Virus record (IMG/VR): IMGVR_UViG_3300020467_000013
Span: 1-42,037 of that record
From: a virus
Reading direction: 5' to 3' (one strand)
Length of the DNA stretch: 42,037 nucleotides
Under the pieces are notes generated by a model. That model made no database searches. It saw only the letters and a list, made by a program, of their open reading frames with translations, and was not told the DNA's origin. Of this stretch, positions 1 to 42,037 are shown piece after piece; position 1 is the first letter of the stretch, and every line of letters starts with the position of its first letter. Position numbers and translations under genes: made by a program.

Positions 1-2
1 CG

Positions 3-482
3 TTTGGTGAACTCAAACTTATGGAGGGATCCGCTAAGATTATCTCTCTCATCGCACGAGACGAAAGTCAGCATCTTATCCTTACTCAAAAGATAATCCA
101 CAAGTGGAAGAAGGGTGACGATCCAGAGATGATACAGATCGCCAAAGAGGAGGAGGAAAACGTCAGAGAGATGTTCCTCAAAGCAGTTGATGAAGAAAAA
201 GATTGGGCAAGATACCTTTTCGAAAAAGGATCTATGATTGGACTCAATGACAGACTATTATGTCAGTACATAGAGTGGATTGCTAATCGTAGAATGAAAG
301 CCATAGGACTTAAACCAGAGTTTGATATCTCAGCTAAGAACAATCCGTTACCGTGGACAAATCACTGGCTAAATAGCAAAGGTCAGCAGAATGCACCACA
401 GGAGACCGAGATTGAGTCTTATGTTGTCGGAGGTATCAAACAAAATGTTAATGAAGACACGTTTGCAAACTTTGAGCTCTAA
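3..482 (+). CDS. nrdB: Ribonucleotide reductase class Ia beta subunit, C-terminal part (5' truncated by window)
   Basis: NrdB holds the diiron/tyrosyl radical cofactor that the large subunit uses to reduce ribonucleotides to deoxyribonucleotides. The frame is open from the left edge, so the start and radical tyrosine lie outside. Visible is the helix 'ARDESQH', which matches the family's Glu-x-x-His iron ligands, and a C-terminal tail 'SYVVGG...FANFEL', which resembles the peptide that docks NrdB onto NrdA. NrdA is presumably just upstream. Host nucleotide pools are small, so cyanophages commonly carry this enzyme; the glutaredoxin at 13318 could act as its reductant. Confidence 0.93.
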   Translation, partial: FGELKLMEGSAKIISLIARDESQHLILTQKIIHKWKKGDDPEMIQIAKEEEENVREMFLKAVDEEKDWARYLFEKGSMIGLNDRLLCQYIEWIANRRMKAIGLKPEFDISAKNNPLPWTNHWLNSKGQQNAPQETEIESYVVGGIKQNVNEDTFANFEL

Positions 483-525
483 CTTAACCAACTGGTTTAG
501 GAGCAAAGTTATTGACAAGGAGACC

Positions 526-675
526 ATGGAAGAAGAAACATTCTTACCAAGAGAACAAGGTGATTGGCTCGCTGAGAGACCCTCATCGTGGTATTATGGA
601 CCACTTGAGTTTCCTCCGTGCTTTACGGAGGGATCTCAGACGTACACGTCCGATGGGTTTACCGAACAGAATTAA
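526..675 (+). CDS. Small conserved-looking phage protein, unknown function (49 aa)
   Basis: The frame is open further upstream inside the end of nrdB, but the ATG at 526 has AAGGAG four to nine bases before it and gives a 49-aa acidic protein, MEEETFLPREQGDW..., rich in Trp, Tyr and Pro. No membrane segment or catalytic motif is visible. It follows nrdB after 43 bases and is probably co-transcribed with it. I do not recognise a family. Confidence 0.6.
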   Translation: MEEETFLPREQGDWLAERPSSWYYGPLEFPPCFTEGSQTYTSDGFTEQN

Positions 676-690
676 GAGAATGTAAACTTG

Positions 691-698
691 CATAAATA
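691..698 (+). promoter_or_regulatory. Candidate T4-type late promoter (CATAAATA)
   Basis: CATAAATA fits the NATAAATA late-promoter form of T4-like cyanophages. It lies in the gap after the 49-aa gene and just before the folded leader at 703-782, so it would transcribe that leader and the 53-aa peptide. Inferred from the motif only. Confidence 0.45.
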
Positions 699-702
699 GT
701 TT

Positions 703-720
703 TGTCATGCTATCATGACA
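703..720 (+). other. Perfect 7-bp stem-loop
   Basis: TGTCATG (703-709) pairs with CATGACA (714-720) around the loop CTAT. No U-tract follows, so it does not look like a terminator. It sits at the 5' end of any transcript from the late promoter at 691 and directly before the aptamer-like element, so it may be a 5' protective hairpin or an outer part of the leader fold. Confidence 0.5.
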
Positions 721-782
721 TTACGTTCATCTTGATACAGATCAAGACGCAAGTAAGCCGACACGGAACGGATCGTTCATCA
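721..782 (+). ncRNA. Glutamine riboswitch-like leader (glnA / Downstream-peptide RNA type)
   Basis: The order of elements matches glutamine aptamers of cyanobacteria and cyanophages as I know them. CGTTC (724-728) pairs with GAACG (766-770) as P1. A hairpin CTTGAT/ATCAAG (731-746) forms P2. A conserved-looking strand GACGCAAGTAAGCC (746-759) follows, then GGAACGG. A second CGTTC (774-778) can pair with the same GAACG to make a hairpin ending 7 nt before the ATG at 785. That suggests a two-state switch controlling translation. The Downstream-peptide class is known to precede short ORFs, as here. Class assignment is from memory of the consensus; the switch mechanism is inference. Confidence 0.65.
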
Positions 783-784
783 CT

Positions 785-946
785 ATGTACCCCATCATTC
801 TAGCTACAGCTCTTGCTTGTTCCGATGCACTCTGGTTAGCAGAGGGTGTCAGGACTAATAGGGATTTAACTAACGAACAAAAGGAAGAACTCGTTGAGGT
901 CTTTCTAAAAGGATGTGTGGAAGATAGTGACGCAAATGCCGACTGA
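785..946 (+). CDS. 53-aa peptide downstream of the riboswitch-like leader
   Basis: ATG at 785 to TGA at 944-946. The N-terminus (MYPIILATALACSDALWLAE) is hydrophobic and alanine-rich; the rest is acidic and helical (NEQKEELVEVFLKGCVE). It has two cysteines. There is no clear Shine-Dalgarno, consistent with control by the folded leader 3 nt upstream. Position and size fit the short proteins found behind Downstream-peptide glutamine aptamers in marine cyanobacteria and their phages. The function of these peptides is unknown to me; interference with host nitrogen regulation is only a guess from context. Confidence 0.6.
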   Translation: MYPIILATALACSDALWLAEGVRTNRDLTNEQKEELVEVFLKGCVEDSDANAD

Positions 947-960
947 AGGAACGGGTCTAA
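892..960 (+). other. Second, degenerate glutamine-aptamer-like core
   Basis: GACGCAAATGCCGAC (929-943) followed by GAAGGAACGGGTC (945-957) repeats the conserved strand of the upstream element (GACGCAAGTAAGCCGAC...GGAACGGATC). CGTT at 892-895 could pair with AACG at 950-953 as a short P1, but the P2 helix between them is weak. The copy overlaps the last codons of the 53-aa peptide and lies just before the DUF4278-like gene at 985. It is either a second aptamer constrained by overlapping coding sequence or a decayed duplicate. Confidence 0.45.
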
Positions 961-984
961 TCAACCCTACCTAAGGTAACCAAA

Positions 985-1104
985 ATGGCACAAGTCACAT
1001 ACAGAGGTGTTTCTTACGACACCAACAATCGTCCTAATCAGGATGCAAAACAATCTAATCAGCAACCTCTAGTCTATAGAGGAATCAAGGTTGAGAAGAA
1101 GTAA
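985..1104 (+). CDS. DUF4278-like microprotein (39 aa)
   Basis: MAQVTYRGVSYD... with a second copy of the signature near the C-terminus (LVYRGIKVEKK). The 'YRG' motif with following hydrophobic and Tyr residues is the hallmark of DUF4278, short proteins common in cyanobacteria and their phages with no known function. The protein is basic and polar between the two YRG motifs and has no membrane segment. It is followed at once by a strong terminator. Host origin is likely. Confidence 0.7.
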   Translation: MAQVTYRGVSYDTNNRPNQDAKQSNQQPLVYRGIKVEKK

Positions 1105-1110
1105 GATTAC

Positions 1111-1136
1111 AGGAGGGGTTGACACCCTCCTTTTTT
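1111..1136 (+). terminator. Rho-independent terminator
   Basis: AGGAGGG (1111-1117) pairs with CCCTCCT (1125-1131) and is followed by a T run. It closes the unit carrying the riboswitch-like leader, the 53-aa peptide and the DUF4278-like gene. Its loop and 3' arm contain the TTGACA of the next promoter. Confidence 0.85.
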
Positions 1137-1147
1137 CATGCCATAAT
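1119..1147 (+). promoter_or_regulatory. Sigma70-type promoter overlapping the terminator
   Basis: TTGACA at 1119-1124, 17-bp spacer, CATAAT at 1142-1147. The -35 box lies in the loop of the terminator hairpin. Predicted transcription start is near 1154, giving about 215 nt of leader before talC or a separate small RNA. Confidence 0.6.
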
Positions 1148-1153
1148 AACTTT

Positions 1154-1334
1154 GTGCCTGATCAGCACATTGGGTGTGACTGAATAAACTTACTGGCATA
1201 TAGCTGGTTAAGGTGATGAGACACAGGTGGTGCTGCACCGAAAGGTGAATCGACTTACCAGTCGGGTCTCAGGCAGAGATGTTTTTACTACTGTAGTAAT
1301 GCCCATCTCTTGTTGGTACACAGGAATCCAACCA
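1154..1334 (+). ncRNA. Unidentified structured RNA / talC leader
   Basis: No ORF occupies this stretch. Paired segments visible by eye: GTGC/GCAC (1154-1168); TGAGAC/GTCTCA (1217-1222 with 1266-1271) enclosing a junction; CACC-GAAA-GGTG (1236-1247), a GNRA-capped hairpin that competes with GGTG-CTG-CACC (1229-1239); CGACT-TACC-AGTCG (1251-1264); AGAGATG/CATCTCT (1275-1281 with 1304-1310) with an inner TTACTAC/GTAGTAA; and GTTGG/CCAAC (1312-1316 with 1328-1332). TGGTT (1205-1209) can pair with AACCA (1330-1334) to close the whole domain. I do not recognise the family; a riboswitch, sRNA or processed leader are all possible. Confidence 0.5.
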
Positions 1335-1370
1335 CCCTCCTTACTAAATAATGAAACGACTTAAAGAACG

Positions 1371-2042
1371 ATGAAAATCTTCCTAGACAGTAGCAACGTT
1401 GATGAAATTACTAAAGCAGTTGACACTGGTCTGATTGATGGAGTAACTACAAACCCCTCCCTCATGCTTAAAGCAGGGGAAGATCCAACAGAAGTACTAA
1501 AACAAATTTGTGATTTATTCTCATGGGATGCATCTGTTTCTGCTGAAGTGTCTGGAGACACCTCTGAAGAGATGCTAGACATGGCAGACGAGTATATTAA
1601 TATACATCCAAGCATTACTATCAAGGTTCCATGTAATATAGAAGGACTTAAAGCATGTAAAGACTTAAAGTCTGATGAGATACCAGTTAATGTAACTCTT
1701 ATCTTCTCTGTAGCACAAGCAATACTTGCTGCTAAAGCAGGTGCAAAATATGTGTCACCATTTGTAGGTAGAGTACAGGATAATAATTTTGATGGTGTTA
1801 AACTTGTTGGAGATATTGTAAAGACATTTGAGACACACGAAAGAGACACACAGATACTTGCTGCATCATTACGATCAGTTTATGATGTGTCAAGTTGTTT
1901 CCAAGTTGGAGCAGACATAGTTACTATGCCACCTAAATTATTCTGGGGCATGTACAACCATATCCTAACGGAGAAAGGTTTACAGATCTTTAATGCAGAT
2001 TGGGCGAAAGTCAAAGAGATCATTAAAGAACGTGAAGTTTAA
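1371..2042 (+). CDS. talC: Transaldolase, fructose-6-phosphate aldolase-like (TalC)
   Basis: TalC moves a three-carbon dihydroxyacetone unit between sugar phosphates in the non-oxidative pentose phosphate pathway. At 223 aa it is the short TalC/FSA type, not the longer host TalB type. Motifs: N-terminal 'KIFLDSSN' with the conserved Asp6, 'GVTTNPSL' at residues 24-31, and the Schiff-base Lys85 in 'TIKVP', the same number as in E. coli FSA. Cyanophage talC is known to work with phage CP12 (here at 30662) to shift carbon from the Calvin cycle to NADPH and ribose production. ACTAAATA (1343-1350) upstream could be a weak late promoter, and a long folded leader lies before it. Confidence 0.95.
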   Translation: MKIFLDSSNVDEITKAVDTGLIDGVTTNPSLMLKAGEDPTEVLKQICDLFSWDASVSAEVSGDTSEEMLDMADEYINIHPSITIKVPCNIEGLKACKDLKSDEIPVNVTLIFSVAQAILAAKAGAKYVSPFVGRVQDNNFDGVKLVGDIVKTFETHERDTQILAASLRSVYDVSSCFQVGADIVTMPPKLFWGMYNHILTEKGLQIFNADWAKVKEIIKEREV

Positions 2043-2259
2043 AGTACAAGTTCGAACACACATCCATGGGCAAGGAGACTTTGGTAACGAGGTCACCCAT
2101 GGTTTAACTTTCCATGAGGAGGTAGTGTGTGATACCAGAGAAGAGGTAGAAGAAATTATCTATCAAAGACATGGTAGAGAACATATAGAAATCTCCTCTA
2201 TCAAAGAGGATCCAATCCAAAACAATTACAATATAGGTAAGACAGGGCATGAATTATGA
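2032..2259 (+). CDS. Hypothetical protein (75 aa)
   Basis: The frame runs back into talC. The GTG at 2032 (MKFKVQVRTHIHGQG...) gives the usual short overlap (11 bp) with the talC stop and a sensible N-terminus, so I chose it. The protein is polar and acidic toward its C-terminus (DTREEVEEI) with several His residues. No family recognised. It probably shares the talC transcript. Confidence 0.6.
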   Translation: MKFKVQVRTHIHGQGDFGNEVTHGLTFHEEVVCDTREEVEEIIYQRHGREHIEISSIKEDPIQNNYNIGKTGHEL

Positions 2260-2422
2260 ACATGTAAAAGAGATCGCTAGTGAACTAAAGACTCTAGCAT
2301 TAAGATTAGATGATGCTCTTAAAGAAAATCCAAGCGTTTATACTCATCCATGGCATGAACACAACAAGAAGGAGAAGCAATTTGGTTACGACAAAATCGA
2401 CAACGATGGCGGTGAGTTCTGA
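2249..2422 (+). CDS. Hypothetical protein (57 aa)
   Basis: MNYEHVKEIASELKTLALRL..., ATG at 2249 and TGA ending at 2422, overlapping the previous gene by 11 bp. The N-terminal half is a probable amphipathic helix; the C-terminal half is charged and ends DNDGGEF. No family recognised. The overlap pattern on both sides and helical periodicity support it as a real gene over the longer alternative frame at 2310. Confidence 0.55.
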   Translation: MNYEHVKEIASELKTLALRLDDALKENPSVYTHPWHEHNKKEKQFGYDKIDNDGGEF

Positions 2423-2513
2423 GACACTACTCAGAATATATCTTGCGGCTAAAAGACCTGTTCTAAAATACAAACCCAAGAGATCTCACTATAATATCAT
2501 GACCTATGGATAA
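2406..2513 (+). CDS. Possible small basic protein (35 aa)
   Basis: ATG at 2406 within a longer open frame gives MAVSSETLLRIYLAAKRP..., a basic protein with a short amphipathic helix. It overlaps the upstream gene by 17 bp and the following oxygenase by 8 bp, matching the packing of the region. It fills an otherwise empty stretch (2423-2505). Weakly supported. Confidence 0.4.
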   Translation: MAVSSETLLRIYLAAKRPVLKYKPKRSHYNIMTYG

Positions 2514-3051
2514 AATTCCTGTACTAGATTGTATAGCGAAGGACCATTATGATTTGCCACCTAAGATTAGACAGAAGATCTTGTCTTTGATAGCAGAGTC
2601 TGGTGATCCTCCTTTAGATGATGGGACATCATACATTTCTCAGTATGATTTTAATTTCTCATTTGATTTTGATAGAGAGTGGGTGGAAGTAATCAAACCA
2701 TATCTCTTTAAAGCATTAACCAAGACCATGGATGAACTAGGGTACTTGGATTTTTCTGTAGATCAAATATGGTATCAACAATATGAAAAAGGATCTAATC
2801 ATGTTTGGCATATTCATGGCAGACATTTTACTGGTGTGTATTATCTGGAGTTTCCTAGTGGATCGGCTCCCACTCAGGTAGTATCTCCTTACACTATGCA
2901 ATCTATGACATTGGATTGTAAGGAAGGAGATCTGATAGTATTCCCATCTCATTGGACACATCGTGGCATGAAGAATACATCAGATCGTAAGACAATTATC
3001 TCTTACAACATCAACATACATAGATGTATACCAGAGGAACTTATATTATGA
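2506..3051 (+). CDS. 2OG-Fe(II) oxygenase, HxH type (1 of 6 in window)
   Basis: A 181-aa double-stranded beta-helix dioxygenase, a class that uses 2-oxoglutarate, O2 and Fe(II) to hydroxylate a substrate. The core reads 'WHIHGRHFTGVYYLEFP' (His102, His104), then 'GDLIVFPSHWTHRG' (His149/His152) and 'DRKTIISYN' with the likely 2OG-binding Arg161. This layout matches the phage family with HxH...SGvyY and G-lvlFPs-H motifs (2OG-FeII_Oxy_5 like). Substrate unknown. The start overlaps the preceding frame; the stop overlaps the next start as ATGA. First of four tandem oxygenases. Confidence 0.8.
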   Translation: MDKIPVLDCIAKDHYDLPPKIRQKILSLIAESGDPPLDDGTSYISQYDFNFSFDFDREWVEVIKPYLFKALTKTMDELGYLDFSVDQIWYQQYEKGSNHVWHIHGRHFTGVYYLEFPSGSAPTQVVSPYTMQSMTLDCKEGDLIVFPSHWTHRGMKNTSDRKTIISYNINIHRCIPEELIL

Positions 3052-3386
3052 GACCACAAAGTGCCAAAGCTAAAGGACGTTTGTTTCAGCAGTGGGTGAG
3101 AGATCAACTGATAGAACATCGTGAGATACATCCAGAGGACATAGAGTCTAGGAGTATGGGTGCAGGTGGTGAAGACTTAATAATGGCAAGAGATGCTAGA
3201 CAAAAGTTCCCCTTTAGTATAGAATGCAAGAACCAAGAGAAACTAAATGTGTATGAAGCATATGCACAGGCAGAAGCAAACTCTGGTGACCATGAGCCTA
3301 TCTTATTCATGAAGAAGAATAGGAAGAAAGCTCTTGCTGTTGTTGACGCTGAATGGTTTATTAAAAATGTTTCTAGTTCCAATTGA
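3048..3386 (+). CDS. PD-(D/E)XK nuclease, small resolvase-like
   Basis: 112 aa from the ATG that overlaps the upstream TGA. The fold signature is clear: an N-terminal helix (KGRLFQQWVRDQL), then Asp43 in 'GGEDL', Glu59-x-Lys61 in 'SIECKN', and a following helix with Gln73. These fit the metal-binding D...ExK active site of small Holliday-junction-resolvase or VRR-like nucleases. It lies between two oxygenase genes and is translationally coupled to both. A role in DNA recombination or host DNA breakdown is possible; specificity cannot be read from the sequence. Confidence 0.7.
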   Translation: MRPQSAKAKGRLFQQWVRDQLIEHREIHPEDIESRSMGAGGEDLIMARDARQKFPFSIECKNQEKLNVYEAYAQAEANSGDHEPILFMKKNRKKALAVVDAEWFIKNVSSSN

Positions 3387-3969
3387 GAGTTTCCATATCC
3401 CTGATTGGGAGAAGTGGAAACCAAGAATTCTAAGTGAGTTAAAGGGTGGCAGTACCCTAGCAACCATATCCTCCAGTGGTAGAACGTCTTTTGACGACAT
3501 GGAGTCAGATTTTTATGATAATAATAAGCGTGGAGTGTTACCAGACTACTATTACGTTGTTAAAGAGGCATTAGAACCCATCCTGGATGAGTTTCAGGAG
3601 GACTATCCGATACCATTGCGTATCATTAATATGTGGTACCAAGCTACTCGAAGTGGAAAGATGCACGGAGTACATAATCATGGTCCTATCGGAGTGTCAG
3701 CAGTAATGTATGTGGACTTCGATCCTACGATACATAAACCTACTACATTCTATTCACCTTTCCCTGATTATATTAATGGTGAGGTACAAGAGTTCACTCC
3801 CGAAGTAAAGGAAGGTGACATAGTATTCTTCCCATCATTTGTACATCACTGTCAAGATCCTAATGAAAGTGATAAGCAAAGGGTTGTTGTTTCTATGAAC
3901 TTTGCAGGTAAAGGACAGGGTATGTTAAGAGAACCAGAACCTTTAACTATAAGTAGAGGACCAGTATGA
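3367..3969 (+). CDS. 2OG-Fe(II) oxygenase, HxH type (2 of 6)
   Basis: 200 aa from the ATG at 3367, which overlaps the nuclease gene by 20 bp; the frame extends further upstream but the protein homology-like part starts here. Key residues: His103 and His105 in 'GVHNHGPIGVSAVMYV', His160/His161 in 'GDIVFFPSFVHHC', and Arg172 in 'QRVVVSMNF'. It resembles the oxygenases at 2506 and 12113 in motif spacing, but not enough to suggest recent duplication. Substrate unknown. A TGA/ATG overlap links it to the next oxygenase. Confidence 0.75.
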   Translation: MFLVPIESFHIPDWEKWKPRILSELKGGSTLATISSSGRTSFDDMESDFYDNNKRGVLPDYYYVVKEALEPILDEFQEDYPIPLRIINMWYQATRSGKMHGVHNHGPIGVSAVMYVDFDPTIHKPTTFYSPFPDYINGEVQEFTPEVKEGDIVFFPSFVHHCQDPNESDKQRVVVSMNFAGKGQGMLREPEPLTISRGPV

Positions 3970-4481
3970 ACTACAGAGATCGTTATGTAACAGTTGACCT
4001 AGAAGACGATGAGTTTAATAGGATCAAGGATACAATAGGTACTCCAGAGTATGAAGAGACAGAGATCGAAGGTGTAAGGACATCAAAGGTATCCTTTATA
4101 GAATCTCAAACACTCAATGATGTTGTGAAATCTTATTGTACAAGAGTAAACGAAGCAGCGAACTGGTTCTTTGATATAGATTTCTTGGAACCATTACAGG
4201 TCACCAAGTATGAGGAAGGTGATAGATATGATTGGCATCAAGATGAGTCAGAGTGGTGTAGAAATAAAAGACCTAATGAAAAGATCCGTAAGATTTCTTT
4301 CACTCTCCTATTAAATGAGGACTTCGAGGGTGGTGAGTTCGTACTTATTAACCAAGAGATACCTCTCAAGGCAGGTACAATGATCTTCTTCCATTCAGAT
4401 GACTATCATCAAGTCAATCCTGTTAAGAAGGGAATCAGAAATTCTTTAGTCGGATGGATACAAGGACCAGCATGGAGATAA
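3966..4481 (+). CDS. 2OG-Fe(II) oxygenase, prolyl-4-hydroxylase/PKHD type (3 of 6)
   Basis: 171 aa. This is the most canonical of the set: 'YDWHQDES' supplies His91 and Asp93, 'GGEF' sits at 122-125, and 'AGTMIFFHSDDYHQVNPVKKGIRNSL' style sequence gives His148 and Arg158, exactly as in PKHD/P4Hc hydroxylases. Such enzymes hydroxylate proline or other residues on proteins, or small molecules. The gene overlaps its neighbours by 4 and 10 bp, so the oxygenases are made from one mRNA. Confidence 0.88.
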   Translation: MNYRDRYVTVDLEDDEFNRIKDTIGTPEYEETEIEGVRTSKVSFIESQTLNDVVKSYCTRVNEAANWFFDIDFLEPLQVTKYEEGDRYDWHQDESEWCRNKRPNEKIRKISFTLLLNEDFEGGEFVLINQEIPLKAGTMIFFHSDDYHQVNPVKKGIRNSLVGWIQGPAWR

Positions 4482-5101
4482 CTAAACTAAATCCAGAACC
4501 TATCTTGTATGATGGTAGGTTGGCACTTCCTCGTGAAGACTTTCTTTATATGGAGGACATGAATGAGGATGTAGTAGATGGTTTGATAGATTTCTATCAC
4601 AATCAAGAGATCTTTAGTACATGGGAGGGTGAAACTATAGGTGACGATGGTGGTGGTAATTATAACCCTGAGATCAAAGACTCAATGGATACAGCAGTGT
4701 TTGTTGGGATACAAGATGAAAGAGTATCTAATTTTGTAGCAGAACTCAATGCTACAGCAAATAGATACATTGATAGATTTCCTCTTGCTGCTAAGACTAC
4801 AATGTGGAAAGTGGAAGAGTTCTTTAACTTACAATACTATAAACCTGGTGGTGGATATCACCTCTGGCATTGCGAACGTCAATCATCTTCACGAGCATCC
4901 ACATACAGACACCTTGTATGGATGACCTACCTCAATGACCTTCCTGATGGTGGCACCGAGTGGTTCCATCAAGATCTTTACGTCCCTGCTAAGAAAGGTA
5001 GGACAGTTATTTGGCCAGCAGATTGGACATACCACCACCGAGGTAGGAAGTCAGAGACTTCAGAGAAAATTATAGCTACTGGATGGTTCCATTTTACATA
5101 A
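4472..5101 (+). CDS. 2OG-Fe(II) oxygenase, HxE type (4 of 6)
   Basis: 209 aa from the ATG at 4472, overlapping the previous gene by 10 bp. Motifs: 'GGGYHLWHCERQ' (His133, Glu135), 'MTYLNDLPDGGTEW' and 'KKGRTVIWPADWTYHHRG' (His188/His189), then 'EKIIATGW'. The facial triad is HxE...H. It is a clear paralogue of the gene at 30906, which has the same 'HCER', 'MTY-ND', 'GGT/E' and 'IWP-DWT' blocks. It ends the oxygenase cluster about 50 bp before the hli promoter. Confidence 0.8.
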   Translation: MEITKLNPEPILYDGRLALPREDFLYMEDMNEDVVDGLIDFYHNQEIFSTWEGETIGDDGGGNYNPEIKDSMDTAVFVGIQDERVSNFVAELNATANRYIDRFPLAAKTTMWKVEEFFNLQYYKPGGGYHLWHCERQSSSRASTYRHLVWMTYLNDLPDGGTEWFHQDLYVPAKKGRTVIWPADWTYHHRGRKSETSEKIIATGWFHFT

Positions 5102-5157
5102 CTGTCACAATGCTGTAGCAAAAACCATGATGGTGTAGGTATCAACACCTATAGGGC

Positions 5158-5187
5158 TTGACACAAACTTTAGGTTTGCTATATAAT
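5158..5187 (+). promoter_or_regulatory. Sigma70-type promoter for the hli operon
   Basis: TTGACA at 5158-5163 and TATAAT at 5182-5187 with an 18-bp spacer. Both boxes are perfect, so host RNA polymerase should read this early in infection. The start would be near 5194, about 20 nt before the first hli gene. Confidence 0.8.
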
Positions 5188-5215
5188 TATGTAACAGTTC
5201 TTTACACAACTTAAC

Positions 5216-5428
5216 ATGACAACTTCTTCACGAGCTCGCTTGGGCATCACTAACGAAGATGGTGGAAGACAAAACATGTTCGGATCAGAACCTCCAATCG
5301 AGGTAATGGAAGGATATGATTACTGGAAGAACGCAGAACTAATCAATGGTCGTCTAGCGATGATTGGATTTGCAGCAGCAGTAATAAACTACGGTCTATT
5401 CGGATGGATCGTACCAGGTATCGTTTAG
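5216..5428 (+). CDS. hli: High-light inducible protein (70 aa)
   Basis: Hli proteins are single-helix relatives of plant light-harvesting proteins; they bind chlorophyll and carotenoid in the thylakoid and protect photosystem II during stress. The hallmark 'ELINGRLAMIGF' (E-x-x-NGR-x-AM) starts the membrane helix, which ends 'GWIVPGIV'. The N-terminal part of about 40 residues is soluble. Cyanophages use Hli with D1 to keep photosynthesis running. It is driven by the promoter at 5158. Confidence 0.95.
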   Translation: MTTSSRARLGITNEDGGRQNMFGSEPPIEVMEGYDYWKNAELINGRLAMIGFAAAVINYGLFGWIVPGIV

Positions 5429-5503
5429 ATACTGAGGTCTCTTACACCCCTGCAAGGCAGGAACTTTCTAACCCTAACAAAATCAAAGAAAAGGAGCAAA
5501 CAA

Positions 5504-5611
5504 ATGACACCAGAAGCAGAAAAGTTTAACGGATGGATGGCAATGATCGGTTTTGTAGCCGCAGTCGGAGCATACGTCACCACAGGACAAATCATTCCAG
5601 GTATATTCTAA
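5504..5611 (+). CDS. hli: High-light inducible protein, short form (35 aa)
   Basis: MTPEAEKFNGWMAMIGFVAA..., ending TTGQIIPGIF. AAGGAG at 5490-5495 is a good ribosome site. It is the minimal Hli: the chlorophyll-binding helix with almost no N-terminal extension. Oddly, the conserved Arg of the E-x-x-NGR motif is replaced by Trp (NGW). Its stop overlaps the next hli start (TAATG). Confidence 0.88.
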   Translation: MTPEAEKFNGWMAMIGFVAAVGAYVTTGQIIPGIF

Positions 5612-5733
5612 TGAATGATTCCACACAAAAAACAATTGCCGAAAAACTCAACGGAAGAATAGCAATGCTCGGCATCATTGCAGGTATCGGAGCATACTTA
5701 ACCACAGGACAACTCATTCCAGGTTACGTCTAA
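5611..5733 (+). CDS. hli: High-light inducible protein, short form (40 aa)
   Basis: MNDSTQKTIAEKLNGRIAML..., ending TTGQLIPGYV. The frame is open upstream, but the ATG that overlaps the preceding stop begins the homologous part. The canonical E-x-x-NGR-x-AM is intact. The C-terminus closely resembles the previous Hli (GAYxTTGQxIPG), suggesting tandem duplication. Translation is coupled on both sides through TAATG overlaps. Confidence 0.9.
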   Translation: MNDSTQKTIAEKLNGRIAMLGIIAGIGAYLTTGQLIPGYV

Positions 5734-5822
5734 TGAATCATCCAGTACCATTAAAGTTAGTACCATACATCTTTATGGTAGCAGCAAGTCTAAGTACCAT
5801 CGCAAATACAGTTAGTGTCTGA
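5733..5822 (+). CDS. Membrane microprotein (29 aa)
   Basis: MNHPVPLKLVPYIFMVAASL..., from the ATG that overlaps the hli stop to TGA at 5820-5822. Residues 8-25 form one hydrophobic segment. The length and single helix recall the tiny photosystem or cytochrome b6f subunits, but no specific family is recognised. Chain-coupled with the hli genes, so probably a thylakoid protein. Confidence 0.55.
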   Translation: MNHPVPLKLVPYIFMVAASLSTIANTVSV

Positions 5823-6006
5823 TCTCGTATTCGAAACCAATACATTCTCTCCATTTCTAGCAATCCTTTGGTGTTTCTATCCAATGGCAGCGTTAGTTTT
5901 GATAGAGTTATTGTTGCGTGCGTTTCGTAATGATGATGACGATGATCTGGGCGGTGGAAAGGGTGTCCGTGTGACACAACTACAAACTGTCCCATCAGGT
6001 ACTTGA
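5815..6006 (+). CDS. Single-pass membrane protein with poly-Asp stretch (63 aa)
   Basis: Starts at GTG 5815, overlapping the stop of the 29-aa gene by 8 bp. Residues about 11-36 (FSPFLAILWCFYPMAALVLI) form a membrane helix, followed by LLRAFRN, five Asp, a Gly run and a polar tail. The positive-then-acidic pattern after the helix suggests a cytoplasmic/stromal-side tail. No family recognised. Last gene of the hli operon. Confidence 0.6.
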   Translation: MSDLVFETNTFSPFLAILWCFYPMAALVLIELLLRAFRNDDDDDLGGGKGVRVTQLQTVPSGT

Positions 6007-6029
6007 CAGAGTAGAAATACCTATATAAT
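6003..6029 (+). promoter_or_regulatory. Candidate promoter with short spacer
   Basis: TTGACA at 6003-6008, overlapping the preceding stop, and TATAAT at 6024-6029, 15-bp spacer inside an AT-rich TATATAATATATT run. An extended -10 (TGCTATAAT, 6076-6084) follows downstream. Either could drive the gene at 6133, but the terminator at 6085-6120 lies between. Confidence 0.45.
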
Positions 6030-6084
6030 ATATTAATAAGTATTTCTACCAGGCTATGCAACATTTAATTTTTATTGCTATAAT

Positions 6085-6120
6085 AGGAGCATACATGTAC
6101 AGCAATGTAGGCTCCTTTTT
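6085..6120 (+). terminator. Rho-independent terminator
   Basis: AGGAGC (6085-6090) pairs with GCTCCT (6111-6116), with an inner TACAT/ATGTA (6092-6096 with 6105-6109), then a short T run. It probably ends the hli operon. The TATAAT of an extended -10 element abuts its 5' edge. Confidence 0.7.
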
Positions 6121-6132
6121 CTATGCTTAATT

Positions 6133-6369
6133 ATGATTGACTCTTACCGCTACGACAACACTGATCTATTAGACCAAAGAAAGTTTGCTTTGGCAGCAAT
6201 CACACAGTTTAATCAGATCGATAGGGAATCTTATGAGTTTTGTGATCAGGTAATACAAACAGGAGTCATAGGAAAACTAATAGAAAAGTATTCAGAGGGT
6301 GGTAATATGATGGAAGCATTTAAAGAAGTCAATGAACTCTATAAGGACCACCTAGCAAACCGTCCATAG
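6133..6369 (+). CDS. Hypothetical protein (78 aa)
   Basis: MIDSYRYDNTDLLDQRKFAL..., acidic and mostly helical, with no membrane segment or catalytic motif. It stands between the hli operon terminator and the psbA promoter. No family recognised; the codon pattern and length fit a real gene. Confidence 0.65.
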   Translation: MIDSYRYDNTDLLDQRKFALAAITQFNQIDRESYEFCDQVIQTGVIGKLIEKYSEGGNMMEAFKEVNELYKDHLANRP

Positions 6370-6373
6370 GTAT

Positions 6374-6402
6374 TTGACAAATTGTAAAGTTTTATATATA
6401 AT
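6374..6402 (+). promoter_or_regulatory. Strong sigma70-type psbA promoter
   Basis: TTGACA (6374-6379), 17-bp spacer, TATAAT (6397-6402): both boxes perfect and spacing ideal. The predicted start near 6409 coincides with the first base of a GTC-TTCG-GAC hairpin, giving a capped 5' end to the psbA mRNA. Confidence 0.88.
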
Positions 6403-6408
6403 GTTAGT

Positions 6409-6468
6409 GTCTTCGGACCAATATTACCCCTAACCAAGACCATGGGGATCCCTAAGGGGAATAGTCTT
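6409..6468 (+). ncRNA. Structured psbA leader (PhotoRC-like)
   Basis: The psbA 5' UTR begins with a UUCG-capped hairpin (6409-6418). Further on, AAGAC (6436-6440) pairs with GTCTT (6464-6468) and encloses CCC-TAA-GGG (6450-6458); CCCC at 6427-6430 can pair with either of two GGGG runs (6444-6447, 6456-6459), so two folds compete. PhotoRC RNA motifs are known ahead of psbA in cyanobacteria and cyanophages and this may be one; I assign it by position and general form only. Confidence 0.5.
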
Positions 6469-6506
6469 TTTATACCAACTCTATAAAAACGTTCTATTAA
6501 TTTCAG

Positions 6507-7592
6507 ATGACAACAATCTCAAGAAGAGAGCAAGGTCTACTGTCAGGATGGAGTGAGTTTTGTGAGTGGGTTACAAGTACAAACAACAGACTTTATGTCG
6601 GTTGGTTTGGAGTTTTAATGATTCCTTGCTTGTTAGCTGCTGCTACTTGCTTTATCGTGGCATTTATTGCTGCTCCTCCCGTAGATATCGACGGGATTCG
6701 TGAACCTGTTGCAGGTTCATTCATGTATGGTAACAACATCATCTCTGGTGCTGTCGTTCCATCTTCCAACGCTATTGGATTACACTTCTACCCTATATGG
6801 GAAGCTGCCACTATAGATGAGTGGTTATACAACGGTGGTCCTTATCAGTTGGTTATCTTCCATTTCCTTATTGGAATCTCTGCTTACATGGGCAGACAGT
6901 GGGAGTTATCATATCGATTAGGTATGAGACCATGGATCTGTGTAGCATATAGTGCTCCAGTATCTGCTGCTTTCGCAGTGTTCTTAGTATATCCATTTGG
7001 TCAGGGTTCATTCTCTGATGGAATGCCTCTAGGTATTTCTGGTACGTTTAACTTCATGTTCGTATTCCAAGCAGAGCATAACATTCTTATGCATCCTTTC
7101 CATATGGCAGGGGTAGCAGGTATGTTCGGTGGATCACTCTTTAGTGCTATGCACGGTTCTCTAGTTACATCTTCTCTAATCAGAGAGACAACAGAAACTG
7201 AGTCTCAGAACTATGGTTACAAGTTTGGTCAAGAAGAAGAGACCTACAACATCGTTGCTGCTCATGGATACTTCGGTAGATTAATCTTCCAGTATGCATC
7301 GTTTAACAACAGTAGATCACTACACTTCTTCCTCGCTACATTCCCAGTTGTATGTGTTTGGTTAACTTCTATGGGTATATGCACAATGGCATTTAACCTT
7401 AACGGATTTAACTTTAACCAATCAGTTGTGGATGCAAACGGTAAGGTCGTTCCAACATGGGGCGATGTTTTAAACAGAGCAAACTTAGGTATGGAAGTTA
7501 TGCATGAAAGAAATGCACACAACTTCCCATTAGACTTAGCATCTGCTGAGACTTCCGAAGTTGCTTTACTTGCTGCTCCTAGCATTGGGTAA
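6507..7592 (+). CDS. psbA: Photosystem II D1 protein
   Basis: D1 is the reaction-centre subunit of photosystem II that binds P680 chlorophyll, pheophytin, QB and the Mn cluster, and it is damaged by light. The 361-aa protein is full length and uninterrupted, one residue longer than usual. It has the '[20 protein letters not shown]' block, '[16 protein letters not shown]' with TyrZ, '[11 protein letters not shown]', and a C-terminal tail after 'LDLASAE' that would be cut by the host protease. Position 130 (131 here) is Gln in 'GRQWELSY', the D1:1 or low-light form. Phage D1 replaces the host's during infection. No intron is present. Confidence 0.98.
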
Positions 7593-7617
7593 ACCAAATT
7601 CACTTTTTGATTACCAA

Positions 7618-7648
7618 ATACCCCGAAAAAAAATCGGGGTATTTTTTT
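7618..7648 (+). terminator. Rho-independent terminator of psbA
   Basis: ATACCCCGA (7618-7626) pairs with TCGGGGTAT (7634-7642) around an A-rich loop, followed by a T run. A near-identical hairpin core (ACCCCGA/TCGGGGT) recurs at 19636-19657. Confidence 0.9.
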
Positions 7649-7667
7649 CCTCAGGAGGATTTTTAAA

Positions 7668-7910
7668 ATGTTAAATGATGCAGACACACATGATGACATC
7701 CAGAGACCAATGGATATTAAGAGACACATCGAGGGGTTTCCAGAAGAGTATAAGAAGATGATGGAAGGTCAGTTGTCTAAACAACAAATAGAATTATTAG
7801 ATGGTAGAGATATGAAATCGCACGAGGGTATGATATTTGGACAGATGTATTCAGATTGGAAAGAGAAGAAGAACCCTCATTGGAATCAAATAAATAAAAA
7901 GAAAGACTAA
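7668..7910 (+). CDS. Hypothetical protein (80 aa)
   Basis: MLNDADTHDDIQRPMDIKRH..., highly charged, with a helical C-terminal half and a lysine-rich end. Preceded by a perfect AGGAGG (7653-7658), rare in this window, so it should be translated well. No family recognised. It lies six bases before the large putative adhesin gene and may be co-expressed with it. Confidence 0.65.
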   Translation: MLNDADTHDDIQRPMDIKRHIEGFPEEYKKMMEGQLSKQQIELLDGRDMKSHEGMIFGQMYSDWKEKKNPHWNQINKKKD

Positions 7911-7916
7911 ATTGTA

Positions 7917-10900
7917 ATGAGTGTCACAGGACATACCTGTTACGGAGGATCAGGAGATAATGTTTGGGTAGCAGGGGATGGTATTCCCTTGCTGCCTGAT
8001 TCTGCTATTCCAGGACAGAACACTCAACAGACACAAGGTTCACCCGAACCACCAGTACCAACACTACCAGGTCAGGAGGTAAGAGAAGTTGTTGGTAATT
8101 GCTACGGTCCTGTAACACCAGTACTAATACCAGATACTACACCTGACATACCAAGAACTACACAAGGACCTCCCATCCCTGCACCAGAGGAGGATCCAGG
8201 CGAAGTAATAAGAACAATAGTTGCAAGGTGTTATCCTGTAGCACCTCCACCACCAGTAGTACCACCAGATGTACCCGATGATCCAACTATAGTTGGTCCT
8301 ATAGATCCTTGTGAATTATTAGAACCAATTAAGAAAGCATTTCCTTCATTGGAGTTTCCTTTCTGCCCTAACGATTGGACATGGGATCTACCAGTACCAT
8401 GGAAACCAGATGGTCCTTTTGTTGGTAGGGGTAGCGATTGTGACAGAGTAATCTTGGGTCTAGCAGAGAAGACTGTTCGTAAGTCTGAAGATCCAATGAA
8501 GGTGAACATATATGTTGTCATACTTACAGGTGAAGAATTATATTGTGATCTAGGAGATGATCCAGGAGATCAAGAGTGGGGTGAGTGTGTTAAGGATGCT
8601 ATTGATTGTATCTTTAAACCATATGTCACAGGTACATGGAGAGCACCTGCTGCTGATTGTGACACACAATACTTTAGAGGACAGAACTCAGACAGTGGTG
8701 AGATATGTGTGAAGAATTGCTTCCCACAAAGAGTTCCTATCTATGAGTACAAGAAGGGTGATGCACCAGGTAATGTACAGATCATGCCTTTCGGTAATGG
8801 TTTCCATAATAAGAGACTATGTACTACAGATACATCAGGTAACTGGAATCAAGAGAAGGTAAGATGTGAAGGTGGTAACGCTGTGTTTAATAGTACAGCT
8901 ACACAGACACAAACTTTTACTGCTAATGGACTGACAATAACAGTCAAGGTCACACCGATCAATGATGGTGGTGAGTATGATAGTAGATGGTGGGTAGAAT
9001 CATTCACTGGTACCATGCCAGCTGTCGGTACTACATGGAATCATTCATGGAATGGTGGTAAAGGTACTGTTAATGTTAAGGTAACTATTATAGAAGGACC
9101 AGGTTCAGGTCAAGATACTCGCTATGGTAGAGAAGCAATAGCACCTGCAGGGTATAGTTTAGTTAATGCTGATCCTTCTTTCTATATCTTGGATAGAAAA
9201 GCAAGAGGGTCTATACCTTTGTATAGATTCTACTCACCAACCAACGTTGATACATTCCTGACTACCAATCCAGGTTCACCTGATACTACTGGTGCAGGTG
9301 AACGTGCAACCATGGACGCACAAGGTATGACTCAAGGAGAGATACTTGGATATGTTTTCAGAAATAAAGAGGATGCGATTCCATATGTAGGAGAAAGAGA
9401 ATCTATTAGAGAATTGCACAGATACTATGCTCCTAGTTCAGTTGCAACACTGAACGATCACATGTATTCATTACAGCAGATGGATATTGAGCAACCACCT
9501 GTGTATGGTCAGAGATTAACTTATAGATTACCTAACAACCCTAAGACATCATGGATTGTCAGTTATAAGATGGTCAAACCCAGTGCAGCGTATCAAAACT
9601 CATGGGGTGTGTACATTGCTAATGAAAATGCCACTGAAATATACTGGACTAAGACTATCAAGGCTAATGTTAATGTGAATAATGCTTACGGACAGTTTGA
9701 GATACCACTGACTGTGCTGAAACAATATCCAAACAAACAGATGGGATTCTATCTCGTACCTAATGGTAACAATTATGGTGTGAGTGACAATGATAGTCCT
9801 ACGTTCACTGCATCTGGTTCTGGATGGAAGAGATCTGGTGGTAGTGCACAGAGTGATTGGGTATTCTTCTCAGATCCATACATGAATCCTGATAATAGAA
9901 CTAAGACACGATGGGTTGGTGACAACTGGCAGTGGTGGGAGGATCTTCTTAATGGTGATGATGATTACACAGATTTTAAAGTACACTATGAAGTACTAGC
10001 ACCAGGTTCTGCATACAGATACGAAGGAGTGCAGTGTTACCTCTATGAAGGTGAAGCACCACCAAGAACTACTATACCTATCAAGACTAAGGATGAGTGT
10101 TCTACTGCAACATTCGATGGTGAGTTTATGGATATCGCACTGACTAGATCTCAATGTGGTTCAGCTAATCCTACCTATGGTGCTACTGGTGTAAACATTG
10201 ATTGTGGTACATGCTCTGGTGGATATGTTATAGAGATCAATAGAACTCAGACTATCAAGGCACTTAGGTCAGGTACTTTCCAACTCAAAGCATTTGGTTC
10301 TATCATTACTAACACAGACACTGACTGTATGACCTTCAGGTTTACACTGAAGAAGAATGGATCCACTTCTGTTGTAGATGAAACGTATGAGATAGCTACA
10401 TGGCCAGACGTAGGATATAATATAGGTACTTCATTCTCTTTAAGTGAAGGTGATACTATTACTCTAAAGGCAGAGGATATTATTACTGGTCCTCCATTTG
10501 GTAACGTACAGGTGACTATGGCACTGTTCGAGACATCTAGAGAGGAGTTTGAGACACCAGTTACCTTCCAGTTGGGTGCTATCTCTAGTGATGAGGTAGG
10601 TCACCAAGGTACTGAGGTTAATTCTAACAGTCCTATAGGTTCTTCTATTAAGAAGATGTCTATACAGTTATGGAATCATCAGACAAATGATTGGTCAGTT
10701 AAGGTAACAGTCTGGGATAACGGACAGGTTAATACAAATAATAATTGGAACAGTCAACTCTATGAGTCATCTGATGGTCAGAACTCTGAGTTTAAAGACG
10801 CATACTTCTCAGGTAATCCAACCAGTCAGGGTGGATGTATGGGATTAGATCCATGCCCTTACCCATTGTATGAGAACACAGTAAACTTACCAGGTACTAT

Positions 10901-11732
10901 CGTAAATCGTAACGGGCACATTATTTCTACCCGTGTTGATCACTATAGACCATGGGAGGATCAGTATGATCTTGGTTGCTACTACAATACACTGTTCGAA
11001 CATGGTAGAGGACTGATAGTCAAACCAGTTAACGAACTATCAGGTTCCAGTAACCTTAATGGCAAGTTAGATAAGTGGGCACACCATTCCTTTGGATCTG
11101 GTATGACATCATGGTACATACAAGAAGCAGTCACCACTGCTAGTGATGCACAAGATGCTATTGATGATATCGATGCGTTCTATTCAGCAGGTATCGGAGC
11201 ATGGAATGGTGGTACTTCTGGATCTGCTTATGGTGGAATGTATAGTAAGCAATGTTTTATGCATGACTATGTGTTAGGTAAAGATGCTAGTGGTTCTAAC
11301 ATGTCAGCAACTGATGTTGATCCTACAGGTAAGATACGCATAGCAATCTGGCCATATGCTGAGGACAGTGGTGATGGTGACCGAGACTACTGGGGTGCAG
11401 TGGTAGAACTATTTGATGTGGTCAATGCAGGTTCTGCCTATTGCCAAGGACAACAATTTGAGTTAGAATGGCCACCTGAGCAACCGAAGGGTGGTACATA
11501 CCAATCAATGCCTGGACAGACACCTTATTTTCCTAAGGATGATCCAAGTTATTCATTCCCTAACGAGGTTGTTGTTCCAGTTAGATCCTCTGATGATGAC
11601 GATGATAATACTTTCACACCGAGAGAAGCATTTTATCAGGAGTCACATAATAGGAACTCAAACATCTGGGTACTTTGTCAACACAAAGTAGAAAGGATTA
11701 AATTTAAAATTACTATAGATGAGGTGACCTAA
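7917..11732 (+). CDS. Large putative virion adhesin / fibre protein (1271 aa)
   Basis: The N-terminus (about 1-125) is proline-rich and carries three Cys-Tyr repeats (TCYGG, NCYGPV, RCYPV), two preceded by similar 'P-GEVxR' segments. The middle contains modules like DUF5648, a putative sugar-binding repeat: 'VPIYEYKKGDAPG' near 278 and 'IPLYRFYSPTNVDTFLTT' near 436, with 'LHRYYAPSS' near 500. The C-terminal half is Gly/Ser/Thr/Trp-rich beta sequence. There is no signal peptide. Such proteins in cyanomyoviruses are annotated as virion structural proteins; a receptor-binding role is an inference from the lectin-like repeats. Confidence 0.65.
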   Translation: MSVTGHTCYGGSGDNVWVAGDGIPLLPDSAIPGQNTQQTQGSPEPPVPTLPGQEVREVVGNCYGPVTPVLIPDTTPDIPRTTQGPPIPAPEEDPGEVIRTIVARCYPVAPPPPVVPPDVPDDPTIVGPIDPCELLEPIKKAFPSLEFPFCPNDWTWDLPVPWKPDGPFVGRGSDCDRVILGLAEKTVRKSEDPMKVNIYVVILTGEELYCDLGDDPGDQEWGECVKDAIDCIFKPYVTGTWRAPAADCDTQYFRGQNSDSGEICVKNCFPQRVPIYEYKKGDAPGNVQIMPFGNGFHNKRLCTTDTSGNWNQEKVRCEGGNAVFNSTATQTQTFTANGLTITVKVTPINDGGEYDSRWWVESFTGTMPAVGTTWNHSWNGGKGTVNVKVTIIEGPGSGQDTRYGREAIAPAGYSLVNADPSFYILDRKARGSIPLYRFYSPTNVDTFLTTNPGSPDTTGAGERATMDAQGMTQGEILGYVFRNKEDAIPYVGERESIRELHRYYAPSSVATLNDHMYSLQQMDIEQPPVYGQRLTYRLPNNPKTSWIVSYKMVKPSAAYQNSWGVYIANENATEIYWTKTIKANVNVNNAYGQFEIPLTVLKQYPNKQMGFYLVPNGNNYGVSDNDSPTFTASGSGWKRSGGSAQSDWVFFSDPYMNPDNRTKTRWVGDNWQWWEDLLNGDDDYTDFKVHYEVLAPGSAYRYEGVQCYLYEGEAPPRTTIPIKTKDECSTATFDGEFMDIALTRSQCGSANPTYGATGVNIDCGTCSGGYVIEINRTQTIKALRSGTFQLKAFGSIITNTDTDCMTFRFTLKKNGSTSVVDETYEIATWPDVGYNIGTSFSLSEGDTITLKAEDIITGPPFGNVQVTMALFETSREEFETPVTFQLGAISSDEVGHQGTEVNSNSPIGSSIKKMSIQLWNHQTNDWSVKVTVWDNGQVNTNNNWNSQLYESSDGQNSEFKDAYFSGNPTSQGGCMGLDPCPYPLYENTVNLPGTIVNRNGHIISTRVDHYRPWEDQYDLGCYYNTLFEHGRGLIVKPVNELSGSSNLNGKLDKWAHHSFGSGMTSWYIQEAVTTASDAQDAIDDIDAFYSAGIGAWNGGTSGSAYGGMYSKQCFMHDYVLGKDASGSNMSATDVDPTGKIRIAIWPYAEDSGDGDRDYWGAVVELFDVVNAGSAYCQGQQFELEWPPEQPKGGTYQSMPGQTPYFPKDDPSYSFPNEVVVPVRSSDDDDDNTFTPREAFYQESHNRNSNIWVLCQHKVERIKFKITIDEVT

Positions 11733-12040
11733 TGGGTGATGGTTTTGGAGAGAAGAAGACTAAGGCAGACCGTGATCTCCTTTCTTCTACTAGAGAACTA
11801 GCAGCATTACATAAGGTACTTAAGAAGTACCCCGATGATTCTGCAGGACGTAGGAAGATGCTTAAACGTATCAAGAAGTACTATCGTGGTGCTTTTGCAG
11901 AGTTAGATAGAATAGATATGAAACCACCTGTTCTACCTACTGAACAGATCTCCACTGATGAAGAGATAGAAGAGTTTGAGAAGGACATGGTGTCTCAAGA
12001 ACAAGCACAAAAATTTAGAGAAAATTTAAGGAAGAGTTAG
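11732..12040 (+). CDS. Hypothetical protein (102 aa)
   Basis: MGDGFGEKKTKADRDLLSST... is entirely charged and helical, basic in the middle (RRKMLKRIKKYY) and acidic at the end. Its ATG overlaps the TAA of the adhesin gene (TAATG), so translation is coupled. It could be a small partner or chaperone of the large protein, but no family is recognised. Confidence 0.65.
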   Translation: MGDGFGEKKTKADRDLLSSTRELAALHKVLKKYPDDSAGRRKMLKRIKKYYRGAFAELDRIDMKPPVLPTEQISTDEEIEEFEKDMVSQEQAQKFRENLRKS

Positions 12041-12041
12041 T

Positions 12042-12116
12042 ATGTGGTACACATTATTCTGGACAGTGATTATTATGTACGTTCTTATAAGGTTAGGTAT
12101 CTTTAGTAAGAAGTGA
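12042..12116 (+). CDS. Possible membrane microprotein (24 aa)
   Basis: MWYTLFWTVIIMYVLIRLGI followed by FSKK: one hydrophobic helix with a basic cytoplasmic-type end. It begins one base after the upstream stop, and its TGA overlaps the GTG of the next gene. Very short, but the exact fit between neighbours and the clean positive-inside topology support it. Confidence 0.5.
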   Translation: MWYTLFWTVIIMYVLIRLGIFSKK

Positions 12117-12685
12117 ACATTAATCTAGAAACTATAGGACCTGAGATCTTTATGGTCACGTTACCTCCTGCAATAGTAGGAGAGGTTTGGTTAATGGCAG
12201 AAGCATGTAGGAAGATTAAAGAACATCCTCTAGCACCACTCAAGCAACATGAGAATGCAGGGTTTAGTAACGAGGGTGAACGTGGTAACAACTATCAATG
12301 TGCAGTGCCAGTTCAGATGGTGGACAATTCATACTGGTTGCCATTGATCCTAAGAATAGTTGCTAGTCAGTATGGTGGGCATCATCGTGACTATAAGGTA
12401 CGCAGATCCGATGGTCACTTTGATGGTTACGATGTATGGACAAACTTTGCATACAAAGGAGACTACAATCCACCACACATCCATAGTGCTTTTGTTTCTG
12501 GTGTCATTTATGTTAAGAATCATGAACACCCTACCATTTTTACCGATAGTGGTGTAGAGTATGCAGGTAAAGAAGGGACGATGGTTTTCTTCCCATCAGA
12601 TACTGAACACATGGTTGAGGAGCAAACCTCAAACGAAGAAAGGATCACCATTGCTTTTAACGTATCAAGCTTGACATCCTCTTAA
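12113..12685 (+). CDS. 2OG-Fe(II) oxygenase, HxH type (5 of 6)
   Basis: 190 aa from a GTG overlapping the upstream TGA. The core has 'NFAYKGDYNPPHIHSAFVSG' (His122, His124), 'GTMVFFPSDTEHMV' (His166) and 'EERITIAFN' (Arg177). This is the HxH...SGviY and FPs-H form seen at 2506 and 3367. Its C-terminal codons contain the -35 box of the next promoter. It is separated from the main oxygenase cluster by about 7 kb. Substrate unknown. Confidence 0.8.
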   Translation: MNINLETIGPEIFMVTLPPAIVGEVWLMAEACRKIKEHPLAPLKQHENAGFSNEGERGNNYQCAVPVQMVDNSYWLPLILRIVASQYGGHHRDYKVRRSDGHFDGYDVWTNFAYKGDYNPPHIHSAFVSGVIYVKNHEHPTIFTDSGVEYAGKEGTMVFFPSDTEHMVEEQTSNEERITIAFNVSSLTSS

Positions 12686-12699
12686 CCATGTGCTATTAT
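12671..12699 (+). promoter_or_regulatory. Sigma70-type promoter
   Basis: TTGACA (12671-12676), 17-bp spacer, TATTAT (12694-12699). The start would be near 12706, and the transcript meets a terminator at 12788-12846 before the next gene. Confidence 0.65.
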
Positions 12700-12713
12700 C
12701 TTGATATTGTTAC

Positions 12714-12741
12714 AACTGTCACATATCTTAGTGTGCCAGTT
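12714..12741 (+). other. Stem-loop in leader or small RNA
   Basis: AACTG (12714-12718) pairs with CAGTT (12737-12741), with an inner CAC/GTG. It would lie near the 5' end of RNA from the promoter at 12671. The late promoter at 12743 begins just after it. Confidence 0.4.
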
Positions 12742-12742
12742 G

Positions 12743-12750
12743 TATAAATA
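12743..12750 (+). promoter_or_regulatory. T4-type late promoter (TATAAATA)
   Basis: An exact match to the T4 late-promoter consensus. The predicted start is near 12762, upstream of the terminator hairpin and 110 nt before the beta-barrel-like gene. Confidence 0.65.
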
Positions 12751-12787
12751 ACTTTACATAACTTCACAGGACTCGAAAGATCGTAAC

Positions 12788-12846
12788 CCTGCGTTGATGT
12801 AACAAAAACCCCATGTCGAGGGGTAATAACATCCGCAGGTTTTTTT
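12788..12846 (+). terminator. Long branched terminator upstream of the secreted protein gene
   Basis: CCTGCG (12788-12793) pairs with CGCAGG (12834-12839), stacked on GATGT/ACATC (12796-12800 with 12829-12833), around an inner CCCC/GGGG hairpin (12809-12812 with 12820-12823); seven T follow. It lies between both candidate promoters and the gene at 12875. It would either release a small RNA of about 85-140 nt or act as an attenuator. Confidence 0.75.
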
Positions 12847-12874
12847 ATTGCTTGCGAGACACTCTACAATAAAC

Positions 12875-13249
12875 ATGAATATCAAATCAACAATCGCTGC
12901 AGTTGCAGCAACTCCTCTACTCGTATCTGGTGCAGCTTTTGCTGGTCCTTATGTGAACCTAGAGGCAAATGGTTCTTATCCTGATGGATCATACACATCT
13001 GGTGCTTTAGAAGCACAAATCGGTTACGAAGGAGAAACTCCTGGTGGAATCGGTTGGTATGCATCTGTAGGACCTACTGTATCTCACACTGAGTCAACTG
13101 ATGACTTCGGTGATGTAGAAATCGCAGGTTACCTTGGTGGATCTAAGCAGATCACTGAAAAGGTTGGTCTTTATGGTGAGATCTACGGTGTATCTAACGA
13201 TAGCGACATCGACTTCTCTGGTAAGATCGGAACTAAGTTCACATTCTAA
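12875..13249 (+). CDS. Secreted beta-barrel-like protein (124 aa)
   Basis: The start is the ATG at 12875 (MNIKSTIAAVAATPLLVSGA), giving a clear signal peptide cut after AFA at residue 23; the longer TTG start lies in the terminator. The mature part alternates short beta strands and Gly/Asp turns (YVNLEANG, AQIGYEG, GWYASVGP, YGEIYGV) and ends with aromatic KFTF, like small outer-membrane barrels. Similar proteins occur in cyanomyoviruses and marine Synechococcus. It may enter the host outer membrane; its role is unknown. Confidence 0.7.
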   Translation: MNIKSTIAAVAATPLLVSGAAFAGPYVNLEANGSYPDGSYTSGALEAQIGYEGETPGGIGWYASVGPTVSHTESTDDFGDVEIAGYLGGSKQITEKVGLYGEIYGVSNDSDIDFSGKIGTKFTF

Positions 13250-13275
13250 AACAGTTAGAATATAACAAACTAAAT

Positions 13276-13301
13276 AGGGGTGTCTAGAACACCCCTTTTT
13301 T
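13276..13301 (+). terminator. Rho-independent terminator
   Basis: AGGGGTGT (13276-13283) pairs with ACACCCCT (13289-13296) around CTAGA, followed by a T run. It ends the secreted protein transcript. Confidence 0.9.
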
Positions 13302-13317
13302 ATTTCCTTTAAGAACT

Positions 13318-13569
13318 ATGAGCAAATCACCTGGTGGCACAGTAATATATACAAGACCTGGATGCCCCTATTGCACAAAAATAAAAGAGGTGTATAATAT
13401 GAACGGTTGGGGATTCACAGAGTACCAACTTAACGTTCAGTACACCAGAGCACAATTTAAACAAGAGTTTGGATCAGGTGCTACCTTTCCTCAAGTCGTG
13501 ATCAACGGTCAGAAGATGGGTGGTTGCACTGAAACAGTTAGATATTTGAGAGAAACTAAACTAATTTGA
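13318..13569 (+). CDS. nrdC: Glutaredoxin
   Basis: 83 aa, a typical single-domain glutaredoxin. The active site CPYC lies at residues 16-19 (TRPGCPYCTKI), 'ATFPQVVING' gives the cis-proline loop and 'MGGCTETVRYL' the glutathione-binding GG. It passes electrons from glutathione to ribonucleotide reductase (NrdB at the left edge) and other disulphides. First gene after a terminator; the following gene starts one base past its stop. Confidence 0.92.
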   Translation: MSKSPGGTVIYTRPGCPYCTKIKEVYNMNGWGFTEYQLNVQYTRAQFKQEFGSGATFPQVVINGQKMGGCTETVRYLRETKLI

Positions 13570-13570
13570 C

Positions 13571-13945
13571 ATGAAAAACTATGACCCCGCTAATGAAATG
13601 CTTTACTCATTGCTTGATCAAGCATTAGACACAGCAATGTTAGAGGGTAAGTTTCTTTTTAGTATGGATGGTTACCTTAAAGGACATGAGTATACTCGTA
13701 GGCAAACTACTGAGTTGTTAGATTCATCTCCCTTCGGTGAGATCAAGTCAACCATAGAAGAACTCGACGGTTATCTTCATGGTGATAAGATGTTAAAGGA
13801 AGCATATGGTCATGTTACAAAGGCAAATGCTAGGAAAATTCTCAAGTACCTAATGAAGGTAAGGGATGAAGCATTGTCATACCATGAGACCAGAAAACCA
13901 GGTAGACCTAAGGGAGCAAAGAACAAAAAGAAACGTACTAAATAA
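13571..13945 (+). CDS. Protein with C-terminal AT-hook (124 aa)
   Basis: Residues 1-105 are helical and soluble; residues 108-123 read RKPGRPKGAKNKKKRT, an AT-hook-like core (PGRPKG) plus a basic tail. AT-hooks bind the minor groove of AT-rich DNA. The stop overlaps the next open frame (TAATG). Its neighbours are nucleotide-metabolism and replication genes, which fits a DNA-bound role, but the helical domain is not recognised. Confidence 0.65.
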   Translation: MKNYDPANEMLYSLLDQALDTAMLEGKFLFSMDGYLKGHEYTRRQTTELLDSSPFGEIKSTIEELDGYLHGDKMLKEAYGHVTKANARKILKYLMKVRDEALSYHETRKPGRPKGAKNKKKRTK

Positions 13946-13971
13946 TGGCAGACATAATTGGAGGAACAACC

Positions 13972-14214
13972 ATGGATCAGATTTCTTTTTACTATCTTGC
14001 GTTCTTCCTAACAATAGGTTCCTTTTTACTCGGATTTGTGGTATCATGGAACCTAAAGCATGTTTTTGATACATGGGAAGAGAAGGCAGACTACGCTGCT
14101 GAGGTCATACATCCTGAGATGTACGATGCAGATGGCGAACTAGCATCTCCTGATGAGATACTATACTTGCGTTTTACCGATGTATCTGATACAATAGATG
14201 ACGAAGAAGATTAA
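13972..14214 (+). CDS. Single-pass membrane protein (80 aa)
   Basis: The frame opens with an ATG at 13945 (89 aa), but the ATG at 13972 has GGAGG seven bases upstream and starts MDQISFYYLAF, directly at the membrane helix (residues about 4-27). I prefer it. The soluble part is acidic (WEEKADYAAEV...DTIDDEED). No family recognised. It lies between the AT-hook gene and the DUF6433-like gene. Confidence 0.6.
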   Translation: MDQISFYYLAFFLTIGSFLLGFVVSWNLKHVFDTWEEKADYAAEVIHPEMYDADGELASPDEILYLRFTDVSDTIDDEED

Positions 14215-14217
14215 GTT

Positions 14218-14652
14218 ATGAAACTTTTATTATCTGAGGTGCTTCAGAAAGCACACAATGCGAAGACTAAAGCGGAGAAGATTAACATCCTTCGTAAGAA
14301 TAAAAGCGATGCTTTGGTCTCTGTATTCATTATTAACTTTGATGAATCAGTAGTACCAGTGGTTCCATTAGGTGAGGACGTACCTTACCGTAAGAACGAA
14401 GCACCTGCAGGTACTGAGCATTCTAAACTAGAACATGAAGCAAGGATATTATTCCATTTCTTTAAGGGTGGTTCTAAACTCACTCCTATTAAGAGAGAGA
14501 CCATGTTCATCCAACTGTTAGAAGGTCTGCATCAAGATGAAGCAGAGGTCGTAATCAAAGCAGTAAATAAGAATTTACATAAAAGATACAAGGTCACACA
14601 AGCATGTGTGAAAGAAGCATTTCCAGAGATAGTCTGGGGCGGTAGGTCATGA
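14218..14652 (+). CDS. DUF6433-like phage protein (144 aa)
   Basis: MKLLLSEVLQKAHNAKTKAE..., then a mixed alpha/beta protein with 'ILRKNKSDALVSVFI' and 'RYKVTQACVKEAFPEI'. It resembles a conserved T4-like phage family of unknown function that I know as DUF6433. It is soluble, with the C-terminus overlapping the next start (ATGA). Its place near gp33 and gp32 hints at a replication or late-transcription role, unproven. Confidence 0.6.
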   Translation: MKLLLSEVLQKAHNAKTKAEKINILRKNKSDALVSVFIINFDESVVPVVPLGEDVPYRKNEAPAGTEHSKLEHEARILFHFFKGGSKLTPIKRETMFIQLLEGLHQDEAEVVIKAVNKNLHKRYKVTQACVKEAFPEIVWGGRS

Positions 14653-14930
14653 AGGTCTTAGTGCAAGATTGCAACTTAGAAAAAGACAACACCAAAGAAC
14701 TACCTGTCAGTGCTTACATCGTTGAGTATGTAAAGGATGATAAGGTTTTACATGATATTGTAGTAGCAGGTCATAATGGTACCGTAGGTATCTTTGATCA
14801 CTATTGGGATCTATACAAGGAGGGATTAAAAGGATGGCACCAAGCAGATGGGAGAGTTCCCGTGAGGCAATGGAGATCTATGCAAGAAGTCGAGCGAGAC
14901 AGCAAGAAGAAAGTAAGGAAGAAGAAGTGA
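14649..14930 (+). CDS. Hypothetical protein (93 aa)
   Basis: MKVLVQDCNLEKDNTKELPV... has an alternating beta-type N-terminal half with two Val-rich strands (SAYIVEYVKDD, LHDIVVAGH) and a basic C-terminus (DSKKKVRKKK). The ATGA overlap with the upstream gene sets the start. No family recognised. Confidence 0.6.
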   Translation: MKVLVQDCNLEKDNTKELPVSAYIVEYVKDDKVLHDIVVAGHNGTVGIFDHYWDLYKEGLKGWHQADGRVPVRQWRSMQEVERDSKKKVRKKK

Positions 14931-15157
14931 AGAGTCCTTTCTATCAATTTAAACAGGGATTTAAAGATGGTACAGAGGATGACAAATATTATCAGGAACT
15001 AGGTTCCAAGTTTGTTGATAATACTCTCGGTTTAATATTCGCACCCTTTATAGTATGGGGAGCATGGAACATATGTATTCCTGCATTGTTTGGACTACCA
15101 CCTATAGGATATGTTTATTCTTTAGCACTGTATTGTTTATTTAAAATTCTTAGATGA
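14927..15157 (+). CDS. Two-helix membrane protein (76 aa)
   Basis: The open frame goes back to 14804. I chose the GTG at 14927 because it overlaps the upstream TGA as GTGA; alternatives are ATGs at 14834 and 14871, which would add a charged RQQEESKEEE segment. Two hydrophobic stretches are visible, around LIFAPFIVWGAWNI and YVYSLALYCLFKIL. No family recognised. It overlaps thyX by 4 bp. Confidence 0.55.
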   Translation: MKSPFYQFKQGFKDGTEDDKYYQELGSKFVDNTLGLIFAPFIVWGAWNICIPALFGLPPIGYVYSLALYCLFKILR

Positions 15158-15858
15158 GTAAAGTCTGTTTCGTTTCCGTCACTCCTGACGCTGAAAAAAC
15201 TATAGGATACATCGCAAGAGTATCTAACCCCAACAACCAAGACAACCCTAAGGTTGAGAAGTTGTTGGAGTATTGTATTGAGCATGGACATTGGTCTATC
15301 TTTGAGCAAGCACACATGACACTAGAGATTAATACTTCTCGTGCTATTGGTGCACAAATTCTCAGACATAGATCATTTACTTTCCAAGAGTTCTCACAAC
15401 GCTATGCTAATACCGAACTACTTGGTAGTAACATAGAAGTTCCAGACTTGAGGAGACAGGATGAAAAGAACAGACAAAATTCTATTGATGACCTAGATGA
15501 AAAACAAGTTGCGTTCTTACAGGGGAGGATCTCGCAGTACTTCGCTGAAGGAATTGATTTATACAGCGAACTTATTCGTGAGGGGATTGCGAAGGAATGT
15601 GCGAGAATGGTTCTCCCACTAGCAACACCTACTAGAATATACATGACAGGAAGTGCACGTTCTTGGATGCACTACATAACATTAAGAACTGCCAACGGTA
15701 CACAGAAGGAGCACATGGACATAGCAAACCTATGTCGTGACCACTTCATCTGTAACTTCCCCACAGTATCTAAAGCAATGGGGTGGTGTCCTACTGTAGA
15801 AGATTGCGATTGCGATGACTATTGGAATGACCTACAACCATGTCTGAGGATAGACTAA
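15154..15858 (+). CDS. thyX: Flavin-dependent thymidylate synthase
   Basis: ThyX makes dTMP from dUMP using methylene-tetrahydrofolate and FADH2 from NADPH. The signature RHR-x7-S is at residues 71-81 (RHRSFTFQEFSQR). 'HWSIFEQAHMTLEI' near 46 and 'MVLPLATPTRIYMTGSAR' near 162 are the usual conserved blocks. At 234 aa the length is normal. The C-terminus has an unusual Cys/Asp-rich run (EDCDCDDYW). It belongs to the nucleotide supply set with nrdB and glutaredoxin. Confidence 0.96.
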   Translation: MSKVCFVSVTPDAEKTIGYIARVSNPNNQDNPKVEKLLEYCIEHGHWSIFEQAHMTLEINTSRAIGAQILRHRSFTFQEFSQRYANTELLGSNIEVPDLRRQDEKNRQNSIDDLDEKQVAFLQGRISQYFAEGIDLYSELIREGIAKECARMVLPLATPTRIYMTGSARSWMHYITLRTANGTQKEHMDIANLCRDHFICNFPTVSKAMGWCPTVEDCDCDDYWNDLQPCLRID

Positions 15859-16088
15859 TGCCCAACTACGATTTTAGAAACAAAGAAACTGGTGAGATCA
15901 TAGAAGTATCCATGTCTATGACTGCTCTGGATAAATATAAAGAGGAACACCCAGAATTAGAAAGATACTTTGGCAATCAAGGTACGTCTGCCATCTATGG
16001 CAAACCAAAACAATCCGATGGATTTAAGGATGTGATGTCTAAAATACAGAACGCACACCCTAAAGCAAACCTATCGAGGTATACTTAA
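15858..16088 (+). CDS. FmdB-like small protein without cysteines (76 aa)
   Basis: MPNYDFRNKETGEIIEVSMS...HPKANLSRY. The start and general pattern recall FmdB-type zinc-ribbon proteins (MP-YDYR...), but the CxxC pairs are missing, so no metal site can form. The ATG overlaps the thyX stop (TAATG), and the TAA overlaps the phoH ATG. Function unknown. Confidence 0.55.
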   Translation: MPNYDFRNKETGEIIEVSMSMTALDKYKEEHPELERYFGNQGTSAIYGKPKQSDGFKDVMSKIQNAHPKANLSRYT

Positions 16089-16843
16089 TGCCAAGGAAAA
16101 GAAAGAACGGTGGTACTCCGATAGCGGCCATGTCATCGAAGCAAATCAGAAGAGCAAAACCTATTAACATTGACCACCTCAAGACGATTGAGCCTTTAAC
16201 GGACAATCAGAAGAAGGTCTTTGAGTCTTACAAGGCAGGTAAAAACCTTGTACTACATGGTGCTGCAGGTACAGGTAAGACATTCATTAGTTTATACCTT
16301 GCACTCGAACAAATACTAGATCTAAATTCTCCTTACGAGAAGATCTACATGGTTCGATCACTCGTACCTACTAGAGAGATTGGTTTCTTACCAGGTGACC
16401 ATGAGGATAAGAGTAACCTGTATCAGATACCATACAAGAACATGGTGAAGTACATGTTTGAGATGCCTGATGAATCATCTTTCGAGATGCTTTATGATAA
16501 CCTAAGGACTCAAGCAACTATTTCTTTCTGGTCTACATCATTCATTAGAGGTACTACATTTGACAGGTGTATTATAATAGTGGATGAGTTTTCTAATTTA
16601 AACTTCCATGAATTAGATTCTATTGTCACTCGTGTAGGTCAGGATTGTAAGATCATATTCTCTGGAGACTACTCCCAGTCTGACTTAATTAAAACTCATG
16701 AGAGGACTGGTGTGTTAGATTTCATGAAGATCTTGCAAACTATGCCATCGTTTGATATAATAGAGTTTGGTATAGAAGACATCGTTAGAAGCGGTTTAGT
16801 CAGAGAATATCTCGTCAGTAAAATCCAATCAGGACTTGTTTAA
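16088..16843 (+). CDS. phoH: PhoH-like P-loop ATPase
   Basis: 251 aa with Walker A GAAGTGKT (58-65) and Walker B 'IIIVDEFSN' (Asp166, Glu167), plus 'IFSGDYSQSD' and 'GLVREYL' as in PhoH. It lacks the KH or PIN domains of longer homologues. phoH is a near-universal cyanophage gene; its name comes from phosphate regulation in E. coli, but in phages an RNA/DNA helicase-like role is equally plausible. The N-terminal 25 residues are basic. It is coupled to genes on both sides by one-base stop/start overlaps. Confidence 0.93.
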   Translation: MPRKRKNGGTPIAAMSSKQIRRAKPINIDHLKTIEPLTDNQKKVFESYKAGKNLVLHGAAGTGKTFISLYLALEQILDLNSPYEKIYMVRSLVPTREIGFLPGDHEDKSNLYQIPYKNMVKYMFEMPDESSFEMLYDNLRTQATISFWSTSFIRGTTFDRCIIIVDEFSNLNFHELDSIVTRVGQDCKIIFSGDYSQSDLIKTHERTGVLDFMKILQTMPSFDIIEFGIEDIVRSGLVREYLVSKIQSGLV

Positions 16844-17544
16844 TGAAAACATTTAATCATGTGGGTGCTGCTAGTGATCTAGTAGAATTAAAAACCCAAA
16901 ACGTTGAGGGTCAAAGGTTCTACAAATCACCATCAGGTAAGTGGTATCCTTCTGTTACTACTGTGGTTGGTAAACAATCTATAGATGGTATCAAGAAGTG
17001 GGAACAAAGGATTGGATACATGAAGGCAGAGAAGATCAGAAGACAATCTGCATGGCGAGGTACACAGTACCATAGTATAGTGGAGTATTATTTAAACAAT
17101 GAAGCTGAAAAAATTAAAGAAAGCGAAGGTCTTCCCCAGTTCCTTTTCGGGTCTTCTCGTGAGGTGCTTGATCGGATCGATAATATTCATCTCTTGGAAG
17201 CTCCTCTTTATTCCGATGACCTTGGTGTGGCTGGTCGTGTTGATTGCATCGCTGAATTTGATAACGAACTTGCTATAATAGATTTTAAAACAACCAATGC
17301 TATTAAGAAAGTAGAGTGGTTGGAAAAGTATTTCGTACAGGAAGCAGCATATGCTTACATGTATTGGGAAAGAACTGGTGTTGAGGTTGATAAACTTGTC
17401 ACTTTATCTGTAGCAGAAGATGGACAGACACAGGTAGAACAACGTTACGACAAGGCACCTTACATTGATACACTATGTGAATGGATCACAGAGTTTAAGA
17501 TGAGTATGTTAACTGACTGGGTGAAAGAGGAGGTCGGTGCGTGA
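16843..17544 (+). CDS. RecB/MGME1-like PD-(D/E)XK exonuclease
   Basis: 233 aa. The family order is present: 'RGTQYHSIVEYY' (His77), 'LLEAPLYSDDLGVAGRVDCI' (Glu119, Asp134), 'AIIDFKTT' (Asp147, Lys149) and 'FVQEAAYAYMY' (Gln166, Tyr170). This is the Cas4/RecB/MGME1 type of single-strand DNA exonuclease. It overlaps phoH by one base and gp33 by 4 bp. Roles in replication-fork processing or host DNA degradation fit the neighbourhood. Confidence 0.83.
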   Translation: MKTFNHVGAASDLVELKTQNVEGQRFYKSPSGKWYPSVTTVVGKQSIDGIKKWEQRIGYMKAEKIRRQSAWRGTQYHSIVEYYLNNEAEKIKESEGLPQFLFGSSREVLDRIDNIHLLEAPLYSDDLGVAGRVDCIAEFDNELAIIDFKTTNAIKKVEWLEKYFVQEAAYAYMYWERTGVEVDKLVTLSVAEDGQTQVEQRYDKAPYIDTLCEWITEFKMSMLTDWVKEEVGA

Positions 17545-17786
17545 AAGAACTAGAAGAAAACTTTATGACACAAGCAAAGTTTAGTGGTTTAGTTGAGACC
17601 TGTGTAGCAGAATCAAATGGATTGATAAACTACATAGAAGCAGTAGCAACTGTATGTGATGACTATGATATTGAGGTTGAGGTAGTAAACAAACTCATTT
17701 CTAAACCACTGAAGGATAAGATTAAAGCAAACGCACAACTACTTAATTGTATAAAGAGAACTACGAGAGGAGTGTTACCACTATGA
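17541..17786 (+). CDS. 33: gp33-like late-transcription coactivator
   Basis: 81 aa, from a GTG overlapping the upstream TGA; an ATG at 17565 (MTQAKFSGLVETCV) is a possible alternative start. The helical body and a C-terminal 'LNCIKRTTRGVLPL' resemble gp33 of cyanomyoviruses, which links the sliding clamp and gp55 to RNA polymerase through a hydrophobic C-terminal tail. This would serve the NATAAATA promoters seen in the window. Assignment rests on size, order before gp32 and the tail. Confidence 0.65.
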   Translation: MKELEENFMTQAKFSGLVETCVAESNGLINYIEAVATVCDDYDIEVEVVNKLISKPLKDKIKANAQLLNCIKRTTRGVLPL

Positions 17787-18157
17787 CAAATTCAGCAGAA
17801 GATTTTTTTAAGTCAGAAGTTATAGCAGAGGAGTTAGATGATCTTCAGCAGACTTATACTGATCTGTTAAGAATGTCACAGAACTTTCAGACACTAGATG
17901 AGAACGGACAGTTAGAACACATTGAGAAGACACTAGAACTCATAGCTAAACAGAAAGTATTTTATGCTAGACTCAATCTAATGCAGCAGCACGTTGAGTT
18001 GGAAGCAGAGGGAGAAGACAATGATATCAAAGCAATCAAGGACAAGATCGATGCCTGTAGTAGCGTGTACTCAGGTGGTCAAAACCTAATGGCAGTCTTG
18101 GATGCCATGGAACAGAAACTGCTGACATGGAGACAGGGACTACTTGACAAAGCCTAA
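17783..18157 (+). CDS. DUF1825-like protein (124 aa)
   Basis: Start at the ATG overlapping the gp33 stop. 'EDFFKSEVIAEELDDLQQTY', 'QLEHIEKTLELIAKQKVFYARLNL' (split here only for length) match the cyanobacterial DUF1825 helical family, a small conserved protein of unknown function in hosts. The C-terminus adds a second helical pair ending with 'LLTWRQGLLDKA'. A host-type gene inside the replication module between gp33 and gp32. Confidence 0.7.
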   Translation: MTNSAEDFFKSEVIAEELDDLQQTYTDLLRMSQNFQTLDENGQLEHIEKTLELIAKQKVFYARLNLMQQHVELEAEGEDNDIKAIKDKIDACSSVYSGGQNLMAVLDAMEQKLLTWRQGLLDKA

Positions 18158-18172
18158 ATAATAAGGTACGAT
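18144..18172 (+). promoter_or_regulatory. Candidate gp32 promoter
   Basis: TTGACA (18144-18149), 17-bp spacer, TACGAT (18167-18172). The -35 is perfect and the -10 weak, which would suit a promoter needing a phage activator. CCTAAATA (18153-18160) overlaps it and may serve late transcription. The 45-nt leader is purine-rich with repeated ACAAAC/ACAAAC-like units, as for autoregulated gp32 in T4. Confidence 0.45.
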
Positions 18173-18216
18173 AACAAAGTACAAACAAGCCAAATACAAA
18201 CATACGGAGAATACAA

Positions 18217-19122
18217 ATGTCATTTGCATCGCTTAAGAAATCCTCAGGTTCAGTTGCAAAACTAACTAAGGAGCTAGAAAAACTTAGCAGCAAAGGAGGC
18301 GGTAACGGTCCTGATGATAGACTCTGGAAACCAGAAGTCGATAAAGCAGGTAACGGTTACGCTGTAATAAGATTCCTTCCTGCACCTACAGGAGAGGAGT
18401 TACCATGGGCACAGGTCTGGAGTCATGCATTCCAAGGAACTGGTGGTTGGTACATCGAGAACAGTTTGACTACACTAGGTCAAAATGATCCTGTCGGTGA
18501 ACTAAACCGTGTACTATGGAACAGTGGTATTGATTCTGATAAAGATGTAGCAAGAAAGCAGAAGAGAAAACTCTCTTACTTCAGTAACATCTTAGTAGTC
18601 AAAGACCCACTACACCCAGAGAATGAAGGTCGTGTCTTTTTATACAAGTATGGTAAGAAGATTCATGACAAGTTGGTAGAAGCAATGAAACCTCAGTTTG
18701 AGGATGAAGAACCCATCAACCCATTCGATTTCTGGAAGGGTGCTGACTTTAAATTAAAGATAGTTAAGCAAGATGGATACTGGAACTATGATCGTTCTGA
18801 GTTCGCTTCCTCATCAACACTAGGTGATTATGATGATGCTAAACTGGAAGAGATTTACAACCAAGAATATTCTTTGGTAGAATTCACAAGTCCTAAGAAC
18901 TTTAAGTCTTACGAGGATCTTGAGAAGCGTCTCAACCTTGTTCTTGGTAAAGGAAAAGCGAGAGTAGTATCTCGTGAGGAAGAGGAAGAATTAGAACTTC
19001 CTGTGACAGTTAAAGAAGAGACCCCTACCCCTAGCAGAGGGTTCGGAAGTGCGGTAGAATCATTAAAGACAGACGAGGATCCAGACCTCGCATATTTCTC
19101 TCGATTAGCAGAGGAGGACTAA
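18217..19122 (+). CDS. 32: Single-stranded DNA-binding protein gp32
   Basis: gp32 coats single-stranded DNA during replication, recombination and repair. 301 aa matches T4 gp32. The N-terminus (FASLKKSSGSVAKLTKEL) has the LAST-like motif for cooperative binding, the core runs 'GYAVIRFLPAPTGEELPWAQVW' and 'YFSNILVVKDP', and the acidic C-terminus (EEEEEL...ESLKTDEDPDL) binds partner proteins. Unlike T4 gp32, it has no cysteine at all, so the zinc site is missing. CGGAGAA eight bases upstream serves as ribosome site. Confidence 0.93.
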   Translation: MSFASLKKSSGSVAKLTKELEKLSSKGGGNGPDDRLWKPEVDKAGNGYAVIRFLPAPTGEELPWAQVWSHAFQGTGGWYIENSLTTLGQNDPVGELNRVLWNSGIDSDKDVARKQKRKLSYFSNILVVKDPLHPENEGRVFLYKYGKKIHDKLVEAMKPQFEDEEPINPFDFWKGADFKLKIVKQDGYWNYDRSEFASSSTLGDYDDAKLEEIYNQEYSLVEFTSPKNFKSYEDLEKRLNLVLGKGKARVVSREEEEELELPVTVKEETPTPSRGFGSAVESLKTDEDPDLAYFSRLAEED

Positions 19123-19607
19123 TGAAACTACTACTAGCAGGTTTATTATTTGCTAGTCCAGTGTCAGCAGGTTCCTATATGGAACCTAGACATTGGGATA
19201 CAAATAGACCAACATATCAACATCACGACTATAATAATGGTTATAGATTGTGGAACAGAAGACATACAAGTCAAGCACCTCAATCATCAAGTACTGGACA
19301 TAGTTTAGACAGGAAATGTTATCGTCAGGAATACCGAGAAGAGTATACTCCTGGCACAGCAAAAAGACCAGGACATATTAGATCATGGCGAGAGAACATA
19401 GAAGTACCATGTTCTGAGGATAAAGTATTCAGAAGACGGACAACCATAGAGTATGATACTAACGATTGTTCTGATGGTAAGATTGCAGGTGGTATCTTAG
19501 GTGGTGCAGCAGGTGCAGCATTATCAAGAGGAGACGGAAGATGGTGGGCAATACCACTCGGTGTGGTGACTGGTGCTACCATTGGATGTGATATAGACGG
19601 AGGGTGA
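19122..19607 (+). CDS. Secreted glycine-zipper protein (161 aa)
   Basis: MKLLLAGLLFASPVSAG is a signal peptide with cleavage after residue 16. The middle is polar, with aromatic and Arg residues; residues about 120-158 are 'GKIAGGILGGAAGAAL...GVVTGATIGC', a glycine zipper like the 17-kDa surface antigen family. There is no lipobox. Its ATG overlaps the gp32 stop. It may act in the host envelope; glycine zippers insert into membranes. Confidence 0.65.
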   Translation: MKLLLAGLLFASPVSAGSYMEPRHWDTNRPTYQHHDYNNGYRLWNRRHTSQAPQSSSTGHSLDRKCYRQEYREEYTPGTAKRPGHIRSWRENIEVPCSEDKVFRRRTTIEYDTNDCSDGKIAGGILGGAAGAALSRGDGRWWAIPLGVVTGATIGCDIDGG

Positions 19608-19630
19608 TATATAATTCGCCTTTAGAAACT

Positions 19631-19665
19631 AAAAAACCCCGATAAAAAATTCGGGGTATTTTTTT
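19631..19665. terminator. Bidirectional terminator between convergent units
   Basis: ACCCCGA (19636-19642) pairs with TCGGGGT (19651-19657), with an A run before and a T run after, so it can stop transcription from both sides. It separates the plus-strand gp32 unit from the minus-strand gp53 and gp48 genes. Confidence 0.85.
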
Positions 19666-19693
19666 GTCTGTAGGGTCGCTTAAGTATTAATAC

Positions 19694-20554
19694 CTAGTAC
19701 GAACTACCTGATTGAGTTGATGATGAATCAGTAGTACCTGCTGTAACTCCACTACTGTTCTGACCAGTATTTGCAGTATCTACTGTTCTGACCTGTGCAC
19801 CAGATTCTGTAGTTTCGATAGTAACGGTTCTATTGACCAATTCTTGTGAAGAAGCAAACTCGATAGATGGTATTGCACCGTAACGAGTAGTATATGTGTC
19901 TTTTCTAGTATTAAAGACTTCTTCCACTGCTTTCCATGTCATCTTAATGTCATCATCGCCAACTTCGTCATTTGGAGCATATTTGACTAAATTGCGATAT
20001 TCTGTAATAAAGTCAGCAACGTATCCTTTGCGTAATAACCAAATATTCGCTTTTCTCTCATTTTGGTCTCTTTCGTATTCGAAGTTAGAAACAGGATATG
20101 TGACATTTGGGACTATAGTGCCATCTGAGTTATAATAGCGAAATTCGCCATTTACCTGTAGTCCCTTTTGGAGGATAGTTTCACCTTTATCGGATTTTAC
20201 CTCATTTGTCTCATAATGGTGAACCATGGTTACAGCACCATTATACTTCTTTTCGACATATGTGTATAACTCATGTTCTGACATTGGCCACTCTTTATAG
20301 CAATTTGTTATATTATTGCATAACATGATAATCCAGTCATATTGGGAATTACCATATACACTTTGAGCAACTTGGTAGGGTTTTACGTCATTACCAATGG
20401 TATATTGCTCAAATCCTAATACATTACCTTGTATACTATCTACAAGTTTAATTCTTCTAAAGATATTCTTAGCAACAACGTATGGTTCTACGTTATTGTT
20501 CCTAGTGCTTTTTATTCTAACTTTTACGTTAGGTAGGGATCTAAAATATGCCAT
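19694..20554 (-). CDS. 53: Baseplate wedge subunit gp53
   Basis: 286 aa. 'MAYFRSLPNVKVRIK' and 'YTIGNDVKPYQVAQSVYGNSQYDWIIMLCN' resemble gp53 with its LysM-like segment, which joins neighbouring baseplate wedges. It is longer than T4 gp53 (about 196 aa) owing to an insert after residue 110 and a Ser/Thr/Gly-rich tail (from about 240). It overlaps the end of gp48 by one base, with both on the minus strand. Confidence 0.85.
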   Translation of the reverse strand: MAYFRSLPNVKVRIKSTRNNNVEPYVVAKNIFRRIKLVDSIQGNVLGFEQYTIGNDVKPYQVAQSVYGNSQYDWIIMLCNNITNCYKEWPMSEHELYTYVEKKYNGAVTMVHHYETNEVKSDKGETILQKGLQVNGEFRYYNSDGTIVPNVTYPVSNFEYERDQNERKANIWLLRKGYVADFITEYRNLVKYAPNDEVGDDDIKMTWKAVEEVFNTRKDTYTTRYGAIPSIEFASSQELVNRTVTIETTESGAQVRTVDTANTGQNSSGVTAGTTDSSSTQSGSSY

Positions 20555-21693
20555 TATTTGTTACCATCCGAATTAGCGTCATCAGTTGGTTTAGGGTTGT
20601 CTGTATTGTAGTTAGTCATCAGTTGATCTAGATCTTTGTATTCTTCACCAACTCCATCCCAATCTGATTTGTAACCAGTACCACCTGCAAGTAGATTTCT
20701 TGTGATGAATGCAGTTTCATCAAAGTTTAGACTCATCTTATATGCAGCAGGACCTTGATCTGAATTTGCGTCACCACCTTTGGTCATATCCCTTAAACTC
20801 GTATGTGAACCCATAGGAGTTAGATTTACTTCCATTCCTGTAAGAACCATTTTTACAGGGAATTGCATAATATATGATAACATTGCAGGTTCTTTAAGAG
20901 TTTCTTCACCATCAATAATATTACCTCCTGATACAGGTGGACTATATCTCACCATAGATGCTTTAAAGAATCTAGGAATAGTTAACCATGAGTTAGTAGT
21001 ACCGTCCATACCAGGTAGCATGGAATCTCTCAACATTGATATGATATTTCTTATTTGTACAACTTCTTGTGGGTTTCTAGGTACCATGTCAAACTCAAAA
21101 CTATGACTACGGTAGTTAGTTCCCTCAAATACTGTTTCTTCGTATGGGTTAAAAACTCTTTGTTTAGTTAACCCTGTTAATTGGTCTCTACTGACATTTC
21201 CGTCTGTACCAAGTGTTTGGTTTAAATTACTAAATGAATTACCGATAGCATTAAATACTGCTTGAGGTGCAGCAGTTTGAGCACCACCTTGTAACGCAGT
21301 TGTAATAGAATCTAAAGTGCTACCACCAGTAGTTGCTGCATCAATAGTTTGAGTTAGAGCATCACCGAATGGTCCTAAAGTTGCTTTATTATATCTTACC
21401 TGATAGTTCTCATTTAATTGATGGGGCATATGGAGATAAATACTTCCATGAATAGCATCTTCGTTTGCTGATCCACCACCAAACTGACCAAAGGTACTAT
21501 TTCCTTCTACTATAGAACCCGAACTATTACCAATGTATGTGTATGGGTTACCACCTTTCTCAGGGTCGTATATAGTTAATTTTAAATAATCTATATTTTT
21601 AGCTGGCCACTGTCTCCCTGCAGTGATGTCTTCATCATTGTTCAGAGGTCCTTTGGGTGGAACCATTGGGTACATATATCGAGCTGTAGCCAT
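20554..21693 (-). CDS. 48: Baseplate tail-tube cap gp48
   Basis: 379 aa, close to T4 gp48 (364 aa). gp48 lies on the hub and with gp54 starts tail-tube polymerisation. The order gp48-gp53 on one strand fits cyanomyoviruses. Visible: 'ATARYMYPMVPPKGP' at the start, a Gly/Ser/Ala-rich part (about 110-150), and 'YRSHSFEFDMVPRNPQEV' with a proline-rich turn, typical of tail-tube-like folds. Its start codon is interlocked with that of the divergent gp4 gene. Confidence 0.75.
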   Translation of the reverse strand: MATARYMYPMVPPKGPLNNDEDITAGRQWPAKNIDYLKLTIYDPEKGGNPYTYIGNSSGSIVEGNSTFGQFGGGSANEDAIHGSIYLHMPHQLNENYQVRYNKATLGPFGDALTQTIDAATTGGSTLDSITTALQGGAQTAAPQAVFNAIGNSFSNLNQTLGTDGNVSRDQLTGLTKQRVFNPYEETVFEGTNYRSHSFEFDMVPRNPQEVVQIRNIISMLRDSMLPGMDGTTNSWLTIPRFFKASMVRYSPPVSGGNIIDGEETLKEPAMLSYIMQFPVKMVLTGMEVNLTPMGSHTSLRDMTKGGDANSDQGPAAYKMSLNFDETAFITRNLLAGGTGYKSDWDGVGEEYKDLDQLMTNYNTDNPKPTDDANSDGNK

Positions 21694-22129
21694 GTCTTAT
21701 TCTGGAAAATTTAAACCAATTAATTACAAAAAGTATAAAGGGGATCCTACTAACATTATTTATAGGTCTTTGTGGGAAAAAAAGTTTATGCTATACTGTG
21801 ACAAGAATGAAAACATTTTGGAGTGGGGAAGTGAAGAAATTATTATTCCTTATCGTAGTCCCGTGGATAATCGTATTCACCGTTATTTTCCCGATTTTTA
21901 CGTTAAGGCAAGAACCAAGACAGGAAAGCTCGCAAAGAGCATTATCGAAATTAAACCTTATGCACAGACTCAGCAACCGAAACGTAAGAAGATTAAGGTA
22001 ACTAGATCCTATTTATCAGAAGTAAAGACTTTTGCAGTAAATAACGCTAAATGGAAGGCTGCAGGTGAATATTGTAAGGATCGTAGAATGACTTTCTTGA
22101 TATTAACAGAAAACGAACTCAGGGTATGA
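21692..22129 (+). CDS. 4: Head completion protein gp4
   Basis: 145 aa from the ATG at 21692; an open extension lies inside gp48. 'YRSLWEKKFMLYCDKN', 'EEIIIPY', 'HRYFPDFYV' and 'IIEIKPYAQT' fit gp4/gp50, a small head-completion protein with a TnsA-like or PD-(D/E)XK nuclease fold (Asp in PDFYV, Glu-x-Lys in EIK). It is thought to trim DNA or seal the filled head before tail joining. The stop overlaps the next ATG. Confidence 0.85.
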   Translation: MSYSGKFKPINYKKYKGDPTNIIYRSLWEKKFMLYCDKNENILEWGSEEIIIPYRSPVDNRIHRYFPDFYVKARTKTGKLAKSIIEIKPYAQTQQPKRKKIKVTRSYLSEVKTFAVNNAKWKAAGEYCKDRRMTFLILTENELRV

Positions 22130-22602
22130 GCATTTTTAACGACGTAAAGGATTTAGCGGGCGGTCAACCAAAGAGCAGAGATTGGTACCGTTCACAGCTA
22201 CTTTATGGGTTACAGGACTATGATGGTGGTTTTAAGACTGGTGACATCATATTTTTCTCATACAGTCCACAAACTCCATCACCACCATTACCATGGTATG
22301 ACCAATATCCTATGGTACAGGTAACGGAGAGAGATACCAATAAAGGACAATTTACAGGTGGTAATCTACATTATCTACGACCAAACTTCCGAAGGTCAGT
22401 AGGTAAAATGTGGGCAACTGGTGCATATCAATATCCTATGCAGTGCTATCATAAATACTTTATGTCAAGTGTATCTAACCCTAAAATAGTACCTAGGGAA
22501 GAATTTGTTAATTGGAACCCCTTGCCACTAGAAAAATTCTGGATTAAGCGAGGGGGAATGTGGATGGATATTCCTAGCAGCCATATATGGAGTAGAGTTT
22601 AA
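22126..22602 (+). CDS. Probable structural or assembly protein (158 aa)
   Basis: MSIFNDVKDLAGGQPKSRDW..., rich in Trp, Tyr and Pro (about 15% aromatic), with 'GDIIFFSYSP' and 'WYDQYPMVQV' blocks. It lies between gp4 and a tail-tube-like protein with overlaps of 4 and 1 bp. I do not recognise it; the context suggests a virion assembly role. Confidence 0.6.
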   Translation: MSIFNDVKDLAGGQPKSRDWYRSQLLYGLQDYDGGFKTGDIIFFSYSPQTPSPPLPWYDQYPMVQVTERDTNKGQFTGGNLHYLRPNFRRSVGKMWATGAYQYPMQCYHKYFMSSVSNPKIVPREEFVNWNPLPLEKFWIKRGGMWMDIPSSHIWSRV

Positions 22603-23387
22603 TGGCATTCGAAGAGACACCGACTGTAGTTGATGAACTTAATTATAGTCCGAATTATTTTCAGACATTTCAGGAAGCTGTTGCAATGGGTCATTTGGAA
22701 CCCGCACGCAACAACTTATTTGAGATTGTCATGAGTATACCAGTAGTTATGGGACCTGTTAATCAGCTTAGTCAGGCATCTACAGGATGGTTGTCTTCGG
22801 ATGCTAATGGTAGAAATATAAGAAAGAATGTTAGTTTATTTGCAACCAGTGTTACTGTTCCATCGAGAAATGTAGCAACTACAGAAGTTCATGTGAGTGG
22901 AATGAACCGTAGTTATGCTAGTGGGCAGTCACCAACTGATTTGGATATTACTTTTTTGGTAACTAAAGATAACCAACATAGAGCATTTTTTGAGCAATGG
23001 ATGCATAACTGTGCTTCTGATGCAGATAATACAGTAGGATTTTACGATCAATATACAACACAGTTGCAAATAGTTAAGTGGGAGAGTGGATCTAATACAT
23101 GGTTAAACAAACAAATAGGTGAAGGAAGCGATAGAGTAGATTACAAGTTTAGAATGAATCAAGCGACTGCTGTCTATAAGTGCTTTGGGGTATTCCCAAA
23201 GAACATAGGCACAATCACCCTAAATAATGACGCTAGGTCTCTCCTAGAACTGAATATTCAGTTTCAGATGGAAAGATATAGATTTGACACAGTTAACATT
23301 GATGGACTCAAGACTACAGCACAAGCTAAGCATGTAACTGCGAGCACCATCCCTTCTGGTGGAGAGTTCTCCAAATATGGTGTCTAA
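22602..23387 (+). CDS. Tail-tube-like baseplate protein (gp19/gp54 type)
   Basis: 261 aa. After a short N-terminal arm, 'RNNLFEIVMSIPV', 'SLFATSVTVPSRNVAT' and 'LDITFLVTKDNQHRAFFEQWM' follow the pattern of the T4 gp19/gp54 tail-tube fold, where a beta-barrel ring stacks on the hub. gp54 (tube initiator) is the best guess because gp48 is adjacent, but a second tube-like structural protein cannot be excluded. Confidence 0.6.
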   Translation: MAFEETPTVVDELNYSPNYFQTFQEAVAMGHLEPARNNLFEIVMSIPVVMGPVNQLSQASTGWLSSDANGRNIRKNVSLFATSVTVPSRNVATTEVHVSGMNRSYASGQSPTDLDITFLVTKDNQHRAFFEQWMHNCASDADNTVGFYDQYTTQLQIVKWESGSNTWLNKQIGEGSDRVDYKFRMNQATAVYKCFGVFPKNIGTITLNNDARSLLELNIQFQMERYRFDTVNIDGLKTTAQAKHVTASTIPSGGEFSKYGV

Positions 23388-23413
23388 ATAAAAATATCGT
23401 AATATATTAAATT

Positions 23414-24115
23414 ATGCCTTTACCAAAACTTGCAGTGCCTGACTATGACTGCGTACTACCTGTTACTGGTACAAAAGTCAGTTATAGACCATTTCTTGTG
23501 AAAGAGGAGAAATTGCTTTACATAGCAATGGAAACTCAAGATGAGAAAGAAATGGCAAAAGCAGTTAAGACTATCCTTAAAGCATGTACCAATGTGAAAG
23601 ATATCAATAAACTGCCTACCTTTGAGATTGAGTATTTGTTTTTGAGAATCCGTGCTAAAGCAGTCGGTGAATCAAGTGAATTTAAAGTAACATGCCCTGA
23701 TGATAAAAAGACAAAGATCGATGTCAAACTCGATTTGGAAGAAATTGAGGTACAAATACCGAAGGAACATAAAAAGATCCTTACTATAGATGATGATATT
23801 AAGATTGAGATGAAATATCCGTCTCTAAATGCGTTTATTGATCGTAATATGAAGAACGACCCTACTATGGAAGACGTTTTTGACTTATCTGCATCATGTA
23901 TTGACAAAGTATATCAGGGAGAAGAGATCTATGACTCTTTCACAGCGAAAGAAGCACATGATTTCATTGGTGATATGAATCAGGATCAATTTGCTAAGAT
24001 CCAAGATTTCTTTGAGACTATGCCTAAACTTGAGCATACGATTACCGTATTTAATCCTAAGACTAAGAAAAAGAGTGAGCTAAAACTGGAGGGACTTGCA
24101 AGTTTTTTCGGGTAG
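23414..24115 (+). CDS. 26: Baseplate hub assembly chaperone gp26-like
   Basis: 233 aa. 'YRPFLVKEEKLLYIAMETQD' and 'LFLRIRAKAVGE' match the T4 gp26 family (T4_baseplate) well. These proteins help fold or assemble the tape-measure and hub. The next small gene plus large downstream tape-measure-like genes form the usual chaperone-chaperone-tape-measure order. The start ATG lies 26 bp past the previous stop. Confidence 0.82.
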   Translation: MPLPKLAVPDYDCVLPVTGTKVSYRPFLVKEEKLLYIAMETQDEKEMAKAVKTILKACTNVKDINKLPTFEIEYLFLRIRAKAVGESSEFKVTCPDDKKTKIDVKLDLEEIEVQIPKEHKKILTIDDDIKIEMKYPSLNAFIDRNMKNDPTMEDVFDLSASCIDKVYQGEEIYDSFTAKEAHDFIGDMNQDQFAKIQDFFETMPKLEHTITVFNPKTKKKSELKLEGLASFFG

Positions 24116-24117
24116 CA

Positions 24118-24312
24118 TTGATGCACGATAGTCTTGAGAACATGTACAAGACTAATTTCGCATTGATGCAACATCACAAATATAGTCTTACTGAATTGGA
24201 AAATATGATGCCTTGGGAGAGAGACATTTATGTCAACCTTCTAATTGCACATATTAATGAGGTTGAGCAGCAAAGAAAACAAGCACAGAATAAGAACAGA
24301 GTAAGTCTCTAA
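24118..24312 (+). CDS. 51: Small hub assembly protein gp51-like (64 aa)
   Basis: MMHDSLENMYKTNFALMQHH...NMMPWERDIYVNLLIAHINE, helical. 'MPWERDIYVNLL' and the length fit the gp51-like partner that follows gp26 in cyanomyoviruses, comparable to the small downstream product of tail-assembly chaperone pairs. It starts two bases after the gp26 stop and overlaps the next gene by one base. Confidence 0.65.
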   Translation: MMHDSLENMYKTNFALMQHHKYSLTELENMMPWERDIYVNLLIAHINEVEQQRKQAQNKNRVSL

Positions 24313-26747
24313 TGGCAACTGCAGCAGTAAGAAAGTTTATCTCAATTAATCCCAAAAGAGGAAGTACTCCTTTTGGGACGCAGATTAAAGCTCAGACTAT
24401 TGCTTATAATAGACTTGGTGGTACATTAACTGGTATTGGTCAGAACTTGGCAAATATCGTCAATATGATGGAGTTTCAGAAAGAGTTTCTCTCTGATAAT
24501 TTCTTAGACAGAAAGAAAGAGCAGGATGAAGAGGTCGAAAAGAAACTCGACATGAGGACTGCTACTGCAAAGAAAAAGAAGAAAGAAGCAAATCTAGAAG
24601 AAGATTTAGAAGCAGAAGAAGCACAAGAGGGTCTAGATGAGGATGAAGCAAATGAAGAAGGTGTAAACAAAGCGAAACAGACTCCTAAGAAGGAATTATC
24701 TTGGATGGAGGAGTTTCTAAAACCATTTGCACCAATAGCAGGTTTCTTAGGAAGTCTATTACAGGGATTTGTTGCATATAAGTTCTTTAAGTTTCTGGGA
24801 GATAAAAAACAAAATGAAACTATAAAAACATTGCTCAAATTCTTTGGAGCAATGGGTAAGATGGTCTTTAAGTTAGTCAGTTGGGGCATGGATAATGTTC
24901 TGACGGGTGTTGGTAATATATTCGGAGATAAAGATCCAGGTCAAACTAACTTTGAGAAAGCATTCGAAGCAATGTTTGGGGTCTTTAAGATCATAGGTGG
25001 AATGGCAAGTTTCTGGTTAGCATCTAGGATGATGATGCCATGGAAACTTTTAAGTGATGTCAAAGCGATGAAAAACATCGGTAAGGCATTAACTAAAGGG
25101 GAGATGCCAGATAAACCACCAAAACCACCTAAACCTAAGACAAGAAGGTTTAAGAATATTGGTGACCGTGTTCGTACCATGCGTAGGAAACTACAGGTAA
25201 AGGCAGGTAGAACGATACAGAATGTCAAAAATTTTGGAAAGAATGCACTAAAAACTGGTAAAGATCTTTGGAAAAAGGGTAAAGGTCTTTGGAAAGGTAT
25301 CAAAAATCGTCTGGGACAAGCAGGACAAACTGGTAGGGGATTGTTTGGTAGACTAAAAGACTTTGCGGGTAAGAAGATTAATCAAACTAAAAACTTGGTA
25401 TCGGAGGGTGTAGAGTGGGCTGGAAAACAAGGTCAAAAATTTGGTCAATGGGCAGATGACTTTGGTAAATCATTTAGTAAGAGAATAAATGGCATAGTAG
25501 CTGGTATAAAAGAGAAAGCTGCTACTTGGGCTAAGAAGATTGGTGATATTGTAGAACTTGCTAAGAATCCTAAATTATTAGGAGAAAAAGTTAAGAATAT
25601 GCTTAAGGGATCAATGGATGATCTCCTTAAGAAGAATAAGACAGTAGGAAAGATTATGGGGATGGTTAAAGATCCCAAGAAAGCAGGAAAAGCAATAAAA
25701 GGATTATTAAAGGGTGCGAAGAATAATAAAAACATTTTAAAACTAAGAGAAGGACTTAAAGCAGCTAAAGCAGCAAAGATTGGTGGTGTTGATGCAGTTA
25801 TTGCTGCTGTTATGGGTCTTCTTGACTATACTGTATTTCAGGAATCTCCTATCAACGCTATTGTAAATGCAATAGGTGGACTTGTAGGATATACTGCAGG
25901 TTTTGCGATTGGTGCTCCGTTCGGTGGTGCACCTGGTTTCATCACTGGTATGGCAGGTGCAATGGTTGGAGATTTTATAGCAAGTAAATTACTACAAGGG
26001 TTAGCTAAGACTGGATTATCAAAGATACCAGATCCTATAATGAATGATGGTAGGATGCTTGTAAGAGATCCTTTCGGTGGTGGTGAAGAAGAAGGAGAGA
26101 AAGAAGAGGTAATACAGGACGACACTCCAAAACCAGATCCTCAAACAACAGTAATCCAAAGAAATGAACCTGGAATAATTAATGAACTTCAGTCTGGAGA
26201 ACGTCATCGTATATCTAATGCTCTGTATAGAGCTCGTATTGCTGCAGGTTTATCAAATAATGATTGGGATGGTAACCCTGCATATGAGGGTGATATAGAT
26301 TTAATTTTAGAATATCCTAATAACTATGCTCTTGAGAGTGGTCGTGTTAAAGCACCTGCTCGTGAAGAGAGCGATGAAGAGGAACTATCACAAAATGATA
26401 TAGACAATGCAGAAGATTTAATTACCTCGGATGAATCGTCCGATGGTTTTGATTTCTCTAGGGGAGGAGTCGTTCCATGGATAGAGCAGAATAAAAGGAT
26501 ACAGCAGTTATTAGATTCACCTATGGGTGATAAAATAGAAGATTTTGCCATAAATACTAAAGATAAACTTGGTGGAATACTTAGTAAAATAGGTAAACCT
26601 TTTAGGAGAAAGCCTAAGAAAAAGACTATAACCAATATAATTGTTGCAAGGCAACAAATATTCACTCCTGGTCAGTCAGTATCTGCACCTGCTCCAACGG
26701 TTGTGTATGGTCAGTCTCCAATGATGTTATCTGATAAGATGAAGTAG
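24312..26747 (+). CDS. Large tape-measure-like structural protein A (811 aa)
   Basis: Segments in order: a short N-terminal region, a charged coiled coil (about 60-120), a hydrophobic hairpin near 135-200, a Lys/Gly-rich repetitive part (about 270-480, with repeated 'GKxxWKxxK' blocks), an Ala/Gly hydrophobic domain (about 490-580) and a polar C-terminus with 'SRGGVVPW'. Such layouts are typical of tape-measure and pore-forming tail proteins. It follows the chaperone pair, so it is probably a gp29-type internal tail protein, but direct similarity cannot be judged here. Confidence 0.6.
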   Translation: MATAAVRKFISINPKRGSTPFGTQIKAQTIAYNRLGGTLTGIGQNLANIVNMMEFQKEFLSDNFLDRKKEQDEEVEKKLDMRTATAKKKKKEANLEEDLEAEEAQEGLDEDEANEEGVNKAKQTPKKELSWMEEFLKPFAPIAGFLGSLLQGFVAYKFFKFLGDKKQNETIKTLLKFFGAMGKMVFKLVSWGMDNVLTGVGNIFGDKDPGQTNFEKAFEAMFGVFKIIGGMASFWLASRMMMPWKLLSDVKAMKNIGKALTKGEMPDKPPKPPKPKTRRFKNIGDRVRTMRRKLQVKAGRTIQNVKNFGKNALKTGKDLWKKGKGLWKGIKNRLGQAGQTGRGLFGRLKDFAGKKINQTKNLVSEGVEWAGKQGQKFGQWADDFGKSFSKRINGIVAGIKEKAATWAKKIGDIVELAKNPKLLGEKVKNMLKGSMDDLLKKNKTVGKIMGMVKDPKKAGKAIKGLLKGAKNNKNILKLREGLKAAKAAKIGGVDAVIAAVMGLLDYTVFQESPINAIVNAIGGLVGYTAGFAIGAPFGGAPGFITGMAGAMVGDFIASKLLQGLAKTGLSKIPDPIMNDGRMLVRDPFGGGEEEGEKEEVIQDDTPKPDPQTTVIQRNEPGIINELQSGERHRISNALYRARIAAGLSNNDWDGNPAYEGDIDLILEYPNNYALESGRVKAPAREESDEEELSQNDIDNAEDLITSDESSDGFDFSRGGVVPWIEQNKRIQQLLDSPMGDKIEDFAINTKDKLGGILSKIGKPFRRKPKKKTITNIIVARQQIFTPGQSVSAPAPTVVYGQSPMMLSDKMK

Positions 26748-26748
26748 T

Positions 26749-28992
26749 ATGGCAAAAGCAAGACTATACAAAATGGTTACACCACCCAAGATAAAGGGTG
26801 GACTTACTATACAAGTTGGTGGTAAGACAGTTACTGGTGCTAGTGAGGGTATGACCTCATTGATAAAAGCAACCAATAGTATAGGTGCGACTACTAATAG
26901 TATTGCTATTATTGTGGAGAAGATGAACAAGACATTTGCTGACAGTATGCAAATGCAGATACAACAGCAACAGGATTTAGCAGATCAAAGAGAAGCAGGA
27001 GTAGAGAAGTTAGTTACACAGAGAAAAGAAGAAGCAGAGGATTTAGAAAGGCAAAAAGATCTAGAAGATGATTTAGCTGCAGAAAATCAGCAGGAAGGAA
27101 AAGGGAAGAAAAAGGGAGGAGGACTCGCTTATACTGCAGGAGAGGTAGTTGGTACTGCTGTTTCTAATGCATTTGGATTCTTTTCAGGTATAGCAAAATT
27201 CATAGGTAATGCCTTTAAGACGTTAATTACCTTCACATTACTCAAATGGATGGGTAATCCTGAAAACCAGAAGAAACTAAAGAAACTGATATCAGGTATA
27301 GCTAGAATAGGAAAATGGTTGTTCACGTTGGGTGGATGGTTAATTGATTTCGGACTTGGTGGTCTTGTAGATTTTATATCAAATCCCGTAAGTTTTAAGG
27401 GTATATTTGGAATTATTAAGTTCCTCACTGCAGCAGCAATCTTTTTTGCACCTGCTAAGATGGCTAAGTTTGGTCTAAAAGCAGTGATGTCATTGTTTAA
27501 AGGGGGTAAACTCTTTAAATTAATAAAAGGAATGCTTAAAGGACTGATGGGTGTCTTTAGGGGTATATTGGGATTCATTATGATGAGACCCAGAGCTGCT
27601 TTGATGATTGGTGGTGCATTGCTTGCAGCATGGGGATTAAAGAAGGTAATGACGAAGGATGAAGAAGAGGAGCAAGAAGAAGAGCAGAAAGAAGAGAAAG
27701 ATAATAAAAACAATGAACAAAAAACTGAACCACAAAGTTATGATGAATGGAGAGCAAATTATGATGCTTCGAATACAAGGATACAAACAAAAGAGGGTGT
27801 AGAATTAGGGGAAGGTGATGATGGTTTTGAGGAAGCACTAAAAGAGAATAGAGAAAACTTCATCGAAATGATGAATAAAACCAATCAGAATCAGAAAGCG
27901 ATTGGTGGTGAAGTTGCTTTACCCCAGATGGCAGCAGGTGGTTGGATATCTGGTCCTCAAGCAGGGTATCCTGTATCACTAGATGGTGGAAAGAGTACCT
28001 CATTTATAGGTCATGGTACAGAATATGTTGCAAGAAAGAAGAGTGGTGGTGCATTTGTAGTACCATATGACACCCCTGCAACAAGAGGAAATGCAGGTCT
28101 GACAGGTAGAAGACAGAAAGAAGCAGCAGATAAAGGGTATGCTATACCAAGTTTTAGTAGTGGTGGACTGATTAAAGGTATGGCAGCAGGTGGTCCTACA
28201 CCTGAACTGGGTAACATGAGCACCAAAGAATTAGTAGAAGCTGCTGCTCCTTCATTGATAGCGTTTATGAAACAGCATAATGAATTGATTGATAGTGATC
28301 CTGAGTTCTTTGGAACTCATATGAGAATTGAGATGGATAGAGACGGTAAGATGCCTAACTTTGGTAAGACTGTTGCTAATATGAGTGAATGGGCATTTAA
28401 TGAAGGTGTGAGTATGATAGAGGCTAATGAAGCAATAGAGGCAGAAGTTAAAGAAGCATTACTTAAGAAAATGGCATGGATTAGGAGCCAGACTCTAGAT
28501 AATCCTCACTTTAAGTCAGACTTAGCATTTAATCTTAATAGAGAGATACCTGGTACAGCAGCATATAGATTATACGAGAAAGCTAAAAATTCACCTAAGA
28601 ATATTGCGATCAAAGCAGGAATTCCTCCAGAAGAGGTGGCAAGACTATGGAATAGAAGAGGAAAATCTCAGGGTGGTGTAGTACAACCTGTTCATTTAGA
28701 TATGGGTGGTGTAGTACCAACTCCACATCAGGATACAGGTGGAATGAGTACAGGTGATTATATAGATGTTGATAGTATGGTGGAAGAGGAAGAAGAAGCA
28801 GGAAATGAAGTAAATGTAACTAACGGTGATCTTGCACCCATAAATCTAGGTAGTGGTCAAAATAAAACTGACATGAAACCTGCTAAACCTATATTCATTG
28901 ACAATAAATATGAACCACCAGCTAATGATTATTTCCGTACTAGATATGGAATGATGGCAGAATCAAATACTCCTCCCGTTGAGATGTTCTAA
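26749..28992 (+). CDS. Large tape-measure-like structural protein B (747 aa)
   Basis: Coiled coil near 65-110, hydrophobic helices at about 125-300, an acidic Glu-rich stretch near 305-325, then repeated 'GG' segments (GGWISGPQAGYPV, GGLIKGMAAGG, GGVVQPVHLDMGGVV) of the type that ends tape-measure proteins. It shares layout and GGVV motifs with protein A, so the two are probably paralogues or two parts of the internal tail. It starts one base after protein A and is followed directly by the gp27-like gene. Confidence 0.62.
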   Translation: MAKARLYKMVTPPKIKGGLTIQVGGKTVTGASEGMTSLIKATNSIGATTNSIAIIVEKMNKTFADSMQMQIQQQQDLADQREAGVEKLVTQRKEEAEDLERQKDLEDDLAAENQQEGKGKKKGGGLAYTAGEVVGTAVSNAFGFFSGIAKFIGNAFKTLITFTLLKWMGNPENQKKLKKLISGIARIGKWLFTLGGWLIDFGLGGLVDFISNPVSFKGIFGIIKFLTAAAIFFAPAKMAKFGLKAVMSLFKGGKLFKLIKGMLKGLMGVFRGILGFIMMRPRAALMIGGALLAAWGLKKVMTKDEEEEQEEEQKEEKDNKNNEQKTEPQSYDEWRANYDASNTRIQTKEGVELGEGDDGFEEALKENRENFIEMMNKTNQNQKAIGGEVALPQMAAGGWISGPQAGYPVSLDGGKSTSFIGHGTEYVARKKSGGAFVVPYDTPATRGNAGLTGRRQKEAADKGYAIPSFSSGGLIKGMAAGGPTPELGNMSTKELVEAAAPSLIAFMKQHNELIDSDPEFFGTHMRIEMDRDGKMPNFGKTVANMSEWAFNEGVSMIEANEAIEAEVKEALLKKMAWIRSQTLDNPHFKSDLAFNLNREIPGTAAYRLYEKAKNSPKNIAIKAGIPPEEVARLWNRRGKSQGGVVQPVHLDMGGVVPTPHQDTGGMSTGDYIDVDSMVEEEEEAGNEVNVTNGDLAPINLGSGQNKTDMKPAKPIFIDNKYEPPANDYFRTRYGMMAESNTPPVEMF

Positions 28993-30609
28993 ATGTCAGC
29001 TACACAATCCGCTAAAGAATATAGATTACATGATGCGTACATTCTTATGAATGATGATAAGTACGACATTACAGGTATGATTGCTGAATTCCAGTGGTAT
29101 GAAACCATAGATTCACCATTCATCCGTTGTGATATCACTATGTTAGATACTATTCAGTTTGGTGATAATCTATTTGGTGATGAAATGTTAAAGTTATGCT
29201 TTGAGACCTATGCAGCTGTTAAACCTGAGAACAGGGGAACAAGAGATCCAGAAAGAGAAATTATAGATCATGATCTACAGATCTATAAGATTGGATCAGT
29301 ATCTAAGATGGAAAGGAAGAAAGCGTATATACTCCATTGTGCATCACCAGAAGTATATCTAAACGAAGCAAACAGAACATTCGGTGGGTATGGTCCTTAT
29401 GCTCAGAAAGCAGAGGTAGTAAAGGATGTCATAGTTAATAAACTTAAAGCACCTCAAAAGATAAAGCACGATGAAGCAATAGAACCACATAGTAATATTA
29501 ATTTTGTATCACCTAATTGGAGACCTGTTGACTGCATCAGTTATTTGACTGATAAGGTAGTTAGAAAGGAACCTAAAGGTGGAACAGGTGGTAAGAAGAT
29601 ATCTCAGTCAGGGTTTTTCTTCTATGAAAATAGATTTGGATTTAATTTCCATAGTATCGATAAACTCTGTGAACAGGACAGCATAGAGACCTATACTTAT
29701 ATGCAGGCTAACGTAGAAGGTAAAACTACAGGTGATAGTGCTTATCGTATTGAGAGTATTGTGTATCCAGAAAGAATGAATCATTTGGATAAAATGAGAT
29801 CAGGATTATATAAGAGTATTAGTTATGGTCTTGTAGTTCCTGCTCTTTCTGAGAGTGCTGTACCTAATACATCTGCTACTAGCAGTGGTCTATTTGATAG
29901 ATTAGGTGAGATATACAATAATACTACACAGATTGTTGGGGATGCTATTACTGCAGTTAATGAAGGAGAGTTCTCAGATTACCTAGCAGATGCACAGACA
30001 CAGATTAATTTCTTTAACTCAGGTGGAGAAGCAAATCGTTCATTCAGTATGGATATTAATGCCAATCTCCTAAACTGGAAGAATACTCAAACTCAAATCA
30101 ATACTGCAGAGAATCAGACAAAACCAGGAGGAACTAAGTTACCACCAGCTATTACTTTCTTTGGTAAAGTTTTTCAGATAGCATCTACCTTAGAGGAGGG
30201 ATTTCCATATGATAAGAAAAAGATTGCTTTATATGAAGAAGATCATCCCACTAGGATAAAGGTTAAAGTTCTTCCAAAATATACACAACAGACGAATAAT
30301 CAAACTAATAATGGTGCTGATAATGCACCAGAAGACATACTCGCAGTTATGAATTATGCATCTGCTAGAGTGGCATTACTGAATACATTATCATTAACTA
30401 TTACCGTGCCAGGTAATACTGCATTGTACGCAGGAGGAGTTATCACATGTGTTATACCTTCATCTAAACAGACTGAGGGTACTAATACAGTCGAAGGAGA
30501 TGAGAAATATAGTGGTAAGTACCTAATAAAAGGACTAAAACACAGTTACAATAAAGAGGGAATGCAGACACAACTGGTGTTATGTCGGGATTCAGTACCC
30601 AATACTTAG
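28993..30609 (+). CDS. gp27-like baseplate hub protein (538 aa)
   Basis: 'ILMNDDKYDITGMIAEFQWY' and 'YTYMQANVEG' recall the tube-like domains of gp27, the trimer under the tail tube that holds gp5. The C-terminus 'YSGKYLIKGLKHSYNKEGMQ' matches the end of this hub family. The position before gp5 (31977), interrupted only by the cp12/cpeT insert, supports it. An N-terminal membrane-free start directly abuts the previous stop. Confidence 0.65.
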   Translation: MSATQSAKEYRLHDAYILMNDDKYDITGMIAEFQWYETIDSPFIRCDITMLDTIQFGDNLFGDEMLKLCFETYAAVKPENRGTRDPEREIIDHDLQIYKIGSVSKMERKKAYILHCASPEVYLNEANRTFGGYGPYAQKAEVVKDVIVNKLKAPQKIKHDEAIEPHSNINFVSPNWRPVDCISYLTDKVVRKEPKGGTGGKKISQSGFFFYENRFGFNFHSIDKLCEQDSIETYTYMQANVEGKTTGDSAYRIESIVYPERMNHLDKMRSGLYKSISYGLVVPALSESAVPNTSATSSGLFDRLGEIYNNTTQIVGDAITAVNEGEFSDYLADAQTQINFFNSGGEANRSFSMDINANLLNWKNTQTQINTAENQTKPGGTKLPPAITFFGKVFQIASTLEEGFPYDKKKIALYEEDHPTRIKVKVLPKYTQQTNNQTNNGADNAPEDILAVMNYASARVALLNTLSLTITVPGNTALYAGGVITCVIPSSKQTEGTNTVEGDEKYSGKYLIKGLKHSYNKEGMQTQLVLCRDSVPNT

Positions 30610-30615
30610 GTTTTG

Positions 30616-30624
30616 TGCTATAAT
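30616..30624 (+). promoter_or_regulatory. Extended -10 promoter before cp12
   Basis: TGC-TATAAT (TATAAT at 30619-30624) without a clear -35. CCTAAATA (30628-30635) follows and may add late transcription. A GTAC...GTAC palindrome lies at 30641-30656. Together they suggest that the cp12 island has its own expression. Confidence 0.5.
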
Positions 30625-30661
30625 TTACCTAAATAATAGTGTACTATATAAGGTACGGATT

Positions 30662-30889
30662 ATGCATACAATAGAAGAACACATCCAAAAAGATAAGCAG
30701 ATAGTTGATGATCCTCAAACTAATCCTGCAGCACGCAGACATTATAAAGAGGAACTACATGAACTCGAAGAGTACATGCAGCATCATAAATCAGAAATAG
30801 ATGCAGGAGATCATCATGATCCTAATGCATTAGAACTATTTTGCGAAATGCATCCCGACGAGCCTGAGTGCTTGGTTTACGACGATTAA
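30662..30889 (+). CDS. cp12: CP12-like Calvin-cycle inhibitor
   Basis: CP12 binds GAPDH and phosphoribulokinase and turns off the Calvin cycle in the dark. The C-terminal signature is plain: 'LELFCEMHPDEPECLVYDD' with Cys61 and Cys70 and the terminal YDD that enters the GAPDH active site. At 75 aa the size is normal. The N-terminal cysteine pair of host CP12 is absent and the central AWDxVEEL-like motif is only roughly kept (ELHELEEY). It should work with TalC to push carbon into the pentose phosphate pathway. Confidence 0.9.
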   Translation: MHTIEEHIQKDKQIVDDPQTNPAARRHYKEELHELEEYMQHHKSEIDAGDHHDPNALELFCEMHPDEPECLVYDD

Positions 30890-30905
30890 CAATTAAAATC
30901 ATATT

Positions 30906-31511
30906 ATGATTGGTGACTATATTGATATAGATGCACCCTACTCTTTCATAGGGGGTGGGGTGATGGAACCTGAAATTATTGATGGATTGTGGGACTTTTG
31001 GAATGATCCTGCGATGGAAAAGTTGTTTGAGAAAACAGAAGGTCATTGTGGTGGTATGGGAGAGAAGGTCAATAAGGAGGTCAAAGACTCCATTGACATG
31101 ACCATTCCTCGGTATATTAAAGATAAAAGAATTTGTGATTACATAGATGGTCTAGCAGAGATTACGAGAGAATATGTAAACTACTGGCCAATGCTTAGGA
31201 CTATCCATTGGGATCTGCAGAGTGATTTTAACTTGCAGTGGTATCCCAAAGGTGGAGGATTTAAACAGATGCATTGTGAGAGAAACAATGCAGATATAGA
31301 AGCGGTCACTCGTGTTATGGCATGGATGACATACTGTAATGATGTAGAAGAAGGTGGAGAAACATTATTTGATGTACAACAAGCAAAAGTAAAACCCAAG
31401 AAGGGATTGACATTGATCTGGCCAAGTGATTGGACACATTTTCATAAAGGATGCCCTGCACCCAATGAAGAAAAGATGATTATTACAGGATGGTATAACC
31501 TTGTTCGATGA
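30906..31511 (+). CDS. 2OG-Fe(II) oxygenase, HxE type (6 of 6)
   Basis: 201 aa. 'GGGFKQMHCERNN' gives His123 and Glu125; 'MAWMTYCNDVEEGGETLF' and 'KKGLTLIWPSDWTHFHKG' (His178/His180) and 'EKMIITGW' follow. Same layout as the gene at 4472, about 26 kb away, so the two are paralogues. It lies between cp12 and cpeT. Phycobilisome or thylakoid targets are conceivable from its neighbours, but nothing in the sequence shows this. Confidence 0.8.
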   Translation: MIGDYIDIDAPYSFIGGGVMEPEIIDGLWDFWNDPAMEKLFEKTEGHCGGMGEKVNKEVKDSIDMTIPRYIKDKRICDYIDGLAEITREYVNYWPMLRTIHWDLQSDFNLQWYPKGGGFKQMHCERNNADIEAVTRVMAWMTYCNDVEEGGETLFDVQQAKVKPKKGLTLIWPSDWTHFHKGCPAPNEEKMIITGWYNLVR

Positions 31512-31977
31512 ATTGATTATTGGTCATTATGAGAATAAGAAACAAGCATACTCAAATCCTACTAAGTGGCCATGGGTAAACATTCTCTATACCAAAATAA
31601 AACCTAACGTATTAGAACTCAAGCAGTGGTATAACTATGCAGGGGAGGATGACCCGTACAGACACTACCATATAACTTTCTCATATGATGCACCTGATAC
31701 GGTTTTCACTAAAGCACATAACCTTTTGATTGATAAAAAGGGATGTGAAATGCAGTGGGGATTCTTCCAAGGTACATGGTATGGTGAAGTAAAAGGTGAA
31801 TGTATAGTCAGGGATACAAGAGTCGAAAGTCATGTAGAATTTAATGGCACAGACTACAGGTCATTGGACACTGGATATAATATAGAGACAGGAAAATTTT
31901 CTTGGGGTAAAGAAAAGCATGAAGGTTTCTTTACTTTTACTAAGCTAAATAACAGCAGGAAACTAAATTTAACATAA
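31501..31977 (+). CDS. cpeT: CpeT-like phycobiliprotein lyase
   Basis: CpcT/CpeT lyases attach bilin chromophores to phycobiliproteins. The N-terminus 'IIGHYENKKQAYSNPTKWPW' matches the family's G-x-Y-x-N-x-x-QA-x-x-xP, followed by 'DPYRHYHITF', 'GCEMQW', 'FQGTWYGEV' and 'LDTGYNIETGKFSWG', equivalent to the family's DRG-D-ETG--WG. The 158-aa length is a little short. No ATG is available: start is TTG at 31501 (overlapping the oxygenase by 11 bp) or TTG at 31513. It may adjust host light harvesting during infection. Confidence 0.85.
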   Translation: MFDELIIGHYENKKQAYSNPTKWPWVNILYTKIKPNVLELKQWYNYAGEDDPYRHYHITFSYDAPDTVFTKAHNLLIDKKGCEMQWGFFQGTWYGEVKGECIVRDTRVESHVEFNGTDYRSLDTGYNIETGKFSWGKEKHEGFFTFTKLNNSRKLNLT

Positions 31978-34709
31978 TGGTAGCAGTTAAGACTGACTTT
32001 ACAGGTCGTGATGGATTTAATTGGTGGGTCGGTGAAGTAGAAGATATACTGGATCCTTCTCAGTTGGGAAGGGTTAAAGTTCGTGTGCTTGGATGGTATA
32101 CGAGTAATAAAACCGATAAAGACGGTAACTCAGCTCACACTCAAGAACTACCTAAGGAACTATTACCTTGGGCAACTGTCTTATTACCTACAGATAAACC
32201 ACAGACTAAGAACGCAGGTACAACTACTGAATTGCAGGTAGGTTCTAATGTTCTTGGTTTCTTTTTAGATGGAGAAGAAGGTCAGTTACCTTGTGTTATG
32301 GGTGCTTTCCGTAGTTTTAAACATGCTGAGAGAAGGAATAGTGATGATCCAAGTGGTAGTGAACGTGATACACCTAACCAGTTAGGACGTACAACTATTG
32401 CTGATCCTGAAGTTGGTAACCAACTAGCAACTGATACTCCTCAGCAGAAAGCAGTCAATAATCAATTTGCACTTGGTGGTCACCCATTTGCTAAGGTTCA
32501 GGGTCAAACACCTGGATCTGCAGAAGGTGGTGAAGAAGTAGCAAGAGGTGCAGTTTCTAAAGGTGAAGTAGATACACCTGCTAACGTATATACTAACCCT
32601 ATCAAGTTGTCAGGAATGCCAGGTGGTATTGCTGATGGTACTACAGGTCCAGCAAACAAAGGTTTCCAACTGGACATGAAGAGGATGCTATCTGATATTG
32701 GTGTACAGGTAGGTGGTCTAGCAAAGGATAGTGATACAGGTAATTTCATGTCTGCTATTTCAGGCAGAGTGGTAGAAGGTAAAGCAATACTTAATCAATT
32801 ATCTAATGTAACCAACTATGTAACTAATGCAGTTTCAGGTATGCTTGCTCCCCTGAAGGAGTTGGCAGCGAGACTGATTCAGCAAGCGATTGATACTATA
32901 TTAAAGCTAATTTCTAATATGGTTCCTGTTGTCGTAGTGACAGCAATCGGTGCTATCCTAGAAATTATATTCGCTATGTTCTGTAAACCTACCCCACAGT
33001 GGGTCAGTGTTATGAAGAACATAATGGGATTCATAACGAGTTATCTGAATAAAGTCTTCGATAATATAATGGATTTCATTGGTGAGATGGAATCCAAAAT
33101 CCTTAATTGGGTTGAGAACGCAATGTCTGGTATTCAGAATCAGATATGTAAGGCACTCAATAGTATTAATAAGGCTGCGGATAAAATACTGTCAGCAATA
33201 TCCATGGCTAAGGGTATAGCAGATCTGGCAAGTGGAATCCAAAGTATATTCTCTATTGATTTTACTAAGTTAGACTTTAACTCACTTCTTAGCATCCTTA
33301 AGGCAATCCTTGCTATGATCCTTGGTAATAAAGGATGTGATAGGACAAGTCGAAAACCCCGATCCCAAGCATGGGTTCCATTGTTAGGTACTACACAGTG
33401 CGACCCTGAGGATACACCAGGAATTTCAGGTCCAGGTGGAGGAGACTATAGTAATTGCCCACCACCGTCAGGTTCTAATGCACCAGGTCTTACCCAAAAC
33501 TCTGGTGGTACTGCAGAAACTGGTACATTCTTTGATGATTTCTATAAGAATATTAACCCATTCTTGATGGAGACTCAGACATCACTCAATGGTACTAGAA
33601 TACTTAATGATGCAACGCCAGGTAAGGAGAAATTTGTAGTTTCAGGTCCAGGTGGTGTTACTTACTTCCAAGATAAGAGAGGTAATGAGCACTTAAATAC
33701 ACCTGGAAACTGGACTGCTATCTATGGTGGTGACTTGGTACATGATACTAAAGGTAATCATGTTCATACTGTGGAAGGTGATTATCACCTAAAAGTTATG
33801 GGTGACTTCCATATTGAGGTCTCAGGATCCATGAATACTCATGTATCAAATGGTCCTGGTGCTCAAGCATCTGATGCTAACGGTGGTTTCTCCTCAGGTA
33901 GTACATGGGGTGATCAAAAACCATTACAAAATGCAGGTGAAAGTGCTAAATTTACAGCAGCAGATTATAAAGAACTAGATCCTGAAGATGGATTTGAGGC
34001 TCTCGAAGCGGCTGGAGGTAGTGCAGCAACTGGAGTGCAGCAAATGCAAGCAGTTCTACAAGATAAGATAGCAAAACGTGCTAAACCACAGTTTGATGTG
34101 GAGGTAGGAGAAAGAGAATCCAAGTCAGTACATACGGTAGCAGGTGACCACGATTGTAACTATCAAGGTGACTGGACAGTACAAGCTAACAAGTTTAACT
34201 TCACTGCCATATCTGCAATCAACATGAAGGGTCAGAATTATAACGTTGAGGCAGGTGCAATTAACAATACTGCACATGGTGAGATCATAAACGAAGCTAA
34301 CTGGATTACTTCATTCCTTAACTGCGGACGTTTCGATATTATCGGCATATTCCAGTTCATGCCAGTTATAACAGGACAGTATAGTATAGTAAAAGGATCT
34401 ATTGTTGATGTTACAATGGATCTACCTTTCCCAGGTGCATCACCACCAGCTCAGGTTCGTCTTTCTCTTGGACAGTCAATGCCCACAGCGATGGCAGACA
34501 TAGTAACAGGAGCTAGTGCAGGTGGTCACATGACTCTAGTAGCCAGTCCGACTGGTGGCATAGGGGAGGTTGTAACTGCAGGAAAAGGTGCTATAATAAA
34601 CCAGTGTACTTCTGGTATAATTTCATACGGTGTCGGGGTAGGTTTTTCTGCCTTTGGTACTGCTTTGGGAGCAACCCAGATTTACGGACTGCCTGTTATG
34701 CTGAATTAA
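31977..34709 (+). CDS. 5: Baseplate central spike / hub protein gp5, lysozyme domain absent (910 aa)
   Basis: The N-terminal OB-fold is clear ('WWVGEVEDILDPSQLGRVKV', 'LGWYTSN', 'PWATVLLP'). The C-terminal third has beta-helix repeats ('HTVEGDYHLKVMGDFHIEV', 'HTVAGDHDCNYQGDW') as in the gp5 needle. In between, where T4 gp5 carries a lysozyme, there is a long helical, hydrophobic segment (about 275-440) and a Cys/Gly-rich linker; I see no E-D/C-T lysozyme triad. The needle punctures the host envelope. The start ATG overlaps the cpeT stop. Confidence 0.82.
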   Translation: MVAVKTDFTGRDGFNWWVGEVEDILDPSQLGRVKVRVLGWYTSNKTDKDGNSAHTQELPKELLPWATVLLPTDKPQTKNAGTTTELQVGSNVLGFFLDGEEGQLPCVMGAFRSFKHAERRNSDDPSGSERDTPNQLGRTTIADPEVGNQLATDTPQQKAVNNQFALGGHPFAKVQGQTPGSAEGGEEVARGAVSKGEVDTPANVYTNPIKLSGMPGGIADGTTGPANKGFQLDMKRMLSDIGVQVGGLAKDSDTGNFMSAISGRVVEGKAILNQLSNVTNYVTNAVSGMLAPLKELAARLIQQAIDTILKLISNMVPVVVVTAIGAILEIIFAMFCKPTPQWVSVMKNIMGFITSYLNKVFDNIMDFIGEMESKILNWVENAMSGIQNQICKALNSINKAADKILSAISMAKGIADLASGIQSIFSIDFTKLDFNSLLSILKAILAMILGNKGCDRTSRKPRSQAWVPLLGTTQCDPEDTPGISGPGGGDYSNCPPPSGSNAPGLTQNSGGTAETGTFFDDFYKNINPFLMETQTSLNGTRILNDATPGKEKFVVSGPGGVTYFQDKRGNEHLNTPGNWTAIYGGDLVHDTKGNHVHTVEGDYHLKVMGDFHIEVSGSMNTHVSNGPGAQASDANGGFSSGSTWGDQKPLQNAGESAKFTAADYKELDPEDGFEALEAAGGSAATGVQQMQAVLQDKIAKRAKPQFDVEVGERESKSVHTVAGDHDCNYQGDWTVQANKFNFTAISAINMKGQNYNVEAGAINNTAHGEIINEANWITSFLNCGRFDIIGIFQFMPVITGQYSIVKGSIVDVTMDLPFPGASPPAQVRLSLGQSMPTAMADIVTGASAGGHMTLVASPTGGIGEVVTAGKGAIINQCTSGIISYGVGVGFSAFGTALGATQIYGLPVMLN

Positions 34710-34903
34710 TGGATGAATTAATCGATTATGTAGAACATGCGTTTATACACATGTCTACTAGAAAAGTTATTCTTAGGGATGAAGAAGGTTATACCGAAGA
34801 AGTTCGGTTTAACTTTGATGAAGAGGGTATGGGTAGTTTTGAGGATACTATATCCTTATTACAAGACTTCCTAGACCCAGACGACCTTACATTTGTATTC
34901 TAA
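34709..34903 (+). CDS. Hypothetical protein (64 aa)
   Basis: MDELIDYVEHAFIHMSTRKV...LDPDDLTFVF, acidic alpha/beta. The open frame extends into gp5, but the ATG overlapping the gp5 stop (TAATG) is the natural start. The next gene overlaps in the same way. No family recognised; possibly a small baseplate-related protein. Confidence 0.6.
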   Translation: MDELIDYVEHAFIHMSTRKVILRDEEGYTEEVRFNFDEEGMGSFEDTISLLQDFLDPDDLTFVF

Positions 34904-35175
34904 TGAAATCTCAAATCCTAGAGGTCTCTACTGATGAGATCAAAAGCAACCTTGATTTCCTCTTGACATTATGTGAAAGAGGTAATACAATAAAGATTGT
35001 GCAAGATGGGAAACCATCTATCATAATGACACCAGTTCCTGAGTTCGTAAAAACTTACGAGCAAGATCAACTGCCAGATATTCCTATGCCACAGGATTGG
35101 AAACCTGATCCACTTGGTGTACAGACTTATGTGTCAGAAACCCTAAACGAAATGCAGAAAGAAATGGAAGCATGA
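34903..35175 (+). CDS. Phd/YefM-like antitoxin-type protein (90 aa)
   Basis: Residues 1-50 (VSTDEIKSNLDFLLTLCERG, then NTIKIVQDGKPSIIMTPVPEF) follow the Phd/YefM pattern: helix, 'G-x-x-v-x-I-x-x-x-GkP', a hydrophobic strand and an acidic C-terminus able to bind a toxin. The C-terminal part (from 52) is proline-rich, then helical. No RelE/Doc/YoeB-type toxin is visible beside it. It may be an orphan antitoxin that neutralises host toxins, or only a related DNA-binding protein. Confidence 0.5.
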   Translation: MKSQILEVSTDEIKSNLDFLLTLCERGNTIKIVQDGKPSIIMTPVPEFVKTYEQDQLPDIPMPQDWKPDPLGVQTYVSETLNEMQKEMEA

Positions 35176-35345
35176 AGTATCATCTTTACGACGACAAAGA
35201 AAGACATCAAGGTTGCTTTACATCAGTAGAGGAACTGAGACGATTCTTGTGTGATCGTAAGTATGATATAAGTTGTGATGCAGATATATCATGTACATTC
35301 GACTACATTAAACACATTAAGTGGTCATTCGACATAGAGGAGTAA
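35172..35345 (+). CDS. Hypothetical protein (57 aa)
   Basis: MKYHLYDDKERHQGCFTSVE..., ATG overlapping the upstream TGA, ending IEE at TAA 35343-35345. It has four cysteines and many charged residues. The position directly after the antitoxin-like gene makes it a candidate partner, but it has no recognisable toxin motif. Confidence 0.6.
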   Translation: MKYHLYDDKERHQGCFTSVEELRRFLCDRKYDISCDADISCTFDYIKHIKWSFDIEE

Positions 35346-35347
35346 CT

Positions 35348-35581
35348 ATGACAACAGATTGGGACGATAGTAATTGGAGGGAAGAGTACAAAGCGTACAC
35401 TTCTAACAAGAAACAGTTGGAACTATTGGAAAATGGTCCTAAAAGTTTATCGCAATCATGGATATTACAAGCATTACACCAGAAATGGATGAAAGTAAAG
35501 GGATATAAATATCCAGAACCACCTGATTGTAGTTCATCAATGAGTGAGTGGGAAGAATCTATCAAGAAATACCAAAAATGA
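35348..35581 (+). CDS. Hypothetical protein (77 aa)
   Basis: MTTDWDDSNWREEYKAYTSN..., helical, Trp-rich (five Trp) and polar. GAGGAG lies just upstream of the ATG at 35348, supporting this start over the longer frame from 35321. Its stop overlaps the next ATG. No family recognised. Confidence 0.65.
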   Translation: MTTDWDDSNWREEYKAYTSNKKQLELLENGPKSLSQSWILQALHQKWMKVKGYKYPEPPDCSSSMSEWEESIKKYQK

Positions 35582-35814
35582 GCGGTCCACATGTAGAAAA
35601 CTACAATAGTAGTCCACCCCCAGAGTCACAACATCGTCTTAATACACTTAACGATGTTATAGGGGATTATCTTACTAGCGAAACCTCTTCAGACGAAACC
35701 TATGAGGATATATTGACTGAAGTGCAGTCATGGATAGACTATCATAAAGAACAATTAGAGAAAGCAAAGAAACTAAAAGTACTATTACAGGGAGACAGTA
35801 ATTTGGACGTATAA
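35578..35814 (+). CDS. Hypothetical protein (78 aa)
   Basis: MSGPHVENYNSSPPPESQHR..., acidic, with a C-terminal helix (VQSWIDYHKEQLEKAKKLKV). ATGA overlap with the upstream gene fixes the start. Its stop codon is part of a late promoter. No family recognised. Confidence 0.6.
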   Translation: MSGPHVENYNSSPPPESQHRLNTLNDVIGDYLTSETSSDETYEDILTEVQSWIDYHKEQLEKAKKLKVLLQGDSNLDV

Positions 35815-35817
35815 ATA
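35810..35817 (+). promoter_or_regulatory. T4-type late promoter (TATAAATA)
   Basis: Exact TATAAATA overlapping the TAA of the preceding gene. The start would be near 35829, about 16 nt before the first fibre gene, which has a GTG start. Confidence 0.65.
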
Positions 35818-35844
35818 ACTCGGAAGAACCCATATAGATGAATA

Positions 35845-37179
35845 GTGGCAACTAAAAGAATATCACAACTTGATACTATAGCTGATGCGTTGGTGACAGG
35901 GGAAGCAGTGCTTCCTATTGTTATTTCTGATCCACTTATTCCGAATAGAAAATCAAAGGTTAATCAACTTTTTAGGTCAGTTTCTGCAGGCTCCCAAGCC
36001 GCTCCAGGACTGGCTTTCGATTTGGATAGGGATACAGGGATATACCAGAGTGCAGTTAATGAAATTGGACTCACGTTCGGTAGTGCATCATTATATAATC
36101 AACGTAACTCGAACCAAGACGGTTCATCAACATTGCAGATTCGTGCGGTTGATACAGCGTCAGCAAACTCTAATGTAGAGATAGTTCCTCAAGGTAGTGG
36201 ATATTTCACTGTTAATGGATCTGCTACATTTACAGACTCTAACGTATTCTTTGAGGGTGATCAAAACCCAGGTAAGAAGGTAGTCTTTAACGTAGATACA
36301 GTTTCTACTGCAGGTGGTGTACGTCGTTTCGACTTTCCAAATGTAGGAGCAAATACTTCAGCAACTATTGTTGCAGCAGATACTTTCCAGACGTTAACTA
36401 ATAAGGTAGTTATCATCAAAGATGCTGACCTTAGTATTACTGGTTCTACAAATGTTGCTAAGATTGCAAAGTTCGAGACAGACGCATGGGATGCTCCTGG
36501 TCAGCATATCTATCGTCTTCCTGACTATGGTACTACCATTACGCAATCAACATTACTTGATGATATAACTCAGCAAGACGTTAAGAACAAGAACATGGTT
36601 AACCCCACGTTCTCTACTACACCGTCTACAGATGAGAATGATCCAACCAAGTATATTATCTTCGATCAATCTGGATTAACTTCAGACCGTACAGTTACTT
36701 GGCCAGATCTTAACGTTAAGGTAGTTGGTGAAGCATCAACTCAGACATTAACAAACAAAGTTTATAAGGGTGCCATTTTTGAGGACAGTGCTGATGTTAC
36801 CAAGAAGATTAGTTTTAACTTAACTAACCTCAATGCTAACAGCAATTTACAGTTCACTTTCCCAGAAGGTTCTCTCGCTGAACCTCTAAATAATGGTACT
36901 GATTCCAACGTTATTGTAGCAGAGAAAGCAACGCAGACTCTTGCTAACAAGACTATGGAATTTATGAAGATTAACAACCCAGAGAATGTTAACGGATTAA
37001 TTACTATTGATGCGACTAACATTACTGAAGCAGTTAATATTCAGTTTCCAGGTGCGGATGCTACATTACTATCTACTAACAACATCGAGGCGGTTGGTGT
37101 TAGCTTTGGTGGTCCTTTATCAGCACCTACATTCGGTGGTAGACTCCGACTCCAATCTTTTTTCCAAGCAGGGTGGTAA
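35845..37179 (+). CDS. Virion structural / fibre protein (444 aa)
   Basis: Starts with GTG (MATKRISQLDTIADALVTGE). The N-terminal 45 residues look like a conserved attachment domain (KRISQLDT...VNQLF). The rest is beta-rich with imperfect repeats: 'QTLTNKV', 'QDVKNKNMVNPTF', 'QTLTNKVYKGAIF', 'QTLANKTMEFMKI', each followed by 'ITI/ISFN...FP'. Repeats of 'TLTNK' are typical of trimeric fibre proteins of cyanomyoviruses. It ends with an aromatic 'RLRLQSFFQAGW'. Exact role unknown. Confidence 0.65.
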   Translation: MATKRISQLDTIADALVTGEAVLPIVISDPLIPNRKSKVNQLFRSVSAGSQAAPGLAFDLDRDTGIYQSAVNEIGLTFGSASLYNQRNSNQDGSSTLQIRAVDTASANSNVEIVPQGSGYFTVNGSATFTDSNVFFEGDQNPGKKVVFNVDTVSTAGGVRRFDFPNVGANTSATIVAADTFQTLTNKVVIIKDADLSITGSTNVAKIAKFETDAWDAPGQHIYRLPDYGTTITQSTLLDDITQQDVKNKNMVNPTFSTTPSTDENDPTKYIIFDQSGLTSDRTVTWPDLNVKVVGEASTQTLTNKVYKGAIFEDSADVTKKISFNLTNLNANSNLQFTFPEGSLAEPLNNGTDSNVIVAEKATQTLANKTMEFMKINNPENVNGLITIDATNITEAVNIQFPGADATLLSTNNIEAVGVSFGGPLSAPTFGGRLRLQSFFQAGW

Positions 37180-37185
37180 ATTAAA

Positions 37186-39372
37186 ATGACAGCAGGAAGG
37201 TTAGCCGCCTCAAAACCAGGGGCAACGACATCAACAATACTATACAGTCCTGATATAGACAATAGTGCATCTGTAGTATTGACAGCAGCAAATCATTCAG
37301 GATCAGGTGTGACATATCGTGCAGCATTGCGTGACTATGATCAGATTTTAACACTTGATGGTGATGAAACGACTGCATTAGAGTTCACGAAAGGGAACCC
37401 AGTATCAGAATATAAATTAAAAATTACTCCAGGTATCAGTTTTACTGATGCTACACCTGGTGCAGATATTTCTACTCAGAATGGTGCACAAGCAAAGTTA
37501 CTTGATGTATTTAAGGACACTGCTCTTTTAGAGAGATGGGTCAAGGTAGAGAAATTACTTGAGACAACGGGTGATAACGCAAGTTTAACGGGTATATTCC
37601 AAGTAGGTGTTGACACAGTTACTGGTGGTACATCAGGTGTTTCAGGTACATTGAGAAGTCTAGACACTGAGTCTGGAACTTTTCACGTCGCCATAGCAGA
37701 TGTAGCTTCGGGGGCCACAGCAGTTAACGTATCAAGAAACACAGGTCTTGCAGATGCTGCAAGGTTGATGATATCAACTACTGCTGCTGATACAGGTACA
37801 GAAATTATATCTATTAATGCTTCTGGTATTAACACTACTACCAATGTATTAACAGTAACAAGAGGAGTATATGGTACAACCGCAAGTGCAATCCCTGCAG
37901 GAGCATTTGCTAAGTGCTTTATCGACTCTGCTACTACATCTACTATCAACGAAGGTGCTACTTTCGCTGCAGGTGATACAACTCTTACACTTGCAGATGC
38001 AACTGGATTCTTAGAAGGTGGTTACATACAGATTGGTAACGAGACAATTCAGGTTTCTGCTGTTGCAGGTAATGATTTGACTGTTACTCGTGGTCAGTAT
38101 GGTACTTCTGCAGTTAACCATAATGATGGTACTACAGTTACACAGTTGACAGATGCAGGTGACTATCATCTTAACTTCTTTACTGAAGGTGAGACTATTA
38201 CTGGTGGTACATCTAATGCTACTTTACCATTAAACTTCTCTCAAGGTGCAAGTGATATTACTAACCAAGATAGATTTATTGTTGCAGAGGGTGCTATTGG
38301 TAACACATATGAACTATATCTGAATAAAAACCTTAATAATGAAAGAACATATAGATTCTGGCAGACAGATGCTTCCAACACAGGACATCCGTTCAGATTA
38401 TCTGAAGAGACTGATGGTACTCAATCATTAACTGGTACTGAATTTACTGCAGGTGTTACTAAGGTAGGAACCGCAGGACAAGCAGGATGTTATTTGGAGA
38501 TTGAGATCACTGCTAACTCACCACTATCGTTAGCTTCATACGCAGAACCTGCAGTAGCAAACACTGAGGATGCTAACGCAGGATTTGGTTGGTCACTAAA
38601 CGTTGTATCTTCTCCTGCTTATGAAGAGATTTTTATCTATAAACTAAGAGGTGCACCTTTCGCTGCTGCTGATCAGTTTACTTTAGGTGAGACAACTTAT
38701 ACTATTGCTGCATCTGGTGTAACTGCAGGTGCATGGGGTTATGTTCATGAATTTGATAAGGCACTTAACTTACTGAAAGTTTCACTTGATGGTGCTTCTG
38801 CAGCATTTGTAGCAGGTGATACAATATATGATACACCAACTATTGCTAATGAAAATAGAGTTATGGCAACTATTGTTGCAGGTAAAGGAAGAACTCTGGA
38901 CAGTGTAAGTGGTGCTGACGGTTCTCGTACTGAAGGTACATACACTGGATTGTTACCTACAGGTGGTAATGGAACACTTCTGAAAGTCGATGTAGCAGTC
39001 GATGGATCAGGTGCTGCTACTGTAACTCTTATCAATGGTGGTAAGAACTATCAAGCAAATGATACTGTAACTCTTACAGACTCCGTTCTTGGTGGTGGAG
39101 GTGGAGCATCATTGACATTTGATGTGGCAACTATAGGTACAGGACAGTCTATAGGTGCAACTGCAACAACTTATGTTAATGATGAAGATTATTTCGCTTA
39201 TGGTAAAGCGATTGCAGCAAATGCTGTTGATCGCACAACTGGTATCGTAGTCGGTCCAGGACAAAACGTTCTAGTTTATAGTTCTGCTGCTGATATCTCA
39301 TATAATGTAACTGGTTTTGAGTCTCAGTCAGATGATTACACACAAATACTGAACAGTAAGACCACTGGATAA
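37186..39372 (+). CDS. Virion structural beta-repeat protein (728 aa)
   Basis: Gly, Ala, Thr and Asp-rich beta sequence without hydrophobic helices. Two copies of 'LTVTRGxYGTxA' (near 223 and 300) and Gly/Asp turns suggest stacked beta repeats, as in fibre or baseplate decoration proteins. 'AKLLDVFKDTALLERWVKVE' is one of few helical parts. It starts six bases after the previous gene and ends just before a late promoter. No enzymatic motif seen. Confidence 0.62.
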   Translation: MTAGRLAASKPGATTSTILYSPDIDNSASVVLTAANHSGSGVTYRAALRDYDQILTLDGDETTALEFTKGNPVSEYKLKITPGISFTDATPGADISTQNGAQAKLLDVFKDTALLERWVKVEKLLETTGDNASLTGIFQVGVDTVTGGTSGVSGTLRSLDTESGTFHVAIADVASGATAVNVSRNTGLADAARLMISTTAADTGTEIISINASGINTTTNVLTVTRGVYGTTASAIPAGAFAKCFIDSATTSTINEGATFAAGDTTLTLADATGFLEGGYIQIGNETIQVSAVAGNDLTVTRGQYGTSAVNHNDGTTVTQLTDAGDYHLNFFTEGETITGGTSNATLPLNFSQGASDITNQDRFIVAEGAIGNTYELYLNKNLNNERTYRFWQTDASNTGHPFRLSEETDGTQSLTGTEFTAGVTKVGTAGQAGCYLEIEITANSPLSLASYAEPAVANTEDANAGFGWSLNVVSSPAYEEIFIYKLRGAPFAAADQFTLGETTYTIAASGVTAGAWGYVHEFDKALNLLKVSLDGASAAFVAGDTIYDTPTIANENRVMATIVAGKGRTLDSVSGADGSRTEGTYTGLLPTGGNGTLLKVDVAVDGSGAATVTLINGGKNYQANDTVTLTDSVLGGGGGASLTFDVATIGTGQSIGATATTYVNDEDYFAYGKAIAANAVDRTTGIVVGPGQNVLVYSSAADISYNVTGFESQSDDYTQILNSKTTG

Positions 39373-39375
39373 ATA
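39368..39375 (+). promoter_or_regulatory. T4-type late promoter (GATAAATA)
   Basis: GATAAATA overlaps the TAA of the upstream gene, as at 35810, and lies about 23 nt before the ATG of the next structural gene. Confidence 0.55.
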
Positions 39376-39397
39376 ATAAAATAGGTAGCAGATCCCA

Positions 39398-42037
39398 ATG
39401 GCACTAACCCGTCTTAAAAATATCATCACGTCGAGGACTGGTCGTATTATATACGTCAACCCCGACGACTTTGATGCTTCGGATGCTTACGATAACAGAG
39501 GTAACTCAGCGTTACGTCCATTTAAGACGTTACAGCGTGCATTCCTAGAAGTAGCAAGATTTTCATACAGAGTTGGTCTAAGTAATGACGAATTCGACGC
39601 ATTCAGTATATACTTGTATCCGTCAGATTATGTTATTGACAATAGACCTGGTGTAGCAGATTATAATGACATACAACCTTTTGATGCTAACTCAAACTTT
39701 GACTTAACTTCTTCTAGCAATGTTCTTTATAAATTTAATGCAGCTGCTGGTGGCATCATTGCTCCTCGTGGTGTCTCTGTTGTTGGTTCGGACTTACGTC
39801 GAACCAAAATCATTCCGAAATACGTCCCTTATCCCACAGTTCAGGGTAGTCTCGGTATTACTGCTACTAACGAGCCTCTTACTGCTGCGATTTTTAAACT
39901 CACAGGTGGATGCTATTTCTGGCAGCAATCCTTTTTTGACGGAGACACTAATGGAGTCTATTACAGATCTGACGACATAAGTACCATTGCACCAAACTTC
40001 TCACACCATAAGCTAACGTGTTTTGAGTTTGCTAATATTACTGACCTAGAACTCTACTATCAGAAGATATCTAAAGCATATGCTACTATACCTGACTCAT
40101 CAGGTGTTGTCGCACAAGACCAGTTACAGGTAAGGGTTGAGGAAAACAGAATCGTTGGTCCTATATCTGACGAATTCGCTATCTCACAAATCATAAGAAA
40201 TGGACAAACCGCCACAGCATTCACAGTTGACGCACTCGGTAATCCGAAGAATCATGGATTCTCCGTGGGTGTCGCTGTTAATATATCTGGGGTTACTGGT
40301 CCTACTGAGCAGGATCAGCTCCTCTATAATGGTTCGTTCTTGGTAACGTCTGCTCAGGGTAACCAATTCACTTATCAAATGTCAACTGAACCGTCAGGTA
40401 ATGCTATCGGTTCCAATATTCTGGTTAAGGTCGAAATTGACACAGTTGACTCAGCATCACCATATGTCTTTAACTGTTCTCTAAGATCAGTTTGGGGTAT
40501 CAATGGTATGCACGCAGATGGTGCTGAAGCAACTGGATTTAAGTCCATGGTTGTTGCTCAGTTCACTGGTATCTCTCTGCAGAAAGATGACAGAGCATTC
40601 GTACTATACAACCAAAGTACTGGAGCATATGAACCCCAAGCTGCGGGATCTGGTGCTCATATTAATGGACTTGCCGAATACAGAAAGAGTTGGAGGCATC
40701 GTCACATTAAAGCATCAAATGATGCGTTTATCCAAGTCGTCTCGGTGTTCGCTGTTGGTTTCGGTGATCATTTCTTCTCCGACTCAGGCGGTGACCTCTC
40801 TATCACCAACTCAAACTCAAACTTTGGTAACACTTCTCTCAGAAGTAAAGGATTTAAAGCAACTGCTTTTACAAAAGATAAAGCAGGTCAATTAACTCAT
40901 GTTATACCACCTAAATCACTTAGTGATGTAGATGAGATCTCAATTAACTGGGTTACTATTGATATTGCATCAACAAGATCACAGGCAGACTCCACTAGAC
41001 TGTATCTTTATGGATATACCAGTCAGTTAGGAAGACCACCCTCTAAGATTCAGGGTTATACTATTGGTGCAAGAAGAGATGACGTTAATACTCCCGACAG
41101 ATTATATGTTGCATTGATTGCATCAGGTGCTAGTGAACCTACTACACACTATGCAGACATCAACCCTGCTGGTCCTGAAGTTACAGGTACTAGAGCAGGT
41201 GATGATGAATCACCTATTAAGTATGATACTAATAGGGGACAGTGGTATATTCAGGTAGATAGTTCCGCTAATACCATTTACACCACACTACAAGCTAATA
41301 ACTTGTATCAAAACCTAGGATTTACTCCTACTACCTTTATCCGTCGTGTACCCGACGCTCGTGACTTAAATGACAGAACATACAGATTTAGATACATCCT
41401 TGATAAGGACGCTTTCCCAATCCCTAGACCGCCCATTACTGGTTTCGTACTTCAGCCTCGCTCTAGTGAAACTAACTCTCCTTCGTATAGCAAAACTTAC
41501 TACATCTACGACGTAGAAACATTCCAAGAGTTTATTCGAGGTGTACAGGACGGTATATATTATTTGACTCTACTATCAGCGTCAGTATCACCTGCAACAT
41601 CTAACTTTGATGACTTCGCATTCTCACAACAGACTGTAGATATCTACCCTGCATTTGACAGAGACAACCCAGTTGCTGACCCTGCACCTGCGGTTTCTAT
41701 TGCTGATAATGAAGTATTGGGTGTAGTTAAGACCACTGATGGTGCTACTCCAACACCTAATGAGAACAAACAGTTATCTATTACCAAGGAAACTACACAG
41801 TTTATACTGTTAGAGACTGAAAATAACTTAGGATATAACACTACATCTAACGTACTGAATAGTATAGTTGTTACTGCACGTTTAGGTGATGAGGAAGAAA
41901 GAAAGATAGCACTGAAATTAAATCCAGACCAGTCTGTTGCTCCGCTACAGGTTGAGTTACGAAGGTACTCAATTCTGAGAGCATCAGGTCACACGTTTGA
42001 GTATCTTGGATTTGGTCCAGGTAACTACAGTACTGCA
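39398..42037 (+). CDS. Large virion structural protein with beta-helix N-terminus (880 aa visible, 3' truncated by window)
   Basis: Open from ATG 39398 to the right edge (880 codons). The N-terminus 'GRIIYVNPDDFDASDAYDNR', then 'LRPFKTLQRAFLEVARFSY' is characteristic of cyanophage structural proteins that begin with a pectate-lyase-like beta-helix: 'FKTLQRA' marks the first coil. Later parts have 'GISLQKDDRAFVLYN', many Asn/Thr turns and no membrane segments. It is probably a long fibre or baseplate protein. The C-terminal end is not in the window. Confidence 0.72.
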   Translation, partial: MALTRLKNIITSRTGRIIYVNPDDFDASDAYDNRGNSALRPFKTLQRAFLEVARFSYRVGLSNDEFDAFSIYLYPSDYVIDNRPGVADYNDIQPFDANSNFDLTSSSNVLYKFNAAAGGIIAPRGVSVVGSDLRRTKIIPKYVPYPTVQGSLGITATNEPLTAAIFKLTGGCYFWQQSFFDGDTNGVYYRSDDISTIAPNFSHHKLTCFEFANITDLELYYQKISKAYATIPDSSGVVAQDQLQVRVEENRIVGPISDEFAISQIIRNGQTATAFTVDALGNPKNHGFSVGVAVNISGVTGPTEQDQLLYNGSFLVTSAQGNQFTYQMSTEPSGNAIGSNILVKVEIDTVDSASPYVFNCSLRSVWGINGMHADGAEATGFKSMVVAQFTGISLQKDDRAFVLYNQSTGAYEPQAAGSGAHINGLAEYRKSWRHRHIKASNDAFIQVVSVFAVGFGDHFFSDSGGDLSITNSNSNFGNTSLRSKGFKATAFTKDKAGQLTHVIPPKSLSDVDEISINWVTIDIASTRSQADSTRLYLYGYTSQLGRPPSKIQGYTIGARRDDVNTPDRLYVALIASGASEPTTHYADINPAGPEVTGTRAGDDESPIKYDTNRGQWYIQVDSSANTIYTTLQANNLYQNLGFTPTTFIRRVPDARDLNDRTYRFRYILDKDAFPIPRPPITGFVLQPRSSETNSPSYSKTYYIYDVETFQEFIRGVQDGIYYLTLLSASVSPATSNFDDFAFSQQTVDIYPAFDRDNPVADPAPAVSIADNEVLGVVKTTDGATPTPNENKQLSITKETTQFILLETENNLGYNTTSNVLNSIVVTARLGDEEERKIALKLNPDQSVAPLQVELRRYSILRASGHTFEYLGFGPGNYSTA

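What the first reader, a model, noticed from the sequence alone, without database searches (positions are those of the whole stretch)
1119..1345. Undescribed structured RNA with its own promoter, ahead of talC
A perfect -35 inside a terminator loop, a 17-bp spacer and CATAAT start a transcript of about 200 nt with no ORF but at least six hairpins, a multi-branch junction closed by TGAGAC/GTCTCA, and two mutually exclusive pairings of CACC (1236-1239): with GGTG 1229-1232 or with GGTG 1244-1247 through a GAAA tetraloop. This looks like a ligand- or protein-sensing leader of talC or a separate sRNA. I cannot place it in a known class.
Basis: partly seen in the sequence, partly recalled or inferred. 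Interest (0 to 1): 0.66.

Follow-up and report, generated by a model that had tools for sequence, protein, structure and literature searches.

The report
manA RNA ahead of cyanophage transaldolase
The stretch is a textbook copy of manA RNA, a structured RNA already known from viruses of marine cyanobacteria; comparing it with relatives suggests, without proving it, that this orphan RNA is a free-standing viral RNA made from its own promoter rather than a switch for one particular gene.

Summary
Window 1152-1342 (+) is a full-length hit to Rfam manA RNA (RF01745: 186.5 bits, gathering cutoff 55.2), described in 2010 from marine metagenomes and T4-like cyanophages. Cyanophage P-RSM6 has the same promoter-manA-talC layout. 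Folding energy is no better than shuffled (z -0.94), but covariation is strong: 31 of 53 pairs show two-sided changes in 62 homologues, none of 500 shuffles reaching it.

The comparison adds something. In about 80 of 91 non-redundant copies a sigma-70-like promoter ends within 12 nt of the RNA; in 31 of 88 its -35 lies in a terminator loop. All 14 manA-bearing phage records hold exactly one copy, next to different genes. In S-CREM1 it sits between tRNA-Leu and tRNA-Asn; in 12 of about 200 loci a tRNA follows within 20 nt. A conserved 3' hairpin without an Rfam match occurs almost only after manA. I favour a discrete early phage RNA over a talC riboswitch, at moderate confidence; its target is unknown.

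The parts
1111..1136 (+). Terminator-like hairpin AGGAGGG-GTTGACA-CCCTCCT plus T6, ending the upstream transcript; the -35 box is in its loop and the T-run is in the promoter spacer
   Evidence: stem 7 pairs, 5 GC, then TTTTTT; same hybrid in P-RSM6 and in 31 of 88 manA loci versus 8 of 101 other promoter-like sites in the same contigs
1119..1147 (+). Sigma-70-type promoter TTGACA-17-CATAAT with extended -10 TG; predicted start about 1153-1155 (inferred)
   Evidence: promoter-like match in 84 of 91 non-redundant homologous loci, about 80 of them with the -10 ending 0-12 nt before the element
1152..1342 (+). manA RNA (RF01745), full length, model positions 1-192
   Evidence: 186.5 bits, gathering 55.2
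1152..1170 (+). 5' hairpin, variable in sequence among homologues
   Evidence: structure; poorly aligned helix 1
1172..1337 (+). Closing stem GGGUG 1172-1176 / CACCC 1333-1337 (most homologues GGGAG/CUCCC: compensatory change)
   Evidence: helix 2: 100% paired, A-U to U-A in 7 sequences
1217..1271 (+). Branch stem TGAGAC 1217-1222 / GTCTCA 1266-1271 carrying two sub-hairpins (CAG/CUG with GUGGUG loop; CACC-GAAA-GGUG) and the ACCA-loop hairpin
   Evidence: helix 5 has 5 of 6 pairs with two-sided changes
1344..1350 (+). CTAAATA, late-promoter-like motif between manA and talC; a late talC mRNA starting here would lack manA (inferred)
   Evidence: [ATC]TAAATA within 110 nt after manA in 28% of loci versus 5% of control windows
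1371..2042 (+). talC, transaldolase-like gene (neighbour; cotranscription inferred, not shown)
   Evidence: ORF; P-RSM6 homologue annotated transaldolase

Best explanation
The element is a manA RNA (near certain). It most likely works as a discrete, highly structured non-coding RNA of T4-like cyanophages. Host sigma-70 polymerase initiates at its first hairpin from a strong promoter, which in this phage also serves as the terminator of the gene before. The RNA folds into a multi-branched structure with invariant unpaired segments and acts in trans, probably on a protein, ribosome component or other RNA during infection. It uses neighbouring transcription units as carriers: tRNA arrays, or an early read-through into whatever gene follows, here talC. 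Shown here: family, structure, promoter conservation, copy number, changing neighbours. Inferred: early timing, independence from talC, action in trans. The target is not known.
For: Identity. Structure: 92.2% of pair cells standard, 280 cells with two-sided changes versus 63 in shuffles. Promoter: 84 of 91 loci score as promoter-like, about 80 with the -10 ending within 12 nt of the element. One copy each in 14 manA-bearing phage records and in 4 long contigs. Downstream genes differ: gp32 22, talC 14, thyX 10, DUF6561 9, PMM 6, Hsp20 4 and others among 101. S-CREM1 manA lies between tRNA-Leu and tRNA-Asn without own promoter; S-SSM7 manA abuts tRNA-Gly; in all, 12 of about 200 loci have a same-strand tRNA 6-20 nt after, about 0.2 expected. 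40 of 86 loci have a terminator (15), the companion hairpin (18) or a tRNA (7) right after manA; canonical terminator 17 of 88 versus 1.9% of controls. No enrichment of Shine-Dalgarno motifs after manA (15 of 59 versus 110 of 466), so an anti-SD platform is not general. Not a host RNA: 1 of 251 host-family genomes, on what looks like a phage contig of a single-cell genome.
Against: In 46 of 86 loci, and in this window too, nothing obvious ends the RNA before the next gene. The next gene is co-directional in 80 of 80 tested loci, more than on the left side (70 of 84, p = 7e-5), as a leader would require, although own-promoter direction alone could explain this. Recurring downstream genes (gp32, talC, thyX, PMM) are functionally coherent for phage metabolism. 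Weinberg et al. 2010 judged manA certainly cis-regulatory and probably a riboswitch. No RNA-seq, ligand or target evidence was available here.
Confidence: 0.52

Rival explanations
1. manA is a cis-acting leader (riboswitch or protein-binding element) controlling the gene downstream, here talC, as proposed in 2010.
For: Next gene always co-directional and often 12-80 nt away; metabolic genes recur downstream; prior expert assignment; terminator-like hairpins after manA in some loci could be expression platforms.
Against: One copy per phage with changing downstream gene; copies bounded by tRNAs with no mRNA directly downstream; no SD enrichment; in this window a late-promoter-like site lies after manA, so late talC mRNA would bypass it.
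Confidence: 0.36
2. manA is a structural 5' cap or insulator: a promoter-RNA cassette that stabilises or boosts early transcripts of whichever phage gene it precedes, without sensing anything.
For: Transcription would start exactly at a stable 5' hairpin; diverse downstream genes.
Against: Invariant unpaired segments such as CUGAAUAAACUU, GUGGUG and ACCA are hard to explain by stability alone (though the retrieval pattern itself biases the first of these); single copy per genome.
Confidence: 0.1
3. Chance hairpins in an intergenic spacer.
For: Folding energy z-score only -0.94; isolated promoter scan at chance level.
Against: Rfam E about 1e-50 and strong covariation.
Confidence: 0.01

Closest known systems
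manA RNA, Rfam RF01745 (Weinberg et al. 2010, PMC2864571; Rfam 14 update, PMC7779021)
   Same: Full-length match, same helices, same phage group, same kind of neighbour (sugar or nucleotide metabolism)
   Different: Window copy has GGGUG/CACCC closing stem instead of the commoner GGGAG/CUCCC; own promoter fused to a terminator, which the Rfam model does not cover
manA-talC locus of cyanophage P-RSM6 (HQ634193)
   Same: 88.5% identical DNA over 95% of the 900-1500 query; identical terminator/-35 hybrid, manA, CTAAATAATG, talC
   Different: Compensatory closing-stem difference and small differences in the variable hairpins
manA of Synechococcus phage S-CREM1 (PMC9964418), annotated cis-regulatory
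   Same: Same family (96.6 bits)
   Different: Sits between tRNA-Leu and tRNA-Asn, no own promoter seen; search of the paper's main text found no mention of this placement
wcaG and PhotoRC-II RNAs
   Same: Other orphan structured RNAs of cyanophages
   Different: Different families; not detected in this window

Membership tests
manA RNA (RF01745) | Covariance-model score above the curated gathering cutoff, full length | tested here: met
   186.5 versus 55.2 bits, positions 1-192 of 192
manA RNA (RF01745) | Consensus multi-branch structure supported by covariation in homologues | tested here: met
   52 of 53 pairs canonical in the window; 31 pairs with two-sided change, 0 of 500 shuffles as high
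manA RNA (RF01745) | Occurs in T4-like cyanophages or marine metagenomes | tested here: met
   Closest DNA is P-RSM6; 14 cyanomyovirus records carry it
manA RNA (RF01745) | Located in the potential 5' UTR of a sugar, nucleotide or photosynthesis gene | tested here: met
   talC starts 28 nt after the element
Riboswitch | Binds a ligand that alters RNA structure | not testable with these tools
   needs in-line probing or SHAPE with metabolites
Riboswitch | Expression platform coupling aptamer to terminator or SD of the downstream gene | tested here: inconclusive
   No terminator before talC here; terminator, hairpin or tRNA in 40 of 86 loci; SD frequency not raised
Free-standing phage sRNA or ncRNA | Own promoter at the 5' end | tested here: met
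Free-standing phage sRNA or ncRNA | Own 3' end (terminator or processing site) | tested here: not met
   None seen between manA and talC in this window; met in 40 of 86 homologous loci and in S-CREM1 and S-SSM7
Free-standing phage sRNA or ncRNA | Discrete RNA species in infected cells | not testable with these tools
   needs RNA-seq or Northern

The most novel reading that the evidence does not exclude
manA, filed since 2010 as a cis-regulatory riboswitch candidate, is a single-copy, trans-acting structural RNA of T4-like cyanophages. It is made early by host polymerase, or cut out of tRNA arrays, and in one subgroup carries a conserved 3' hairpin that the Rfam model does not cover.
Probability: 0.45. 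Interest if true: 0.66.

Novelty: new member of a known kind. Interest (0 to 1): 0.4.

Why it matters
As a discovery claim the finding is ordinary: the RNA class is known and this exact layout is in P-RSM6. It matters because manA is an orphan family with no reported function in the papers found. The comparison shows one copy per phage, a conserved promoter at its 5' end, unrelated neighbours and tRNA-bounded copies. That makes a testable case that the 'Cis-reg' label is wrong and that abundant ocean phages carry an uncharacterised large RNA.

Tried and rejected
Energy-based folding test: uninformative (z -0.94). Anti-Shine-Dalgarno expression platform using the CUCCC strand: SD frequency after manA equals background. 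Host origin: only 1 of 251 host-family genomes; of 75 bacterial or archaeal contigs with the 16-mer, only L158, L192 and the truncated L146 are manA, and these look phage-like. Terminator/-35 hybrid as specific to manA: rejected, it also precedes protein genes, but it is enriched at manA (31 of 88 versus 8 of 101) and about 60% of 114 exact hybrids are followed by manA. My first impression that the P-TIM68 downstream gene is convergent: the sequence fits a co-directional ORF like those of L065/L094 (not tested further). Literature for a solved function or for a described promoter-terminator hybrid in cyanophages: nothing found in the held library.

Full report
Observation. TTGACA 1119-1124 lies in the loop of the hairpin 1111-1131, which is followed by six T. 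CATAAT 1142-1147 follows after 17 nt, with a TG one base before it. In one isolated sequence such a promoter match is expected about once by chance, and the minimum free energy of 1152-1345 is not better than shuffled sequence (z -0.94). The single-sequence evidence is therefore weak, and the case rests on homology.

Identity. Rfam's cmscan finds exactly one family in the 42-kb window: manA RNA, RF01745, 1152-1342 on the + strand, model positions 1-192 of 192, 186.5 bits against a gathering score of 55.2. Weinberg et al. 2010 (PMC2864571) described manA from marine metagenomes, T4-like cyanophages and two gamma-proteobacteria. They placed it in potential 5' UTRs of mannose or fructose, nucleotide, chaperone and photosynthesis genes, and listed it as certainly cis-regulatory and probably a riboswitch. 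The Rfam 14 paper (PMC7779021) reports 48 significantly covarying pairs. The window's closest record is cyanophage P-RSM6, 88.5% identical over 95% of the 900-1500 query, with the same terminator/-35 hybrid, manA, CTAAATAATG and talC.

Structure. I retrieved 120 viral stretches with the conserved 16-mer GTGACTGAATAAACTT and aligned 62 sequences. On the Rfam structure mapped through the window, 92.2% of cells form standard pairs and 31 of 53 pairs show two-sided changes. No shuffle of 500 reached any of the five measures, and sliding the partners by 1-3 columns collapses the signal. Because the sequences were found through one conserved string, invariance inside that string is partly by construction. 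The GAAA hairpin is the conserved pairing, and its arms covary.

Promoter. In 91 non-redundant loci with enough upstream sequence, a promoter-like match (8 of 12 or better) was found in 84. In 80 of these the -10 box of the best match ends 0-12 nt before the element's first hairpin; the other four best matches lie further upstream and are probably chance. A few loci counted as lacking a match carry TTGACA and TATAAA-like boxes that the scan's rule missed (sequences). In 31 of 88 loci the -35 lies in a terminator hairpin whose T-run fills the spacer, as in the window, against 8 of 101 other promoter-like sites in the same contigs. The exact string GGGTTGACACCCTCTTTTTT occurs in 106 viral stretches. 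Of 114 occurrences in the loci held, 58 precede clear manA, 11 partial or divergent manA, and others precede ordinary genes. So the hybrid is a general cyanophage device that manA uses often.

Copy number and neighbours. Fourteen of 20 cyanomyovirus records hold manA, each exactly once; Syn19, S-WAM1, S-PM2, Syn9, S-SM2 and S-ShM2 have none above the cutoff, nor has the podovirus P-SSP7. Most of the 14 were chosen because they matched the window, so the fraction is not a prevalence. Four long contigs also hold one full copy each. Among 101 downstream proteins, Pfam finds gp32 22, transaldolase 14, ThyX 10, DUF6561 9, phosphomannomutase 6, Hsp20 4, 2OG oxygenases 4, gp25 2, PurS 2 and mannose-6-phosphate isomerase 1 (one search agrees). 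The next gene was co-directional in 80 of 80 loci, versus 70 of 84 on the left. In five isolates manA follows the capsid gene gp23 with differing genes after it.

3' side. Of 86 non-redundant loci, 15 have a canonical terminator, 18 a conserved companion hairpin, 7 a tRNA within 20 nt, 10 only a TAAATA late-promoter-like motif and 36 none of these. Canonical terminators lie within 150 nt in 17 of 88 loci against 1.9% of control windows. In S-CREM1, tRNA-Leu ends at 1499, manA spans 1501-1715 and tRNA-Asn starts at 1714 of locus L317, with tRNA sequence, not a promoter, directly upstream. In S-SSM7, manA ends where tRNA-Gly begins. Overall 12 loci have a same-strand tRNA 6-20 nt after manA, where about 0.2 would be expected. 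Shine-Dalgarno motifs are no commoner after manA than elsewhere.

Companion hairpin. GACCUAAGAUGCAACUC-loop-GAGUCGGGCAGAUGGUC, often with U-runs on both sides, follows manA in 101 of 108 assessable exact hits; the 7 others lack the hairpin. It has no Rfam match. Variation is small but compensatory at two sites. The window does not carry it.

Mechanism. Shown: family, conserved structure, conserved promoter position, single copy, changing neighbours, tRNA-bounded copies. Inferred: transcription by host sigma-70 polymerase early in infection, a discrete RNA, action in trans. In this window the RNA could read into talC, and the CTAAATA at 1344-1350 could give a late talC mRNA without manA. I put about 0.5 on the discrete-RNA model and 0.36 on the cis-leader model. 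The host does not carry manA: 1 of 251 host-family genomes, on what appears to be a phage contig.

Verdict. The worthwhile residue is the evidence that the family may be misfiled as cis-regulatory.

Noticed in passing
L044:3627-3667 (-), L011:3492-3532, L016:785-825 and about 100 others: Conserved 40-nt hairpin GACCUAAGAUGCAACUC...GAGUCGGGCAGAUGGUC directly after manA, found almost only there, no Rfam match; a likely 3' module or terminator of the manA transcript.
   Followed up: partly
window 1111-1147; L199, L227, L255 and others: Terminator hairpin with the -35 box in its loop and the T-run as spacer: a recurring cyanophage terminator-promoter fusion, also used before protein genes.
   Followed up: partly
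L317:1418-1788 (S-CREM1): manA bounded on both sides by tRNA genes; the published annotation lists it as cis-regulatory.
   Followed up: yes
L199:4808-5000, L242, L263; L200, L240, L249, L281, L288: Two divergent manA-like sequence types (GUGACAGAAUAACGCUUGUGG... and UGACUGAAUAACCCUGUUGGAAUUAGGCGGGG...) after the same promoter hybrid; not scored separately.
   Followed up: no
L016:312-360: Glutamine riboswitch (RF01739, 37.7 bits) about 230 nt upstream of manA in the same contig.
   Followed up: no
L297:2066-2239 (P-SSM4), L301:1997-2173 (P-HM1), L304:2005-2211 (S-SSM5): Small annotated hypothetical ORFs overlap the manA RNA and are probably spurious.
   Followed up: no
L299:2289-2594 (P-TIM68): Gene annotated on the minus strand just after manA; the DNA after manA resembles the co-directional ORF of L065/L094, so the annotated strand may be wrong.
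   Followed up: no
window 692, 1344, 7890, 13938, 18154, 23220, 30629, 36886, 39369: TAAATA late-promoter-like motifs, 26 on + versus 6 on -, several as CTAAATAATG at gene starts.
   Followed up: no
window 6507-7592: ORF of 361 aa that looks like psbA (photosystem II D1), judged from its sequence only.
   Followed up: no
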